Shown here: positions 1 to 64,000 of the stretch, one piece after another
Layout of the letters: each line of letters opens with the position of its first letter
Position numbering within the stretch: the first letter of the stretch is position 1
From: Winslowiella toletana
GTDB lineage: Bacteria > Pseudomonadota > Gammaproteobacteria > Enterobacterales > Enterobacteriaceae
Length of the DNA stretch: 64,000 bases
NCBI RefSeq assembly: GCF_032164335.1
Contig: NZ_CP134152.1
Span: 3,534,001-3,598,000 of the forward strand
Direction: 5' to 3'
Position numbers and translations under genes: made by a program
The notes under the pieces: generated by a model
What the model saw: only the letters and a program-made list of their open reading frames with translations
Told to the model about the DNA's origin: nothing
Database searches by the model: none

Positions 1-586
1 CACGATTACGCGGCAGCACGCGGCGCACGGCGTTAAGCATCTGCTCTTTATCTTTCAGCAGGAAGAACACCATTAGCGGAACCAATACCAGGTAGATCGC
101 CAGCGTCATTAATCCGACCAGTGATGCCAACGAGTATTTCACTACCGACTCGCCGAGGTCGGTCAGGCGACTGCGCAAATTCTCGACAATAATATCGATA
201 ATGCCCGCATCAACCAGCGCCGGAAAACGCTTCGGCAAACCGGCAGCAAAGTGATAAAGCTTATTCAGCATATTCGGCATATCGCGCGTCAGGCTGATAC
301 CCTGCTGCCACGCCACCGGCGCCACCACCAACACCATCAGCAGTAGAACACCGGCAAAAATCGTCAGCACGATGCTGGTCGCCCAGCTACGCGAGCATCC
401 TAACCGTTCCAGCCGGACGGTTGGCCATTCCAGCAGATACGCCAGCACCAAAGCCACCAGCAGTGGCGCCAGCAATCCGTTAAAAAAGAACAGAATACAG
501 AATGCGGCCACCAAAATGATCAACAACGCTATGGCTTGTGGATCGCTAAAACGACGGCGATACCACTGTATTAACAATGCCAGCAT
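1..586 (-). CDS. perM: PerM, AI-2E family membrane permease (C-terminal part outside window)
   Basis: Reading the minus strand from the ATG at 586 gives a protein starting MLALLIQWYRRRFSDPQAIA, which matches the E. coli PerM (YfgO) N terminus as I remember it. The reading frame stays open to base 1, so about 195 residues of an expected ~350 are present and the C terminus lies beyond the window. Hydrophobic segments are visible at about residues 20-55 and 65-90 and again near the cut end (LASLVGLMTLAIYLVLVPLM). The family is a set of multi-pass inner-membrane proteins of uncertain substrate. Position next to bepA matches E. coli, except that a diguanylate cyclase gene lies between them here. 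A purine-rich Shine-Dalgarno stretch precedes the ATG. Confidence 0.9.
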   Translation of the reverse strand, partial: MLALLIQWYRRRFSDPQAIALLIILVAAFCILFFFNGLLAPLLVALVLAYLLEWPTVRLERLGCSRSWATSIVLTIFAGVLLLMVLVVAPVAWQQGISLTRDMPNMLNKLYHFAAGLPKRFPALVDAGIIDIIVENLRSRLTDLGESVVKYSLASLVGLMTLAIYLVLVPLMVFFLLKDKEQMLNAVRRVLPRNR

Positions 587-726
587 GACATTTACTTCCT
601 TGAGTTCATTTTGGACCAGGCGGGATTGTACCTGAAAGGCACGGCGAACAGAAAGGCAGCAAGCAGGGATGCCTGCTTTTCTGAGACCTTTCTGGCCTTA
701 CCTCTCGTCAGTTCTGTTACCTGAGG

Positions 727-2298
727 TTACGGTCCAGCAGCCCGAATCACACAGTTGCGACCGGCTTTTTTTGCCTGATACAGCGCATCATCTGCCGCCT
801 TAAACACCTCTTCGATACTCTGGTGATCGGGCTGCCATAATGAGACGCCAATGGATACCGAGATATTTTCCAGTTGATCAATCTGCAACTGGTTAATCCG
901 CTGACGCACGCGTTCGGCAATCATCAGCGCCATCTCGTTATCGGCACCCGGCAGAATCATCAGAAACTCTTCGCCACCGTTGCGGCATACCACATCGGTC
1001 TGACGCGAACTCTGCTCCAGCTCGCGCGCTATGCGGATAATTACTGCATCACCGGCGTCATGACCAAAGGTGTCGTTAACGCGTTTAAAATGGTCAATAT
1101 CCAGCGCCAGAACGGCAAAAGCCTGCCGGGTAGTGAGGAAATATTCCAGCACGGCACTCAGGCCGCGACGATTAAGTAATTGCGTCATCGGGTCGGTTTG
1201 CACTTCAAACTTTAACCGGCCAATTTTATCCTGTAACAGACCGATCCCGGCCAGCAATGCTCGTTTAATCTGCGCCGCTTCAAAGTACCAGGATCGGATG
1301 CTGCCGATCTCATTCGACACCCCCTGATTATCCATCTGGCTGGCTTTACGCGCCAGTTGCCACAGTGGCAGCGCGATCAGTCTTGCCAGAAGCCATGCGG
1401 CAATCAGGGTCAACAGTGCAAACGGCACCGAATGCTTTAATACCTTAAATAACAAGCTGGTTAACGGATTCAGCGTCGACTGCGTCGGTTTCAGCGCGAC
1501 GATCGTCCAATCGGAAGCTGGCACAACAGCATAGCCCGCCAGCATCGGCTCACTCCCCTGATGGGTGATTTGCTGATAACCACTGCTGCGCGACTGCTTA
1601 TCCTCTTCGCTGATTAGCGGCTCAATCGTCTGACCAATCAATTGTGCATTCTGGTGATAAAGCACCTGATTCTGCTTATCAACCACATACAGCGAGGAGC
1701 CATCGCGATAAAATTGTTCGCCCAGCAACGCATTCATAATACTTTTTTTCTTCAGATAGAGCGCGCCGCCAATATATCCCAGATAGGTGCCATCCTTTGA
1801 CCAGATCGGCGTGGAGACAAACACCATCAAATTATTCGCCGCCGAGATTGCTGGCTGGCTGATAAGTGGCTTACGCTCCTTCAGCGCCTGACGCGCAGTC
1901 TCAGTGGTCAACTGCATCCCTTCCAGCTTCAGCGACTCCGGTGAAATGGCACGAACCTGGCTATGCGCATCGACAATCACTACCGAGTTAAAACTGGCAG
2001 TCTGTTCGCGCAAACGGTCGACCTCTCCCTGCAACGCGCTTTTGTCATCAAGACCATCACTCAGCATTTTGGCGCTGTAAGCGAGTTGTGATTGCGCCAG
2101 CTGGAAGAAAATTTCGGTGGTGGCCGCCAGCTTGGTGGCGTACACCCGATTCGACTCAAGAGTATTATTAATCAACAAATCGCGCTGCACGCGCCATGTG
2201 GCATAAAGAGAATTAGCCAGGGTGATCACGATGCTGGCAATGGCAAGCAGAGTAATCAGGGTACGTAAGTCGGTTTTTGGCCGTAACAGCCTCAACAT
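727..2298 (-). CDS. membrane-bound diguanylate cyclase, CACHE sensor plus GGDEF
   Basis: 523 residues. A transmembrane helix (about 12-34) is followed by a periplasmic segment of some 230 residues with dCACHE-like features (about 40-265), a second membrane helix (287-310) and a C-terminal GGDEF domain (365-520). The active-site motif is intact as GGEEF at 441-445. An RxxD inhibitory site (RQTD, 432-435) lies five residues before it, so product inhibition by c-di-GMP is likely. The protein should make c-di-GMP from two GTP at the inner membrane in response to a periplasmic ligand that cannot be named from sequence. The gene sits between perM and bepA, which are direct neighbours in E. coli. 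It is in the same direction as perM but separated from it by 140 bases. Confidence 0.9.
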   Translation of the reverse strand: MLRLLRPKTDLRTLITLLAIASIVITLANSLYATWRVQRDLLINNTLESNRVYATKLAATTEIFFQLAQSQLAYSAKMLSDGLDDKSALQGEVDRLREQTASFNSVVIVDAHSQVRAISPESLKLEGMQLTTETARQALKERKPLISQPAISAANNLMVFVSTPIWSKDGTYLGYIGGALYLKKKSIMNALLGEQFYRDGSSLYVVDKQNQVLYHQNAQLIGQTIEPLISEEDKQSRSSGYQQITHQGSEPMLAGYAVVPASDWTIVALKPTQSTLNPLTSLLFKVLKHSVPFALLTLIAAWLLARLIALPLWQLARKASQMDNQGVSNEIGSIRSWYFEAAQIKRALLAGIGLLQDKIGRLKFEVQTDPMTQLLNRRGLSAVLEYFLTTRQAFAVLALDIDHFKRVNDTFGHDAGDAVIIRIARELEQSSRQTDVVCRNGGEEFLMILPGADNEMALMIAERVRQRINQLQIDQLENISVSIGVSLWQPDHQSIEEVFKAADDALYQAKKAGRNCVIRAAGP

Positions 2299-2587
2299 AG
2301 ACTTACCTTAATTTTGCTGAACATAATGGTAGCGCCTTAGTATAAATTTATTTTGCGCGTTGATTTGGATGCGGTGTATGCCCTGGTAAAGCACCGTATA
2401 ATTGTAAGCCTGCCTTAGCTTTTACTGCAAATAGCTTTAGCGGTCCGGTGCGGCTAATCGCAGGATTCCTTTCCTGCACCGCTGTCGCTAAACTGTTGGT
2501 CTGAGTGCGAAACGTCAGTGCAGCAATCGAAGAACGTTTCATCCTGCGGCCTGTCAAAACACTACTTTCTAGTTATGGGACTGATGC
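2299..2587. other. divergent intergenic region, cyclase gene / bepA
   Basis: This 289-base region separates the start of the cyclase gene (minus) from that of bepA (plus) and must carry both promoters. It has an AT-rich patch at 2336-2353 close to the cyclase start. I could not assign convincing -35/-10 pairs. A 69-codon minus-strand open frame crosses it but has no family resemblance and is treated as chance. Confidence 0.5.
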
Positions 2588-4054
2588 ATGTTTAACCGGT
2601 TGAAGAAAAGTCTGGTCGCTTCATTAATCGCGACACTGCTGGCAAGCAGTGTCATCCCTTCCCGGGCTGATAATATGGTCGATTCACTGCCGGATATTGG
2701 CACCACCGCGGGTGGAACACTGTCGATAAATCAGGAGCTGCAAATGGGGGATTTTTATGTCCGCCAGCTGCGCGCCAGCGCGCCCCTGATTAACGATCCG
2801 CTGCTTAATGACTACATCAATCAGTTGGGTCAACGGCTGGTATCACACGCCAATTCAGTGCGTACCCCGTTTAACTTCTACTTAATCCGTAACGACGAAA
2901 TTAACGCCTTTGCCTTTTTTGGCGGTAACGTAGTACTGCATTCGGCGCTGTTTCGCTATGCCGATAATGAAAGTCAGCTGGCGTCGGTGATGGCGCATGA
3001 GATCTCTCACGTTACCCAGCGCCATCTCGCGCGCGCAATGGAAGAACAGCAGCGCAATGCACCGCTCACCTGGGTTGGCGCACTCGGTTCCATTTTACTG
3101 GCCATGGCCAATCCGCAGGCAGGAATGGCGGCGCTGACCGGTACATTGGCCGGCTCTCGTCAGGGCGTGATCAGTTTTACGCAAAATAACGAGCAGGAAG
3201 CCGACCGTATCGGCCTCCAGGTATTACAGCGTTCGGGCTTCGATCCACAAGCGATGCCAGAATTTCTGCAAAAGCTGGCCGATCAGTCACGTTACGCTTC
3301 TAAACCACCGGAAATTCTGCTGACGCACCCCTTACCCGATAGCCGTCTGGCCGATGCGCGTAACCGTGCTAATCAGATGCGTCAGGTAGTGGTGGAGTCT
3401 TCACAGGATTTTTATATGGCTAAAGTGCGCGCACTCGGCATGTACTCAACCGGCCGCAATCAGCTGAATGACGATCTGCTGGAAAGCTGGGAAAAGGGCA
3501 ATATCCGTGCACAGCAGGCGGCGCAATACGGCAAAGCGATTCAGTTTCTTCAGGCACAAAGTTACGCCAATGCTAAACGTATTATCGAACCGCTGCTGGC
3601 GAAACAGCCCGGCAATGTCTGGTATCTCGATATTATGACCGATATTGATATCGGGCTGAATCAGGCTCCGCAGGCGATTAAACGCCTGACTGCCGTCAGC
3701 GCCTCCGCCAGCAATCCGGTGCTGCAACTTAACCTGGCGAATGCCTATGTCGAAGCTAAACAGCCTGCCGCCGCCAGCCGCATTCTTAATCGCTACACCT
3801 GGGCGCATCCTAACGATCCTAACGGCTGGGATTTACTGGCGCAGGCCTCGGCTGCGCAGGGGCTGCGTGATGAAGAGTTGTCGGCACGTGCCGAAGGTCT
3901 GGCACTGGCCGGTCGCCTCGATCAAGCGATTACCACTCTGAGCGGTGCCAGTTCACAAGTTCCACTGGGAAGCCTGAAGCAGGCACGTTATGACGCGCGA
4001 ATCGATCAGCTACGTCAGTTACAGCAGCGCTTCCGCCAGTATTCAAAATCGTAA
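2588..4054 (+). CDS. bepA: BepA, periplasmic metalloprotease/chaperone of outer-membrane assembly
   Basis: 488 residues, against 487 for E. coli BepA (YfgC). A Sec signal peptide covers about residues 1-27 (hydrophobic core, cleavage after SRA). The M48 zinc-protease motif HEISH is at 137-141, with the third-ligand region NEQEADR near residue 203. The C-terminal part (about 300-480) carries TPR repeats, which in E. coli contact the BAM complex and the LptD assembly intermediate. The protein degrades or matures stalled outer-membrane proteins in the periplasm. It is followed after 10 bases by yfgD in the same direction, as in E. coli. Confidence 0.97.
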
Positions 4055-4064
4055 GGGAAAATCG

Positions 4065-4412
4065 ATGGTCACTATTTATCATAATCCGCGCTGTTCAAAG
4101 AGCCGGGAAACCCTGAATCTGTTGCAACAGCACGGAGTTACACCCGAAGTGGTGCTCTATCTCGATACGCCGCCGGATGAAGCCACGCTCAAGTCTTTGC
4201 TGCAACAGTTAGGGTTTAATAGCGCACGTCAACTGCTGCGTAATAAAGAGGAGCAGTATAAGCAGCTGAATCTGGCAGATGCATCTCTAAGTGAAGCACA
4301 GCTGTTACAGGCAATGATCGATCATCCAAAGCTGATCGAACGCCCAATTGTGGTGGCTAACGGCCAGGCGCGTATCGGTCGCCCACCTGAGCAAGTGCTG
4401 GAAATTCTGTAG
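4065..4412 (+). CDS. yfgD: YfgD, ArsC-family (arsenate reductase-like) protein
   Basis: 115 residues from the ATG at 4065, which follows an AAGGGA Shine-Dalgarno sequence 10 bases after bepA. A longer in-frame extension upstream overlaps the bepA 3' end and is not needed. The ArsC motif NPRCSKSRETL puts the catalytic Cys at residue 10, and the distal ERPIVV segment contains the conserved Arg. E. coli YfgD is 119 residues and nearly collinear. The family transfers electrons from glutathione to a small substrate. Whether this member reduces arsenate is not shown, since no ars genes are near. It is probably cotranscribed with bepA. Confidence 0.93.
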   Translation: MVTIYHNPRCSKSRETLNLLQQHGVTPEVVLYLDTPPDEATLKSLLQQLGFNSARQLLRNKEEQYKQLNLADASLSEAQLLQAMIDHPKLIERPIVVANGQARIGRPPEQVLEIL

Positions 4413-4427
4413 GATTGTACTCTCAGT

Positions 4428-4445
4428 CGGAGGCTTGCGCCTCCG
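4428..4445. terminator. hairpin between convergent yfgD and hda
   Basis: CGGAGGC and GCCTCCG form a perfect 7-bp stem with a TTGC loop just after the yfgD stop and just before the hda stop. There is no T-run, so this is a candidate shared terminator only. Confidence 0.5.
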
Positions 4446-4448
4446 GCA

Positions 4449-5150
4449 CTATAGATCGAGCGTCTCTTTAACAAAGGGAATGGTCAGCTTACGCTGAGCA
4501 CTGATGGAGGCGCGATCGAGCTTATCCAGCGTATCAAATAACGTGCGCATTTCACGATCCAGCCGTTTCAGCAGAAAGCGACCGACATCTTCCGGCAGTT
4601 CAAAACCGCGCAGGTCTGCGCGCAGCTTAAGCGCCTGCAGCTTGTCTTCATCGGAGAGCGGTTGCAGCTTGTAAATCTGCCCCCAGTCGAGGCGTGACGC
4701 GAGATCGGCCAGTTTCAGATTAAGCTGACGCGGCGGACGATCGCCGGTAATCAACAACCGTGTTTTGCCGGTTTCGAGAATCCGGTTATACAGATCGAAG
4801 ATCGCCATCTCCCACAGCTCATCACCCGCGATGCATTCAATATTATCGATGCATATCAGCGCCAGTTGCTCCATACCATCCAGCACTTCGGGCACAAACC
4901 AGGTGCGTTTATCAAGCGGAACATAACCGACCGCTTCGCCCTGTGCCGAAAGCTCCGCGCAAGCGGCATGCAGCAAATGACTGCGCCCACCGCCTTCGCG
5001 TGACCAGAAGTAGAAATAACTGCCATGTTCCTGATGCAGCGCGCCTTTTAGCGCAGCCAGTAGCGACGGATTCTCCCCTGGCCAGAAGCTGGCAAAGGTT
5101 TCGTCGTCGGGCAAATAGAGTGGCAATGAAAGCTGTGCCGGCGTGTTCAG
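4449..5150 (-). CDS. hda: Hda, DnaA-inactivating AAA+ protein (CTG start)
   Basis: 233 residues if read from the CTG codon at 5150, giving (M)[20 protein letters not shown], which matches E. coli Hda in sequence and length. Hda with the sliding clamp promotes hydrolysis of DnaA-bound ATP (RIDA) and so limits re-initiation. The N-terminal QLSLPL is the clamp-binding motif. A DnaA-like AAA+ domain follows, with the sensor region [10 protein letters not shown] and the arginine-finger area near the middle. The GAGG Shine-Dalgarno (5159-5162) is spaced 5 bases from CTG. The only nearby standard codon, GTG at 5156, starts within two bases of that sequence and is too close to it. E. coli Hda is known to start at a CUG codon. 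Confidence 0.93.
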
Positions 5151-5245
5151 AAGCACCTCAAGTGTGAACGGGCAGAAAACAGCAAAAGTTTATCACAACT
5201 TCTGTCTTTAAATGAAATGGGCAGCCTGAGCTGCCCACTGGTCGA

Positions 5246-6529
5246 TCAATGCGGCGAATCATCTTCCGCATCCAGCACCTCTTCTTCCGGGCGCAGCACA
5301 CTGATCGCTTTGAAGATCAGGCTTAATCCGACGCCAACAATGGTCGCCAGCGCCATCCCTTTCAGTTCTGCCGCACCAATGTGCACTTTCGCACCGCTGA
5401 CGCCGATAATCAGGATCACCGAGGTCAGGATCAGGTTTTGCGCTTTGCTGTAGTCCACTTTCGATTCGATCAGTACCCGAATACCGGAGGCACCGATAAC
5501 TCCGTACAACAACAGTGATACACCGCCCATCACCGGAACCGGAATCACCTGAATCGCGGCGGCCAGTTTACCCACGCAGGAAAGCAGAATCGCCAGAATT
5601 GCCGCACCGCCAATGACCCAGGTACTGTAAACGCGGGTAATCGCCATCACGCCAATGTTCTCGCCGTAAGTGGTATTCGGCGTTGAGCCAAAGAAACCGG
5701 AGAATACGGTCGAGATACCGTTAGCAAACATCGAACGATGCAGGCCCGGATCTTTCATCAGGTCTTTTTTAACGATATTCGCCGTCACCACCAGGTGACC
5801 AACGTGCTCGGCAATCACTACCAGCGCCGCAGGCAAAATGGTAAAGATGGCAAACCACTCAAAGCGTGGCGTATAGAACGTTGGCAGCGCGAACCATGGC
5901 GCATCGCGCACCGGCGTCCAGTCAACAATGCCCAGTACAAATGACAACGCATAACCAACCAGCACACCAATCAGAATCGGGATTATCGCCATAAAACCGC
6001 GAAACAGGACCGAGCCAAAAATCGTCACCGCCAGCGTTACCAGCGAGATAATCACGGTTTTGCTGTCGGCAGAACTGCCATCCGCGGGCAGCAGGCCGGC
6101 CATATTGGCAGCCACTCCCGCCAGTTCCAGCCCGATGACCGCGACGATTGCGCCCATTGCCGCTGGCGGAAACATCACATCCAGCCAGCCGGTACCGGCT
6201 TTTTTCACAATCAGCGCCACCAGGCAAAACAGCACGCCGCACATAATAAAACCACCCAGCGCCACTTCGTAACCCAGCGGTAACAGTAACAGTACCGGAG
6301 AAATAAAGGCGAAGCTGGAACCAAGATAAGCGGGAATTTTGCCTTTACAGATAAACAGGTACAGCAGCGTGCCAATACCGTTAAACAGCAGCACCGTTGC
6401 CGGATTGATATGAAACAGAATCGGCACCAGCACCGTAGCGCCAAACATGGCAAACAGATGCTGGAAACTGAGTGGAATGGTCTGGAGCAGCGGTGGCCGC
6501 TCACTAACGCCGATGGCGCGACGAGTCAT
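5246..6529 (-). CDS. uraA: UraA, uracil:proton symporter
   Basis: 427 residues from the ATG at 6529, which follows an AAGGGGA ribosome-binding site. A longer frame begins at 6559, but E. coli UraA starts with the same MTRRAIGVSERPPLL. It is a nucleobase:cation symporter-2 (NAT) family protein with about 14 membrane segments. The NAT signature region around GLELAGVAANMAGL and the substrate-binding EHVGHLVVTANIVKK segment are conserved. It brings uracil into the cell for Upp, whose gene lies 71 bases upstream in the same operon, with a hairpin between them. The C-terminal tail is acidic (EEEVLDAEDD). Confidence 0.96.
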   Translation of the reverse strand: MTRRAIGVSERPPLLQTIPLSFQHLFAMFGATVLVPILFHINPATVLLFNGIGTLLYLFICKGKIPAYLGSSFAFISPVLLLLPLGYEVALGGFIMCGVLFCLVALIVKKAGTGWLDVMFPPAAMGAIVAVIGLELAGVAANMAGLLPADGSSADSKTVIISLVTLAVTIFGSVLFRGFMAIIPILIGVLVGYALSFVLGIVDWTPVRDAPWFALPTFYTPRFEWFAIFTILPAALVVIAEHVGHLVVTANIVKKDLMKDPGLHRSMFANGISTVFSGFFGSTPNTTYGENIGVMAITRVYSTWVIGGAAILAILLSCVGKLAAAIQVIPVPVMGGVSLLLYGVIGASGIRVLIESKVDYSKAQNLILTSVILIIGVSGAKVHIGAAELKGMALATIVGVGLSLIFKAISVLRPEEEVLDAEDDSPH

Positions 6530-6558
6530 GGTATCCCCTTGAGATGTTATTTTTGCCA

Positions 6559-6594
6559 TAAAAAAGCCGACTCTGCGGTCGGCTTCATTTTTTT
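6559..6594 (-). terminator. upp-uraA intercistronic hairpin with U-run
   Basis: AAGCCGAC (6564-6571) pairs with GTCGGCTT (6578-6585). On the minus strand it is followed by TTTTTT, and on the plus strand also by a T-run, so it can act in both directions. It lies just after the upp stop and ahead of uraA, so it may set the ratio of upp to uraA transcripts. Confidence 0.75.
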
Positions 6595-6600
6595 AAGAAG

Positions 6601-7227
6601 TTATTTGGTTCCGAAAATCTTATCGCCGGCATCACCGAGCCCAGGAATAATGTAGCCTTTCTCGTTCAGCCCCTGATCGACCGACGCGGTATAGACTTCA
6701 ATATCCGGATGCGCTTTCTCCAGCGCCGCCAGCCCTTCCGGCGCGGCAACCAGCACCAGAACTTTAATACTGTTACAACCGGCTTTTTTCAGCAGATCGA
6801 TGGTGGCAATCATTGAACCGCCCGTCGCCAGCATTGGGTCAACGACCAACGCCAGACGCTCTTCAATATTTGACACCAGCTTCTGGAAATACGGCACCGG
6901 CTCCAGCGTTTCTTCGTCACGATAGACGCCAACAACACTGATACGCGCACTCGGTACATGCTCCAGCACCCCTTCCATCATGCCAAGACCGGCACGCAGA
7001 ATCGGGACGACGGTAATTTTCTTACCTTTGATCTGTTCGATCTCAACCGGACCATTCCAGCCTTCAATTGTGACTTTTTCGGTTTCCAGATCCGAGGTAG
7101 CTTCATAGGTCAGCAAACTTCCCACTTCTGAGGCGAGCTCACGAAAACGCTTGGTGCTGATATCATGCTCACGCATCAGGCCCAGTTTATGTTTGACGAG
7201 CGGGTGTTTGACTTCCACGATCTTCAT
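6601..7227 (-). CDS. upp: Upp, uracil phosphoribosyltransferase
   Basis: 208 residues, the same length as E. coli Upp. It makes UMP from uracil and PRPP in the cytoplasm. The PRPP-binding loop [12 protein letters not shown] is intact, as is the C-terminal uracil-binding segment ending [14 protein letters not shown]. It is first in the upp-uraA salvage operon and divergent from purMN. Expression is very likely set by UTP through the promoter described at 7255-7276. Confidence 0.98.
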
Positions 7228-7254
7228 TGTTGTTCTCCCGGAGTGGTTAGCGGC

Positions 7255-7276
7255 AAAAAAAAATCGCGGGATTATA
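7255..7276 (-). promoter_or_regulatory. upp promoter with UTP-sensitive initial T-tract
   Basis: On the minus strand a perfect TATAAT (-10) at 7276-7271 is followed by CCCGC and then GA plus nine T (7265-7255). In E. coli upp the same arrangement (a start at GATTTTTTTT) gives reiterative transcription when UTP is high, so that productive initiation falls. Here the tract is one T longer than my recollection of E. coli. No good -35 box is visible. Confidence 0.85.
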
Positions 7277-7377
7277 CCGCCTTTTTTTCAGCACGCCATA
7301 TGACTTGAAGCAATTAAGATCAATTAGCTAAGGATTGTCTAAAATTTAGCGATACGCAATGTCAGCTAAGATGAGAC

Positions 7378-7393
7378 TCGCAAACGTTTGCCT
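7378..7393. promoter_or_regulatory. PurR operator upstream of purM
   Basis: TCGCAAACGTTTGCCT is a close match to the PurR consensus ACGCAAACGTTTGCGT and lies 65 bases before the purM start codon. Repression by PurR with hypoxanthine or guanine is the expected control of purMN. Confidence 0.9.
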
Positions 7394-7457
7394 GCGCTGA
7401 TAGAATTGCCGCGCTTTAATTTCAAACCACCAACCGCAACCGCGTGGGGATTTCGCA

Positions 7458-8498
7458 GTGACCGACAAGACCTCTCTCAGCTATAAAGACGCCGGCGTAG
7501 ATATCGATGCTGGTAATGCTTTAGTCGATCGTATTAAAGGCGTAGTGAAAAAGACTCGTCGCCCGGAAGTGATGGGTGGACTGGGCGGTTTCGGTGCCCT
7601 TTGTGCGCTGCCGCAAAAATACCGCGAACCAATTCTGGTTTCCGGCACTGACGGCGTCGGCACCAAGCTGCGTCTGGCAATGGATCTGAAACGCCACGAC
7701 AGTATCGGTATCGATCTGGTCGCCATGTGTGTTAACGACCTGGTGGTTCAGGGTGCTGAGCCGCTGTTCTTCCTCGACTATTATGCTACCGGCAAACTGG
7801 ATGTGGACACCGCAGCCAGCGTAATCACCGGTATTGCTGAAGGCTGCCAGCAGTCTGGCTGTGCTCTGGTCGGCGGCGAAACCGCTGAAATGCCGGGCAT
7901 GTACCATGGCGAAGATTATGACGTGGCGGGTTTTTGCGTCGGCGTGGTGGAAAAATCAGAAATCATCGACGGCAGCAAAGTGCAGGACGGCGATGTACTG
8001 ATCGCGCTGGGTTCAAGTGGCCCGCACTCTAACGGTTATTCACTGGTGCGCAAAATCCTCGAGGTCAGCCAGACCGAACCGGAAACCACCCAGTTGGAAG
8101 GCAAATCGATCGCCGATCATCTGCTGGCTCCAACCCGCATTTACGTGAAAAACATTCTCAGCCTGATCGAACAGGTTGATGTGCACGCCATTGCTCATTT
8201 GACCGGCGGCGGCTTCTGGGAAAACATCCCACGCGTGCTGCCAGATAACACCCAAGCCGTGCTGGAAGAGTCAAGCTGGCAGTGGCCCGCCATTTTCAGC
8301 TGGATGCAGCAGGCAGGTAATGTCAGCCGTCATGAAATGTATCGCACCTTTAACTGTGGCGTCGGTATGGTTATCGCGCTCAGCCCGGCAGATGCCGACA
8401 AAGCGGTGCAGTTAATGACTGATGCTGGCGAACTCGCGTGGAAGATCGGCGTGATTAAAGCTTCCGATGCTGAAGAGCGTGTGGTTATTAATCCATGA
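7458..8498 (+). CDS. purM: PurM, phosphoribosylformylglycinamidine cyclo-ligase (AIR synthetase)
   Basis: 346 residues starting at GTG (7458) behind GTGGGGA. The next residues [18 protein letters not shown] are as in E. coli PurM (345 residues). It closes the imidazole ring of 5-aminoimidazole ribotide using ATP, step 5 of purine synthesis. Conserved segments include the [13 protein letters not shown] region, [13 protein letters not shown] and [17 protein letters not shown]. The purN start overlaps the purM stop (ATGA), so the two are translationally coupled. Confidence 0.98.
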
Positions 8499-9133
8499 AA
8501 AAGATAGTCGTGCTGGTTTCCGGAAACGGAAGTAATCTTCAGGCCATTTTAGATGCCTGCCAGCAAGGACAAATCAACGGCAGCATTGCTGCCGTTTTCA
8601 GTAATAAAGCCGACGCTTTTGGTCTGGAACGCGCACGCGCCGCCGGCATTCCCGGCCATGCGCTGGAAGCCGCCCAGTTTTCTGACCGTGAAGCTTTCGA
8701 TCGTCAGCTAATGCTGGAAATCGACGCTTACGGCCCGGATTTAGTGGTGCTGGCGGGCTATATGCGCATTCTCAGCCCGGCATTTGTCGCGCATTATCAG
8801 CAGCGCCTGCTGAATATCCACCCTTCGCTGCTGCCGAAATATCCCGGCCTGCACACCCATCGCAAAGCCATTGAAAACGGTGATGATCAGCACGGCACCT
8901 CGGTGCATTTTGTTACCGATGAGCTGGACGGTGGCCCGGTGATTTTACAGGCTAAAGTGCCGATTTTTGCCGGTGATAGCGAAGAAGCAGTCAATGCCCG
9001 CGTGCAGCAACAGGAATATGCTATCTATCCACGGGTTGTCAGCTGGTTTATCGATGGTCGCCTGACCATGCAGAATAATGCCGCCTGGATGGACGGTGTA
9101 AAACTGCCTGCCGAAGGTTACGCGATTGACTAA
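8495..9133 (+). CDS. purN: PurN, glycinamide ribonucleotide formyltransferase
   Basis: 212 residues, the E. coli length. It transfers a formyl group from 10-formyl-THF to GAR, step 3 of purine synthesis. The active-site segment [16 protein letters not shown], with the catalytic Asn/His, and the downstream [16 protein letters not shown] with its conserved Asp are present. The ATG overlaps the purM TGA by four bases. It ends just before a strong hairpin shared with the convergent pstB. Confidence 0.98.
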
Positions 9134-9138
9134 ATGAG

Positions 9139-9164
9139 AACAGGCCAGCAATGGCTGGCCTGTT
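9139..9164. terminator. hairpin between convergent purN and pstB
   Basis: AACAGGCCAGC (9139-9149) and GCTGGCCTGTT (9154-9164) form a perfect 11-bp stem with a 4-base loop, directly after the purN stop. The following plus strand is only moderately T-rich. Confidence 0.75.
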
Positions 9165-9188
9165 ACTCTTGCTGCTCTGCTTTAATCT

Positions 9189-9983
9189 TTAACCATACCT
9201 GCCCGTAATATAATCCTCAGTACGACGCGCCTGCGGTGTGGTAAACAGATCGTCGGTCTGCGCAAACTCCACCACGCTGCCATTATGCATAAACGCGGTA
9301 TAGTCCGAGACGCGTGCCGCCTGCTGCATGTTATGCGTCACCAGAATAAGCGTGAAATGCTGCTTTAGCGTGGTCATCAGCTCTTCAATCACCAGCGTCG
9401 AGATTGGATCGAGTGCCGAGGTTGGCTCATCAAGCAGCAACACCTCCGGTTCAATCGCCACGGCACGTGCAATCACTAAGCGCTGCTGCTGACCACTGGA
9501 GAGCGTCAGCGCATTCTGCCGCAGACTGTCTTTAACCTCGCTCCACAGTGCCGCAGCGCGCAGCGCGCGCTCAACCGCTTCATCCAGCACCCGCCGGTCG
9601 CGCACGCCCTGTAATCTCAGTCCGTATACCACATTTTCATAAATCGACTTGGGAAAAGGATTTGGCCGTTGAAATACCATACCCACGCGGCGGCGCAGAG
9701 CGGAAAGGTCGCCAGTATTTTGCAGAATCGACTGCTGCTCCAGCAGAATATCGCCTTCCACCCGACAGCCATCAATCAGATCGTTCATACGATTAAAGCA
9801 GCGCAGCAGCGTCGATTTGCCACAGCCGGAAGGGCCAATCAGCGCGGTAATACGGTTTTTCGGTAACCGCAGTGAGATATCTTTCAGCGCCTGTTTATCG
9901 CCATACCACAACGACAGCTGATTCAGTTCCAGCGCCGTTTCTGTTGCGGCAAAATCCACGGTTGAATGCATTACAGTGTCCAC
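9189..9983 (-). CDS. pstB: PstB, phosphate ABC transporter ATPase
   Basis: 264 residues from GTG (9983); a second start, ATG at 9971, is equally possible. Walker A is GPSGCGKST, the Q-loop is in [16 protein letters not shown] (typical of PstB), Walker B is [12 protein letters not shown] and the switch histidine is in LVTHN. The ABC signature reads LSSGQQQR instead of the usual LSGGQQQR. It should hydrolyse ATP to drive phosphate uptake through PstA/PstC. It is last in a pstC-pstA-pstB operon, 2 bases after pstA. There is no pstS or phoU in the window, so the binding protein must be elsewhere. Confidence 0.93.
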
Positions 9984-9985
9984 AG

Positions 9986-11638
9986 TTATTGCACCAGCGC
10001 ACGATAGCGCTCGCGCAGGCGATGGCGCAAGCCCATCGCCGCCAGATTCAGTCCTAATACAATGCTTACCAGTAATAAAGCCGTCGCATAAACCAGCGGG
10101 CGCTCCGCTTCGGCGTTCGGACTCTGGAACGCCAGGTCGTAAATCTGGAAGCCAAGGTGCATAAATTTACGATCAAGATGCAGATAAGGGAAAATGCCGT
10201 CAATCGGCAATTCCGGTACCAGCTTCACTACCCCGACCAGCATCAGTGGCGCAGTTTCGCCAGCGGCGCGTGCCACCGCCAGAATCAGGCCGGTCAGCAT
10301 CGCCGGTAATGCCAGCGGCAAGGTGATGTGCCACAAGGTTTCCGCCCGGGTGGCGCCCAGCGCCAGCGAGCCCTGACGCAAAGCGGAAGGGATCCGCGAC
10401 AGCCCCTCTTCGGTCGCAACAATCACTACCGGTAACGTCAGCAGTGCCAGCGTTAGCGAGGCCCATAATAAGCCAGGGGTGCCAAAAGTCGGATTAGGTA
10501 GCGAAGCCGGAAAAAACAGCTGATCGAGCGTGCCGCCAATTAGCCAGACAAAAAAACCGAGGCCAAAAACGCCGTAAACAATCGACGGTACGCCAGCAAG
10601 ATTCACTACCGCAATCCGCACCAGGCGCGTTAATGCATTGCGGTCAGCATACTCATGCAGCCAGACGGCAGCGATCACGCCTAACGGCATCACCATCACC
10701 GACATCAACAGCACCATCAGCACCGTACCAAAAATCGCCGGAAACGCGCCGCCATCCGACTGATTTTCGCCCGGTGAATCGCTGATAAAATGCCAGATTT
10801 GCGTGGCGAAATGCTGCCATTTTTGCCCAGGCGTCATCGCATTCGGATACCAGGCGGCGACGATCTGCGTCAGCGGAATACGCTGCACGTTGCCACTGGC
10901 ATCACGCAACAATAGCGCGCTGCGTTCAATTTCACTGTTAAGCGACGCCAGCCGCGCCGCCAGCCGGTTAAACTGGCGCTGTAGTTCGGCCCGCCCCGCC
11001 TGATGAATCGACTGCTCCTGCGCGTCGTACTGTTTCTCTTCACGCAACTCCTGCGCCTGTAGCTGCAGAGCTTCCAGCTGAGCATTCACCTGCGCCATCT
11101 CCACGCGACGAATATGCGCCGCCTGCTCCAGTTGCAGGCGAGTTTGCTGCAGCCGCTGTTGAAGCGCAGCTTTCATATTTTGCGCCACTAAAGGCTGAGT
11201 ACCGTCGCGCAAACCGGCAAACCAGCCATAAGCGTTGCCACCCGTGCGGCGCTGCAACACGATAATCTCTTCCGGTTGCTGCCGCTGAGCGATATCGCTG
11301 GACAACAGCGTGCGAAAATCCGGCGCGGCAAAATCACGGTTGCCGGTTTTGATCAGATAACGCGTGACCGTTTCCGGTAACGACTCAGCGATGCGGCTAC
11401 CGCTATCCTGCAACTGCTGGCGGGAAACCTGGCTGCGATTCACCACCTCGCCCAGTAACTGCACGTTGCCCGCAGCAGATTGATTAAGCGTAAACAGCGT
11501 TACCGGCTGGGGCCAGAAACCGCGTAATCCTTGCCAGGCCAGTAAGCTAATCAGCAGCAAAAACGCCAGCAGGCTGAACGCCACTGCACCGGCGGTTAAC
11601 CAGCGCCAGCGGTCGTTCTTCGCCATCCACTTATTCAT
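9986..11638 (-). CDS. pstA: PstA-type phosphate ABC permease with long periplasmic coiled-coil insert
   Basis: 550 residues, nearly twice E. coli PstA (296). One membrane helix (about 13-37) is followed by about 250 residues that should be periplasmic, including a Gln/Glu/Arg-rich coiled-coil stretch (about 165-245). The permease core with five to six helices starts near residue 300. The EAA loop that docks on PstB is in [20 protein letters not shown]. The long form resembles the PstA variants of Vibrio and Pseudomonas. Its start overlaps the pstC stop by four bases. The role of the insert is unknown; contact with the binding protein or the partner insert in PstC is an inference. Confidence 0.88.
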
Positions 11639-13770
11639 CCCTGCCCCTCATGCTGACCATAGCGCTGACGCAACCGCTGGCGCACCACTTCTGCCAGCGT
11701 ATTCACCACCAGAGTAAACAACAGCAGCACCAGCGCGCTGAGGAACAGAATACGGTAATGTGCACTACCCGCCGCCGCTTCCGGCATTTCGACGGCAATA
11801 TTGGCCGACAGCGTTCGCAAACCGTGGAACAAACCGCCATCGGTAACTGGCGTATTGCCGGTCGCCATTAGCACAATCATGGTTTCCCCCACCGCGCGAC
11901 CAAAACCGATCATCAGCGCGGCGAAAATACCTGCCGATGCGCCGGGTAACACCACGCGTGACAAGGTTTGCCATGGCGTGGCACCCAGCGCCAGTGAACC
12001 TTGCCCCAACGAGGCGGGAACGCTAAAAATTGCATCTTCTGCCAGGGTAAAAATCAGCGGCACCAGCGCAAATCCCATCGCCACGCCAGCAACCAGCAAA
12101 TTGCGCTGCTCATAGCCGTGCGCCAGACGTTCTGCCAGCCCGCGGCTAAACAGCCAGCCGTCCAGTAAGGGCACCAGCCACAGCGTCAGCAGGCTGACCA
12201 ATAGCAACAGCGGCACCAGTATCCACACCTCACGGCCATCGGCACACAGCCGATGTCGCCAGCGCGGCGGCAAGCGGCTTGAGCCCCAGCCACAGAGCAA
12301 CAGCGTCGCGGCCAGCACAAACGGCAGCAGCAGCACGCCGGACAGATGATCGGCAATGCGTGGAGCCAGCCACAGCCCGGCAATCAGGCCCACCACCACG
12401 CTGGGTAGCGCGCCCATCATTTCGATAGCCGGTTTCACCCAGCGCCGCAGCGCGGGTGACATAAACCAGGCGGTATAAATTGCAGCAGCCAGCGCCAGCG
12501 GCGTGGCGAACAGCAGCGCCAACGCGGCGGCTTTTAGCGTGCCGGATACCATCGGCACCAGACTGAATTTTCCCTGGTAGTAATCTTCAGCCGCCGTCGA
12601 TTGCCATACCCACGCCGGCTGCGGATAGTTTTCATACCAGACTTTCTGCCACAGACTGCGCCAGCTAAAATCCGGCAAAGGATTGTGCAAGCTGAAGTAG
12701 CGCCACTCACCCTGACTTTCCACCAGCAGTCCATTCCCCTGTGGTGCAAACTCGGCGGCAGTAATCCCGGCAGGCAGCGAATGCGAGAAAATCGCGCCGT
12801 CCTGTTTACTGGCAAATAGCGTAAGCTGGCCTTGCGGGCTGAGGGTGGCGAACACCCGGCGATGAGTTTCACTGAAGAACAGCGGTTGCGCCTTAGCGCC
12901 GGTAAAATTGCGGATAAAGTTAAGATGCGGACCTGTAGGGCTGGCGATATCAAACCATTGCGCAATGCCGGATGGCCCGGCAAGCAACAACGAGTCACCG
13001 CCGCTTAATAGCAGCATTTCCTGCGGTTTTTCCTGCAGCGTGATGGTATCGCGCAGGGTAATATTGTCCGCCGTAATGCGCCAGACGCGCAGCAGATTAT
13101 CTGCCAGCGCAAACAGCAGCTTTCCATCTGGCGTCAGCAGCAGCTGATCTGTCCCTGCCTGATTGATGGTCTGAATTTGCGGCGTCTGGTTGGGCTGTAG
13201 CCGTGCCAGCTCAATGGTATTATCGCTGGCGGCGGCAAACAGCCAGCGATCGTCTGCGGGATGCGCGACGGCGGGATGACGCAAAGACCGTGCTGAAATC
13301 GCCAGCGCGCGGTCGCCGAGCGGAAATTTCCAGCGTGGCTCACCCTCGCTGGCGGTAAAATCGGCGGTTATTAATTTAATACTGCCATCAGGCTGTAACA
13401 ATGCCACCGCAGATTTATCGGCGGTAACCGCCGCCTGAACCGGGCCAGTGGCCAGCTGCAGTGCCGGTTCAGCCGGCTCGCCGCTGAGCGGAATAAAACG
13501 GGCGCTGCCATGCTGATCGATACGCCAGCCCCACTTGCCATTCAGGCCAATCGCCACCGCAGGTTGCGGTTGCCATAAAGCAAAGTGGCTGACTTGCTGG
13601 AGTGAAGGCGCAGTAAACAGCGGCGTCACTACCCAGATTAACCAGAAAAACAGCAGCATCATGACCAGCAGGATACCGACGCCACAGGCCGTGACCACGC
13701 GATGCGTCAGCCGGTCGATAAATCGCCGCCTTGAGTCGCTGTATTGCACCGGAATATGGTTGTCGATCAT
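11635..13770 (-). CDS. pstC: PstC-type phosphate ABC permease with beta-propeller-like periplasmic domain
   Basis: 711 residues against 319 for E. coli PstC. An N-terminal membrane helix (about 27-51) is followed by some 330 residues (about 60-385) made of short repeated beta-rich units with propeller-like signatures such as LTPDGKLLFALADNLLRVWRI and FAPQGNGLLVES. Six membrane segments and the EAA loop [16 protein letters not shown] complete the permease. It is first in pstCAB and divergent from ppk, so phosphate uptake and polyphosphate synthesis share a control region. I saw no convincing Pho box in that 154-base gap. Similar large PstC proteins occur beside ppk in Vibrio. The propeller assignment is from pattern only. 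Confidence 0.87.
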   Translation of the reverse strand: MIDNHIPVQYSDSRRRFIDRLTHRVVTACGVGILLVMMLLFFWLIWVVTPLFTAPSLQQVSHFALWQPQPAVAIGLNGKWGWRIDQHGSARFIPLSGEPAEPALQLATGPVQAAVTADKSAVALLQPDGSIKLITADFTASEGEPRWKFPLGDRALAISARSLRHPAVAHPADDRWLFAAASDNTIELARLQPNQTPQIQTINQAGTDQLLLTPDGKLLFALADNLLRVWRITADNITLRDTITLQEKPQEMLLLSGGDSLLLAGPSGIAQWFDIASPTGPHLNFIRNFTGAKAQPLFFSETHRRVFATLSPQGQLTLFASKQDGAIFSHSLPAGITAAEFAPQGNGLLVESQGEWRYFSLHNPLPDFSWRSLWQKVWYENYPQPAWVWQSTAAEDYYQGKFSLVPMVSGTLKAAALALLFATPLALAAAIYTAWFMSPALRRWVKPAIEMMGALPSVVVGLIAGLWLAPRIADHLSGVLLLPFVLAATLLLCGWGSSRLPPRWRHRLCADGREVWILVPLLLLVSLLTLWLVPLLDGWLFSRGLAERLAHGYEQRNLLVAGVAMGFALVPLIFTLAEDAIFSVPASLGQGSLALGATPWQTLSRVVLPGASAGIFAALMIGFGRAVGETMIVLMATGNTPVTDGGLFHGLRTLSANIAVEMPEAAAGSAHYRILFLSALVLLLFTLVVNTLAEVVRQRLRQRYGQHEGQG

Positions 13771-13924
13771 GCCAGAAAAAGGTTCCGTTTCGCTTTGAGG
13801 CCGCTATGTTGCCCGTAGCCGCTTGATAAGACAACTATTGAGGTTGGACAATGCAGCCATACTCTCGCCATAATGGATTTGGACACCGGATACCTTGGTC
13901 CTGAATCAGCACATCGGAGTAAAA

Positions 13925-15985
13925 ATGGGTCAGGAAAAGTTATACATTGAAAAAGAACTGAGCTGGTTATCTTTTAATGAACGTGTATTGCAGGAAGCAG
14001 CAGACAAGAGCAATCCGCTAATTGAGCGGATGCGTTTTCTCGGCATTTACTCCAATAATCTTGATGAATTTTATAAGGTCCGCTTTGCCGATTTGAAGCG
14101 CCGCATTCTGATAGGCGAAGAACAGGGTTCGCCCAGTACGCCGCGCCACTTGCTGAAAAAGATTCAGCAGCGGGTAATGAAAGCCGATCAGGAGTTCGAC
14201 GGCCTATATAACGATCTGCTGCTGGAAATGGCGCGCAACCAGATCTTTCTGATCAATGAGCGTCAGCTGTCGCCAAATCAACAGAACTGGCTGCGGCACT
14301 ACTTTAAACACCATCTGCGCCAGCACATCACGCCGATTTTGATCAACCGTGATACCGATCTGACCGAGTTTCTGAAAGACGACTATACCTATCTGGCGAT
14401 CGAGATTATTCGCGGCGAAGATATCCGCTATGCACTGCTGGAGATCCCTTCCGATAAAGTGCCGCGCTTCGTTAATCTGCCGCCGGAAACGCCACGCCGC
14501 CGCAAGCCGATGATCTTGCTCGATAACATTCTGCGCTATTGCCTGGATGATATCTTTAAAGGCTTTTTCGATTATGACGCGCTCAACGCTTACTCAATGA
14601 AAATGACGCGTGACGCCGAGTACGATCTGGTTACTGAGATGGAATCCAGCCTGCTGGAACTGATGTCATCCAGCCTGAAACAGCGTCTGACCGCTGAGCC
14701 GGTACGCTTTGTTTATCAGCGTGATATGCCGGATGCGATGGTCGAACTGCTGCGCGGCAAACTCAGCATCTCGAATTACGACTCAATTATACCTGGCGGC
14801 CGTTACCATAACTTTAAAGACTTTATTAGTTTCCCTAACGTCGGCAAAGCCAATCTGGTCAACAAGCCACTGCCGCAGCTGCGCCATATCTGGTTTGATG
14901 GCTTCCGTAACGGCTTTGATGCTATTCGTCATCGCGACGTGCTGCTCTATTATCCTTATCACACCTTCGAGCACGTGCTGGAGCTGCTGCGCCAGGCGTC
15001 GTTTGACCCGAGCGTACTGGCGATTAAAATCAATATTTATCGCGTGGCGAAAAACTCGCGCATTATTGATGCAATGATCCACGCCGCTTATAACGGCAAA
15101 AAAGTCACGGTCGTGGTCGAGTTACAGGCACGTTTCGACGAAGCCGCCAATATTCATTGGGCAAAACGCTTAACCGAAGCGGGTGTTCATGTGATCTTCT
15201 CCGCGCCGGGCTTAAAGATCCACGCCAAACTGTTTTTAATCTCACGCCGTGAGAACGATGAAATTGTGCGCTACGCTCATATTGGCACCGGTAACTTTAA
15301 TGAGAAGACCGCACGCATCTATACCGACTATTCATTACTGACCGCCGATGCGCGCATTACAAATGAAGTGCGCCGGGTGTTTAACTTTATCGAAAATCCT
15401 TACCGCCCGGTCAGTTTTGAACATCTGATGGTCTCGCCGCAAAACTCGCGCCGGATGCTTTATCAGCTGATCGATAATGAAATTGCCAATGCGCAGAACG
15501 GTATTGCGGCTGGCATTACGCTGAAAGTGAACAACCTGGTGGATAAAGGTTTAGTCGACAGGCTGTACACCGCATCAAGCGTTGGGGTGCAGGTTAATCT
15601 GCTGATCCGCGGTATGTGTTCGTTGATCCCGAATCTTGAAGGCATCAGCGATAATATCAAGGTAATCAGTATCGTAGATCGCTATCTTGAGCATGACCGG
15701 GTGTATATTTTTGATAACGGCGGCGATAAAAAAGTCTATCTCTCTTCTGCCGACTGGATGACCCGTAATATTGATTACCGTATCGAAGTGGCGGTGGCGA
15801 TCCTCGATCCCACGCTGAAACAGCGCATACTGGATATTATTGGCATCCTGTTCAGTGATACCCTGAAAGCTCGCTTCGTTGATAAAGAGCTGAGTAATCG
15901 TTATGTGCCGCGTGGCAACCGCCGTAAGGTTCGCGCGCAGTTAGCCATTTACGATTACATCAAATCCCTGGAACAACCTGAATAA
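13925..15985 (+). CDS. ppk: Ppk, polyphosphate kinase 1
   Basis: 686 residues from the ATG at 13925, which follows CGGAG. An upstream ATG at 13895 is in frame but lacks the conserved start, and E. coli Ppk begins with the same [14 protein letters not shown]. It makes long-chain polyphosphate from ATP, reversibly. The phosphohistidine regions [11 protein letters not shown] and [14 protein letters not shown] of the PLD-like domains are intact. Ppx follows after only 6 bases, so synthesis and breakdown are coexpressed, as in E. coli. Confidence 0.98.
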
Positions 15986-15991
15986 TTCACT

Positions 15992-17518
15992 ATGCCAATA
16001 TCCCATAAAAGTACGCCCAAACCGCAGGAATTTGCTGCTATTGACCTCGGTTCAAACAGTTTCCACATGGTGATTGCACGCGTGGTGGATGGTGCCATGC
16101 AGGTGCTGGGAAGGTTGAAACAGCGGGTACATCTGGCCGACGGGCTGGATGCCAACAATGTGCTGAGTGAAGATGCGATTCAGCGAGGTCTGAATTGCCT
16201 GGCGCTGTTTGCCGAGCGCTTGCAAGGCTTCAGCCCGGCCAATGTGACTATTGTCGGCACCCATACTTTACGTCAGGCGGTTAATGCGGAGGATTTTCTC
16301 CAGCGCGCCGCCGATGTCATTCCGTATCCGATCGAAGTGATCTCTGGTCATGAAGAAGCACGCCTGATCTTTATGGGGGTGGAACACACCCAGCCAGAGA
16401 AAGGCCGTAAGCTGGTGATTGATATCGGCGGTGGTTCGACCGAACTGGTGATCGGCGAAGATTTTGAACCCAAGCTGGTTGAAAGCCGACGCATGGGCTG
16501 CGTCAGTTTTGCCAATCTCTATTTCCCGCAGCGCGAGATCAGTAAAGAGAATTTCCGCCGCGCACGGCTGGCCGCCGCGCAAAAGCTGGAAACCCTTGCC
16601 TGGCAATATCGCCTGCTCGGCTGGCAGTTTGCCCTTGGCGCATCAGGCACCATCAAAGCAGCCTGTGAAGTGCTACAGGCAATGGGTGAGAAAGATAAGC
16701 TGATTACCCCGGAGCGCCTCGAAATGCTGTATGACGAGGTGATTAAGCATAAGTCCTTTGATGCCTTAAGCCTGCCGGGCTTGTCGGATGAGCGTAAAGC
16801 GGTATTTGTTCCGGGACTGTCGATTTTGTGCGGCGTGTTTGATGCGCTGGCGATCCGCGAGCTGCGCCTTTCGGACGGTGCGCTGCGTGAAGGTGTGCTG
16901 TATGAGATGGAAGGCCGTTTCCGCCATCAGGATATTCGTAGCCGCACGGCACAAAGCCTGGCGAATCACTACAACATCGACACCGACCAGGCCCGTCGGG
17001 TACTCGACACCACTGAGCTACTCTATCTGCAATGGAAAAATCAAAATCCAAAACAGGCCAATCCCCAGCTGGCAGCGCTGCTCAAATGGGCATCCATGCT
17101 GCATGAAGTGGGGTTGAGCATTAATCACAGCGGATTACAGCGCCACTCCTCTTATATCCTGCAAAATACCAATATGCCGGGCTTTAATCAGGATCAACAA
17201 TCACTGCTGGCGATGCTGGTACGCTATCATCGTAAAGCGGTGAAAGTGGATGAGATGCCGCGTTTTACCCTGTTTAAGAAGAAGCAATTTTTGCCGCTGG
17301 TGTTTCTGCTGCGGTTAGGTGCGCTGCTGAACAATCAGCGCCAGGCAACCACTAAACCCGACACCTTGCTGCTGGAAACGGATGATGGCCACTGGACGCT
17401 GACCTTCCCTGCCGGCTACTTTGCTCAGAATAACCTGGTACAACTCGATCTTGAGCGCGAGCAGGCGTACTGGGAAGATGTGGTCGGCTGGAAGCTGATG
17501 ATCCAGGAAGCGCCGTAA
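15992..17518 (+). CDS. ppx: Ppx, exopolyphosphatase
   Basis: 508 residues (E. coli 513). An actin/HSP70-like fold phosphatase that releases phosphate from polyphosphate ends and is also inhibited by ppGpp in E. coli. The nucleotide-fold motifs [12 protein letters not shown] (N-terminal) and [14 protein letters not shown] (about 150) are present, with an HD-like C-terminal region ([16 protein letters not shown]). The gene is immediately downstream of ppk and the operon ends in a long hairpin. The C terminus is slightly shorter than that of E. coli. Confidence 0.97.
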
Positions 17519-17542
17519 AAATCCGGCACAGTTTAAAGCCGC

Positions 17543-17574
17543 CAGCAACGGCGATTCGAACCTCGCCGTTGCTG
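17543..17574 (+). terminator. hairpin after ppx
   Basis: CAGCAACGGCGA and TCGCCGTTGCTG form a perfect 12-bp stem with an 8-base loop, 25 bases after the ppx stop. There is no T-run, so termination may be partial. Confidence 0.65.
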
Positions 17575-17609
17575 ATAATGTCCGGCTATCATTTAATAAC
17601 GGTTTTATT

Positions 17610-18218
17610 ATGACAACTCCAGATACCCGCAACGATCTGTTCCAAAAGTATGCACTCAGTGCGCCCCATTCTGAAATCGTCGAGGCTGCCAGTCGCATTG
17701 CGCCCGGTAAAGCGCTGGATCTTGGCTGCGGCAACGGACGCAATACGCTGTACCTGAATCAGCAAGGCTTTGAACTTACCGCCTGGGATAAAAATCCGCA
17801 GAGCATCGCCAAACTGAATCACATCATCGGGCAAGAGTCGTTAGACGGTATCAGCACCGATATTAAAGATCTGGATACCCTGCGTTTTAATGGCGAGTAC
17901 CAGCTGGTGTTCTCTACCGTGGTAATGATGTTTCTGCAACCGGAAACCATCCCGCAGATGATTGCCGATATGCAGGCCAGCACGGTAAAAAATGGTTATA
18001 ACCTGATCGTTGCCGCGATGAACACCGACGATTATCCCTGCAATCTGCCCTTCCCGTTCACCTTTAAATCCGGTGAGCTCAGCCACTATTACCGCAAATG
18101 GCATATTCTGAAGTACAACGAGGAAGTCGGTGAGCTGTTTAAAACCGACGAAAACGGCAACCGCATTAAGTTGCGTTTCGCCACCCTGCTGGCGCAAAAG
18201 GCTCCGACTAAGGATTGA
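17610..18218 (+). CDS. tehB: TehB-like SAM-dependent methyltransferase
   Basis: 202 residues (E. coli TehB 197). The SAM-binding motif I is ALDLGCGNGRNTLYL (about 35-48). TehB-specific segments are collinear with E. coli, including STVVMMFLQPETIPQMI, GYNLIVAAMNTDDYPC and the ending NGNRIKLRFATLLA. TehB methylates and detoxifies tellurite and selenite species in E. coli. No tehA is adjacent, so this is an orphan copy. Its 3' end overlaps that of the convergent pdeF by 11 bases. Confidence 0.9.
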   Translation: MTTPDTRNDLFQKYALSAPHSEIVEAASRIAPGKALDLGCGNGRNTLYLNQQGFELTAWDKNPQSIAKLNHIIGQESLDGISTDIKDLDTLRFNGEYQLVFSTVVMMFLQPETIPQMIADMQASTVKNGYNLIVAAMNTDDYPCNLPFPFTFKSGELSHYYRKWHILKYNEEVGELFKTDENGNRIKLRFATLLAQKAPTKD

Positions 18219-20451
18219 TATCAGGGTTAACTGCAGGGGCTAAGCTCGACAGGAGCTGCGGCATACTGATGGCATAGCCCTGCAAATAATCGACCCCGAG
18301 CTTTTTTAGCGCGGCGGCTATTTCATCTGATTCGACAAACTCAGCCACCACCTTCATTCGCTTCAGGCGGGCGACGCAGCAAATAGACTCGATAATATTA
18401 TAATCGAGGCTGCTGGTCAGAATGTTGCGCACAAAGCTGCCATCTATTTTTAGCATATCGGCCTGCACTTCCTTCAGACGGGTATAGCTGGCATAGCCGG
18501 TGCCAAAGTCATCGATTGCCACCCGACACCCCAGATAGCGCAACTGATTGATCGAGCGATTTCCCCAGCTGAAATCACTGAGCATATGCGACTCTTCTAC
18601 TTCAACGATCAGCTGCCACGGCTCCACATTGTAGGTTTTCAGCATGGTATCAATTTCACGCGCCAGGTACGGACGACACAAAGTGGAGGCAAAAAGATTA
18701 ACCGAAAAGCGTGCCGCAGGCAGCGCCTCACGATGCTGATCGATAAAGCACAGCGTATGATCAAGTACCCAGCGGTCGATCTCCCAGCTCATGCCAAACT
18801 CGTGCACCACCGGCAGGAAAACCTCCGGCTTCAGCTGATTGCCGTGTGAATCTACCATTCGCAGCAGAATTTCATGATAGTCATCGCCGCGAAGCCCCTG
18901 TATACGCTGAGCCAGTAACACAAACTTATTGTCATCCAGCGCATGTTGCACTTCATGCAACATCGACAGTTTGTCTTTTACCTTGCGCTGCACCGGCACG
19001 CCACCCTGCTGCAAATTCTCCGGCAGTCCGCTATTCAGCGACACTTCAGCCATGGCACTCAGCTCTCCCAGCAGTTCATGCAGATGGCTCACCGGCGGTC
19101 TGACGGTGCAAAAACTCAGCCCGACGCTCGGCTGCAGCGGTAAACCATCCCACGTCAGGCGATAGTTTTTTAGCCGGGTAGCAATCTCTTCGATACGGAC
19201 CAGGTGGGTAGCGCTTTCCAGTTGCAACGCCAGATCAAATCCCGGTAACTGGTAGACGTCTTCTCCCGGGCGCAGCAAAGGACGGAGATGACCTGCCAGA
19301 CAACGCTTATATTGAATGCGCAGTTGCAGACCATAGGTCCGACTTAACAGATCCAGTTCAGGTATACGCAAAAAGCACAGCGTAGACTGGGCGCGGCTCG
19401 CGAGATCGACATTAAGTGCCCGCAGATTGGGCAAGCCAATCACCGGATCGGTCAGCGCGGCGCGCCGGGATTTAAAAATAATCCGCCGTTGGCGGTTACC
19501 AATCGCCGCCATCATAAAAATAGTCAGGGTAAATACCAGCAAATTCGAGGAGATAATCGCCAGGTGCAGTAGCTGAGTCTGCATATCGACAAACTGCTCA
19601 CGAAACTGATACAGCGCCACCAGAATCAGTGACCAGCTGAGTGAGGTCATCAGATAGCCAAAGCGCATCGCGGCCCATAGCATCAGCGGCAGCAACAGCG
19701 TCAGGGTGTAATCACTGGTCAGCAGATTTTCCCGGTCAAGGCGGAAATGGGTAAGAATAGCCAGTATCACGGCCATCAGCATCGCCCAGCAGATTAATTC
19801 GCGCCAGGTCACCTCATCGGCGATTTGTCGCTTCAGGCGTCCCCATAGCAATGGGGCGAAACGGGGTCTTTTGATAATGCGAATCAACCAGTAGTAGACC
19901 TGCATCAGAGAAATACAGGAGAGTAGCAGCGACTGGTAGTTGATTAACGTTCGGATGGTAAAAGGATCCGGGGAAAAGATCCCGCTCGCTTCCGGCAGCA
20001 CGCCCAGCGTCACCACGGTTTGTAGCAGGATCAGCATCAACGTTGGCAGGAAAAATCCCAGCCAGAACAGACGAACCGGCATCATGCTGAATTCACCAAA
20101 CCCGGCACTCCAGCGGCTACGCGCATGCATGCGGTAGCCGGTCCAGCTGATGCTCATCGCGGCCAAAAAGATGATGCTGGCAATCAGCGCCTGAGCCGGT
20201 GAGATATGCAGAATAAACCGGCACAGCAATGCGATACCCACCCCTGGCAGCGCCGCCCAGTCAAATACCATCAGCATCGCGACCATCATCGCCAGCGGCA
20301 GATAAATAAGATAGACATCACCGTCGGGAAGTTGCAGACGAGCAGAGAAATGACTGGAAAACGGCATCAGGATTAACGGCAGTATCAGCGGTAATCCCCA
20401 CCAGCGAGTGCTGAACTGTTTAAAACAGAATTTTTTGCGCATATGCATCAT
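18208..20451 (-). CDS. pdeF: PdeF (YfgF), membrane c-di-GMP phosphodiesterase (MASE1-degenerate GGDEF-EAL)
   Basis: About 747 residues from the ATG cluster near 20451-20442; the frame is open to 20556 but E. coli PdeF starts about 13 residues before the shared WWGLPL. A MASE1-like membrane region has some 8-10 helices. The central GGDEF domain is degenerate (LPGFDL where GGDEF is expected) and should not make c-di-GMP. The EAL domain carries EIL for EAL, EVEES, the metal-binding DDFGTG and a terminal LQGYAIS. E. coli PdeF has the same EIL form and is active under low oxygen. It hydrolyses c-di-GMP at the inner membrane. Position after ppk-ppx matches E. coli, with tehB inserted. Confidence 0.93.
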   Translation of the reverse strand: MMHMRKKFCFKQFSTRWWGLPLILPLILMPFSSHFSARLQLPDGDVYLIYLPLAMMVAMLMVFDWAALPGVGIALLCRFILHISPAQALIASIIFLAAMSISWTGYRMHARSRWSAGFGEFSMMPVRLFWLGFFLPTLMLILLQTVVTLGVLPEASGIFSPDPFTIRTLINYQSLLLSCISLMQVYYWLIRIIKRPRFAPLLWGRLKRQIADEVTWRELICWAMLMAVILAILTHFRLDRENLLTSDYTLTLLLPLMLWAAMRFGYLMTSLSWSLILVALYQFREQFVDMQTQLLHLAIISSNLLVFTLTIFMMAAIGNRQRRIIFKSRRAALTDPVIGLPNLRALNVDLASRAQSTLCFLRIPELDLLSRTYGLQLRIQYKRCLAGHLRPLLRPGEDVYQLPGFDLALQLESATHLVRIEEIATRLKNYRLTWDGLPLQPSVGLSFCTVRPPVSHLHELLGELSAMAEVSLNSGLPENLQQGGVPVQRKVKDKLSMLHEVQHALDDNKFVLLAQRIQGLRGDDYHEILLRMVDSHGNQLKPEVFLPVVHEFGMSWEIDRWVLDHTLCFIDQHREALPAARFSVNLFASTLCRPYLAREIDTMLKTYNVEPWQLIVEVEESHMLSDFSWGNRSINQLRYLGCRVAIDDFGTGYASYTRLKEVQADMLKIDGSFVRNILTSSLDYNIIESICCVARLKRMKVVAEFVESDEIAAALKKLGVDYLQGYAISMPQLLSSLAPAVNPDINP

Positions 20452-20489
20452 CGTATATTGCAGAACCCGGCAAGCATTCCGTGCCGTTT

Positions 20490-20545
20490 TGCTGCTCTTC
20501 ATCCTGAAGAAGCCCATTGGGGCTGGCCCGCCCCCGTGACGGGAG
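20490..20545 (-). other. structured leader upstream of pdeF with competing hairpins
   Basis: Within 55 bases there are four short inverted repeats. CTTCA/TGAAG is at 20497-20509 and GCCC/GGGC at 20512-20523. GGGGC/GCCCC (20519-20523 with 20530-20534) competes with GCCC/GGGC. CCCG/CGGG at 20533-20543 competes with GCCCC. The region is GC-rich relative to its surroundings. It precedes the likely pdeF start by about 40-90 bases on the minus strand. No known RNA family was recognised. Confidence 0.45.
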
Positions 20546-20756
20546 CTACCTGACATGCAACCAGGTCATTGCCAGTTTGACATAAATCAACTCATCATCA
20601 GATAAATTTTTGTACAGCCAACCTGTTTAATTAACGGCAGGTAATCAGGTGATATTTTTGCACGGTAAGCATCCGCAGCAGATTGACCTGGCCGCTATGC
20701 TGTGCCTAAATAACTAAGTCGCTTACTTTCGTAAGCCAACCACAGGAGCCCATTGC

Positions 20757-20945
20757 GTGCACAACGCTATGACTATGAAACGACACAAAAAAACGGGGCG
20801 GATGACGCGCATCGTATTGCTGATCAGTTTTATCATTCTGCTTGGACGTTTGATTTATTCCATTCCAGGCGCGATTGACCATCATCAGCAAAAAAAAGCG
20901 ATGCCTGAAACATCGACAATCGCCACACCCGTCAATACTGAATAA
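20757..20945 (+). CDS. yfgG: YfgG, small single-pass membrane protein
   Basis: 62 residues from the GTG at 20757, preceded by AGGAG. The segment RMTRIVLLISFIILLGRLIYS matches E. coli YfgG, and the GTG start gives nearly the same N-terminal length. There is one membrane helix (about residues 18-36), a basic N terminus and a polar tail with HHQQKK. The function of the family is not established to my knowledge. A GCTTAC/GTAAGC hairpin (20722-20737) lies in the leader just before the ribosome-binding site. Confidence 0.85.
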   Translation: MHNAMTMKRHKKTGRMTRIVLLISFIILLGRLIYSIPGAIDHHQQKKAMPETSTIATPVNTE

Positions 20946-20974
20946 TGCTCTGCGTCACGTTATGATACGAGCGT

Positions 20975-21000
20975 TAAGTTGCCTTGCATGAGACAACTTA
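20975..21000 (+). terminator. hairpin between yfgG and mgtE
   Basis: TAAGTTG and CAACTTA pair around a 12-base loop, and a T-rich stretch ending in TTTTTT (21015-21020) follows after 14 bases. It could be a weak yfgG terminator or part of the mgtE leader. It does not resemble a known magnesium riboswitch. Confidence 0.4.
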
Positions 21001-21073
21001 CCCTCATTTCATACATTTTTTGTCGGCTTTAAGCCACTTTTGACGTGTTGCTCTACAGACACAAGGGATATTT

Positions 21074-22510
21074 ATGTCTGCACCTGCTTCTCACGCCCAG
21101 CAGCTGGCTGAAATTCGTAGTCGAATTCTTAACCTGCTACTTAATAATAATGATTTAGTTGATACCCTGCTTGAACGGCCGCATAACGAAACCGATCTGG
21201 AAAAGCAGACGGTCGAACAACAAACCGAGGAACTGAAGCAGTCCATCACGCTGCTGCACGCCGCTGACCTCGCCGACATTCTCGAAGCGCTTCCCGAAGA
21301 CGAACGCCAGGCATTCTGGCGTCTGATCGATAACGAGCGCCGCGGCCAGGTGCTGGTTGAAGCATCTGAAAGCGTCTGGGAAAGTCTGATTGAGGAGATG
21401 AGTGATAAAGCCATCCTGCAGGCGATTGAGCCGCTGGATATAGACGATCAGGCTTATCTCGCCAAATATCTCTCACGTGATTTAACCGGCCGCTTACTGA
21501 CCTCGCTGGAACAGAGCCAGCGTGCGCACGTGCTGAACATGATGCATTTCGACCGCGATCGCGTCGGTCGCATCATGGACTTCAATTTGCTGACGGTGCG
21601 TGCCGACATCTCGCTGGCAACCGTGCAGCGTTTTCTGCGCCGCAAGAAGTCGATGCCGGACGGTACCGATAAACTGTTTGTCACCGATAAAAACAACGTG
21701 CTGCTCGGCGAAGTGCCGCTGACCGATATTTTGTTGAATACACCGGATAAAAAAGTGTTCGAGGTGATGAATAAGCAACCGACCACTTTCCGGCTGGATG
21801 ATAAAGCAGAAGATGCAGCCGGTGCCTTCGAACGTTATAACCTGATATCAGCGGCGGTTATCGATCAGAAAGGTAAGCTGATTGGTCGTGTCACCATCGA
21901 AGATGTGGTGGATTTAGTTAACGAAGAGAGCGACAGCAATATTCGTAAGATGGGTGGCCTTAGCCCGGACGAAGATGTGTTTGCGCCAGTTAAAAAGGCG
22001 GTGCGCACCCGTTGGGCCTGGCTGGCGATCAATCTCTGCACGGCATTTGTCGCCTCACGCGTTATTGGTCTGTTTGAAGCCACTATCTCGGAGCTGGTAG
22101 CACTGGCGGCACTGATGCCGATTGTCGCCGGTATTGGCGGCAACACCGGTAACCAGACTATCACCATGATTGTGCGCGCACTGGCGCTGCATCAGGTCGA
22201 GCCGGGTAACTTCTCATTCCTGGTCATCCGTGAATTAGGTGTCGCGCTGATTAATGGCCTGTTCTGGGGCGGCATTATGGGCGTGATTACCTGGCTGATG
22301 TATGACAATCCGGCGTTGGGTGGCGTAATGATGCTGGCGATGGTGTTGAACCTTCTGCTGGCGGCGTTCATGGGCGTAATGATCCCATTAATTATGACCA
22401 AACTGAAACGCGATCCGGCAGTTGGCTCCAGCGTATTAATCACCGCGATAACCGATACCGGCGGCTTCTTTATCTTCCTCGGTCTGGCGACGGTGTTTTT
22501 ACTGCACTAA
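21074..22510 (+). CDS. mgtE: MgtE-family magnesium channel/transporter
   Basis: 478 residues. A cytosolic N domain (about 30-150, with the LHAADLADILEALP helix repeats) is followed by two CBS domains (about 155-280; ITIEDVV-like end VTIEDVVDLVNEE), a plug helix and five membrane helices (about 310-478). The pore motif GNTGNQ is present, as are the conserved PIVAGIGGN and the pore Asp region ITAITDTGGFF. MgtE gates Mg2+ influx by Mg2+ binding in the CBS/N domains. E. coli K-12 lacks mgtE at this locus. The gene is followed by a strong terminator hairpin. Confidence 0.95.
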   Translation: MSAPASHAQQLAEIRSRILNLLLNNNDLVDTLLERPHNETDLEKQTVEQQTEELKQSITLLHAADLADILEALPEDERQAFWRLIDNERRGQVLVEASESVWESLIEEMSDKAILQAIEPLDIDDQAYLAKYLSRDLTGRLLTSLEQSQRAHVLNMMHFDRDRVGRIMDFNLLTVRADISLATVQRFLRRKKSMPDGTDKLFVTDKNNVLLGEVPLTDILLNTPDKKVFEVMNKQPTTFRLDDKAEDAAGAFERYNLISAAVIDQKGKLIGRVTIEDVVDLVNEESDSNIRKMGGLSPDEDVFAPVKKAVRTRWAWLAINLCTAFVASRVIGLFEATISELVALAALMPIVAGIGGNTGNQTITMIVRALALHQVEPGNFSFLVIRELGVALINGLFWGGIMGVITWLMYDNPALGGVMMLAMVLNLLLAAFMGVMIPLIMTKLKRDPAVGSSVLITAITDTGGFFIFLGLATVFLLH

Positions 22511-22520
22511 CCTTTAGCAA

Positions 22521-22544
22521 CCCGTGGGGCAATCCCCCCACGGG
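22521..22544. terminator. hairpin after mgtE
   Basis: CCCGTGGGG and CCCCACGGG form a 9-bp stem 10 bases after the mgtE stop and just before the stop of the convergent DUF3750 gene, so it may serve both. Confidence 0.65.
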
Positions 22545-22546
22545 CT

Positions 22547-23320
22547 TCAGCTGTCCGGCTTTGCCAGATTATTATCACCAAGCTGGCCGATAAATGGTAA
22601 ACGCAGGGTCAGCGGCTTAAAGCCGACACCAAGATTGATGCCAAGCACATTCACTTCCATCCCCTCCTCACCACTGATAATCACTCCCAGCACGCCCAAC
22701 AGCGAGACTTGCAGCCCATTGCCTGACGGCGGCAATCCAACCGGATGCAGCAACGGGCGGTAATCTTTACCAATGGCGTTAGCCGGTAGATCCAGTTTCA
22801 GCCCGGGAACTTCCCGGCCGATATGGGCGAGGAAAGTGTTGCTGTTCGGTCCAGGCCAGGCATGGTAGGTATGCGGCCACGGATAACTTTTAATCGCGGC
22901 TTCAATTGCGGGTATCATCGCTTCGGCTGCCGCGCCGCGATGCTCCACCAGCAATCCTGGCTTTGCGCCATACCAGAAGCCATCCGGCGTGGCATAGTTG
23001 CGCCGCACCCGGTTATCACTGCCCCAACTGACCACTTCGTAGCGCTGATATTCGGTTTCACCGGCTTTTTTAAAAATAATCCATGGATGAACCGCGAACA
23101 GCCCTTTCCAGCCAAAAGTATGCGCGGCATAGACCTGAACAATCGCCGTACTGGCATATTGCTGCGGACTGGGGGCTATGCCGGCCGAATCACGCCGTGC
23201 CGACCACCAGTTTTCAACTTTTGCTCCTTCGTTACTGCGCATCGATTTAACCAGACTTTGGCAAAAAGAGAGCAACAGTACGCAAATAAAAACAGCACTC
23301 AGCACTTTAACTACATTCAT
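22547..23320 (-). CDS. DUF3750 family protein, membrane-anchored
   Basis: 257 residues. There is an N-terminal hydrophobic segment (about 5-22, signal anchor or signal peptide), and the rest should be periplasmic. Motifs typical of DUF3750 are visible: HPWIIFKKAGETEYQRYEVV and the WPGPNSNTF signature, followed by a Gly-rich C-terminal half. The family has no established function that I know. It is convergent with mgtE and its promoter lies in the AT-rich region shared with the malonate operon. Identification rests on motif memory. Confidence 0.75.
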   Translation of the reverse strand: MNVVKVLSAVFICVLLLSFCQSLVKSMRSNEGAKVENWWSARRDSAGIAPSPQQYASTAIVQVYAAHTFGWKGLFAVHPWIIFKKAGETEYQRYEVVSWGSDNRVRRNYATPDGFWYGAKPGLLVEHRGAAAEAMIPAIEAAIKSYPWPHTYHAWPGPNSNTFLAHIGREVPGLKLDLPANAIGKDYRPLLHPVGLPPSGNGLQVSLLGVLGVIISGEEGMEVNVLGINLGVGFKPLTLRLPFIGQLGDNNLAKPDS

Positions 23321-23840
23321 AATTCAGCTGACCTGGATAAAACCATTAAAGTAAAAATTGTCTTCGCCTGCAGTAACAACCCACCGTTTTTCACTGCCAG
23401 ATTTGTTACGGAAAATGAAGATGAAGGAGGACACGCTAAAAATACAACCATTTGATTTTAATGAATAAAATAAAACACCGATAAATCCAGGAAATAATCG
23501 ATAGTTAATAATAAATTTTTTAAATCCTATTTCCGATAAACGTTAGCCTAACGGTAAACATCATTGTCATCACAGAGTTAAAACAGAGATTTTTAATAGT
23601 ATAAGCCAGATTACGGCAGGATGTCGTTAATTAACCCTGTCAAATGATTATTTACAAACTGATAACAACAAAATCACCACAGTGCCTACACTCTATTTTC
23701 TGGCTTTGATGACTCTCAAAAAATTATTACTCTCAAGCTAACAATTGTGACTTTGCCTTAATTGAATGTCTGCCATTTAGGGAGCAGTATGAACCCAGCA
23801 TAAATGACGGAAAATGATCATCTGAATCATGAGGTTAATA
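23321..23840. promoter_or_regulatory. AT-rich control region upstream of the malonate decarboxylase operon
   Basis: This 520-base region has no substantial gene and is clearly more AT-rich than its flanks (notably 23440-23540). It holds a 13-bp palindrome, CGTTAGCCTAACG at 23541-23553, of the type bound by dimeric regulators. It also holds two tiny reading frames just before mdcA (MNPA at 23789-23803 behind GGGAGC, and a 28-codon frame from 23804 to 23890 overlapping the mdcA start). It should contain the mdcA promoter and the DUF3750 gene promoter. I could not fix their -35/-10 boxes. Confidence 0.55.
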
Positions 23841-25496
23841 ATGAATGTAGTCCAAACTCCGGCACGGGAATGGAACACACGTCGCAGTGAAAAAGCGCGG
23901 CGCATGGCGTCTCTTGCCATACAGGATAAGATAATCCCGACAGATAGTCTGGTGGGAGCACTTGAAAAACTGATTGTCTCCGGCGATCGCGTGGTGCTGG
24001 AAGGCAATAACCAGAAACAGGCCGATTTTCTCTCCCGCATGCTTGCTGAGGTTAATCCAAAAAAAATCCACGATTTACATATGATTATGCCAAGCGTGGG
24101 GCGCAGTGAACACCTCGACCTGTTTGAAAAAGGCATTGCCCGTAAACTTGATTTCTCCTTCTCTGGGCCTCAGAGCCTGCGTATCTCGCAGCTGCTTCAG
24201 GACGGTCAACTGGAAATCGGATCGATCCATACCTATATCGAACTCTACTCTCGTCTGTATGTCGATCTTTGCCCGAATGTGGCGATGATAGCCGGGTTTA
24301 AAGCTGACCGAAAAGGTAATCTTTACACCGGGCCGAGTACCGAAGACACACCGGCGCTGGTCGAGGCAGCCGCCTTTCGGGATGGTATCGTTATTGCTCA
24401 GGTTAACGAACTGGTCGATGACGAGTCCGATCTGCCGCGCGTGGATATTCCGGGCTCATGGATTGATTACGTTGTGGTGGCTGATAAACCGTTCTTTATT
24501 GAGCCCCTGTTCACCCGAGACCCTCGCCTGATCAAACAAGAACATATTCTGATGGCGATGATGGCCATCAAGGGTATCTATGCTGAACATCAGGTTCAGT
24601 CACTGAATCATGGCATTGGTTTCAACACCGCCGCTATTGAGCTGCTGCTGCCAACCTATGGTGAACAGCTCGGTCTGAAAGGTAAAATCTGCAAGCACTG
24701 GACCCTTAATCCCCATCCAACCCTAATCCCGGCCATTGAGAGCGGCTGGGTCGAAAGTGTTCATTGCTTCGGCGGTGAGCTGGGGATGGAAGAGTATATC
24801 CGCGCCCGTCCGGACATTTTCTTTACCGGCTCCGATGGATCCATGCGTTCCAATCGAGCCTTCTGTCAGATGGCTGGCCAGTATGCTGTTGATATGTTCA
24901 TCGGATCCACCCTACAAATCGACGGGCTGGCAAACTCCTCCACCGTTACCCGTGGTCGTCTGTCCGGCTTCGGCGGCGCACCAAATATGGGTCATGATCC
25001 GCACGGTCGCCGTCATGCTACTCCTGCCTGGCTGGATATGATCACCGAGCCAGACCCAATGCAGCGGGGTAAGAAACTTGTCGTGCAGATGGTGGAAACC
25101 TTCCAGGCCGGTGTAAAACCAACTTTCGTTGAAAAGCTTGATGCCATTGAGGTTGCCAAATCTTCCGGTATGCCGCTGGCACCGGTGATGATTTATGGCG
25201 ATGACGTGACCCACGTGCTGACAGAGGAAGGTATTGCCTACCTTTACCGCGCTGACAGTATCGAGGAGCGCCGCGCAATGGTTGCCGCCGTTGCCGGGAT
25301 TACCGATATAGGCCTTGGCGTTGACGCCAAACGTGTGGCTGAACTTCGTCAGAGCGGTAAAGTCGCTTATCCGGAGGATATGGGTATTCGCCGCTCAGAT
25401 GCTACCCGTTCGTTGCTCGCCGCAGGAAGCGTAGCGGATCTCGTTGAATGGTCCGACGGCCTTTATAACCCGCCTGCTAAATTCCGGAGCTGGTAA
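23841..25496 (+). CDS. mdcA: MdcA, malonate decarboxylase alpha subunit
   Basis: 551 residues from the ATG at 23841, chosen over the in-frame ATG at 23829 because GAGG (23831-23834) is correctly placed only for the second. MdcA transfers the acyl-carrier protein between acetate and malonate (acetyl-S-ACP:malonate ACP transferase), the first step of the biotin-independent decarboxylase. Family segments include EWNTRRSEKARRMA at the start, GSDGSMRSNRAF and the Gly-rich GRLSGFGGAPNMGHDPHGRRH. The operon order mdcABCDEFGH is the same as in Klebsiella pneumoniae. mdcB starts on the mdcA stop codon (TAATG). Confidence 0.96.
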   Translation: MNVVQTPAREWNTRRSEKARRMASLAIQDKIIPTDSLVGALEKLIVSGDRVVLEGNNQKQADFLSRMLAEVNPKKIHDLHMIMPSVGRSEHLDLFEKGIARKLDFSFSGPQSLRISQLLQDGQLEIGSIHTYIELYSRLYVDLCPNVAMIAGFKADRKGNLYTGPSTEDTPALVEAAAFRDGIVIAQVNELVDDESDLPRVDIPGSWIDYVVVADKPFFIEPLFTRDPRLIKQEHILMAMMAIKGIYAEHQVQSLNHGIGFNTAAIELLLPTYGEQLGLKGKICKHWTLNPHPTLIPAIESGWVESVHCFGGELGMEEYIRARPDIFFTGSDGSMRSNRAFCQMAGQYAVDMFIGSTLQIDGLANSSTVTRGRLSGFGGAPNMGHDPHGRRHATPAWLDMITEPDPMQRGKKLVVQMVETFQAGVKPTFVEKLDAIEVAKSSGMPLAPVMIYGDDVTHVLTEEGIAYLYRADSIEERRAMVAAVAGITDIGLGVDAKRVAELRQSGKVAYPEDMGIRRSDATRSLLAAGSVADLVEWSDGLYNPPAKFRSW

Positions 25497-26359
25497 TGAA
25501 GCTACTGTCACAGACTCGAGTTGAGGCGCAGGCTGAGCGGCTGGCGATCCTCGCCCGCGACTGCCTGATCGACGAAGCGCGACTCAGCCCGAAGCCGGGT
25601 CTGGTGGACAGCCGGGGTAACGGTGCCCATCACGACCTGACGCTTGCTCTGATGGAGCGCTCGGCCCACAGCCTGACCGCGACATTTCAGCAATTAGCCC
25701 TGCAAAGCTGGCAGCGCCCCGCTGATATCGCCCTGCGAGAAACCATCGGCCATTTGGGCCGTCAGGGTGAACAGCAGATGATGGCTGCCACCCACGGCGT
25801 CAATACCCACCGTGGGGCGATCTGGGCACTGGGCCTGCTGGTCAGCGCAGTGGCAATGACTGGCGCAGATGCCGACGCGCATCAGGTCGCCAAAACTGCC
25901 GCCGTACTGGCTGCATTGCCGGATCGCAACGCGCCAAAGCTTTTCAGCAAAGGGTTGAAGGCCACGCATCGCTATCGGGTACCGGGTGCCCGTGAAGAAG
26001 CCCAGCAGGGGTTTCCGCACGTGATGAAGCTTGCACTCCCTCAGCTGCTACGCAGCCGTGCTAACGGCGCCAGCGAAACGGAAGCTCATCTGGACGCGTT
26101 AATGGCGATCATGACCTCGCTCAGCGATACCTGCGTGCTCTCACGCGCCGGAATGACCGGGCTGGAAGCAATGCAGAACGGGGCTCGCGCGGTACTGATA
26201 GCCGGGGGCTGTATGACAGATGAAGGCCGAAAACGGCTGGCCCATCTTGATTCGCAAATGCTGATACTCAATGCATCACCCGGTGGTGCAGCGGATTTAC
26301 TGGCTGCCACGCTGTTTCTTGACAGGGTATGCCAGCCCGCAATCCACTCTTTTATTTAG
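25496..26359 (+). CDS. mdcB: MdcB, triphosphoribosyl-dephospho-CoA synthase
   Basis: 287 residues, a CitG family protein. It makes 2'-(5''-triphosphoribosyl)-3'-dephospho-CoA from dephospho-CoA and ATP, the precursor of the MdcC prosthetic group. Conserved parts are the N-terminal LSPKPGLVDSRGNGAHHDL (the CitG signature) and TGLEAMQNGARAVLIAGG. The ATG overlaps the mdcA stop by one base and follows CCGGAG. It is cytoplasmic and works directly before MdcG. Confidence 0.95.
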   Translation: MKLLSQTRVEAQAERLAILARDCLIDEARLSPKPGLVDSRGNGAHHDLTLALMERSAHSLTATFQQLALQSWQRPADIALRETIGHLGRQGEQQMMAATHGVNTHRGAIWALGLLVSAVAMTGADADAHQVAKTAAVLAALPDRNAPKLFSKGLKATHRYRVPGAREEAQQGFPHVMKLALPQLLRSRANGASETEAHLDALMAIMTSLSDTCVLSRAGMTGLEAMQNGARAVLIAGGCMTDEGRKRLAHLDSQMLILNASPGGAADLLAATLFLDRVCQPAIHSFI

Positions 26360-26367
26360 AGGACGTT

Positions 26368-26670
26368 ATGGAATACATCACATTATCTTTCCCTGCTAAC
26401 CGCATGCTCAGCGGCAGAGCCCAGGCAGGGGTTGTTGGCTCCGGTGATATGGAAGTGCTTTTCACCGCAACCGAAGACCAAACGCTCAGCATCGATATTA
26501 CTACCTCAGTGGACAACAGCGACACGCGCTGGAACGCGCTATTTGACCGTCTGAGCCTGATCAGTGGTCTGCCTGCTGGAAAACTGGTTATCCACGATTT
26601 TGGTGCAACACCAGGCGTTGCCAGAATCCGCATCGAACAGGTTTTTGAGGAGGTGAGTGATGCGAAATGA
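26368..26670 (+). CDS. mdcC: MdcC, malonate decarboxylase acyl-carrier protein (delta subunit)
   Basis: 100 residues from the ATG at 26368 behind GAGG; an upstream in-frame start at 26329 overlaps mdcB and is not favoured. Ser25 lies in VVGSGDMEVL, matching the serine that carries the 2'-(5''-phosphoribosyl)-3'-dephospho-CoA group in K. pneumoniae MdcC. It shuttles acetyl and malonyl groups between MdcA and the MdcD/MdcE decarboxylase. It is not a typical ACP sequence. Its stop overlaps the mdcD start. Confidence 0.95.
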   Translation: MEYITLSFPANRMLSGRAQAGVVGSGDMEVLFTATEDQTLSIDITTSVDNSDTRWNALFDRLSLISGLPAGKLVIHDFGATPGVARIRIEQVFEEVSDAK

Positions 26671-27487
26671 TCCGAGCTTTATTGAATTACGAGCCCGTGA
26701 ACGCGCGCATGCTCTGCTTGATCAGGGCAGCTATCGTGAACTGTTAGATCCGTTTGAAAATATTATGTCTCCGTGGCTTGGGCTTCAGGGAGTGGTACCA
26801 CAGTCCGACGACGGTATGGTCGTTGCACGTGGCACCATCAACGGCCAGCCTTCGGTGGTCATTGCCATTGAAGGCACCTTCCAGGGCGGCAGCATGGGAG
26901 AAGTTTCCGGCGCGAAAATGGCGGCGGCGCTGGAACTGGCAGCGGAAGACAATCGTAACGGCATTCCAACTCAAGCCGTACTGTGCCTCGAAACCGGCGG
27001 TGTGCGCCTGCAGGAAGCCAACCTGGGCCTGGCGGCTATTGCTGATATTCATGCGGCGATTGTCGATCTGCGCCGCTATACCCCGGTAGTGGGCATTATT
27101 GCCGGCACTGTTGGTTGTTTTGGTGGTATGTCTATCGCCGCAGCGCTTTGTAGTTATCTGATTGTAACCCGTGAAGCGCGCCTGGGCCTCAACGGCCCGC
27201 AGGTTATTGAGCAGGAAGCCGGTATTGAAGAATACGATTCCCGCGATCGCCCCTTTATCTGGAGCATGACCGGCGGCGAAATTCGTTATGAGAGCGGTTT
27301 TGTAGACACGCTGGTTAATGATGGCGTCGATGCTGTGAAAAACGCGATGAATGAATCCATTGCCAAAGGCGTTCCGGCTCAACATCGTAGCGATAATTAC
27401 AGTGATTATTTGCCACGACTGACTCACTTCGATACACGTCAGCAAGCCGATACCGCACAGATTAAACAGCTTTTTGCACGGAGATGA
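26660..27487 (+). CDS. mdcD: MdcD, malonate decarboxylase beta subunit
   Basis: 275 residues from the ATG at 26660, 6 bases after AGGAGG; a GTG directly before it is also in frame. It is a crotonase/carboxyltransferase-fold subunit which, with MdcE, decarboxylates malonyl-S-ACP to acetyl-S-ACP. The oxyanion-type segments VGIIAGTVGCFGGMSIAAAL and AIEGTFQGGSMGEVSGAKM are present. It overlaps mdcC at the start and ends just before mdcE, so it is tightly coupled within the operon. Confidence 0.95.
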   Translation: MRNDPSFIELRARERAHALLDQGSYRELLDPFENIMSPWLGLQGVVPQSDDGMVVARGTINGQPSVVIAIEGTFQGGSMGEVSGAKMAAALELAAEDNRNGIPTQAVLCLETGGVRLQEANLGLAAIADIHAAIVDLRRYTPVVGIIAGTVGCFGGMSIAAALCSYLIVTREARLGLNGPQVIEQEAGIEEYDSRDRPFIWSMTGGEIRYESGFVDTLVNDGVDAVKNAMNESIAKGVPAQHRSDNYSDYLPRLTHFDTRQQADTAQIKQLFARR

Positions 27488-27488
27488 A

Positions 27489-28292
27489 ATGATGACTCAG
27501 ACTAATAGCCGCGGTGCAACCTGGCTAAATAAACTGGCACCTGATGCGCAGCGTATGAGTGGCTTGTGTCCTTCCGTTCAGGTTGCAGATAGCCAATTGA
27601 ACGGTGAAAGCGTTCGCTTTATCTCCGTGATCCCTGACGCTGACAACCACTATCCGCGAGCGAGCAAAGGCGAAGTGGGGCTACTGGAGGGCTGGACGCT
27701 GGCAAAAGTGGTCAACGAAACCATTGATGCAGACAAAGACTGCGAAGTGAAACGCCCGATTGTGGCGGTGATCGACGTACCGAGCCAGGCTTACGGCCGC
27801 CGCGAAGAGGCATTTGGCATTCATCAGGCGCTGGCCGGTGCCGCGGGTGCTTATGCGAAGGCTCGTCTGGCTGGTCATCCGGTAATCGGCCTTATTGTCG
27901 GTAAAGCAATGTCAGGGGCATTTCTGGCACACGGCTATCAGGCAAATCGTTTGATAGCAATTAACGATACCGGTGTGCTGGTACATGCGATGGGGAAAGA
28001 ATCGGCCGCGCGTATTACTCTGCGTAGCGTCGAGGCACTGGAAAAACTGGCGGCCGACATTCCACCGATGGCCTACGACGTCAGTAATTTTGCGACTCTT
28101 GGACTGCTTTCCGATCTTCTGGACGTCAGTAATCCGGATGATCCTTCCGATGCCGACCTGGCGTTAATTGAAATCACTGTTCAAGCAGCTATCACCGATG
28201 CACGCAAGGATCCAACACTTAAAACACGTCTGGGTGCCGAAAATCGCCGCAGCTCTGCATTGGTTCGCGAGCGGATGCGCGCGGTCTGGTAG
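27489..28292 (+). CDS. mdcE: MdcE, malonate decarboxylase gamma subunit
   Basis: 267 residues from the ATG at 27489, two bases after the mdcD stop, behind GGAG. A second ATG follows at once, and a TTG further upstream is in frame. It partners MdcD in the decarboxylation step. Visible segments are VIDVPSQAYGRREEAFGIHQALAGA and GLIVGKAMSGAFLAHGYQANR, both typical of the family's carboxyltransferase fold. A 131-base gap with a REP-like palindrome separates it from mdcF, the only real break in the operon. Confidence 0.95.
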   Translation: MMTQTNSRGATWLNKLAPDAQRMSGLCPSVQVADSQLNGESVRFISVIPDADNHYPRASKGEVGLLEGWTLAKVVNETIDADKDCEVKRPIVAVIDVPSQAYGRREEAFGIHQALAGAAGAYAKARLAGHPVIGLIVGKAMSGAFLAHGYQANRLIAINDTGVLVHAMGKESAARITLRSVEALEKLAADIPPMAYDVSNFATLGLLSDLLDVSNPDDPSDADLALIEITVQAAITDARKDPTLKTRLGAENRRSSALVRERMRAVW

Positions 28293-28322
28293 CCATTAAA
28301 GTCTTAAAAAAACCTGCCTGAA

Positions 28323-28370
28323 GCGGCCGGAGCGGAGCGCACCACTGTGTGCCTTACGGTCCGGCGGCCT
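28323..28370. repeat. REP-like palindromic unit between mdcE and mdcF
   Basis: An imperfect inverted repeat starts GCCGGA (28327-28332) and ends TCCGGC (28360-28365). Its inner GCAC/GTGC arms and the GCCTTA element before the right arm recall enterobacterial REP/PU sequences. There is no T-run. It could act as an mRNA stabiliser or a partial transcription block that lowers mdcFGH relative to mdcABCDE. Confidence 0.55.
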
Positions 28371-28423
28371 AAAGAATAATAACATCGCGTTAGTGTAATC
28401 TCCCTTCAGAATACAGGTGATCT

Positions 28424-29383
28424 ATGACTTATGTGATTGTTCATGCCCTTGCTCCAATTTTTATCATCATGCTTCTGGGCTTCTGGGCTGGAAAAGCCCA
28501 AATGGTCGATAACAAAAATGTTTCATTACTCAATATCTTTGTTATGGACTTTGCGCTACCCGCAGCGCTATTCAGCGCCACTGTCCAGACCTCCTGGTCC
28601 GGTATTGTCGCGCAATCACCGCTGATTGTGGTGCTGACGGGCGCCATGTGGATAACCTATGCGGCTGTCTATTTTCTGGCAACCAGCGTCTTCAAGAAAT
28701 CGCCGCAGGATGCAGCGGTGCTGACGCTGACCGTTGCCCTGCCAAACTATGCGGCGCTGGGCCTGCCAATCCTCGGCAGCGTGCTGGGTGAAAACTCTGC
28801 GACTTCACTGTCCGTTGCCGTGTCGATAGCCTGCGGCTCCGTGCTGTTGACGCCGTTCTGCCTGCTGATCCTTGAGCGTGAAAAAGCGCGAGCGGCCGGT
28901 GAAAATACGGGTTCTACGCTCACTATGCTGCCATTACTGATGTGGCGTTCGTTTAAAAAGCCTATCGTCTGGGGCCCGCTACTTGGGGTGATACTGTCGG
29001 CAATGGGTATCAAAATGCCCGATTTACTGCTGACATCGATTAAACCATTAGGACTGTCCGCAACTGCCGCAGCGCTGTTTCTGACAGGGGTAATTCTCTC
29101 TGCTCGCAAGTTGCAGCTCAATGCTATGGTCGGTATTTCAACCATCACTAAACTGTTGATTCAGCCATTCATTGCCTGGGGAATCATTCTCGGCTTTGGT
29201 CTTGAGGGTTCAGTGGCTGTTACGGCAATCCTGATGATCGCGCTCTCAGCCGGTTTCTTTGGCGTAGTGTTCGGAAATCGCTTTGGCGTGCAGTCACCAG
29301 ATGCAGAGGCTGTGCTGTTGTTGAGCTCGGTTCTGTGTATTCTGACGTTACCGCTTTTTATTACTTTAACTTCAGGCATTTGA
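28424..29383 (+). CDS. mdcF: MdcF, malonate transporter (auxin efflux carrier family)
   Basis: 319 residues with about ten hydrophobic segments. It is an AEC-family transporter with the LPNYAALGLPILGS element typical of the family and a cytosolic loop near residue 150 (LEREKARAAGEN). In K. pneumoniae the equivalent MdcF takes up malonate, whereas other bacteria use MdcL/MdcM. The ATG is preceded by AGGTGA. mdcG starts one base after the mdcF stop. Function is inferred from family and operon position. Confidence 0.92.
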   Translation: MTYVIVHALAPIFIIMLLGFWAGKAQMVDNKNVSLLNIFVMDFALPAALFSATVQTSWSGIVAQSPLIVVLTGAMWITYAAVYFLATSVFKKSPQDAAVLTLTVALPNYAALGLPILGSVLGENSATSLSVAVSIACGSVLLTPFCLLILEREKARAAGENTGSTLTMLPLLMWRSFKKPIVWGPLLGVILSAMGIKMPDLLLTSIKPLGLSATAAALFLTGVILSARKLQLNAMVGISTITKLLIQPFIAWGIILGFGLEGSVAVTAILMIALSAGFFGVVFGNRFGVQSPDAEAVLLLSSVLCILTLPLFITLTSGI

Positions 29384-29384
29384 T

Positions 29385-30005
29385 ATGAAATTCACAGCAC
29401 GCCCACACGATCTTGTCTGGCTTCGTTCAGCCAGTGCCTTAATGGGTATCAAGGAGAGCTGGGTGGACAGTCAGTGGCACGCTGGCCTGCCAGTGGTGGT
29501 AAGGCGTGATGTGAATGAAAGTGGTGATATTCCAGTTGGCGTGCGCGGTACGCAACGTGGCCAGCGCGCCGCTGGATGGATCAAGGCAGAGGATATCTGC
29601 CGGATAGTGACGCCAGAAGCACTGGTCGATCGCGAGAGACTACAGCATTCACTATTTGTATCTCAGCGGCCGGTTCAGGCAGCGATTGCGCTCACTGCCT
29701 GCCCCTGGCCTTGGCACTGGGGCATCACTGGCAGCACGGGCTATCAGCTCGCCACAGGGATCCCGGTACTGCATGACGACAGCGATCTCGATCTGATGAT
29801 CCGTGCGCCGCAGCCGGTCAATAACCTAAAATTACAGCAGTGGCAGAGCGTGGTAAACACGCTGCCCTGCCGCACAGATACTCAGGTTGAAACGCCGTCT
29901 GGCGCTTTTGCACTGAACGAATGGCTGCGCGATGGACGAGTGTTACTTAAAACAGCTACCGGTCCGCGGCTGACTCCATCCCCCTGGAACAATGAATCAT
30001 TATGA
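29385..30005 (+). CDS. mdcG: MdcG, phosphoribosyl-dephospho-CoA transferase (holo-ACP synthase)
   Basis: 206 residues. It attaches the phosphoribosyl-dephospho-CoA prosthetic group to MdcC Ser25, with release of pyrophosphate. The nucleotidyltransferase motif DDSDLDLMIR is at 131-140, so the two conserved metal-binding acids are Asp134 and Asp136. A Gly/Ser motif GITGSTGYQLATG (about 113-125) precedes it, as in CitX/MdcG proteins. The TGA overlaps the ATG of mdcH. Confidence 0.94.
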   Translation: MKFTARPHDLVWLRSASALMGIKESWVDSQWHAGLPVVVRRDVNESGDIPVGVRGTQRGQRAAGWIKAEDICRIVTPEALVDRERLQHSLFVSQRPVQAAIALTACPWPWHWGITGSTGYQLATGIPVLHDDSDLDLMIRAPQPVNNLKLQQWQSVVNTLPCRTDTQVETPSGAFALNEWLRDGRVLLKTATGPRLTPSPWNNESL

Positions 30006-30904
30006 AAATACTCTTCACTTTTCCCGGCCAGGGCACACAGAATCCCGGAATGCTGCGACATATTCCTGACAGAGATGCCATTCTTGGCGAAGTTCGCGCT
30101 GTTCTGGGTGACGAAACTGACAAGCTGGATACGCCCGATGCGCTGCGCCATACCCGTGCGGTACAGCTGTGTTTGTTGATTGCGGGCGTCGCATGGGCTC
30201 GCGAGTTAATTAAACAAGGGTTGAAGCCTGATATTGTGAGCGGTCTTTCAATCGGCGCATTTCCGGCAGCGGTGATTGCAGGCGCGCTTACTCTACGCGA
30301 TGCCCTCAGGCTGGTTGCCCTGCGTGGAGATTTAATGGAGCAGGCCTATCCGCATGGCTACGGACTGACAGCCATTGTTGGTTTGCCCCTGAGCCAACTC
30401 GAGGATCTCATGACTGGCAGCAATACCTATATCGCTAACCTGAATGCAGAAACGCAGATTGTCATTGCGGGACGTGATGAGGATATGTTGAAAGTCGCGC
30501 AAAAGGCTCTGGAGGCTGGGGCGAGCAAGGCAACACGGTTGGCGGTCAGCGTTCCGTCACACTGTGCATTACTGGATAAACCCGCCGCTGAGCTGTCAAA
30601 AGCCTTTAAATCCGTGTCTTTAGCATCTCCTGTCTGCACCTATCTTAGCGGCTCAAGCGGGCGCGTTTTGAGGGAACCGCAGAAAATCGCCGACGACCTG
30701 GCGTTTAATATGGCGCGTACCGTGCAATGGCAGGATGCGATGGTCTCCGCCAACCAACGTGATGCCAGACTGGCAATCGAGATGCCGCCGGGCAGCGTGC
30801 TTACCGCGCTGACGCACCAGGCTGGCTGGAAGGGCGAAGCCATTTGTCTTGAGCGCAATAGTATCAATGTCGCATTACATCTGGCAAAGCGCCTTATTGA
30901 TTGA
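30002..30904 (+). CDS. mdcH: MdcH, malonyl-CoA:ACP transacylase of malonate decarboxylase
   Basis: 300 residues, FabD-like. It primes the system by moving malonyl from malonyl-CoA onto the holo-carrier protein MdcC. The N-terminal FPGQGTQ motif, the nucleophile elbow GLSIG (Ser near residue 82) and the catalytic His in SVPSHCALL (about 186) are present. It starts with a four-base overlap on mdcG and is the last gene of the operon. Its 3' end overlaps that of the convergent regulator by 11 bases. Confidence 0.94.
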   Translation: MKILFTFPGQGTQNPGMLRHIPDRDAILGEVRAVLGDETDKLDTPDALRHTRAVQLCLLIAGVAWARELIKQGLKPDIVSGLSIGAFPAAVIAGALTLRDALRLVALRGDLMEQAYPHGYGLTAIVGLPLSQLEDLMTGSNTYIANLNAETQIVIAGRDEDMLKVAQKALEAGASKATRLAVSVPSHCALLDKPAAELSKAFKSVSLASPVCTYLSGSSGRVLREPQKIADDLAFNMARTVQWQDAMVSANQRDARLAIEMPPGSVLTALTHQAGWKGEAICLERNSINVALHLAKRLID

Positions 30905-31820
30905 GGCTGCTGGCATACATGCGCCCCTCTGCCGCCAGCGCCAGCAAATCCTTATCCCGTTCGCGATGGTGAGAATAGACCATGGCGATTAGCTGGCGCA
31001 TCTGATAAGGCTCTGCAAGCTTCAACAATTGGACATCGTGCTCGTAAACTTTTTTCATCCTGCCAGGTACCAGCGAAAAACCTATTCCTGCCTGCACCAG
31101 ATTCAACATGGAGAAAACATCATTTACGTGAGTGACAATTTTAGGTTCAAAACCGGCAATGTTAAATGCTTCCTGAAATCCTGCGTAAGTCGCAAACCCT
31201 TCTGTCAGAGTGACAAAGCTACGATCTGCATAATCGCGCAAATCTGCCTCGAGGGTATTGCCCAGCCTCTCACTGGCTGGCGCAGCTAAATAAATTTCAT
31301 CGTGAAAAAGCGGTACAACGTCAAACCCAGAGCCGATAACTTTGTCATCTTCTATTGAGATAAGCAGAGCATCAAGTGCATCATCCTCAAGCATATTCAT
31401 CAGCATCTGATTGGATCCCATTGTCAGATCCAGATCCAGAGAGGGCCGCCGCAACTTCATCCCCATAATCAGCTTAGGGACAGTTTCCAGGGTCAGTGAA
31501 TAGAGCGTGCCTACTCTGAGGCGACCGCGGCCAACACCGGCAGTCTTGCGTGCTTGCTCAAGACCTTTATCCATCAAGTTCACGACATCCTGACAATACT
31601 CCAGCAGCGTCCATGCAGCAGGCAGCGGTTCAAGGTTGCGCCCCTTGTGAATAAACAACATGCAGTCAATATCTTCTTCAAGTGTATGAAGTGCGCGATG
31701 AACACTGACTGTGCTTAGATCCAGCGCTTCAGCCGTACGGGCGATATTGCCTTTCGACATAAACATGATGAACACGTTGAGCTTTCGGAAGGTGATATTC
31801 GGGTTTATTTCGTTTTTCAT
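30894..31820 (-). CDS. mdcR: MdcR, LysR-family regulator of the malonate operon
   Basis: 308 residues. An N-terminal winged helix (about 10-70; KGNIARTAEALDLSTVSVHRALHTLEED as helix-turn-helix) is followed by a periplasmic-binding-protein-like effector domain (about 95-300). The gene is convergent with mdcH and overlaps it. The name rests on position and family. The effector is presumably malonate or a derived metabolite, by inference. Its target is likely the region 23321-23840. Confidence 0.88.
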   Translation of the reverse strand: MKNEINPNITFRKLNVFIMFMSKGNIARTAEALDLSTVSVHRALHTLEEDIDCMLFIHKGRNLEPLPAAWTLLEYCQDVVNLMDKGLEQARKTAGVGRGRLRVGTLYSLTLETVPKLIMGMKLRRPSLDLDLTMGSNQMLMNMLEDDALDALLISIEDDKVIGSGFDVVPLFHDEIYLAAPASERLGNTLEADLRDYADRSFVTLTEGFATYAGFQEAFNIAGFEPKIVTHVNDVFSMLNLVQAGIGFSLVPGRMKKVYEHDVQLLKLAEPYQMRQLIAMVYSHHRERDKDLLALAAEGRMYASSLNQ

Positions 31821-32079
31821 TTTGTAGCCTGGTATCGCGAGTCAGGGATTCGAACTACGCGCATCGTCATCTCCGCTGTCGGTGTTTAAACCGGGAAAGA
31901 TTGAGGCTGTTTGCGCACGATGCAGAAGCCAATATCGCTATCAGGCATCCAGGTTTAGTTCACCGATTAAAACACAGTGGTGTGGGGTATCAACGGCCTG
32001 TCTGAGATCGTTTAATTAACGGCACAACGTCAAGTGACATTGATTTACTCCTCTCTTACTTTCAGAAACGCACTGTCTT
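31821..32079. other. intergenic region between mdcR and rpn
   Basis: This holds the mdcR promoter and the 3' flank of rpn. A stretch at 31841-31851 on the minus strand (GTTCGAATCCC) resembles a tRNA T-arm, but the flanking bases do not pair as a tRNA. No gene is seen. Confidence 0.4.
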
Positions 32080-32298
32080 TCAGTGGAGCTGATTAAGCTC
32101 TTCTGCTGTCAGGCCAGTCATTTTCTGCACCGTTTTAAAATCCAGCCCGCTTGCCAGCATATTGCGCGCCACTTTCATTATCCCCTTCTGTTCACCCAGC
32201 AGAATACCTTCCTGACGACCTTGCTTGCGGCCTTTCTCCATACCTTTTGCCAGCCCCTTCTTCAGACCTTTCTGCTCCAGTTGTTCTGCCATTGTCAT
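32080..32298 (-). CDS. putative internal small Rpn protein (RpnS-like), in frame with rpn
   Basis: Within the rpn frame an ATG at 32298 is preceded by a perfect AGGAGG (32312-32307 on the minus strand) with 8-base spacing, and it is followed by a second ATG two codons on. It would give a 72-residue C-terminal protein with the KG-rich repeat and the LTAEELNQLH tail. In other Rpn genes a small in-frame product of this kind is reported to bind and restrain the full-length nuclease. Expression here is an inference from the ribosome-binding site alone. Confidence 0.55.
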   Translation of the reverse strand: MTMAEQLEQKGLKKGLAKGMEKGRKQGRQEGILLGEQKGIMKVARNMLASGLDFKTVQKMTGLTAEELNQLH

Positions 32299-33021
32299 CA
32301 GTAATTCCTCCTGTTGCGGTGAACGCCGTGCCAGCGTGCGGATAAAGGTTCCGGCATCAGCCGTCTCTCCGGCCTGAAACATGTAAGTTATCAGTACAGA
32401 AAGCTGCTCGTTGGTAGTGTAACCGCTGCTCAGTAACGTGACCAGTTGCTCAAGCAACTCTGACATATCACGCAGACGAATATGCTTCTGTAACAATTCC
32501 AGCGCAGCCATCCGCCGGTGAGTCATAATTTCTTCATCGGGAATGACCGTCACATCCACCAGCGGAAAATCGCTGCCGTAAACCTGTTCAGCCAGTTTCG
32601 GATCGCTGAATCCCTGCAGCCAGTTCAGCGAATGCGGATAAGGACTCACTCGCCCGTGATAAAACAGCAATGGAATAACCAGCGGCAGCTGTTTATGTCC
32701 GGCATCAAGATGCTGCTGCATTGCCGCAATGGCATAGCGCATCAGACGAAAGCACATCAGTTTATCGGGTGAACTTTGGTGCTCTATCAGGCAGTAAATA
32801 TACCCTTCCCCACTGCCGGCTTTTAGCGAATAAAGCATGTCAGAGCAATACGATCGCAGATCATCCTCGATAAAGCTGCCGGTAGTAAGTTGCAGAGAGG
32901 CAAGATTACAGCACTGCAACAGCGCCGGAGGCAAGTGTATCTGCAGAAAGTCCCGTGCCGTTTCAGAATGGCTAAGAAATTGTTTAAAAACAGCATCATG
33001 TGGTGTTGGAGTAAAGCCCAT
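32080..33021 (-). CDS. Rpn family recombination-promoting nuclease (PD-(D/E)XK, Transposase_31)
   Basis: 313 residues starting MGFTPTPHDAVFKQFLSH, typical of Rpn/YhgA-like proteins. The nuclease core shows Asp61 in SDMLYSL and the E-x-Q of LIEHQSS at 80-82. The later HGRVSPYP region and a Lys/Gly/Glu-rich C-terminal repeat (GLKKGLAKGMEKGRKQG) are family features. Rpn proteins are DNA endonucleases once called transposases and some are linked to phage defence. The gene stands alone between mdcR and guaA, an accessory position. An internal start with a strong Shine-Dalgarno lies in the last quarter. Confidence 0.9.
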   Translation of the reverse strand: MGFTPTPHDAVFKQFLSHSETARDFLQIHLPPALLQCCNLASLQLTTGSFIEDDLRSYCSDMLYSLKAGSGEGYIYCLIEHQSSPDKLMCFRLMRYAIAAMQQHLDAGHKQLPLVIPLLFYHGRVSPYPHSLNWLQGFSDPKLAEQVYGSDFPLVDVTVIPDEEIMTHRRMAALELLQKHIRLRDMSELLEQLVTLLSSGYTTNEQLSVLITYMFQAGETADAGTFIRTLARRSPQQEELLMTMAEQLEQKGLKKGLAKGMEKGRKQGRQEGILLGEQKGIMKVARNMLASGLDFKTVQKMTGLTAEELNQLH

Positions 33022-33162
33022 TTCCCGATACCTGTCATCCAGTTTGACAGGTTATGACTCTATCACAGCCAAATCCTGGATAAAATATATACAAATCACT
33101 TTAGCTAACTTCAAAAAATCCATGCTGGACTAAAATCTTATAACGCTACATAGATGAAATAA

Positions 33163-33186
33163 CCTCTGTAAAAACAGAGGGTTTTT
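33163..33186 (+). terminator. hairpin with T-run between rpn and guaA
   Basis: CCTCTGT (33163-33169), AAAA loop, ACAGAGG (33174-33180), then GTTTTT on the plus strand. No plus-strand gene precedes it. It may be a displaced copy of the guaA terminator. Confidence 0.6.
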
Positions 33187-33313
33187 CACTGTTTAACGCA
33201 TCATGATGCGGCAACTTATAATTTCCCCTCATCCAAGCTCATGGAATGAGGAGTAAAGAATGATGCGATCGAGGGAGCGATTTCCCAGGCTTGTGTCAGA
33301 CAGCGCCATAAAT

Positions 33314-33339
33314 AAAAAACCCCCTGTATAAACAGAGGG
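33314..33339 (-). terminator. guaA intrinsic terminator
   Basis: On the minus strand CCCTCTGT pairs with ACAGGGG and is followed by TTTTTTATT, about 50 bases after the guaA stop. This is a standard Rho-independent terminator for the guaBA operon. Confidence 0.85.
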
Positions 33340-33386
33340 CCTTTCAGATATTATCGCATCATGATACAGCAGAAATCAGCGAGAAA

Positions 33387-34967
33387 TCATTCCCACTCAA
33401 TCGTCGCTGGCGGCTTGCCGGAGATGTCATAGACAACGCGGGAGATACCGTCAATTTCATTAATAATGCGGTTAGAAACGCGGCCGAGGAATTCATACGG
33501 CAGATGCGCCCAGTGTGCGGTCATAAAGTCGATCGTCTCAACCGCACGCAGCGAAACTACCCAGTCGTACTTACGGCCATCGCCCATAACGCCAACTGAA
33601 CGAACTGGCAGGAACACGGTAAATGCCTGGCTGACTTTGTTGTAAAGGTCGGCTTTATGCAGCTCTTCAATAAAGATCGCATCAGCACGGCGCAGCAGGT
33701 CACAGTACTCTTTCTTCACTTCACCCAATACACGCACGCCCAGACCCGGCCCCGGGAACGGGTGACGGAACAGCATGCTGTGCGGCAGGCCGAGTTCCAG
33801 ACCGATTTTACGCACTTCGTCTTTAAACAGCTCTTTCAGCGGCTCAACCAGTCCAAGCTTCATCTCTTTCGGCAGGCCGCCCACATTGTGGTGTGATTTG
33901 ATCACATGCGCTTTACCGGTGGCAGAAGCCGCAGACTCGATAACATCAGGATAGATGGTGCCCTGCGCCAGCCACTTCACATCGGTCAGTTTGGTGGCTT
34001 CTTCATCGAACAGTTCAACAAACACCCGGCCAATGGTTTTACGTTTGGCTTCTGGCTCATCAATACCGGCCAGTGCATCAAGGAAACGGGCTTCGGCTGG
34101 CACATGAATGATGTTAAGACCAAAATGGTCACCAAACATATCCATCACCTGCTCAGCTTCATTCAGGCGCAGCAGACCGTTGTCGACAAACACGCAGGTC
34201 AGACGGTCGCCTATAGCACGGTGCAGCAGCATCGCCGTTACAGAAGAGTCAACGCCACCGGACAGGCCGAGGATCACTTTATCGTTGCCTACCTGCTCGC
34301 GCAGGCGTTCAACCGCATCTTCAATAATTTTAGCCGGTGTCCACAGCGCTTCACACTGGCAGATATCGAGCACAAAGCGCTCCAGCATGCGCAGACCCTG
34401 ACGAGTGTGGGTCACTTCCGGGTGGAACTGCACACCATAGAAACGCTTCTCTTCGTTAGCCATAATGGCAAACGGGCAGGTTTCGGTGCTGGCAACGGTA
34501 ACGAAGTCAGACGGGATGGCGGTAACCTTGTCACCATGGCTCATCCAGACGTCCAGCAGCGGCTTACCCGCATCGCTGATGGCATCTTCGATATCACGAA
34601 TCAGCGCGCTGGCCACTTTCACTTCTACCTGCGCGTAACCAAATTCACGCTCGGTGGAGCCTTCAACTTTACCGCCCAGTTGCATCGCCATGGTCTGCAT
34701 GCCATAGCAAACACCCAGAACCGGCACGCCCGCATTGAAAACGTAATCAGGCGCGCGTGGGCTGTCGTGTTCGGTGGTACTTTCCGGGCCGCCGGACAGA
34801 ATGATACCGCTAGGATTGAACTGACGAATTTGCTCTTCGGTGACGTCCCACGCCCACAGTTCACAATAGACACCCAGTTCACGCACGCGACGTGCCACCA
34901 GTTGAGTGTACTGAGAACCGAAATCGAGGATCAGAATGCGATGTTTATGAATATTTTCCGTCGTCAT
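33387..34967 (-). CDS. guaA: GuaA, GMP synthetase (glutamine-hydrolysing)
   Basis: 526 residues (E. coli 525). It aminates XMP to GMP using glutamine and ATP. The N-terminal class I amidotransferase domain has the nucleophile Cys in VLGVCYGMQ (about 87) and the His/Glu pair in FHPEVTH. The ATP-pyrophosphatase P-loop is LSGGVDSSV (about 235). The C-terminal dimerisation domain ends [11 protein letters not shown]. It is second in the guaBA operon. Its 3' end region is a known integration hotspot in enterobacteria. Confidence 0.98.
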
Positions 34968-35006
34968 TGAGGCTATTCCAGAGCGATGTATAACTGATAA
35001 TGAAAT

Positions 35007-35028
35007 CGCCCGACTAGTAAGTCGGGCG
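35007..35028 (-). other. guaB-guaA intercistronic hairpin
   Basis: CGCCCGACT and AGTCGGGCG form a perfect 9-bp stem with a 4-base loop between the guaB stop and the guaA start. There is no U-run. It probably affects mRNA processing or the guaB:guaA ratio. Confidence 0.6.
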
Positions 35029-35045
35029 GTGAATCTGATGCGCGA

Positions 35046-36512
35046 TTAAGAACCCATACGGTAGTTAGGCGACTCTTTGGTGATGGTCACATCATGCACG
35101 TGGCTTTCGGAGATACCGGCTCCGCTGATGCGAACAAACTCCGCTTTGGTGCGCAGGTCGTCGATAGTACCACAGCCGGTCAGGCCCATACAGGAACGCA
35201 AACCACCCATCTGCTGGTGAACGATCTCTTTCAGACGACCTTTGTATGCCACGCGGCCTTCGATCCCTTCCGGCACCAGTTTGTCAGCAGCATTGTCAGT
35301 CTGGAAGTAACGGTCTGAAGAACCTTTGGACATCGCGCCCAGTGAGCCCATTCCACGATAGGATTTAAATGAACGACCCTGATACAACTCGATCTCACCT
35401 GGAGATTCTTCGGTACCTGCCAGCATCGAGCCGACCATCACGCAGGATGCACCTGCCGCGATAGCTTTCGCGATATCACCAGAGAAACGAATGCCGCCGT
35501 CAGCGATAACCGGAATGCCGGTCCCTTCCAGTGCAGCAACCGCGTCGGAAACCGCAGTAATCTGCGGTACACCGACACCGGTAACGATGCGAGTAGTACA
35601 GATTGAGCCAGGGCCGATACCGACTTTAACCGCGCTTACACCGGCTTCAACCAGCGCCAGTGCACCGGCACCGGTCGCAACGTTGCCACCCAGAATCTGC
35701 AGATCGGGGTACTTGGCACGCGTTTCACGAATACGTTGCAGCACGCCTTCAGAATGACCGTGAGAAGAGTCAATCAGCAGCACGTCCACACCCGCAGCGA
35801 CCAGCGCATCAACGCGCTCTTCGTTACCGGCACCGGCACCGACCGCAGCACCGACGCGCAGGCGACCGTGCTCATCTTTACAGGCGTGAGGTTTACGTTC
35901 AGCTTTCTGGAAGTCTTTAACGGTGATCATGCCCAGCAGATGGAAGCTGTCATCAACGACCAGCGCTTTTTCAACGCGTTTTTCGTGCATTTTCTGCAGC
36001 ACAACTTCGCGTGCTTCACCTTCTTTCACCGTAACCAGACGCTCTTTCGGCGTCATCACAGCAGAAACCGGCAGGCTTAAATCGGTAACAAAGCGCACGT
36101 CACGGCCGGTAATAATACCCACCAGTTCGTTTTCGCCATTAACTACCGGATAGCCAGCGAAGCCATTGCGTTCGGTCAGAGCCTGAACGTCGCTCAGAGG
36201 CGTGGTCGGCAGAACGGTTTGTGGGTCAGTAACCACGCCGCTCTCATGCTTCTTCACCTTGCGAACTTCTTCCGCCTGGCGTTCGATAGACATGTTTTTG
36301 TGGATAAAGCCTAAGCCGCCTTCCTGAGCCAGGGCGATTGCCAGACCCGCTTCGGTGACAGTGTCCATTGCAGCGGACAGCATTGGGATATTCAGACGGA
36401 TGGATTTTGTCAGCTGGGTACTGAGATCTGCCGTGTTTGGCAGGACAGTAGAGTGTGCTGGAACGAGTAAAACGTCGTCAAATGTGAGTGCTTCTTTAGC
36501 GATTCTTAGCAT
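35046..36512 (-). CDS. guaB: GuaB, IMP dehydrogenase
   Basis: 488 residues, the E. coli length. It oxidises IMP to XMP with NAD+, the committed step to guanine nucleotides. A TIM barrel ([15 protein letters not shown] at the start) is interrupted by two CBS domains (about 95-205). The catalytic Cys is in GPGSICTTR (about 305), and the mobile-flap region with GSSDRYFQ is intact. It is first in guaBA; the promoter and a PurR-like site lie at 36564-36588. Confidence 0.98.
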
Positions 36513-36563
36513 GGCAATATCTCAACCTGGGGTGAATGAGAACAGATAAAATATTGCCGCGGC

Positions 36564-36588
36564 ATTATACAGGGCGTAATCGATTGCC
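36564..36588 (-). promoter_or_regulatory. guaB promoter -10 box and PurR-like operator
   Basis: A perfect TATAAT occurs on the minus strand at 36569-36564. Just upstream GGCAATCGATTACGCC (36588-36573) is a partly palindromic sequence with a central CG, similar to the region bound by PurR in E. coli guaB. Confidence 0.7.
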
Positions 36589-36681
36589 TCCAGCATTATT
36601 TAAGAAAAACTCTTGATCCTCTGTATCAGCCATGTAGTATCGACTGATTAACCCTCTGATTTGAAATTTGATCTTCGTCAC

Positions 36682-38043
36682 ATGTCGCTACCGCCATCTG
36701 CAAATATTTTTACCGTCAGCCGTCTTAATACGACAGTGCGCAAGCTGCTGGAAATGGAGATGGGTCAAATCTGGCTGAGCGCGGAAATCTCAAATTTTTC
36801 CCAGCCCTCTTCCGGTCACTGGTACTTCACGCTGAAAGACGATGGTGCTCAGGTTCGCTGCGCGATGTTTCGCAACAGTAACCGACGCGTCACCTTTCGA
36901 CCACAAAACGGTCAGCAGGTACTGGTTCGCGCCAGTATTACGCTGTATGAACCGCGTGGTGATTATCAGCTGATTGCCGAGAGTATGCAGCCTGCCGGTG
37001 ACGGCTTGTTGCAACAGCAATTTGAGCAGCTTAAGCAGCGCCTGGCGGCTGAAGGACTTTTCGATCAGCAGTTCAAGCAGCCGCTACCTGACCCGGCACG
37101 CCAGGTCGGAGTGATCACTTCCGCGACCGGAGCGGCATTACACGATGTGTTGCGCGTGTTACATCGTCGCGATCCTTCACTGCCGGTAGTGATTTATCCT
37201 ACGCCGGTACAGGGTGCTGAAGCGCCTGCCAGCCTGGTGCGGGCAATTGAGCTTGCCAACCAGCGTAACGAATGTGATGTGCTGATTGTTGGGCGTGGCG
37301 GTGGCTCGCTGGAAGATCTGTGGAGCTTTAACGACGAACGCGTGGCGCGCGCGATTTTCGCCAGCCGTATTCCGGTTGTCAGCGCCGTCGGCCATGAGAC
37401 CGATGTCACTATCGCTGATTTTGTTGCCGACCTGCGGGCACCGACACCGTCTGCCGCCGCTGAACTGGTCAGCCGCAATCAGATTGAACTGTTACGTCAG
37501 CTGCAATCGCAACAGCAGCGGATGGAAATGGCGATGGATTATTATCTGGCGCAAAAACAGCGCGCTTTTACCCGTTTACATCATCGTTTACAGCAGCAGC
37601 ACCCGCAACTGCGGCTGGCACGCCAGCAGACGGCCCTGTTCAGGCTACAGCGCCGTCTGGACGATGCGGTACAGTTACGCCTACGTCAGTCACAGCGCCA
37701 GCAGGAACGCGTTGAGCAGCGTCTGGCGGCCCAGCAACCCCAAGGGCGCATCCATCGCGCGCAACAGCAGCTTCAGCAGTGGCAATATCGTCTGCAACAG
37801 GCCATGCAACGTGAGTTAAACCGCGATAAACAGCGCTTTTCAACCCTTGCTGCACAGCTGGAAGGCGTCAGCCCACTGGCGACGCTGGCGCGCGGTTTCA
37901 GCGTTACCACTGCCGTCGACGGTAAAGTGGTACGGAAAACCAAACAGATTCAGGCTGGCGATACGCTTAAAACCCGTCTGGACGATGGCTGGGTAGAGAG
38001 CCAGGTGACCAGCGTCAGCGCGATCAAGAAAAAACCACGTTAA
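36682..38043 (+). CDS. xseA: XseA, exodeoxyribonuclease VII large subunit
   Basis: 453 residues from the ATG at 36682; a TTG-started extension from 36661 has no counterpart in E. coli XseA (456). An N-terminal OB fold ([16 protein letters not shown]...[12 protein letters not shown]) is followed by the catalytic domain with [13 protein letters not shown] and the [16 protein letters not shown] signature. A long coiled-coil region (about 260-395) rich in Gln/Arg binds XseB. It degrades single-stranded DNA from both ends. It is divergent from guaB, as in E. coli. xseB is not in the window. Confidence 0.97.
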
Positions 38044-38060
38044 ATCCAACGATGCCGTAT

Positions 38061-38096
38061 AAAAAAACGGGAGCCTTTTCAGGCTCCCGTTTTTTA
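38061..38096. terminator. bidirectional terminator between xseA and der
   Basis: AAAAACGGGAGCC and GGCTCCCGTTTTT flank a 6-base loop. A-run and T-run on either side make it an intrinsic terminator in both directions for the convergent xseA and der. Confidence 0.92.
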
Positions 38097-39593
38097 TTAA
38101 CGTTTGTTCTTTTTCAGATGCGACATCAGGCGCTTACGTTTACGCTGCTGGTTAGGTGTCAGCAGGTTACGTTTACCGGCGAATGGATTATCACCTTCTT
38201 TAAACTGGATACGAATCGGCGTGCCCATCACGTTCAGTGAACGACGGAAATAGTTCATCAGATAACGCTTGTAGGAATCCGGCAGGTCTTTCACCTGGTT
38301 ACCGTGAATCACAACAATTGGCGGGTTATAACCACCGGCATGCGCATATTTCAGCTTCACGCGACGTCCGCGCACCAGTGGCGGCTGATGATCTTCTTCT
38401 GCCATGGTCATGATACGCGTCAGCATTGAGGTATTAACGCGGCGGGTTGAGCAGTCATACGCTTCAGTCACCGACTCAAACAGGTTGCCAACACCACTGC
38501 CGTGCAGCGCGGAGATAAAATGAATGCGGGCAAAATCGATAAAGCCCAGACGGAAGTCCAGCGTCTCTTTCACTTCATCCCTGACTTCCTGCGACAGGCC
38601 GTCCCACTTGTTGACCACGATAACCAGTGAGCGCCCACTATTGAGGATAAAACCAAGCAGCGAGAGATCCTGATCGGAAATACCTTCATGCGCATCAATA
38701 ACCAGCATGACCACGTTGGCGTCTTCAATCGCCTGCAGAGTTTTGATTACCGAGAACTTTTCAACGGTATCCGTCACTTTACCGCGCTTACGCACGCCCG
38801 CAGTGTCGATCAAAATATATTCCCGATCGTCACGTTCCATCGGAATATAGATACTGTCGCGGGTGGTGCCTGGCATATCGAAGACCACCACGCGATCCTC
38901 ACCGAGAATGCGGTTAGTCAGTGTGGACTTACCTACATTAGGACGCCCCACAATCGCCAGCTTGATCGGCAGCGTACGTGGGTCGAAATCATCTTCTTCT
39001 TCGACTTCTGCATCCGGATCTTCGCCGCGCTCTCTGGCAGCCAGGTCGGCCCAGTAAGCTTCGTTCTCTTCTTCTTCAGTCAGCTCTTTAGGATCAACCA
39101 CTTCCATCCACGGCAGTAATGCAGTTTCCAGCAGGCTGGTAACACCGCGACCATGTGAAGCGGCAATGGCATGAATTTCGCCAAGACCTAAAGAGTAGAA
39201 ATCACCGACGGCAGAATCGGCGTCCAGCCCATCGGTTTTGTTGGCGACGAGAAACGTGGGTTTCTGACGTGAACGCAGATGTTTGGCGATTGCCTGATCG
39301 GCAGGCATCAGGCCAGCACGCGCATCGACGAGGAACAGCACCACGTCAGCTTCTTCAATCGCCAGCAGCGACTGTTCAGCCATACGGGTTTCAACGCCCT
39401 CTTCGTTGCCATCGATACCGCCGGTATCAATAGCAATAAATTCGCGCCCTTCTACTTCGGCACGACCGTACTTGCGATCGCGTGTCAGCCCGGGGAAATC
39501 CGCCACCAGCGCATCTCGCGTACGCGTTAAACGGTTAAACAAGGTGGATTTGCCCACATTGGGACGCCCAACCAGCGCGACCACAGGTACCAT
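38097..39593 (-). CDS. der: Der (EngA), double-Era-like GTPase of 50S assembly
   Basis: 498 residues (E. coli 490). There are two tandem GTPase domains, with P-loops [15 protein letters not shown] (near residue 8) and [15 protein letters not shown] (about 215). An acidic linker (EVEEEDDFD) and a C-terminal KH-like domain with a basic tail ([15 protein letters not shown]) complete it. It is needed for late maturation of the large ribosomal subunit. It lies downstream of bamB, separated by a terminator-like hairpin, as in E. coli. Confidence 0.98.
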
Positions 39594-39697
39594 ATTGAAG
39601 CCTCATTACTAATATTAAATGCCTGACTCGATAGATTGTTGTAAACGGCATACACCGCTCTGGTCAGGCTGAAGACGCTAAGGATAACACGCCTGCT

Positions 39698-39731
39698 AAA
39701 AAACGAAACGGCCCCTGATAATCAGGAGCCG
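39698..39731 (-). terminator. terminator-like hairpin between bamB and der
   Basis: CGGCTCCTGAT and ATCAGGGGCCG pair on the minus strand with one mismatch and are followed by TTTCGTTTTTTA. It would attenuate read-through from bamB into der. Confidence 0.7.
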
Positions 39732-39758
39732 CTAAACTAATAGTTTTCAGGTCAGAAA

Positions 39759-40940
39759 TTAACGCGTAAAGGCGTAAACTTCACCATTATTGGCCTGAAT
39801 CAACAGCTTATCACTGGCTACCACCGGCTCGCTTTGCAAGCCGGAACTGTCGACTTTTTGCTGCGCAACAAAGCGACCGTCATCGGTATTAATCCAGTGC
39901 AGATAACCTTCACTGTCACCGACAACGATATAACCGTTGTACAGTACCGGTGAAGTCAGGTTGCGATGCAGCAGATCGCTTTGACGCCAGATGGAAACAC
40001 CACCCTCAACACTCAACGCCATCACGCGATCATCCTGATCAACCAGATAAATTCGGCCAGCATCAACGATCAGATCGCTGACGGAACCAATTTCACGCTT
40101 CCACAGGATCTGGCCAGAGCGCAGGTCCAGCGCCGTCAGGTTGCCGTTATACGCCAGCGCATACACCACACCGTTAACCACAACCGGAGTGGTATCAACA
40201 TCACTCAGGCGATCAATCTCGGTAGCACCACTTGGCTGAGAGATGCGCTGCTGCCAAATCAGTTGTCCCTGATTCATCATCACCGCACTGACACGACCGT
40301 TATCACCGCCGACAATTGCCGCACCAAACGCGGTGGCTGGAGCAGATTCACCACGCAGCGACAGTGCCGGCATATCCAGGTTAACCGACCATTTTACCGC
40401 GCCGCTCGCCTGATCAAGCCCCTGCAACATACCGTTGCTGGTATGGATCAGCACTAAACCATCGCTGACTACCGGGCGTGACATCGCTTCGCCTGCCACA
40501 TTAGTCTGCCAGGCAATCGAGCCATCAGCGCTGTTAAGAGCGTAAACCTGTGCACGCTCACTGCCGATATAAATATGCTCACCACCCGCCGTCACGCCAC
40601 CTGACAGTAACGCAGAACGATTGCGTGAGAAGAAACCGGTTTTCTCTGACAGATCCACTTTCCACTTCTGCTTACCGTTAGCAGCATCAAGCGCTTTAAC
40701 GATACCGTGGCGGTCAGCAGCAAATACCGTGCTGTCCTGCCATGCAGGGTGCAGATTGGAATAGAAATCACCGATACCATCACCCACCGAAGTGCTCCAC
40801 ACTTTTTCCGGTGTGAACTGGTTTTCGACTTTCGGCAACGGGGCCATTTTCACTACATCTTCTTCGCCGCTGAACAGCGAACAACCGCTGAGTAACGTGA
40901 CTGAAATCAGCCCGGGCAGCAGGTATTTACGTAATTCCAT
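39759..40940 (-). CDS. bamB: BamB, lipoprotein of the outer-membrane beta-barrel assembly machine
   Basis: 393 residues (E. coli 392). The lipobox is LLSGC with Cys20. The mature part is an eight-bladed PQQ-type beta propeller with repeated AxxGxxxW units (AANGKQKWKVDL, SADGSIAWQT, QASGAVKWSV, SGQILWKREI). It sits on the periplasmic face of the outer membrane and binds BamA. The operon hisS-yfgM-bamB-(der) is as in E. coli. yfgM ends 19 bases upstream. Confidence 0.97.
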   Translation of the reverse strand: MELRKYLLPGLISVTLLSGCSLFSGEEDVVKMAPLPKVENQFTPEKVWSTSVGDGIGDFYSNLHPAWQDSTVFAADRHGIVKALDAANGKQKWKVDLSEKTGFFSRNRSALLSGGVTAGGEHIYIGSERAQVYALNSADGSIAWQTNVAGEAMSRPVVSDGLVLIHTSNGMLQGLDQASGAVKWSVNLDMPALSLRGESAPATAFGAAIVGGDNGRVSAVMMNQGQLIWQQRISQPSGATEIDRLSDVDTTPVVVNGVVYALAYNGNLTALDLRSGQILWKREIGSVSDLIVDAGRIYLVDQDDRVMALSVEGGVSIWRQSDLLHRNLTSPVLYNGYIVVGDSEGYLHWINTDDGRFVAQQKVDSSGLQSEPVVASDKLLIQANNGEVYAFTR

Positions 40941-40959
40941 GCGCTCTCTCTTGAATGGC

Positions 40960-41577
40960 TTAACCTAGATTATTCATCTTCATCTGCATCATTTCTTTCA
41001 GCGCTGGAGAAGCATCAGATTCGATACCTTTGCTCCATGCATCACGCGCACCCTGGGTATCGCCTTTGCTTAACAGCGCTTCGCCACGGATATCAGCGAT
41101 AATCGCCGCCCAGCCATCACCTTTAACGGTGTCGAGGGTTTTGAGCGCGTCATCGGCTTTCTTCTGCTGTAGCTGAATGCGCGCCAGACGCAGATTCAGT
41201 ACCGCCTGCAGATTAGCATCATCCGTACTTTTCAGGCCGTTCTGCAATTGCGTAGCCGCTTCATCCAGTTGATTTTTATCAACAAACTGTTTGGCGAGGT
41301 CCAGCGAAGCCAGCGCACCGTAAGTATTGTTGTTTTCACTGGCGAACTTGCTCGCCGCTTCCAGCGTTTGTGGCTTGCTGGCATCCAGCGCAGAGGTTAC
41401 CTGCTGATAAGCTGCAGATGTTACTCTGGCATTACCGTCCTGGCTGTTACTCCAGAAACGCCAGCCCACCAGTGCGCCCACGCCTAATACCACGCCAACC
41501 ACCAGCGCTTTGCCATTGTTGGCAAAGAAGCGACGGAGTGCATCAACTTGTTCGTTCTCGCTGCTATAAACTTCCAC
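40960..41577 (-). CDS. yfgM: YfgM, membrane-anchored TPR ancillary subunit of the Sec translocon
   Basis: 205 residues starting at GTG (41577) behind AAGGAGAAGG. A short cytosolic N terminus (MEVYSSENEQVDALRRFF) is followed by one membrane helix (about 23-42) and a periplasmic TPR domain. In E. coli YfgM associates with PpiD at SecYEG and affects the Rcs response. It lies between hisS and bamB, 33 bases after the hisS stop. Confidence 0.95.
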   Translation of the reverse strand: MEVYSSENEQVDALRRFFANNGKALVVGVVLGVGALVGWRFWSNSQDGNARVTSAAYQQVTSALDASKPQTLEAASKFASENNNTYGALASLDLAKQFVDKNQLDEAATQLQNGLKSTDDANLQAVLNLRLARIQLQQKKADDALKTLDTVKGDGWAAIIADIRGEALLSKGDTQGARDAWSKGIESDASPALKEMMQMKMNNLG

Positions 41578-41610
41578 GCAATCCTTCTCCTTACTTGTTT
41601 CCTGCTGCGC

Positions 41611-42885
41611 TTATTTTAAAAGCGCCGACAACGCGGCTGCCGCTTCACTTTGTGCCAGCACTTGCTGTTCACCTGTGCGCAAATCTTTGATTACGACCTG
41701 GCCGGCTTTAACTTCATCTTCACCCACCACCAGCGCAACGCGAGCACCCCACTTATCTGCACGGGCAAATTGCTTCTTAAAGTTACCGCCGCCGTAGTTG
41801 GTCATCAGTTTCAGTTCTGGCAATGCATCGCGCAGTTTCTCTGCCAGCAGCATGGCTGCGGACTGCACACCCTGACCGGAAGCGATAACATAGACATCAA
41901 CAACGCGCGTCGGTTCAAATTCTGGATTAACTGCCTGAACCAACAATACTAAACGCTCAAGGCCCATGGCAAAACCCACCGCCGGGGTGGCACGACCGCC
42001 GAGCTGTTCAACCAGACCATCATAACGGCCACCGGCACAGACTGTGCCCTGCGCGCCAAGACTGGTGGTTACCCATTCAAACACCGTACGGTTGTAGTAA
42101 TCGAGGCCACGCACCAGACGCTGATTCACAGTGTAAGCGATACCGGCATCGTCCAGAATGGCGCAAAGACCGGCAAAATGCTCACGCGACTCTTCATCCA
42201 GATAGTCACCCAGCGTCGGCGCATCATTCAGCAGTTTTTGCACGTCAGGATTTTTGCTGTCCAGCACGCGTAATGGATTGCTGTACATACGGCGCTGACA
42301 ATCTTCGTCCAGCACCTCTTTATGCTGCTCAAGGAAAGCCACCAGCGCATCGCGATAGTTCGCACGCGCTTCCAGCGAGCCGATAGAGTTCAGTTCCAGC
42401 GCAACATGATCGGCGATCCCCAGAGCTTTCCACCAGCGAGCGGTCAGCAGAATCAATTCTGCATCAATATCCGGCCCTTGCAGGCCAAAGACTTCAGCTC
42501 CCAACTGATGAAACTGGCGATAGCGCCCTTTCTGTGGACGCTCGTAGCGGAACATCGGCCCGATGTACCACATACGCTGTTCCTGATTGTACAGCAGACC
42601 ATGTTCGATACCAGCACGCACGCAGCCCGCCGTACCTTCCGGACGCAGCGTCAGGCTTTCACCATTGCGGTCTTCAAAGGTATACATCTCTTTTTCAACC
42701 ACGTCGGTAACTTCACCAATGGCGCGTTTGAATAATGGGGTCTGCTCTACAATCGGCAAACGAATTTCGCTGTAACCATAACCGGCCAGCACCTGCTTCA
42801 GGATGCCTTCAATACGCTGCCAGACTACTGTGTCAGCAGGCAGGTAATCGTTCATGCCACGAATAGCTTGAATATTCTTCGCCAC
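41611..42885 (-). CDS. hisS: HisS, histidyl-tRNA synthetase
   Basis: 424 residues from GTG at 42885, giving (M)[18 protein letters not shown] and the E. coli length. An in-frame ATG at 42951 lies in the leader and is not favoured. It is a class II synthetase with motif 2 in [19 protein letters not shown], the histidine-specific [15 protein letters not shown] and motif 3 [11 protein letters not shown]. The C-terminal anticodon-binding domain begins near residue 330. The leader has an unusual amount of secondary structure (42905-43030). Confidence 0.97.
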
Positions 42886-42904
42886 AAATAATCTCTCTAA
42901 ATGG

Positions 42905-42968
42905 GATACTGAATCGACCGCGGCCGCCTGCGCGCTGAGCGTATTTTCCACGCATCATATTCAGTATC
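42905..42968 (-). promoter_or_regulatory. inverted repeat in the hisS leader
   Basis: GATACTGAAT (42905-42914) and ATTCAGTATC (42959-42968) are perfect 10-base arms around a GC-rich 44-base interior that includes CCGCGGCCGCC. The structure ends about 20 bases before the hisS GTG. It could fold in the mRNA leader or be a DNA-binding dyad at the promoter. Confidence 0.5.
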
Positions 42969-42976
42969 TTAAATAC

Positions 42977-43030
42977 AAAAAAGAACCTGACCCGGCATCT
43001 TACCCCATGAGGATGGCACCGAACAGGTTC
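42977..43030 (-). terminator. long terminator-like hairpin between ispG and hisS
   Basis: On the minus strand GAACCTG (43030-43024) pairs with CAGGTTC (42989-42983), and an inner GCCATC/GATGCC stem lies between, followed by TTTTTTG. This is a Rho-independent terminator for the rodZ-ispG side or an attenuator ahead of hisS. Confidence 0.7.
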
Positions 43031-43077
43031 AATTGGGTATCCCCTTCATCTTTAAATGACAGGGCGACAAATGATGG

Positions 43078-44199
43078 CTATTTCTCAACCTGCTGAATGT
43101 CGATACGACGGCTTTCATCGAGCATCGCGGCTTTGGCACGGATACGCGCTTCCAGCTGATCGATCATGTCGTCGTTATCAAGACGCTCGCGCAGGCGCAC
43201 GCCATCTTCGTAGAAACCGCTTTTTTTATTGCTGCCGGTCACACCCAGCGTTGAAACCAGCGCTTCGCCCGGGCCATTGACCACACAGCCGATTATCGAA
43301 ATATCCATCGGCGTGATGATATCTTCCAGCCGCTGCTCAAGGGCATTGACCGTGCCAATCACATCAAACTCCTGACGTGAACAGGTCGGACAGGCAATAA
43401 AGTTAATTCCGCGTGAGCGAATGCGCAGCGATTTCAGGATATCAAAGCCAACTTTCACCTCTTCCACCGGATCGGCGGCCAGTGAAATTCGCAGCGTATC
43501 GCCAATACCTTCCGCCAGCAGCAGGCCAAGGCCAATGGCTGATTTCACCGAGCCTGCACGTGCGCCACCGGCCTCAGTGATACCGAGATGCAGTGGTTGA
43601 TCGATCTGTTTCGCCAGTAAGCGGTAAGATTCAACGGCAAGGAAAACGTCGGAGGCTTTGACGCTGACTTTAAATTGATCAAAGTTCAGGCGATCAAGAT
43701 GATCAACATGGCGCATTGCTGACTCCAGCAGTGCCTGTGGCGTTGGCTCGCCATATTTTTCCTGCAGATCTTTTTCCAGCGAACCGGCATTAACACCGAT
43801 GCGAATTGGAATATTGTAATCACGAGCGCAGTCAACTACCTGACGGATACGCTCGTTATTACCGATATTACCCGGATTAATGCGCAGACAGTCGACGCCA
43901 TACTCCGCAACTTTCAGCGCGATGCGATAGTCGAAGTGAATATCCGCCACCAGCGGAACGTTGACCTGCTGTTTGATCAGCTTAAAGGCTTCTGCCGCGT
44001 CCATGGTCGGAACGGAAACACGGACAATATCGACGCCTACACGTTCAAGCGCTTTAATCTGGTTGACCGTCGCGGCGACATCCGTCGTACGCGTGTTGGT
44101 CATGGACTGAACGGCTATTGGTGCGCCATCGCCCACCGGCACCTTGCCGACGTAAATACGTGTTGATTTGCGACGGATAATGGGTGCTTCGTTATGCAT
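43078..44199 (-). CDS. ispG: IspG (GcpE), 4Fe-4S HMBPP synthase of the MEP pathway
   Basis: 373 residues from the ATG at 44199 after GGAGA; E. coli IspG (372) starts with the same MHN. It converts methylerythritol cyclodiphosphate to HMBPP using a [4Fe-4S] cluster. Cluster ligands are in CPTCSRQEF and in CVVNGPGEA. The TIM barrel carries [12 protein letters not shown] and the NIGN-containing region [10 protein letters not shown]. It needs Fe-S assembly, of interest because iscUA/hscBA/fdx are absent from this window's isc locus. It lies 40 bases after rodZ, as in E. coli. Confidence 0.97.
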
Positions 44200-44238
44200 A
44201 TTCTTTCTCCACAATTACTCGCGACCAGAGAAGATGCG

Positions 44239-45222
44239 TTATTGCGCACCTAAGGTCAGACGAGCAACCTGGTTGCTACGGATAAAACGACTCAGATCAA
44301 CAGGTTGCCCCTGGTACTGAATCTGTACTGCGCTCGGAGCACCAATTTTCAAACGATAAGGTGCAGTACCGGCAAGGCTCAGTTTACCACCGCTGCGCTG
44401 CATGCCGCTGAACAGTTTTTTGCCAGCAGCATCAGTCACTTCCAGCCAGCAGTCGGCGTTAAAATTCATCACAATAGCATTTGGATCAACCGCAGGTGCG
44501 CTAACGTCTGCATTGCCGGTTGGCAACAGGCCGTTAGCCGGTTGGCTGTTCGCCACCGGCGCTGCAGCGTTGTCAATCGGTGCCTGACTCGGTGACACCA
44601 CCGCATTGGCGGTGTCAGCTGAGGTATTGGCAGGTACGCTGGCATTGTCAGATGCGGCTGCGCTGCTGTTATCAGCAGCAACAGGCTGGGCTGCCGTATC
44701 AGTCACACTGTCATTAGCATTGCTGCTGTCAGTCAGCGGAATAGACTGGCTGTTATCGCCTTCTGCACCAGAGTTCTGATCGGCCATTGATACCAGGTCA
44801 TCCTGCGCCGCTTTGTGATTTTGCCACCACCATGCGCCAGTCAGACCGACCACCACAAACAACACCAGCCAGGTAAAGATCATCAGCCAGCCATCACGTT
44901 TTTTACGACGCTTGCCGAGTGAGAAACTTTGCATCGGCTCAACTTTTGCCGCACGAACCGGCGCCTGCTTAGCCATCATCGGCAGCAGTTCCTCTTCTGG
45001 TACATGAACCAGACGAGCATAAGAGCGGATATAACCACGCAAGAAGGTCGATGCGAGATCGGCTGGGGACTTATCTTCCTCAATATCACGAACGGTAGAA
45101 AGTTTCAGGCAGAGACGCTCAGCAACATTCTGCTGGGTAAGGCCCATTTGCTCACGGGCAGTACGCAGGCGTTCGCCCGTGGAATTTACTGCAGATTTTT
45201 CTTGAGTGGCTTCAGTATTCAT
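44239..45222 (-). CDS. rodZ: RodZ, cytoskeletal cell-shape protein
   Basis: 327 residues. A cytosolic helix-turn-helix domain (about 15-85; [22 protein letters not shown]) binds MreB. A basic juxtamembrane stretch (KRRKKR) precedes one membrane helix (about 112-133). A low-complexity Ala/Ser/Asn/Asp-rich periplasmic linker (about 140-245) leads to a C-terminal beta domain ([18 protein letters not shown]4115). Its 5' end overlaps the pilW 3' end by 11 bases. Confidence 0.96.
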
Positions 45223-45946
45223 TAGCTAAAAAATGCTGGTACTGTATCGATTGTGGAAAATTTCGCGCCAGTTGTATGCCGTAACGCTTAACATCAGCGT
45301 TACGCTCAACCAACGCGGCGAAACGAATCTCTAACCACAGGCTCTCTGCCGAAGCAGGCAAGCTGTGCTGATATACATCTAATAAGAGTCGCGCCTGGAC
45401 ACGTTCTCCCTTTCCAAATCGCCTTTCAGCCTCAGCCAGCAAGGGTGTCCCTTTCTGTGCATCAGCCTGGATCGCCAGCAGCAACGATGCTTTTGCCTGC
45501 TCAGGCTCTCCTGCGTTCAGATAGCAGTAACCGGCATTCTCAAAGCTGTCCGCTCTGGCTCCGGGCTGCGGCAGACGTTGTGCCTGACTAAACTGCTGTT
45601 GCGCCGCATCATACTGCCCTAATCCGCAAAGAAACGCACCGTAATTGTTAACAACAAAACTATTTAACGGTGCCAGCCGTAATGCCTGATCATAGCGCAA
45701 TTGAGCGGAAGGGTTATCTCCACTCATCTGAGAAAGACGAGCCATTGCCAGCTGAATGCGATAATCCTGCGGCGCGGCGGCTTCAGCTCGCTGCAGATTG
45801 CGTTGCGCAGCGGCAATGTCGCCGCGCGCAAGATATTCTAAACCGAGCTGAAGGCGTGTCTGCGCTGAACCTGTTGCTGCGTGGTCAGTGACACAACCAC
45901 TTACAAGAAAAGCACTCAGCAGCGCGCATAGTAGTCCGTTACGCAT
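45212..45946 (-). CDS. pilW: PilW/PilF-type TPR lipoprotein (type IV pilus biogenesis family)
   Basis: 244 residues. Signal peptide with lipobox LVSGC (Cys18), then about five TPR units (for example [21 protein letters not shown] and [23 protein letters not shown]). In bacteria with type IV pili this outer-membrane lipoprotein helps secretin assembly. Whether pili exist here cannot be told from the window. The rlmN-pilW-rodZ-ispG order is common in gammaproteobacteria, but pilW is missing in E. coli K-12. Confidence 0.9.
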
Positions 45947-46041
45947 AACCTCTCCCTGAGGTGATAAAGCTTGTTATGTTACGCCAAACATATCAAGCCC
46001 CAAATCCGATAATTGTTGTAAAAACAATTAAATCACCGGTT

Positions 46042-47208
46042 TCAGAGCGCTTTCACAGAAATTGTTTCACCTGCCATTTTTTTGCGCAGGGTACGCTTGG
46101 TACGGTCAATAACATCACCCGCTAACTGACCACAAGCAGCATCAATATCATCACCACGGGTTTTACGCACAATAGTGGTGAAGCCGTACTCCATCAATAC
46201 TTTGGAGAAGCGGTCAACGCGGCTGTTGGAACTGCGGCCATAAGGTGCGCCCGGGAAGGGGTTCCATGGGATCAGGTTGATTTTGCACGGCGTATCTTTT
46301 AACAATTCCGCCAGTTCATGCGCATCATCGGTGCTGTCGTTGACGTGATCCAACATCACATACTCGATGGTGACACGGCCCTGATTGGCGTTTGATTTGC
46401 CAATATAGCGGTGCACAGCATCAAGGAAGGTAGCGATATTGTACTTTTTGTTAATTGGCACGATTTCATCGCGCACTTTGTCGTTCGGGGCGTGCAGTGA
46501 AATCGCCAGCGCGACATCAATCATATCGCCCAGCTTGTCGAGCGCTGGCACAACGCCAGAGGTCGACAGGGTCACACGGCGCTTGGAAAGACCAAAACCA
46601 AAGTCATCCAGCATGATTTCCATCGCCGGAACAACGTTGTTCAGGTTCAGCAGCGGCTCGCCCATGCCCATCATCACCACGTTAGTGATTGGACGCTGAC
46701 CGGTAACGCGTGCAGCACCGATAATTTTCGCGGCGCGCCATACCTGACCAATAATTTCCGAAACGCGCAGATTGCGGTTAAAGCCCTGCTGCGCGGTGGA
46801 ACAGAATTTACACTCAAGTGCACAACCTACCTGCGATGAGACGCAGAGTGTGGCGCGGTCTTTCTCCGGAATGTAGACAGTCTCTACCAGCTGGTCGCCA
46901 ACGCGGATCGCCCATTTAATGGTGCCGTCGGTTGAACGCATCTCTTCAGCCACTTCAGGTGCACGGATTTCGGTCAGCTCTTTCAGCTTGCCGCGCAGCA
47001 CTTTGTTGATATCGGTCATCTGATCGAAATCATCGCTGCAGTAATGATAAATCCACTTCATGACCTGATCAGCGCGGAAAGGCTTCTCACCAATGGAAAG
47101 GAAGAATTCGCGCATTTGCTGACGGTTAAGATCCAGCAGATTGATTTTTTGTTTCTGGCTGACAACTACAGGAGTTTCGGACGACGGCGTCACAATAAGT
47201 TCTGACAT
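46042..47208 (-). CDS. rlmN: RlmN, dual-specificity 23S rRNA/tRNA m2A methyltransferase
   Basis: 388 residues (E. coli 384). A radical-SAM enzyme with the CxxxCxxC cluster motif in [15 protein letters not shown] and a conserved C-terminal Cys in [12 protein letters not shown]. It methylates C2 of A2503 in 23S rRNA and A37 of some tRNAs. [10 protein letters not shown] is the SAM-binding region. It needs a [4Fe-4S] cluster. It is preceded by a terminator that closes ndk. Confidence 0.98.
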
Positions 47209-47260
47209 AATATTCTCTCGCCTCGTTATTACACGTTATGGCGTTGGGGGATGAATGATT

Positions 47261-47302
47261 AAAAAAAGAAGCGCCCCCGCTGAGCATGCTCATCAGGGGC
47301 GC
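47261..47302 (-). terminator. ndk terminator
   Basis: GCGCCCC and GGGGCGC with an extended inner pairing (TGATGAGCATGCTCA) form a long hairpin. On the minus strand it is followed by TTCTTTTTTTAA, between ndk and rlmN. Confidence 0.85.
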
Positions 47303-47402
47303 ATTATTGTACAAACATCTTCAACGGGATGCCAACTTACGGCAGCATGCGAACACATTAATTTTGTAAACGCAGCTTACCTGTTAACTTTCCCGACACG
47401 AA

Positions 47403-47834
47403 TTAACGTGTACGCGGGCACACTTCGCCTTCGCCAAAGAAGAACGCGATTTCACGTGCAGCAGATTCAGCAGAATCAGAGCCGTGGGTTGCGTTTTCGG
47501 TGAAGCTGTCAGCGTAGTCTGCACGCAGGGTACCAGCCAGTGCGTTTGCCGGGTTGGTTGCACCCATCAGATCACGGTGACGCTGAACGGCGTTTTCACC
47601 TTCCAGAACGGAAACCACGATTGGACCTGAAGTCATAAACTCAACCAGGCCATCAAAGAAAGGCTTACCAGCGTGTTCTGCGTAGAAGCCCTGCGCCTGC
47701 TCAGTGGTCAGGTGCAGCATTTTTGCAGCAACAATTTTAAAGCCAGCGCTTTCGAAACGGTTGTAAATAGCACCAATTACGTTTTTTGCCACCGCATTAG
47801 GTTTAACGATGGAAAAAGTACGTTCTGTTGTCAT
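47403..47834 (-). CDS. ndk: Ndk, nucleoside diphosphate kinase
   Basis: 143 residues from the ATG at 47834 behind GAGGT; a 16-codon upstream extension is not conserved. It exchanges the gamma-phosphate among NTPs and dNTPs through a phosphohistidine. The active-site region [12 protein letters not shown] with its His and the N-terminal [15 protein letters not shown] are as in E. coli. It is monocistronic, with a terminator downstream and a likely promoter at 47964-47992. Confidence 0.98.
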
Positions 47835-47963
47835 GTTGACCTCTGTATTAACTGCCAAATTAAGCCGGATTTTCCCCTTCATCCTTCAGACACCGTTTAA
47901 ACGGTTATATTCTGAATGCTTTCGGGTAGTAAATTTGGGTTCCGGCCCGAGAAAATGGCGCAA

Positions 47964-47992
47964 ATTATAGGGGCGCGTTCGGCGGTTGCCTA
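47964..47992 (-). promoter_or_regulatory. ndk promoter
   Basis: A perfect TATAAT (47969-47964, minus strand) is preceded at 17 bases by TAGGCA (47992-47987), a 4/6 match to the -35 consensus. The leader to the ndk start is about 125 bases. Confidence 0.65.
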
Positions 47993-48075
47993 TCGAAGAT
48001 TCAACAATTTATTAAAAAAACATGATCTCCGTCGCGACATCCCCTTCATATCTGCTTATCAGGGTCGAAAATTAA

Positions 48076-50397
48076 TCACTCTACGCTAAAAGCAGCGCTC
48101 GCCACTTGTCCATCCTCATCCAGCACGGTTACCTGATAGTCACCGGGCTTTTCAAAAGGTAATGCCAGTGATGACATATCACGCTGACTTTCCAGCGGAT
48201 TGCCATTAATAAACCACCAGCGCTGACTTCCTTGCCCGCCCTGCACACTGGCCGTTACCGTCAGTAAAGGCTGGCCCGGTAAACGATGCAGAATCTGCCC
48301 ATCACGCACGCCGGTTAACAGCAGAGGGGCCGCATTACCCTGGCTCAATGGCGGGCACTGCGCATCAACTGGCGGTAACCGGCTGGCGCGTCGCTCGCCC
48401 TGCGGCAACCACGGCTCAAGCGGCAATGGCCACAGAGTGACGATCTGCGCCCGCGCGCCGCTACAATCTGCCGCGACGCGTTTGCCTTGCGCATTTAGCC
48501 ACACCGGCTGCTGAATGCCGGTTAAACTCTCCTGCCCTGGTGCCAGCAGTGTTGGCGGCACGGTTTGGTCGACGATCCAGCTTTGACGCCGCTGACGGCA
48601 ATTCGTATCGCCAGCGGGCAACGTTTGCCCCCCCGGCCAGCAGATCGATGTCACGCCAACTGATTGTGGGCGGGGGTCGCTCGGCAATACCGTGCCACGA
48701 AAGCCCGGTGACGACATCAACAGGTTACTGACCTGATTCATTACCGGTATCGCGCTGGCGTTACCGTATTGTCCGGCAACTGGCGTGCCGTCCGGACGCC
48801 CTACCCATACGCCAATCAGGTAGCGTGCATTCAGGCCAATTGCCCAGGCGTCGCGGTAACCATAGCTGGTACCGGTTTTCCACGCCAGCGGCACCACCGC
48901 AGGCAGCTGACCGTCGGGCTGTGGCTGCGCCTCACCCGCCAGAATGCGCCGGATGACCCACGCAGCACCGGGTGACATCAAAGCACGCTGCTCCAGTTGC
49001 TGTTCTGGCAGAAAGCGCAGTTGCGCCGCGTTCCCGTGACGCGCAAAAGCACTGTATGCGGCGACAATCTCATCCATACGCGCCCCCGTTCCGCCCAGAA
49101 CCAGCGAAAGATTAGGCTCCACCGCCGCCGGAAAACGTAACCGCAGACCAACATTGCGCAGCGCCGCCGTAAGGCGCTTTGGCCCGTATGCATCAAGCAA
49201 CTGCACCGCAGGAAGATTAAGCGATCGGGAAAGTGCTTCGCTGGCGCTGACCGGGCCGTGAAATCCAGTGTCAAAATTACCTGGCCGATAATCACCAAAA
49301 CGTCGCGGTACATCCTGCAACAGTGATTCTGCATGGATTAAGCCATCGTCAATTGCCAGCCCATAGACGAATGGTTTCAGTACCGATCCCGGTGAACGTA
49401 TGCTGCTAATCATATCGACATGACCAAAACGGCTGTCATCATTAAGATCGATCGAACCAAGATAGGCGCGCACTTTCATATTGTGGTGATCGACTACCAT
49501 CACCGCCATCGACGTGCGCGGTGGAAGCTGATTTTTCCAGCCTTGTGCCATCGCTTCCAGCTGCCGCTGCATCGAGGCATCAATCGTAGAGGTAACTTTT
49601 TGCCGGGGTGACAGGGCAATCAGCCGCCTTGCCAATAAGGGTGCCAGCTCCGGCATCTGTCGAGGTGCCAGCCACACCGGTTCGGCAAAGATCTCTTCGA
49701 CCTGAGGTAATGACCAGACCTGGTAATCGATCATGCGCTGTAGCACTTTATTACGCGCTGCCTGCGCACGCAGCGGCCAGCGGTCGGGGCGTAAACGGCT
49801 TGGCGCTTGTGGCAACACCGCCATCAGCGCCGCCTCACTGCGCGTCATCGCGGAAGGTGGCTTACCGAGCCACGTCCAGCTGGCGGCACCTATGCCTTCA
49901 ATGGTACCGCCGAAAGGCGCACGGTTAAGATAGATCGTCAAAATCTCGCGCTTCGACAGATGCCACTCCAGCTGGAAGGCGCGCCACACCTGATGCATTT
50001 TACCGGCAAAGGTGCGCGGTTGCGGATCGATCAGCCGCGCTACCTGCATCGTCAGGGTGCTACCGCCGGAGATAATTTCACCACCGATTATGTCCTGCCA
50101 GGCCGCGCGAATTATAGCCAGCGGATTGACGCCGGGATGGTGCCAGAACCAACGATCTTCGTAAGTCAGCAGCGCCTGGAGATAGTACGGCGACACATCA
50201 TCGACGGTAACCGGATAGCGCCAGATGCCGTTACGATCGGCAAAGCGCCACAGCGGCGTGCCATCTTCAGCCACCACCACGCGCGCAGGCTCTGGCTGCT
50301 GCAATGGCAGCGGAAATAGCCTGTCGCCAATTAACAACAGCATAAAGAGCGCCAGCAATATCAGCAACGCATGCAGCAGAGCGAAACCACGTCTCAT
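48076..50397 (-). CDS. pbpC: PbpC, penicillin-binding protein 1C
   Basis: 773 residues from the ATG at 50397; a GTG at 50415 is also in frame. A signal anchor (about 8-30) is followed by a GT51 glycosyltransferase domain (about 60-235; EDRWFWHHPGVNP with the catalytic Glu, and GGSTLTMQVARL). The transpeptidase domain has the SxxK serine in SPGSVLKP, SLN in SRSLNLPA and KTG in LAWKTGTSYGYRDAWA. A C-terminal BiPBP_C domain completes it (about 690-773). It polymerises and may cross-link peptidoglycan. The pair yfhM-pbpC is conserved and tight (19-36 bases). Confidence 0.96.
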   Translation of the reverse strand: MRRGFALLHALLILLALFMLLLIGDRLFPLPLQQPEPARVVVAEDGTPLWRFADRNGIWRYPVTVDDVSPYYLQALLTYEDRWFWHHPGVNPLAIIRAAWQDIIGGEIISGGSTLTMQVARLIDPQPRTFAGKMHQVWRAFQLEWHLSKREILTIYLNRAPFGGTIEGIGAASWTWLGKPPSAMTRSEAALMAVLPQAPSRLRPDRWPLRAQAARNKVLQRMIDYQVWSLPQVEEIFAEPVWLAPRQMPELAPLLARRLIALSPRQKVTSTIDASMQRQLEAMAQGWKNQLPPRTSMAVMVVDHHNMKVRAYLGSIDLNDDSRFGHVDMISSIRSPGSVLKPFVYGLAIDDGLIHAESLLQDVPRRFGDYRPGNFDTGFHGPVSASEALSRSLNLPAVQLLDAYGPKRLTAALRNVGLRLRFPAAVEPNLSLVLGGTGARMDEIVAAYSAFARHGNAAQLRFLPEQQLEQRALMSPGAAWVIRRILAGEAQPQPDGQLPAVVPLAWKTGTSYGYRDAWAIGLNARYLIGVWVGRPDGTPVAGQYGNASAIPVMNQVSNLLMSSPGFRGTVLPSDPRPQSVGVTSICWPGGQTLPAGDTNCRQRRQSWIVDQTVPPTLLAPGQESLTGIQQPVWLNAQGKRVAADCSGARAQIVTLWPLPLEPWLPQGERRASRLPPVDAQCPPLSQGNAAPLLLTGVRDGQILHRLPGQPLLTVTASVQGGQGSQRWWFINGNPLESQRDMSSLALPFEKPGDYQVTVLDEDGQVASAAFSVE

Positions 50398-50433
50398 TAT
50401 CAATGCGCCCGACACGGTGCCGGACGCCAGACC

Positions 50434-53400
50434 CTATTGCACATTCAGCCGCTCAGGAGTGGCACCCAGCGCGCGCCATTGCGGTACATACATCGATTCA
50501 ACCTGCGGCGCAGGCACCTGATAGCTACCGGGGGTTACGGCGCGAGCCAGATACAGCAAGGTCAGTGGCCGATAGCCATCTACATCTACTGCTGCAATAA
50601 AGCGATCGTCACGGAACTCAAGGTGCTTAATGTTGGCCTGCTGCATATCATTCACCCGCTCCTGAACCTCCGTAGCGCTCTCGCCGAGACTGGCGCTGCT
50701 GTCTCCCAGGTTCTGGTTTTCCAGCTCCAGTCCGGCAGGCAGCAAATCAACTACCAGCGCGTCCGGCACCCGCTGCTGCGCTGAAACCTTCAGCACCACC
50801 AGCACCAGCTCACCGCTTTTCAGGTTGGCGAGTGATTTCTCTTTACCATCCAGCCCTAAATAGCTCCGGCTGATTTGCAAATTATTACTGTACGGAGCAG
50901 GCATACTCTGCGGATAGCCCACGGCATCCAGCCGGGTGTAGAGATTACTGCTGCCCTGGTTGCTGACTTCAATACCCGCGGTGAGCTGGGCTGCTGTCAG
51001 CGTTTTGTTCAGCGTTTCACTGCCACTTAATGCAGGAGATTGCCCGTTGAGACTGGCCTGCCAGTTTACGCCCGCCTGCTCCTGCAGCGTTCTGCCCGCA
51101 AGGAACAACGCGTTATTTTCCTGGGTTGATAGCCAGCGCTTACCATTAAGCTGCTGCGAGAGTTTTAACAGTAACTTACCCTGCTCATCTGGCAGTAGCT
51201 GGTTTTCTGCCAGCAGACTGAGGATCAGCGCATTGTCGCGCAGTTCACTGCCATAATCCTCCAGCCAGATATTATTAGCCGGACGCGGATGATTAATGCC
51301 CTCAGCGATCAGCTCGGTGCCACGTGGCGCATCGCCCATCAGCTTAAGCGCCAGTCCCAGTTGCACCAGCGGCAGCCCGGCCCTGGCACTCTCTTTTTTA
51401 TCATACAGCGCGCGCAACGCGCCTAACGGTGCTTTTTGCTGACGCGCCAGCACCAGTGCCGCATAGGCCTGTACGCTGAAACGCGTTGCCGCCGGATCGT
51501 TGCTGTAATAGACCTCGATTTGATTGGCATCCTGCAAGTAGCGCAGCAGTCGTTGACTGGCGCGGTCCAGTAACGGTTTCGGAACGCTGTAGCCCTGTTC
51601 GCTGGCTCGAATCAGAAAATCAGTGACATAAGCCGTTAACCAAAACTCTTCCGGGTTGTCTTTGCTCCACAAGCCAAAACTGCCGTTGTAGCGCTGCATC
51701 CCAGCCAGCCGGTCAATGCCGGTGTCGATCGACTCACGTCGCACTTTGTCACTGCTACCCTTAATTCCCAACGCCACCAGCTGTGCGTGATTAGTAAACA
51801 GTGATGGATAAAGACCGCTGGCGGTTTGTTCAAGACAACCGTACGGATAGGCATAAAGTTCTCGAATATAACGGGCAATATTCAGTGGTGGCCGGCTGCC
51901 GATGGCCAGCTGCCCTTGCAGAGTGGCAGGAGCCAGTTCGCTAAGCGCCTCGGCTGGCACGCTCCACGCTTCGCCAGCCCGCACCACAGACTCGAAATTA
52001 CGCGTCTCTGCCGGCCAGGCCGGGCGTACGCCAATTTTCCAGCTGTAATGGCTCGGGTTAACTTTTTCTCCCGGCAAGTTGATACCGGTAATATCAACTG
52101 CCAGTTCACCATCACCAAAACCAGTCAGGGCACTTACCGGTACAAACAGCGTGGTGCGTTCCCCAGCTTTAAGCGAAACACTCTGATTTTCTGCGCCATC
52201 AAGCTTCACCAGGCCCTGCGCCATCAGGCGCAAGTTTAGCGTTTGCGCCGTACCAGACAGGTTAGAGATATCCAGCGCCAGACGTGCACTGTCGCCTCCG
52301 GCCATAAAGCGCGGTGTCGCCAGTTCAGTCACCAGCGGCGCGGCAACCACAACCTTCTGCTCTCCCTGACCAAACTCCGCATCGCTCCAGGCCTGCGCCA
52401 TCAAACGCAGCTCGCCGTTAAACTCAGGAATTTGCAGTTCAATACTGCCTTCACCATTGGCGTCGAGCGTTATCGGTTGCGCCTGTTGTGCCACAATATT
52501 GACGTGCGTAACCGGTTTTTTACCGCCGCGCGCCAGCGGATCGCCCTCATCACCATCACCACCGAAACGCAGCGTAGCTTGTCGCCCCTGCCCTTCAATC
52601 AGCTGGCCATAGACATCATATTGATCGGCGTTATAGCGCTTACGTCCAAAGAAACCGTTGAACGGATCAGGAGTTTTGTAATCGGTAATACTCAGTACAC
52701 CGCTGTCTACCGCTGACAGCAGCAGATGGATATCTCTGGGTAGTTCACCTCCCTGACGCGCGGCTTTAACTTTCACCGTCAGGGTCTGATTTGGACGAAT
52801 CTTTTGCGGCGCATCAAGGGTTAAAGCCAGTTTACGGTTATCATCAGCCAGCGGCAGATGCAATAGTCCCACTGCACGTTTTGGCGTAGTGCCTTTCTCT
52901 TTCTCGCCAGGACGAATAACTAATGCGCTGAGGTAAAGATCGTGTCGACGCCACTGCGGGTTAATCGGCACATCAACATTAATGCCTCCCGCTGGCACAT
53001 CAATCTCCTGCCACCAGAGCGGACCATTACTGGACTCAAGCATCAGATAGCCTTTCCCTGCTGCCGGTGCTTCGATATGCACACTGGCTTTTTCACCCGG
53101 AAGATAGGCGGGTTTATCCAGTTTGAGTTTGACCTGATCGGGACGCAGTGCGCCGCTGCCATCAGTGTTGTCCTGCCAGCTGTACCCTGCCCAGAAGCGC
53201 AGGCTGGTTAGTGTTTTTTCATCGGCAGTCCGCACTTCAATACGGTATGAGCCCCAGTCAACCGGGAACTCAACGCGCGCGGTGCCATCCGCTGCCAGTG
53301 AAACCTGCTGCTGCTCCTCTTGCAAATCCTTCTGTTCATAGCGTGATTGCCAGCCCTCGCCATCAGAGAAGCTCCAGAAATAGTCGCGGCGCTCACGAAT

Positions 53401-55413
53401 CAGGCGCACATCAAGGTTCTGCGCGGCCAGTTTCTGACCGCGAGCATTGGCCAGCACAATATCAAAGGCCGCCGTGCTGCCCTCTTCAACCATTGGCTGG
53501 CTGCGATAACTGTCGCTGCGGTAGTCGTAGACATCCTGATTACCAAACAGCGGACGAATACCCGGCAATGCCTCGGCCGGCCAGATTGACTGCGTGCTAC
53601 GCCGCGTAACCGGACGACCTCCGGTTTCCAGCAGGCTGGCCTGCAAAATTAAATTTATCGGCGAATGCACATCTTTCCAGCCTGACTCCACGGCCACCAC
53701 GGTGTCGCCCCCGGCATCCAGCGTCAGGTCGATTTCATCCAGGCTACGCTTCAGCCCCTCTTCAGTAATATCACCAAACTGATAACCCGGCAGTGCAGCA
53801 ACGGCCTCGCGATTGGGCCGTAAAAACAGCTGGCCCTGCAGACGGTTGCCCGCCGCCGGTGCACCATACAGGTAGCGGCCATTAACCTGGAAAGTGACGT
53901 CATCAGCGTGCAGCAGTGGGCGCTCATCAGCTTTCAGCGACAGCGCCATACGCTCCGGCAAGAAATCTTCAACATTAAAGCGCCAGCTGCGTGGACGATC
54001 GTCGCCGGTATTTACCCGCAGCGTCCAGCTGCCGGTCGCAGCGGACTCAGGCAAACTGAAGCGGTACTGATACAGGCCATTTTCCGGTTGCCACACCAGC
54101 GTGCGCGCCACCTCACCATCGGGTTTGACCACTTCGAGCCTGACCGGCTGTGCAGGCAGAGGCTGACCATCGGCATCTCGCAGCAGTGCATTCACAATCA
54201 CCGTTTCACCAGGCCGGTATAGATCGCGCGGGCCAAACATAAACAGTTGCTTGTCATAGCCTTCCGGACCGGCCACGGCAAATTCGGCCAAATCAAGTGC
54301 TGGTCGGTTAAGATCCAGTAGCGTGGTTTGATTATCGTTGGTCGCCAAAAGCAAAGCCGCTTTGGCCGAACGTTTTAACTGCGCATGCCCCTGCTTATCG
54401 CTTTGCACCTGCTGGAGTGTTTGCCCTTTTTCATCGAGCATGGTCAGCGTAATGCCCGACAGTGCTGCGCCATTCTCCAGGCTCTGACTGAAGACATCCA
54501 TTTGCGTTGGGAACAGATGCAGTGACACACCGATATCACTGAGGGTAAACAACGTCGCGGCATTGCTGTAATTATAAGAGCCGGCTTTTTTCATTACCGC
54601 CAGATAGACACCCGGCTGCCGGAATGCTTCGATATCGCTTAGCGGCAGTAGCAGTTTTTCACGGGTATTGCGCGCCGGATTGAGGTCAAATCGTCCGCTG
54701 TACACCAGATCGGCCTTATTCAGCAGCTCTTCAGACTGCCAGCTTTGTAAGCTGTTACCGTACTCCCAGGCAGAGAGAAATGAAGGTAAAGAGGCAGATT
54801 TAATGCGGAAGAAATCGACATCGACGCTGTTAACATTCAGTGCCAGTACCGGGAGTCCCTGAGTAACGCGCGTCGGTAGCAGTGAACCTCGGCTGGCAAA
54901 ACCGACCATTGGTTGCACGTCGCGAGTGGTAATTTCCTGCTCAAAGGCACTATCCAGCGCGGCACCGTTGGCGGCTTTTAATCCGCTATCTACGGTGGCG
55001 ATCAGTTTACGGTTTGGTTCGAGATGACGAAAACGCAGCTCTTTACGGTTGGCGGAAAGCTCCCAGCCGCCGTCAATTGCACCATTTTTACTGTCAATCA
55101 GATGCAAGCGATCGGCGAAGTTCTGTTTATCATCCAGCGCCACGGAAAAAGTTGCCACCAGCGCGCTGGCACCTTCCAGCTGCACTTCTGACAGGTCCAC
55201 CACCGTCAGCGGCTTTCCTTTGTCGCGTTCCGCTTGCGCTGCACGTTGCGCATCCGTCAGCTCCACTTTTTGCTGTGCTGTCGTGCTTTGCGATGAGGCG
55301 TTTTTTTCTGCCGCCGTAGCAACAGGCGTTTTTGTCTCCGCATCATCACATCCTGTCAGCAGCGCCAGCGCCAATAACGCAGCTAAACCCGCACCGTTCC
55401 TCAACCCGTTCAT
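50434..55413 (-). CDS. yfhM: YfhM, bacterial alpha-2-macroglobulin lipoprotein
   Basis: 1659 residues (E. coli 1653) from the ATG at 55413 after GGAGA; 21 upstream codons are discarded. The lipobox is LTGC, so it is a periplasmic lipoprotein. It has multiple macroglobulin-like domains, a bait region near the middle and the thioester motif CLEQ in YPYGCLEQTASG (about residue 1190). It should trap attacking proteases that cross the outer membrane and guard the cell wall together with PbpC. Its gene is the first of the pair. Confidence 0.97.
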   Translation of the reverse strand: MNGLRNGAGLAALLALALLTGCDDAETKTPVATAAEKNASSQSTTAQQKVELTDAQRAAQAERDKGKPLTVVDLSEVQLEGASALVATFSVALDDKQNFADRLHLIDSKNGAIDGGWELSANRKELRFRHLEPNRKLIATVDSGLKAANGAALDSAFEQEITTRDVQPMVGFASRGSLLPTRVTQGLPVLALNVNSVDVDFFRIKSASLPSFLSAWEYGNSLQSWQSEELLNKADLVYSGRFDLNPARNTREKLLLPLSDIEAFRQPGVYLAVMKKAGSYNYSNAATLFTLSDIGVSLHLFPTQMDVFSQSLENGAALSGITLTMLDEKGQTLQQVQSDKQGHAQLKRSAKAALLLATNDNQTTLLDLNRPALDLAEFAVAGPEGYDKQLFMFGPRDLYRPGETVIVNALLRDADGQPLPAQPVRLEVVKPDGEVARTLVWQPENGLYQYRFSLPESAATGSWTLRVNTGDDRPRSWRFNVEDFLPERMALSLKADERPLLHADDVTFQVNGRYLYGAPAAGNRLQGQLFLRPNREAVAALPGYQFGDITEEGLKRSLDEIDLTLDAGGDTVVAVESGWKDVHSPINLILQASLLETGGRPVTRRSTQSIWPAEALPGIRPLFGNQDVYDYRSDSYRSQPMVEEGSTAAFDIVLANARGQKLAAQNLDVRLIRERRDYFWSFSDGEGWQSRYEQKDLQEEQQQVSLAADGTARVEFPVDWGSYRIEVRTADEKTLTSLRFWAGYSWQDNTDGSGALRPDQVKLKLDKPAYLPGEKASVHIEAPAAGKGYLMLESSNGPLWWQEIDVPAGGINVDVPINPQWRRHDLYLSALVIRPGEKEKGTTPKRAVGLLHLPLADDNRKLALTLDAPQKIRPNQTLTVKVKAARQGGELPRDIHLLLSAVDSGVLSITDYKTPDPFNGFFGRKRYNADQYDVYGQLIEGQGRQATLRFGGDGDEGDPLARGGKKPVTHVNIVAQQAQPITLDANGEGSIELQIPEFNGELRLMAQAWSDAEFGQGEQKVVVAAPLVTELATPRFMAGGDSARLALDISNLSGTAQTLNLRLMAQGLVKLDGAENQSVSLKAGERTTLFVPVSALTGFGDGELAVDITGINLPGEKVNPSHYSWKIGVRPAWPAETRNFESVVRAGEAWSVPAEALSELAPATLQGQLAIGSRPPLNIARYIRELYAYPYGCLEQTASGLYPSLFTNHAQLVALGIKGSSDKVRRESIDTGIDRLAGMQRYNGSFGLWSKDNPEEFWLTAYVTDFLIRASEQGYSVPKPLLDRASQRLLRYLQDANQIEVYYSNDPAATRFSVQAYAALVLARQQKAPLGALRALYDKKESARAGLPLVQLGLALKLMGDAPRGTELIAEGINHPRPANNIWLEDYGSELRDNALILSLLAENQLLPDEQGKLLLKLSQQLNGKRWLSTQENNALFLAGRTLQEQAGVNWQASLNGQSPALSGSETLNKTLTAAQLTAGIEVSNQGSSNLYTRLDAVGYPQSMPAPYSNNLQISRSYLGLDGKEKSLANLKSGELVLVVLKVSAQQRVPDALVVDLLPAGLELENQNLGDSSASLGESATEVQERVNDMQQANIKHLEFRDDRFIAAVDVDGYRPLTLLYLARAVTPGSYQVPAPQVESMYVPQWRALGATPERLNVQ

Positions 55414-55677
55414 ACTGTCTCCATGGCCTGATAAGCCTGCGAAATGAGAACGATAGTATGGCGGGAAATCAGCCAAAACGACCAGGTAAATTTATCAATT
55501 TGCGAGGGATTACGCAGAGGAGTGTTGATTCGCTATGCGCGGTGCAGCTTTTTACGAGCTGGCTCGTAAATTTCATTTAAGATCATTCGCATAATCTAAA
55601 TTGTCTTGTGGAGTCAGGATAGATCGTCGACACTCAGACTAAGCTTTTCTTCAACACAGAACCCTAACGAGGCCGCT

Positions 55678-56526
55678 ATGACAACCTCCTTCTTTGTTAC
55701 CGCCGACTGGCTTGCCGAACACCAGAGTGAAAATGAGGTGCAGGTCATCGATGCGCGAATGCTTCCTCCTGGTCAGGAGCTGGTACGTGATATCACCGCC
55801 GAATATCTGGCCGGCCATTTGCCCGATGCCGTATTTTTTAATATCGAGGCACTTTCCGACCATACCAGCCCTTATCCGCATATGATGCCGCGTGCCGAAA
55901 GCTTTGCCGTAGCAATGCGTGAGCTGGGGATCAACGGCGATAAGCATCTGGTGGTCTACGACGAAGGCAATTTGTTTTCCGCACCGCGTGCGTGGTGGAT
56001 GCTGCGTGCTTTTGGCGTCACGCAGGTGTCGATTCTGGCTGGCGGTTTACAGGGCTGGAAAGCGGCTGGATTACCGATTGAAAGCGGAGAAGTCTCACTG
56101 CCGGAAGGTGAGTTCGACGCGCAATATGATAACGATTTAGTCCGTCGGGTTACCGATGTGCTGTTGATCAGTCATGAAGGTACCGCGCAGATTATTGATG
56201 CACGCGCAGCAAATCGCTTTAACGGTGAAGTCGATGAACCGCGTCCAGGGCTGCATCGCGGCCATATTCCGGGCAGTCTGAACGTGCCATGGAATGAGCT
56301 GGTGAGAGATGGTCAATTGAAGCCGGCAGCGGAACTGGACGCTATTTTCCAGCGGCACGGTGTTGATCTGAAAAAGCCAATTGTTGCCAGCTGTGGTTCC
56401 GGCGTGACTGCGGTGGTGGTGATTCTGGCACTGACCACGCTGGGTGTGGCAAACGTCAAACTGTATGACGGCTCCTGGGGAGAATGGGGCAGCCGTGATG
56501 ATTTACCGATTAAGAAAAATGTCTGA
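55678..56526 (+). CDS. sseA: SseA, 3-mercaptopyruvate sulfurtransferase
   Basis: 282 residues (E. coli 281) from the ATG at 55678 behind GAGG; a longer frame from 55606 has no homologous N terminus. There are two rhodanese domains. The C-terminal active-site loop is CGSGVTA (Cys in SCGSGVT), the form specific for 3-mercaptopyruvate. RRGHIPG-like HRGHIPGSLNVPW is also conserved. It transfers sulfur to cyanide or thiols. It is convergent with sseB and divergent from yfhM. Confidence 0.96.
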   Translation: MTTSFFVTADWLAEHQSENEVQVIDARMLPPGQELVRDITAEYLAGHLPDAVFFNIEALSDHTSPYPHMMPRAESFAVAMRELGINGDKHLVVYDEGNLFSAPRAWWMLRAFGVTQVSILAGGLQGWKAAGLPIESGEVSLPEGEFDAQYDNDLVRRVTDVLLISHEGTAQIIDARAANRFNGEVDEPRPGLHRGHIPGSLNVPWNELVRDGQLKPAAELDAIFQRHGVDLKKPIVASCGSGVTAVVVILALTTLGVANVKLYDGSWGEWGSRDDLPIKKNV

Positions 56527-56533
56527 ATAAACC

Positions 56534-56552
56534 GGCCGGGGCTAACCCGGCC
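56534..56552. terminator. hairpin between convergent sseA and sseB
   Basis: GGCCGGG (56534-56540), GCTAA loop, CCCGGCC (56546-56552): a perfect 7-bp GC stem just after the sseA stop. There is no T-run. Confidence 0.6.
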
Positions 56553-56567
56553 AGTTCGCCAGTAGCA

Positions 56568-57335
56568 CTAGTTGGCGTTTTTAAATTCGCGCAAGAAGCT
56601 GCCCCAACGGCGTTCGTAAAACGGCGTGATATGCGCGGTAAAGAAATGGCTGATGCCTTTCTCACCGTCAACCACCTCGCAGATATCGACCGGTTCGTCT
56701 TCGAGCATGGTATCCGTTGCCACACTGCCGGCGGCGCGAATAATCGCGTCTATATTGCTGTCTGCCTCGATGCCAATCAACAGATTAGGTGCTTCTTCTG
56801 CCGACTCTTTAATCTGCGCAACATAAGCACGGCGAACCTGCTTATGTTTAGCAAACAGTTGAGTCAGTGAGTCGATAACCTGCGCTGGCGGCTCTGCGAT
56901 TTCTGACAACAGCAGCGGCGTGCCGCCTTCCAGCACCGTTTGCTGGCTCAGGGCGTCGCCACCTTCACCGATCAGTCTGGCAATTTCACTCGGGGAAAAC
57001 TCTTTTCCTGTCGGTAATTTGGGATTCAGGAACAGAGTTTCACCCAGCGTCATTTCAAACAGGTTGCGCACCGGCATGATCAGGTAAGCCTGCTCATCTT
57101 TAACCGCCTGCTGCAATGCTTCGACAGAAGTAAAAAAAGGTATGATGCTGGCACCATCCTCTTTTTCCCAGTGCTGGAGATCAACGGCTGAGCTGGCATC
57201 CGGCTGCTCTGATTCACTTTCACCGGGTACCCATACGCTGGCACTCATTAACAGCTCAAAAAATTCAGGACGATGCGCCGCCTCAGTGGCTGCCAGTTTC
57301 AGCACCTCTTCCAGACGGTTATTCGATTGATTCAT
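56568..57335 (-). CDS. sseB: SseB family protein
   Basis: 255 residues from the ATG at 57335; the six codons upstream are not needed. It is collinear with E. coli SseB (258), with the shared segments LQHWEKEDGASIIPFFTSVEALQQAVKDEQA, MTLGETLFLNPKLPTGKEF and ERRWGSFLREFKN. The role is poorly known; in E. coli it was described as an enhancer of serine sensitivity and is linked to sulfur metabolism by position. It is downstream of pepB with a hairpin between them. Confidence 0.93.
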   Translation of the reverse strand: MNQSNNRLEEVLKLAATEAAHRPEFFELLMSASVWVPGESESEQPDASSAVDLQHWEKEDGASIIPFFTSVEALQQAVKDEQAYLIMPVRNLFEMTLGETLFLNPKLPTGKEFSPSEIARLIGEGGDALSQQTVLEGGTPLLLSEIAEPPAQVIDSLTQLFAKHKQVRRAYVAQIKESAEEAPNLLIGIEADSNIDAIIRAAGSVATDTMLEDEPVDICEVVDGEKGISHFFTAHITPFYERRWGSFLREFKNAN

Positions 57336-57390
57336 GGTGATATTCCGCGGCAAACATTTGTCCGGGCTGCATCAACGCCGCCCGGTGACA

Positions 57391-57416
57391 AACCAGCCGG
57401 ATCGCTCCGGCTGGTT
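57391..57416 (-). terminator. hairpin between pepB and sseB
   Basis: AACCAGCCGGA and TCCGGCTGGTT form a perfect 11-bp stem with a TCGC loop, directly after the pepB stop. The minus-strand sequence beyond is only weakly T-rich (TTTGTCACC). Confidence 0.7.
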
Positions 57417-57421
57417 GACCA

Positions 57422-58708
57422 TTATTTTAATAACAGGTTAGCGATGGTGCGCACGCCTAAGCCGGTTGCGCCAGCAGACCATTGATCCACCGCTCCTTTG
57501 CGATAGGTCGCGGAGCAGTCAATATGCAGCCAGCCTTTCTGATAGTTTTTCACAAAGTATGACAGGAAAGCAGCAGCAGAGCTGGCACCCGCGGCATGAG
57601 CCGGACTGGCAATATTGTTCAGATCGGCAAAATTTGACGGCAGATGGCTGCGATGGAACTCAGCCAGCGGCAGACGCCAGAATGGTTCATTCTCACTGGC
57701 CGCGCTTTCCATCAACTGTTGCGCCAGCTGGTCGTCAAAGCTGAATAAAGCGTGATAGTCGTTGCCCAGCGCCGTTTTCGCTGCGCCGGTCAGCGTCGCT
57801 GCATCGATTAACAGTTCAGGATTCTGTTCGCTGGCATCAATCAGGCCATCCGCCAGTACCAGACGCCCTTCGGCATCGGTATTCATCACTTCAACCGTCT
57901 TACCATTGCGGTAACGAATAATATCGCCCAGTTTGAACGCATTACCGCTGACCATATTTTCTGCACAGCAGAGATACAGTTTCACGCGCTTTTTCAGTCC
58001 ACGGGAAATCGCCAGTGCCAGTGCGCCAGTTACCGTTGCGGCACCGCCCATATCAGATTTCATCGAATCCATAAAAGCGCTCTGCTTCAGGCTGTAACCA
58101 CCGGTATCAAAGGTGATGCCTTTACCTACCAGGCAGGCGAATACCGGTGCGTTTTCATCACCAGTTGGGTTGTAATCCAACGCCAGCAGCGCCGGGCTAC
58201 GCTGTGAGCCGCGCCCAACGGTATGAATACCCATATACTTCTGCTCGCGCAGATCGTCGCCTTTGGTAATGCGGTAGCTTACTGCGTCACCGCCAACGTC
58301 GCTCAGCAGGTCAACCGCGCTGCGTGCCAGCGTTGACGGGCTAAGCTCTTCGGCTGGCAGGTTGATCGTATGGCGTACCCAGTCAACGATCTTCAGACGA
58401 CGATCGAACTCAGCGCGATCTTTCTCGCTCAGCTGCGCCCATTCCACGCTACGCTCGCCTTTTGGCCCACGATAGCCTTGCCAGAACGCCCAGCTTTTTT
58501 CTAAATCCCAGTCAGCGCCGCTCAGAGTGACCTGACGAATGCCCTGACCATCAATTTTGCGTGCTGCGCGCTGAATGGTCGCCAGTGGATCGTTGCCATT
58601 CAGATGAATAGTCATACCGCTGTCATTAGTGCTGAGGATCGCTTTTTCGCCCCAGCGTGCATCTGCCGCTGCCGTTGACAGTGTGATGTTCATTGCTTGT
58701 GTTGTCAT
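57422..58708 (-). CDS. pepB: PepB, peptidase B (M17 aminopeptidase)
   Basis: 428 residues (E. coli 427) from the ATG at 58708, which follows GGAG; a longer frame reaches 58771. Zinc or manganese ligands lie in [29 protein letters not shown] and the M17 signature [14 protein letters not shown]. It releases N-terminal residues in the cytoplasm. In E. coli pepB is the last gene of the extended isc cluster behind iscX. Here it follows the iscS terminator directly and so must use its own promoter. Confidence 0.97.
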
Positions 58709-58913
58709 CGCATGGCTCCTTGTTCTTTTATCGCTTAATAGGATATCGGTAAATTTTACAGCAGGCAGCACCCGTGCCGCCCTGAAGATATTTATCCAAC
58801 CAGACTAACAGGCTCGCTTACAGAATCTTTTCATTGGATGCTGCCGGACAAGCATCATACATCGCTTAGGAAATTTCGCGACTGTCAGTCCATTTCTTGT
58901 TATTTCCTCAGAT

Positions 58914-58944
58914 ATAAAAAGGGCCGTATCGTAAGATCGGCCCT
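58914..58944 (-). terminator. iscRS intrinsic terminator
   Basis: On the minus strand AGGGCCG (58944-58938) pairs with CGGCCCT (58926-58920), followed by TTTTTAT. It lies 50 bases after the iscS stop and closes the operon where iscU would be expected. Confidence 0.88.
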
Positions 58945-58994
58945 CGATAATCTGTGATTATTTACTGATCATCAGCCTGTTATCAGGCACATTC

Positions 58995-60188
58995 TCAGAG
59001 AGCGGCGCGGGAGAGTTGCCTTTCCTGCCACAGCGGCGAAAGCTCGCGCAGACGAGCGATAGATTTGCTCACCAGCACGATGGTGTAATCAATCTCTTCT
59101 TCCGTAGTAAAGCGGCCAAGCGAAAAACGAATCGAACTGTGTGCCAGCTCATCATTCAGGCCGAGGGCGCGCAACACGTAGGAAGATTCCATACTGGCAG
59201 AGGTGCAGGCTGAGCCAGAAGATACCGCAAGATCTTTTAGCGCCATAATCAGCGACTCACCTTCAACGAAGTTAAAGCTGACGTTAAGGATATTAGGCGC
59301 GCCATTTTCCAGCTCACCGTTAAGGTAAACTTCCTCGATCTGGCTGATACCATTCCACAGACGATGGCGTAAACTGCGCAGACGAGCCATTTCACTGGTC
59401 ATCTCTTCTTTCGCGATGCGATAGGCTTCGCCCATGCCGACGATCTGGTGCACTGGCAGCGTGCCGGAACGCATACCGCGCTCATGTCCACCACCGTGAA
59501 TTTGGGCTGCCAGCCGGATGCGCGGCTTGCGACGCACGTACAGCGCGCCGATACCTTTTGGTCCGTAAATTTTATGCGCAGAGAAAGACATTAAATCGAC
59601 TTTCAGCTGGTTGAGGTCGATCGGCAGTTTGCCGACGCTCTGCGTCGCATCAACGTGATACAGCACGCCACGCGCATGGCACAGTTCACCAATGGCAGCG
59701 ATATCCTGAATCACACCAATTTCATTATTAACATGCATAATTGACACCAGCACGGTATCTTCACGCATTGCGGCTTCAAGCGCTTTCAGGTCAATAAGGC
59801 CGTTACGCTGTGGCGCCAGATAAGTGACCTCGAAGCCTTCGCTTTCCAGCTGCTGGCAGGTATCCAGCACCGCTTTATGTTCTGTGGTGCAAGTGATGAT
59901 GTGCTTGCCTTTCTGCTGGTAGAAAGACGCTGCGCCTTTAATCGCCAGGTTGTCAGACTCAGTGGCACCGGAAGTAAACACGATTTCACGGGGATCTGCG
60001 CCAACCAGCTCAGCAATCTGATTACGGGCGATATCAACCGCTTCTTCAGACTGCCAGCCATAGCGGTGAGAGCGGGAAGCCGGATTACCGAAAGTACCAT
60101 CCAGAGTCAGATACTGCATCATTTTCTCGGCAACGCGCGGGTCAGCCGGGGTGGTGGCAGAGTAATCCAGATAAATCGGTAATTTCAT
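58995..60188 (-). CDS. iscS: IscS, cysteine desulfurase with altered C-terminal tail
   Basis: 397 residues (E. coli 404). PLP-dependent desulfurase that supplies sulfur for Fe-S clusters, thiamine, tRNA thiolation and other pathways. The PLP Lys is in [12 protein letters not shown] (about 206) and the persulfide Cys in [10 protein letters not shown] (about 328). Similarity to E. coli is very high up to SPLW near residue 386, after which the E. coli tail EMYKQGVDLNSIEWAHH is replaced by [10 protein letters not shown]. That tail contacts IscU in E. coli. No iscU, iscA, hscB, hscA, fdx or iscX follows; a terminator and pepB do. Confidence 0.96.
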
Positions 60189-60321
60189 TGCTCGTTAAGC
60201 TCCGTACTTCGCTTCAATATTAATAAATGCTGGTGTTATTTTTACCCTTGCCACGTCGAGGTGGCAAGGTGGGAATGCACACGGCGACCGGACAATCGCC
60301 GTTAAATCGGAAAGAACGAAA

Positions 60322-60828
60322 TTAACTGGCGAGCAAACGGGTATTAACGTTAATCGTTTCCTGCAGGCGACCGTTAGGTAAACGACGGGTATCGACGCTG
60401 TCCTGACGATCGGCGACATCAAGGATTTCCTGATTGTTCACCAGCTCAGCCAGGGTGATATTATTCAGAAAATCACTGATACGCTCGCTCAGGTCACGCC
60501 ACAGCACGTGAGTCAGACAGCGCTCACCACCCTGACACCCCTCTTTACCCTGACATTTGGTGGCATCAACCGACTCATCGACAGCGGTAATCACCGCGCC
60601 AACTGCGATAGCACCGGCATCTTTACCCAACAGATAACCGCCGCCCGGGCCACGAACGCTGGCAACCAGGCCATTTTTACGCAGGCGCGAGAACAGTTGC
60701 TCAAGATAGGAAAGCGAGATCCCCTGGCGTTCTGAAATATCCGCTAACGGCACCGGACCCTGATGAGAGTGCAGTGCAACGTCAAGCATGGCGGTAACGG
60801 CATAGCGGCCTTTAGATGTCAGTCTCAT
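60322..60828 (-). CDS. iscR: IscR, Fe-S-sensing Rrf2 family repressor
   Basis: 168 residues. An N-terminal winged helix ([16 protein letters not shown]...[15 protein letters not shown]) and the cluster ligands Cys92, Cys98, Cys104 and His107 ([17 protein letters not shown]) are all kept. With a [2Fe-2S] cluster it represses its own operon; without it, it activates suf in E. coli. iscS follows after 133 bases. The tail differs from E. coli ([18 protein letters not shown]) but this part is variable. Confidence 0.97.
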
Positions 60829-60896
60829 AGCTTTGGCAACCTCGGTTATACCCCTGTTGTTGGGGTGTTAACAAAATTTATTGAACCAAGTCTGAC

Positions 60897-60946
60897 ATTC
60901 CCGAGTGTTTTGGTCAACTATTTAACCAAGTAAATTACTCAAGTAT
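60897..60946 (-). promoter_or_regulatory. two adjacent IscR type 1-like sites at the iscR promoter
   Basis: Two 25-base elements abut at 60897-60921 and 60922-60946. Read on the minus strand each begins ATA-C/G-TTGA and has the pattern of a degenerate inverted repeat with an A/T centre, as in the IscR type 1 consensus. The segment with TAGTTGACC and ACTCGGGAATGTCAGACTTG is nearly the E. coli iscR promoter as I recall it. Confidence 0.75.
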
Positions 60947-61002
60947 TATTGTCAGACTAAAACCAAGGCTGCCGCCGCTAAATTCCTTTTAAAATAATGG
61001 GG

Positions 61003-61731
61003 TTATTTAATACCCTTCGTTTTTTCCAGCGATGAAAGCATACCGCGCAGAATATTTAACTCGTCACGTTCAGGACGCGCACGAGTATAAAGACGGCGCA
61101 TTTTGCTCATTACCTGGCCTGGATTGCCTTCACGAATAAAGCCACTGCCGACCATCAGCTGCTCCATATGCTGATAAAAACGCTCGAGGTCATCGACCAG
61201 CGGATACGGTGATTCGGCAAACTCAGCCTGCGCCACTTCCTGCGACTGGAGAAACGCCATTCGCACTTCATAAGCGATAATCTGCACCGCCATCGCCAGG
61301 TTCAGCGAGCTGTATTCCGGGTTAGCAGCGATGGCCACGTGGTAGTGACACTTCTGTAACTCTTCGTTGGTCAGACCTACGCGCTCCCGACCAAACACCA
61401 GCGCCACCGGTGCCTGCTGGCCTTCTTCGATACTTTTCAAACCGCACTCACGCGGATCGAGCATCGGCCACGGCAGCGAGCGTGAACGCGCGCTGGTACC
61501 GACCACCAGACGACAACCGGCGATTGCCTCATCAAAGGTGTCGACAATTTTGGCATCGCCAATCACATCACTGGCTCCGGCGGCGAGAGCAATCGCCTGA
61601 GAGTCAGGTTTTACAAGTGGATTAACCAGATAAAGGTTGGTCAGGCCCATGGTTTTCATCGCGCGCGCGACGGAGCCCATGTTACCGGTATGAGAGGTTT
61701 CAACCAGGACAATACGGATGTTCTGCAGCAT
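61003..61731 (-). CDS. trmJ: TrmJ, tRNA (Cm32/Um32) 2'-O-methyltransferase
   Basis: 242 residues (E. coli 246). SPOUT-class enzyme that methylates the ribose at position 32 of several tRNAs. Visible motifs are the N-terminal [36 protein letters not shown] and [16 protein letters not shown], which form the SAM-binding trefoil knot. It is divergent from suhB and upstream of iscR in the same direction, as in E. coli. Confidence 0.97.
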
Positions 61732-61803
61732 AGATTTTAGGAGCGTCTGTGAGATAGTTGTCGAATACTAGCATAAATGCAGGACATTTTCCGAACCCCC
61801 TGC

Positions 61804-61836
61804 TATACTCCGCGCCGTTTTCCCCGTTCTTTAACA
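61804..61836 (+). promoter_or_regulatory. suhB promoter -10 and leader boxA-like element
   Basis: TATACT (61804-61809) is a likely -10. CGTTCTTTAACA (61825-61836) in the leader is a 10/12 match to the rRNA boxA TGCTCTTTAACA. In E. coli suhB has a boxA in its 5' leader and is autoregulated by the Nus complex that contains SuhB. The start codon is 18 bases further on. Confidence 0.75.
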
Positions 61837-61853
61837 TCCAGTGAGAGATACTG

Positions 61854-62657
61854 ATGCATCCGATGCTCAACATCGCCGTGCGCGCTGCGCGCAAGGCCGG
61901 AAATTTGATCGCCAAGAATTATGAAACCCCGGACGCAGTTGAAGCGAGCCAGAAAGGCAGCAACGACTTCGTCACCAATGTTGACCGCGACGCTGAACGC
62001 CTGATTATCGAGGTGATTCGCAAGTCTTATCCGCAACATACCATTATCACTGAAGAGAGTGGTGAATTGCCGGGCGAAGACCAGGATGTGCAATGGGTTA
62101 TCGATCCACTGGATGGCACCACCAACTTCATTAAACGTTTACCACACTTCTCTGTTTCTATCGCCGTACGCATTAAAGGCCGTACCGAAGTGGCTGTGGT
62201 TTACGATCCAATGCGTAATGAACTGTTCAGCGCAGTGCGCGGCCAGGGTACCCAGTTAAATGGCTACCGTCTGCGTGGCGGCACCGCTCGCGACCTCGAT
62301 GGCACTATTCTGGCCACCGGTTTCCCGTTCAAACTGAAGCAGCACGCCACACCATTTATCAACATCGTTGGCAAACTGTTCACACAGTGTGCAGACTTCC
62401 GTCGTACCGGTTCGGCTGCGCTGGATCTGGCTTACGTTGCGGCAGGTCGTGTTGATGGTTACTTTGAAATCGGCCTGAAGCCATGGGATTTCGCCGCGGG
62501 CGAACTGCTGGTGCGTGAAGCCGGTGGTCTGGTAACCGACTTTGTTGGCGGCCACAACTATCTCTCTTCCGGTAATATCGTTGCCGGTAATCCACGCGTA
62601 GTTAAAGCCCTGCTGGCGAATATGCGTGATGAACTGAGCGAAGCGCTGAAGCGTTAA
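61854..62657 (+). CDS. suhB: SuhB, inositol monophosphatase family Nus factor
   Basis: 267 residues, the E. coli length. The metal-binding motif WVIDPLDGTTNFIKRLPHF (about 80-98) and the second signature LKPWDFAAGELLVREAGG are intact. It hydrolyses inositol phosphate in vitro. Its main cellular role is in the NusA/B/E/G rRNA antitermination complex. It is divergent from trmJ. The downstream gene differs from E. coli and is a convergent NicO transporter. Confidence 0.98.
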   Translation: MHPMLNIAVRAARKAGNLIAKNYETPDAVEASQKGSNDFVTNVDRDAERLIIEVIRKSYPQHTIITEESGELPGEDQDVQWVIDPLDGTTNFIKRLPHFSVSIAVRIKGRTEVAVVYDPMRNELFSAVRGQGTQLNGYRLRGGTARDLDGTILATGFPFKLKQHATPFINIVGKLFTQCADFRRTGSAALDLAYVAAGRVDGYFEIGLKPWDFAAGELLVREAGGLVTDFVGGHNYLSSGNIVAGNPRVVKALLANMRDELSEALKR

Positions 62658-62695
62658 TTCGTTACGTGCGGGCCAGTAACTGCTGGCCCGCAGAC

Positions 62696-63697
62696 TTAAA
62701 AAATTCGACGTATCCCACCAGACATCGCCGGTTGAGCGGTTTGCCATAAGATAATACCCGCGACAATTAACACCACACCGCCTGCCAGACCGAGACTTTG
62801 CAGCGCCACTTTTTGCCAGCCAGCGGTAGCCGAATGACGGCTCAATCTGATCGCCAGTGCGCGTGAGCTTTGCACCAGCAATGCCATCGTCGAGACGGTC
62901 ACCGCGGTTCCCAGCGCCATTGCCACTGCCGATAACACTCCCCACAGATAGACACCGATGACCTTAGAAAACAGTAGCATCATTATTGCACCGGAACAGG
63001 GGCGCAACCCCATCGACAGCACAACTACCGCTTTAGTTTTCCAGCCCACTGCCTGCGCCAGCATCGCACTGTCAGGAACATGCTGATGGCCACAGCCGCA
63101 ATTGGCATGATGAGCATGATCGGCGGCGCGGATGGCGGAGATTTTCAGCGTTGTAACCGGCGGGCGCAACAGCGACCACAGCTTGCGCAATGCCCGTAGC
63201 GACAGCCATGCACCCAGCACGATCACCATCAGGTAGCTACCTTTTTCCAGCCAGTAACTGCTGAGATGAAGCTGGCGCGATGAGAGTTTCAGCACCACTA
63301 GCATCACTGTAACCAGCGCAATCGCCATGAATCCCTGCACAATGGCCGCTGCCAGCGTCAGCTGCAGACTGGTTTTCACTTTAGTCGGATGGGTGGCTAA
63401 AAAAGTGGCGATGACCACTTTGCCATGGCCGGGGCCCGCCGCGTGCAAAATGCCATACAGCAGGCTGAATCCAATAAGCGCCAGACCAGCCTGATGAGGA
63501 TTTAATGCCACCTGCTGTAGCAGTGCGGTCAATTGCTGGTGCAGAATTTTCTGCCACTGCACGCTCTGTAATAACAGCTGCGGCCACTGCTGCCATAGCC
63601 AGCCTGCGGCGATAATCAGCACCAGCACCAGCAGCAGCAATGGCCAGACGCTCAGCCAGCGCCGTCCCGTTTTACCCGGCAGCTTATTCACTGACAT
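62696..63697 (-). CDS. NicO-type nickel/cobalt transporter
   Basis: 333 residues with six to seven membrane segments (about 15-35, 70-88, 113-137, 150-170, 223-245, 250-275, 300-320). The family motif HAAGPGHGK is at 85-92 and GLRPCSGA at 230-237. A His/Cys-rich cytosolic or periplasmic loop (HAHHANCGCGHQH, about 194-206) should bind metal. NicO/RcnA-type proteins move Ni2+ or Co2+; direction (efflux or uptake) cannot be set from sequence. It overlaps the upstream DUF1007 gene by 10 bases, so the two are coupled. Confidence 0.88.
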   Translation of the reverse strand: MSVNKLPGKTGRRWLSVWPLLLLVLVLIIAAGWLWQQWPQLLLQSVQWQKILHQQLTALLQQVALNPHQAGLALIGFSLLYGILHAAGPGHGKVVIATFLATHPTKVKTSLQLTLAAAIVQGFMAIALVTVMLVVLKLSSRQLHLSSYWLEKGSYLMVIVLGAWLSLRALRKLWSLLRPPVTTLKISAIRAADHAHHANCGCGHQHVPDSAMLAQAVGWKTKAVVVLSMGLRPCSGAIMMLLFSKVIGVYLWGVLSAVAMALGTAVTVSTMALLVQSSRALAIRLSRHSATAGWQKVALQSLGLAGGVVLIVAGIILWQTAQPAMSGGIRRIF

Positions 63698-64000
63698 ATC
63701 AGCGTCACCGTCTGGGCAAACTGACGGCCGAGATCCATATCTTCTGGTGGCGCATCGGCTTTATCCAGCGCCAATGCATAAGCTTTCATCGAAGCGCTGG
63801 GTTTCGGCGTTTTTAAGCTCAGCTTGCAGTGCTCCTGCCAGCCTTCAGGTAATTTCAGCGATTTTTCGTCGTCGTAAAACATATCTACAAAGTAAGTAGG
63901 ATCAAAGGTCAGAAAAGTGTAGGTCTGCCCCTTCACCTTTTGCGGCTCGGCCAGCGGCAGTACAAAAGTTAACACTGCCTGATGCCCTTCACGCGTCAGA
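63688..64000 (-). CDS. DUF1007 family periplasmic protein (N-terminal part outside window)
   Basis: The frame is open from 63688 to the window edge (LTREGHQAVLTFVLPLAEP...), about 103 residues, so the 5' end is missing. A GTG at 63975 is internal and not the start. The segment TFLTFDPTYFVDMFYD is typical of DUF1007 proteins, which are usually secreted and encoded directly ahead of a NicO transporter. A role as periplasmic metal-handling partner is inferred from this pairing. Confidence 0.82.
   Translation of the reverse strand, partial: LTREGHQAVLTFVLPLAEPQKVKGQTYTFLTFDPTYFVDMFYDDEKSLKLPEGWQEHCKLSLKTPKPSASMKAYALALDKADAPPEDMDLGRQFAQTVTLICQ

Follow-up and report, generated by a model that had tools for sequence, protein, structure and literature searches.

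Loss of the ISC assembly genes next to a retained iscRS pair points to SUF-based iron-sulfur cluster building in Winslowiella toletana and other Erwinia

The iscRS genes of Winslowiella toletana (genus Erwinia in GTDB) are very probably the remnant of a deleted ISC assembly line, in a cell where SUF would be the sole general builder of Fe-S clusters, IscS would serve thiolation and IscR would be matured by SUF. Escherichia coli relies on ISC for housekeeping cluster building and on SUF under stress. The window analysed here is the whole 64,000-nucleotide stretch at C1:3534001-3598000 of a complete 5,014,558-bp genome in two contigs. Within it, the isc locus is cut down to iscR and iscS followed by pepB, all on the minus strand, as an earlier note on this DNA had described, and no functional isc gene is left beyond iscRS. 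The features of the locus, in window coordinates, are as follows.

57422-58708, minus strand: pepB, right flank in the ancestral order (open reading frame and homology), which adjoins iscX in ISC-containing relatives
58791-58895, minus strand: iscX pseudogene, interrupted by two stops and lacking 26 codons (tblastn match with E=1e-11 in 500 bp)
about 58914-58946, minus strand: intrinsic terminator, probably the ancestral one between fdx and iscX, now directly 3' of iscS
58995-59030, minus strand: replaced C-terminal tail of IscS, 11 residues in place of WEMxKxGVDxNxIEWAHH; the WEM-type tail is present in ISC-containing and absent in ISC-lacking IscS sequences compared
58995-60188, minus strand: iscS, cysteine desulfurase of 397 aa, 88% identity to E. 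coli IscS over residues 1-388, with Cys328, Lys206 and other catalytic residues intact
60322-60828, minus strand: iscR, Fe-S sensing regulator, 78% identity to E. coli IscR; C92, C98, C104, H107 and E43 kept in 44/44 ISC-lacking genomes
60897-60921, minus strand: promoter-proximal IscR type-1 operator, ATAGTTGACCAAAACACTCGGGAAT, 22/25 to consensus (0/2000 shuffles reach 22)
60922-60946, minus strand: second IscR type-1 operator, ATACTTGAGTAATTTACTTGGTTAA, 20/25 to consensus (5/2000 shuffles reach 20)
61003-61731, minus strand: trmJ, left flank in the ancestral order, 82% identity to E. coli TrmJ

The 286-bp gap between iscS and pepB (58709-58994) had been thought unable to hold any of the six missing genes. 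That is right for functional genes, but the gap does hold a decayed iscX, which reads KWTDSREIS*AMYDACP..., with two in-frame stops and 26 codons gone; its match scores 41.2 bits, where 1000 shuffles gave no more than 20.4. The 26-codon deletion is common to the nearest relative (G314), iscX has decayed in a different way in G311 and G322, and such fossils survive only in the clade of the window genome. The terminator noted earlier in the same gap is indeed present, and it lies between iscS and the fossil. A hairpin terminator is likewise found between fdx and iscX in ISC-containing Erwiniaceae (G320, Mixta L001 and Tatumella L017/L028), and synteny indicates that the terminator of the window is probably inherited and not new. 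Given this shared position, the simplest course for the deletion is one that starts at the 3' end of iscS and takes in everything through fdx. In Erwinia sp. OLFS4 (L018), a hairpin terminator is also found 3' of fdx; there (11424-12017), no iscX lies between fdx and pepB although iscU to fdx are complete, so that iscX alone can go while ISC stays.

The rest of the genome was examined for the missing genes. A whole-genome profile search returned no match to NifU_N/IscU (PF01592), a model matched in 12/14 control genomes including E. coli, and a genome-wide search with a concatenated E. coli Isc/Suf/Nfu/Erp query gave no match to IscU, HscB, Fdx or IscX. The only IscA-like matches to this query were SufA and ErpA, and the best match to HscA in the genome scored 624 bits against a curated cut-off of 708.55, that is, a DnaK-like protein. 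IscU, HscA/HscB together with Fdx, and the IscU-binding tail of IscS are thus all missing, and no ISC or NIF scaffold is left. A complete and contiguous sufABCDSE operon was found at C1:2258901-2264465, about 1.3 Mb from iscRS (suf at 2.259 Mb, iscRS near C1:3.593 Mb), and csdA, csdE, nfuA and erpA were also recovered with the concatenated query. The genes for TusA and ThiI are present. The csdA-csdE desulfurase pair (G000:C1:3887651-3889272) adds another sulfur donor, one that might supply SUF as well.

Absence calls always rest on the assembly, which here consists of two contigs, and a misassembly or a move of the isc genes to another site would mimic a loss. We give this explanation almost no credence. 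Relocation within the assembled genome is ruled out by the lack of any match to IscU, HscB, Fdx or HscA anywhere in it, and the iscX fossil sits inside the junction itself. Comparison of the iscS-pepB interval among relatives further revealed the same junction among the ISC-lacking Erwinia, several of whose assemblies are complete. IscU is absent from 36/37 Erwinia genomes, G320 being the sole one to carry it; together with the shared junction, this excludes misassembly of the interval.

The same arrangement of iscS followed by pepB was also observed in Rouxiella, Ewingella, UBA2655 and an Enterobacterales MAG. Among 147 relatives, SufB was found in 56/56 genomes without IscU and in 23/91 with it, which supports SUF, in the earlier proposal that cluster building must use SUF or another scaffold. 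The loss extends to frataxin: in a 295-genome sample of the family, CyaY was detected above the cut-off in 186/202 IscU-containing genomes and in 0/93 genomes without IscU, one of which (G224) gave a match below the cut-off. In the window genome, the cyaA-dapF spacing is 432 bp with no cyaY, and no cyaY fossil was found between these two genes. The idea that frataxin and hscBA occur together dates from the early 2000s and has since been revisited (PMC4440780). In the genomes compared here, the unlinked cyaY is lost along with ISC inside a single genus. Sixteen IscU-containing genomes are without CyaY (G022, G141, G219 and 13 others), many of them endosymbiont-sized and a few larger than 5 Mb, so that the loss of frataxin can precede that of ISC.

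How many times ISC was lost depends on the placement of G320, which keeps cyaY and whose Isc proteins group within Erwiniaceae. A tree of TrmJ, IscR and PepB placed it inside Erwinia, beside the window clade (SH-aLRT 99); the suf-operon tree placed it likewise with weaker support, and a combined tree of the isc-flank and suf genes recovered the same position (support 94/95). The nesting of an ISC- and CyaY-containing genome in Erwinia suggests repeated ISC losses. Rouxiella/Ewingella and a third lineage lost ISC independently. Provided that a loss is never reversed, the trees call for separate losses in the window clade, other Erwinia, UBA2655/G020, Rouxiella/Ewingella and the L039/G004/G026 lineage. 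An alternative is a single loss in the Erwinia ancestor, after which G320 regained isc and cyaY by transfer. AU tests do not firmly reject one clade of ISC-lacking Erwinia (p=0.065 for isc-flank genes, 0.21 for suf and 0.059 combined), but a single loss covering all ISC-lacking members including G020 is rejected (p=0.0015, combined), the best trees of two independent loci set G320 beside the window clade, and the iscX fossils are confined to that clade. Regain would moreover need two unlinked loci in G320, with isc restored at its original position, fdx-iscX terminator included, and with proteins of Erwiniaceae type. We regard a single loss with regain as unlikely. The iscR-iscS intergenic region of G320 (L198) measures 278 bp, more than double the ISC-containing median of 107.5 bp.

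What has become of IscS was examined by comparing 44 sequences from ISC-lacking genomes with 40 from ISC-containing ones, using the residue maps of PMC2854127 and PMC3750173. In the ISC-lacking set, catalytic residues are kept at 100% and the TusA contacts W45, E49, D52 and D65 at 99%. The IscU-contacting helix 12 is kept at only 58% and the IscU-binding tail (392-404) at 3%, where the conserved sites of residues 1-378 as a whole stand at 90%. In the patch shared by Fdx, CyaY and IscX, R112 falls from 100% to 2%, while R220, R237, M239 and R340, which also affect ThiI binding, and G234 are kept at 93-100%. In E. coli, deletion of residues 374/376-404 abolishes or weakens IscU binding, and the single substitutions L386R or M389R do not abolish it (PMC2854127), so only the loss of the tail is diagnostic. 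Identity of IscS(1-378) to the E. coli protein drops in Erwinia from 0.91 to 0.81-0.88; in Rouxiella/Ewingella it stands at 0.81, compared with 0.93 in Serratia/Yersinia. IscR and TrmJ display no comparable fall in ISC-lacking lineages. The kept TusA site, the lost IscU tail, the eroded Fdx/CyaY patch and the presence of TusA and ThiI support the earlier suggestion that IscS may serve mainly thiolation. IscS is also an established source of sulfur for Moco and thiamine.

Two other accounts of the retained pair were weighed. IscS could still aid general Fe-S assembly by feeding SUF (for instance SufE/SufBCD) and be kept for that purpose; such a link is possible given that, in a genome of another family of the order (G357), iscR and iscS cluster with sufBCDS, an A-type carrier and sufE. 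The suf operon of the window genome, however, has its own sufS and sufE, and the IscS residues that are kept are those of the TusA site, which makes this account improbable. A decaying iscRS remnant with no selected function would fit the faster evolution of IscS in ISC-lacking lineages. Yet the iscRS frames are open in nearly all ISC-lacking genomes (the match in G024 has one stop codon near its end), the catalytic and TusA residues of IscS stand at 99-100%, and the IscR ligands and operators are kept in all ISC-lacking genomes examined; we consider decay without function very improbable. Retention of IscS for thiolation is thus the reading we adopt below.

IscR itself keeps its cluster ligands (C92, C98, C104 and H107 in all 44 sequences from ISC-lacking genomes) and its operators, a type-1 site of at least 22/25 being found at 46/46 ISC-lacking loci; both points had been made for the window alone. 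In E. coli, Fur represses suf, apo-IscR activates it, and SUF matures IscR poorly (PMC8593673). As IscR is a poor SUF substrate there, holo-IscR can only be predicted for a SUF-only cell; that ligands and type-1 sites have been retained in all the SUF-only genomes examined leads us to predict its maturation by SUF here. Two RyhB genes score above the Rfam gathering score in the window genome, which is without iscUA (G000:C1:2606535-2606599 and 314000-314064; L291 and L292). A crude complementarity scan of RyhB, its strand taken as is, against the iscR-iscS gap gave no separation from shuffles, even for E. coli.

Upstream of sufA, a type-2-like IscR site, CCCTGCAAAACAAGAGGTTGAAG, shows almost no change throughout Erwinia. 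The Fur box next to it, TGATAATCATTATCA, scores 13.06/14 in 18 ISC-containing genomes against 10.68/14 in 38 ISC-lacking ones (Mann-Whitney p=5e-7, in a test that treats related genomes as independent). This score was anchored on the sequence of the IscR site, the unanchored score being uninformative, and four ISC-containing promoters could not be anchored. Exceptions were seen on both sides: G020, without ISC, has a good box, and G031 and G022, with ISC, have poor ones. The weakened predicted Fur operator at sufA makes a regulatory rewiring plausible.

The following course of events is proposed. From an ancestral operon iscRSUA-hscBA-fdx-iscX, the deletion of a stretch that starts at the 3' end of iscS and takes in all of fdx would have spared iscRS, the former fdx-iscX terminator and a solitary iscX, which would then have decayed. 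The SUF operon, at its other site, would have become the only general builder of Fe-S clusters. Frataxin, which is encoded elsewhere and assists ISC, would have been lost too. IscS would be retained as the sulfur donor of TusA and ThiI in tRNA thiolation, its docking surface eroding once free of IscU, Fdx, IscX and CyaY. We infer that holo-IscR, necessarily matured by SUF, would repress iscRS via the type-1 sites and that IscR would activate suf via the conserved type-2-like site; Fur repression of suf may have weakened because suf must now run in iron-replete growth. For free-living Enterobacterales at large, we lean slightly towards repeated, independent deletion of ISC and frataxin with iscRS kept each time, leading to the same end state: an IscS without docking features for IscU, Fdx and CyaY, an IscR open to maturation by SUF, and a suf promoter whose control by Fur is weakened while its IscR site stays as it was.

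The locus shares its trmJ-pepB position, IscR operators and iscR/iscS orthologues with the canonical enterobacterial isc operon (E. coli, G320, Mixta and Tatumella); unlike in that operon, the scaffold, carrier, chaperones, ferredoxin and IscX are deleted, a terminator lies directly 3' of iscS and the tail of IscS is replaced. In the alphaproteobacterial isc-suf operon, IscR is likewise joined with SUF in the absence of a separate ISC assembly line, but there it heads one operon, whereas here the two loci lie apart and the arrangement arose by deletion. In Rhodobacter sphaeroides, IscR is the first gene of this operon (PMC4618611). A joined form was also observed in G357 (L221, 736-8880), where iscR, iscS, sufB, sufC, sufD, sufS, an A-type carrier and sufE cluster on one strand, with suf where iscUA-hscBA-fdx would be, in a genome without IscU and CyaY. 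SUF-only bacteria, including Staphylococcus aureus and Mycobacterium tuberculosis, are common elsewhere, the dual system of E. coli type being the exception (PMC11559095). These two species likewise have SUF as their only general builder but are far from E. coli, whereas here the SUF-only state arose in a group with housekeeping ISC and left iscRS and a visible scar. Insect endosymbionts offer a further parallel, small-genome relatives with SUF and without IscU being present in the same survey; their losses accompany general genome reduction, whereas the ISC-lacking Erwinia have genomes of 3.4-5.7 Mb.

The loss of ISC is real and genus-wide. The SUF-only state is known elsewhere; in the part of the literature covered, we found no paper on ISC loss in Erwinia and no description of such a conversion within Enterobacterales with a kept and re-specialised iscRS. 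Close relatives with large genomes and no ISC amount to natural mutants in which the roles of ISC, of frataxin and of the single IscS partners can be probed. It can be tested here whether SUF can mature IscR, which it does poorly in E. coli (PMC8593673); whether CyaY has a role outside ISC, where the strict co-loss argues for little or none in this group; which residues of IscS belong to which partner; and what change in suf regulation is needed once SUF is the only system. Should the repeated losses proposed above be true, they would amount to a repeated natural conversion of a stress system into a housekeeping system.
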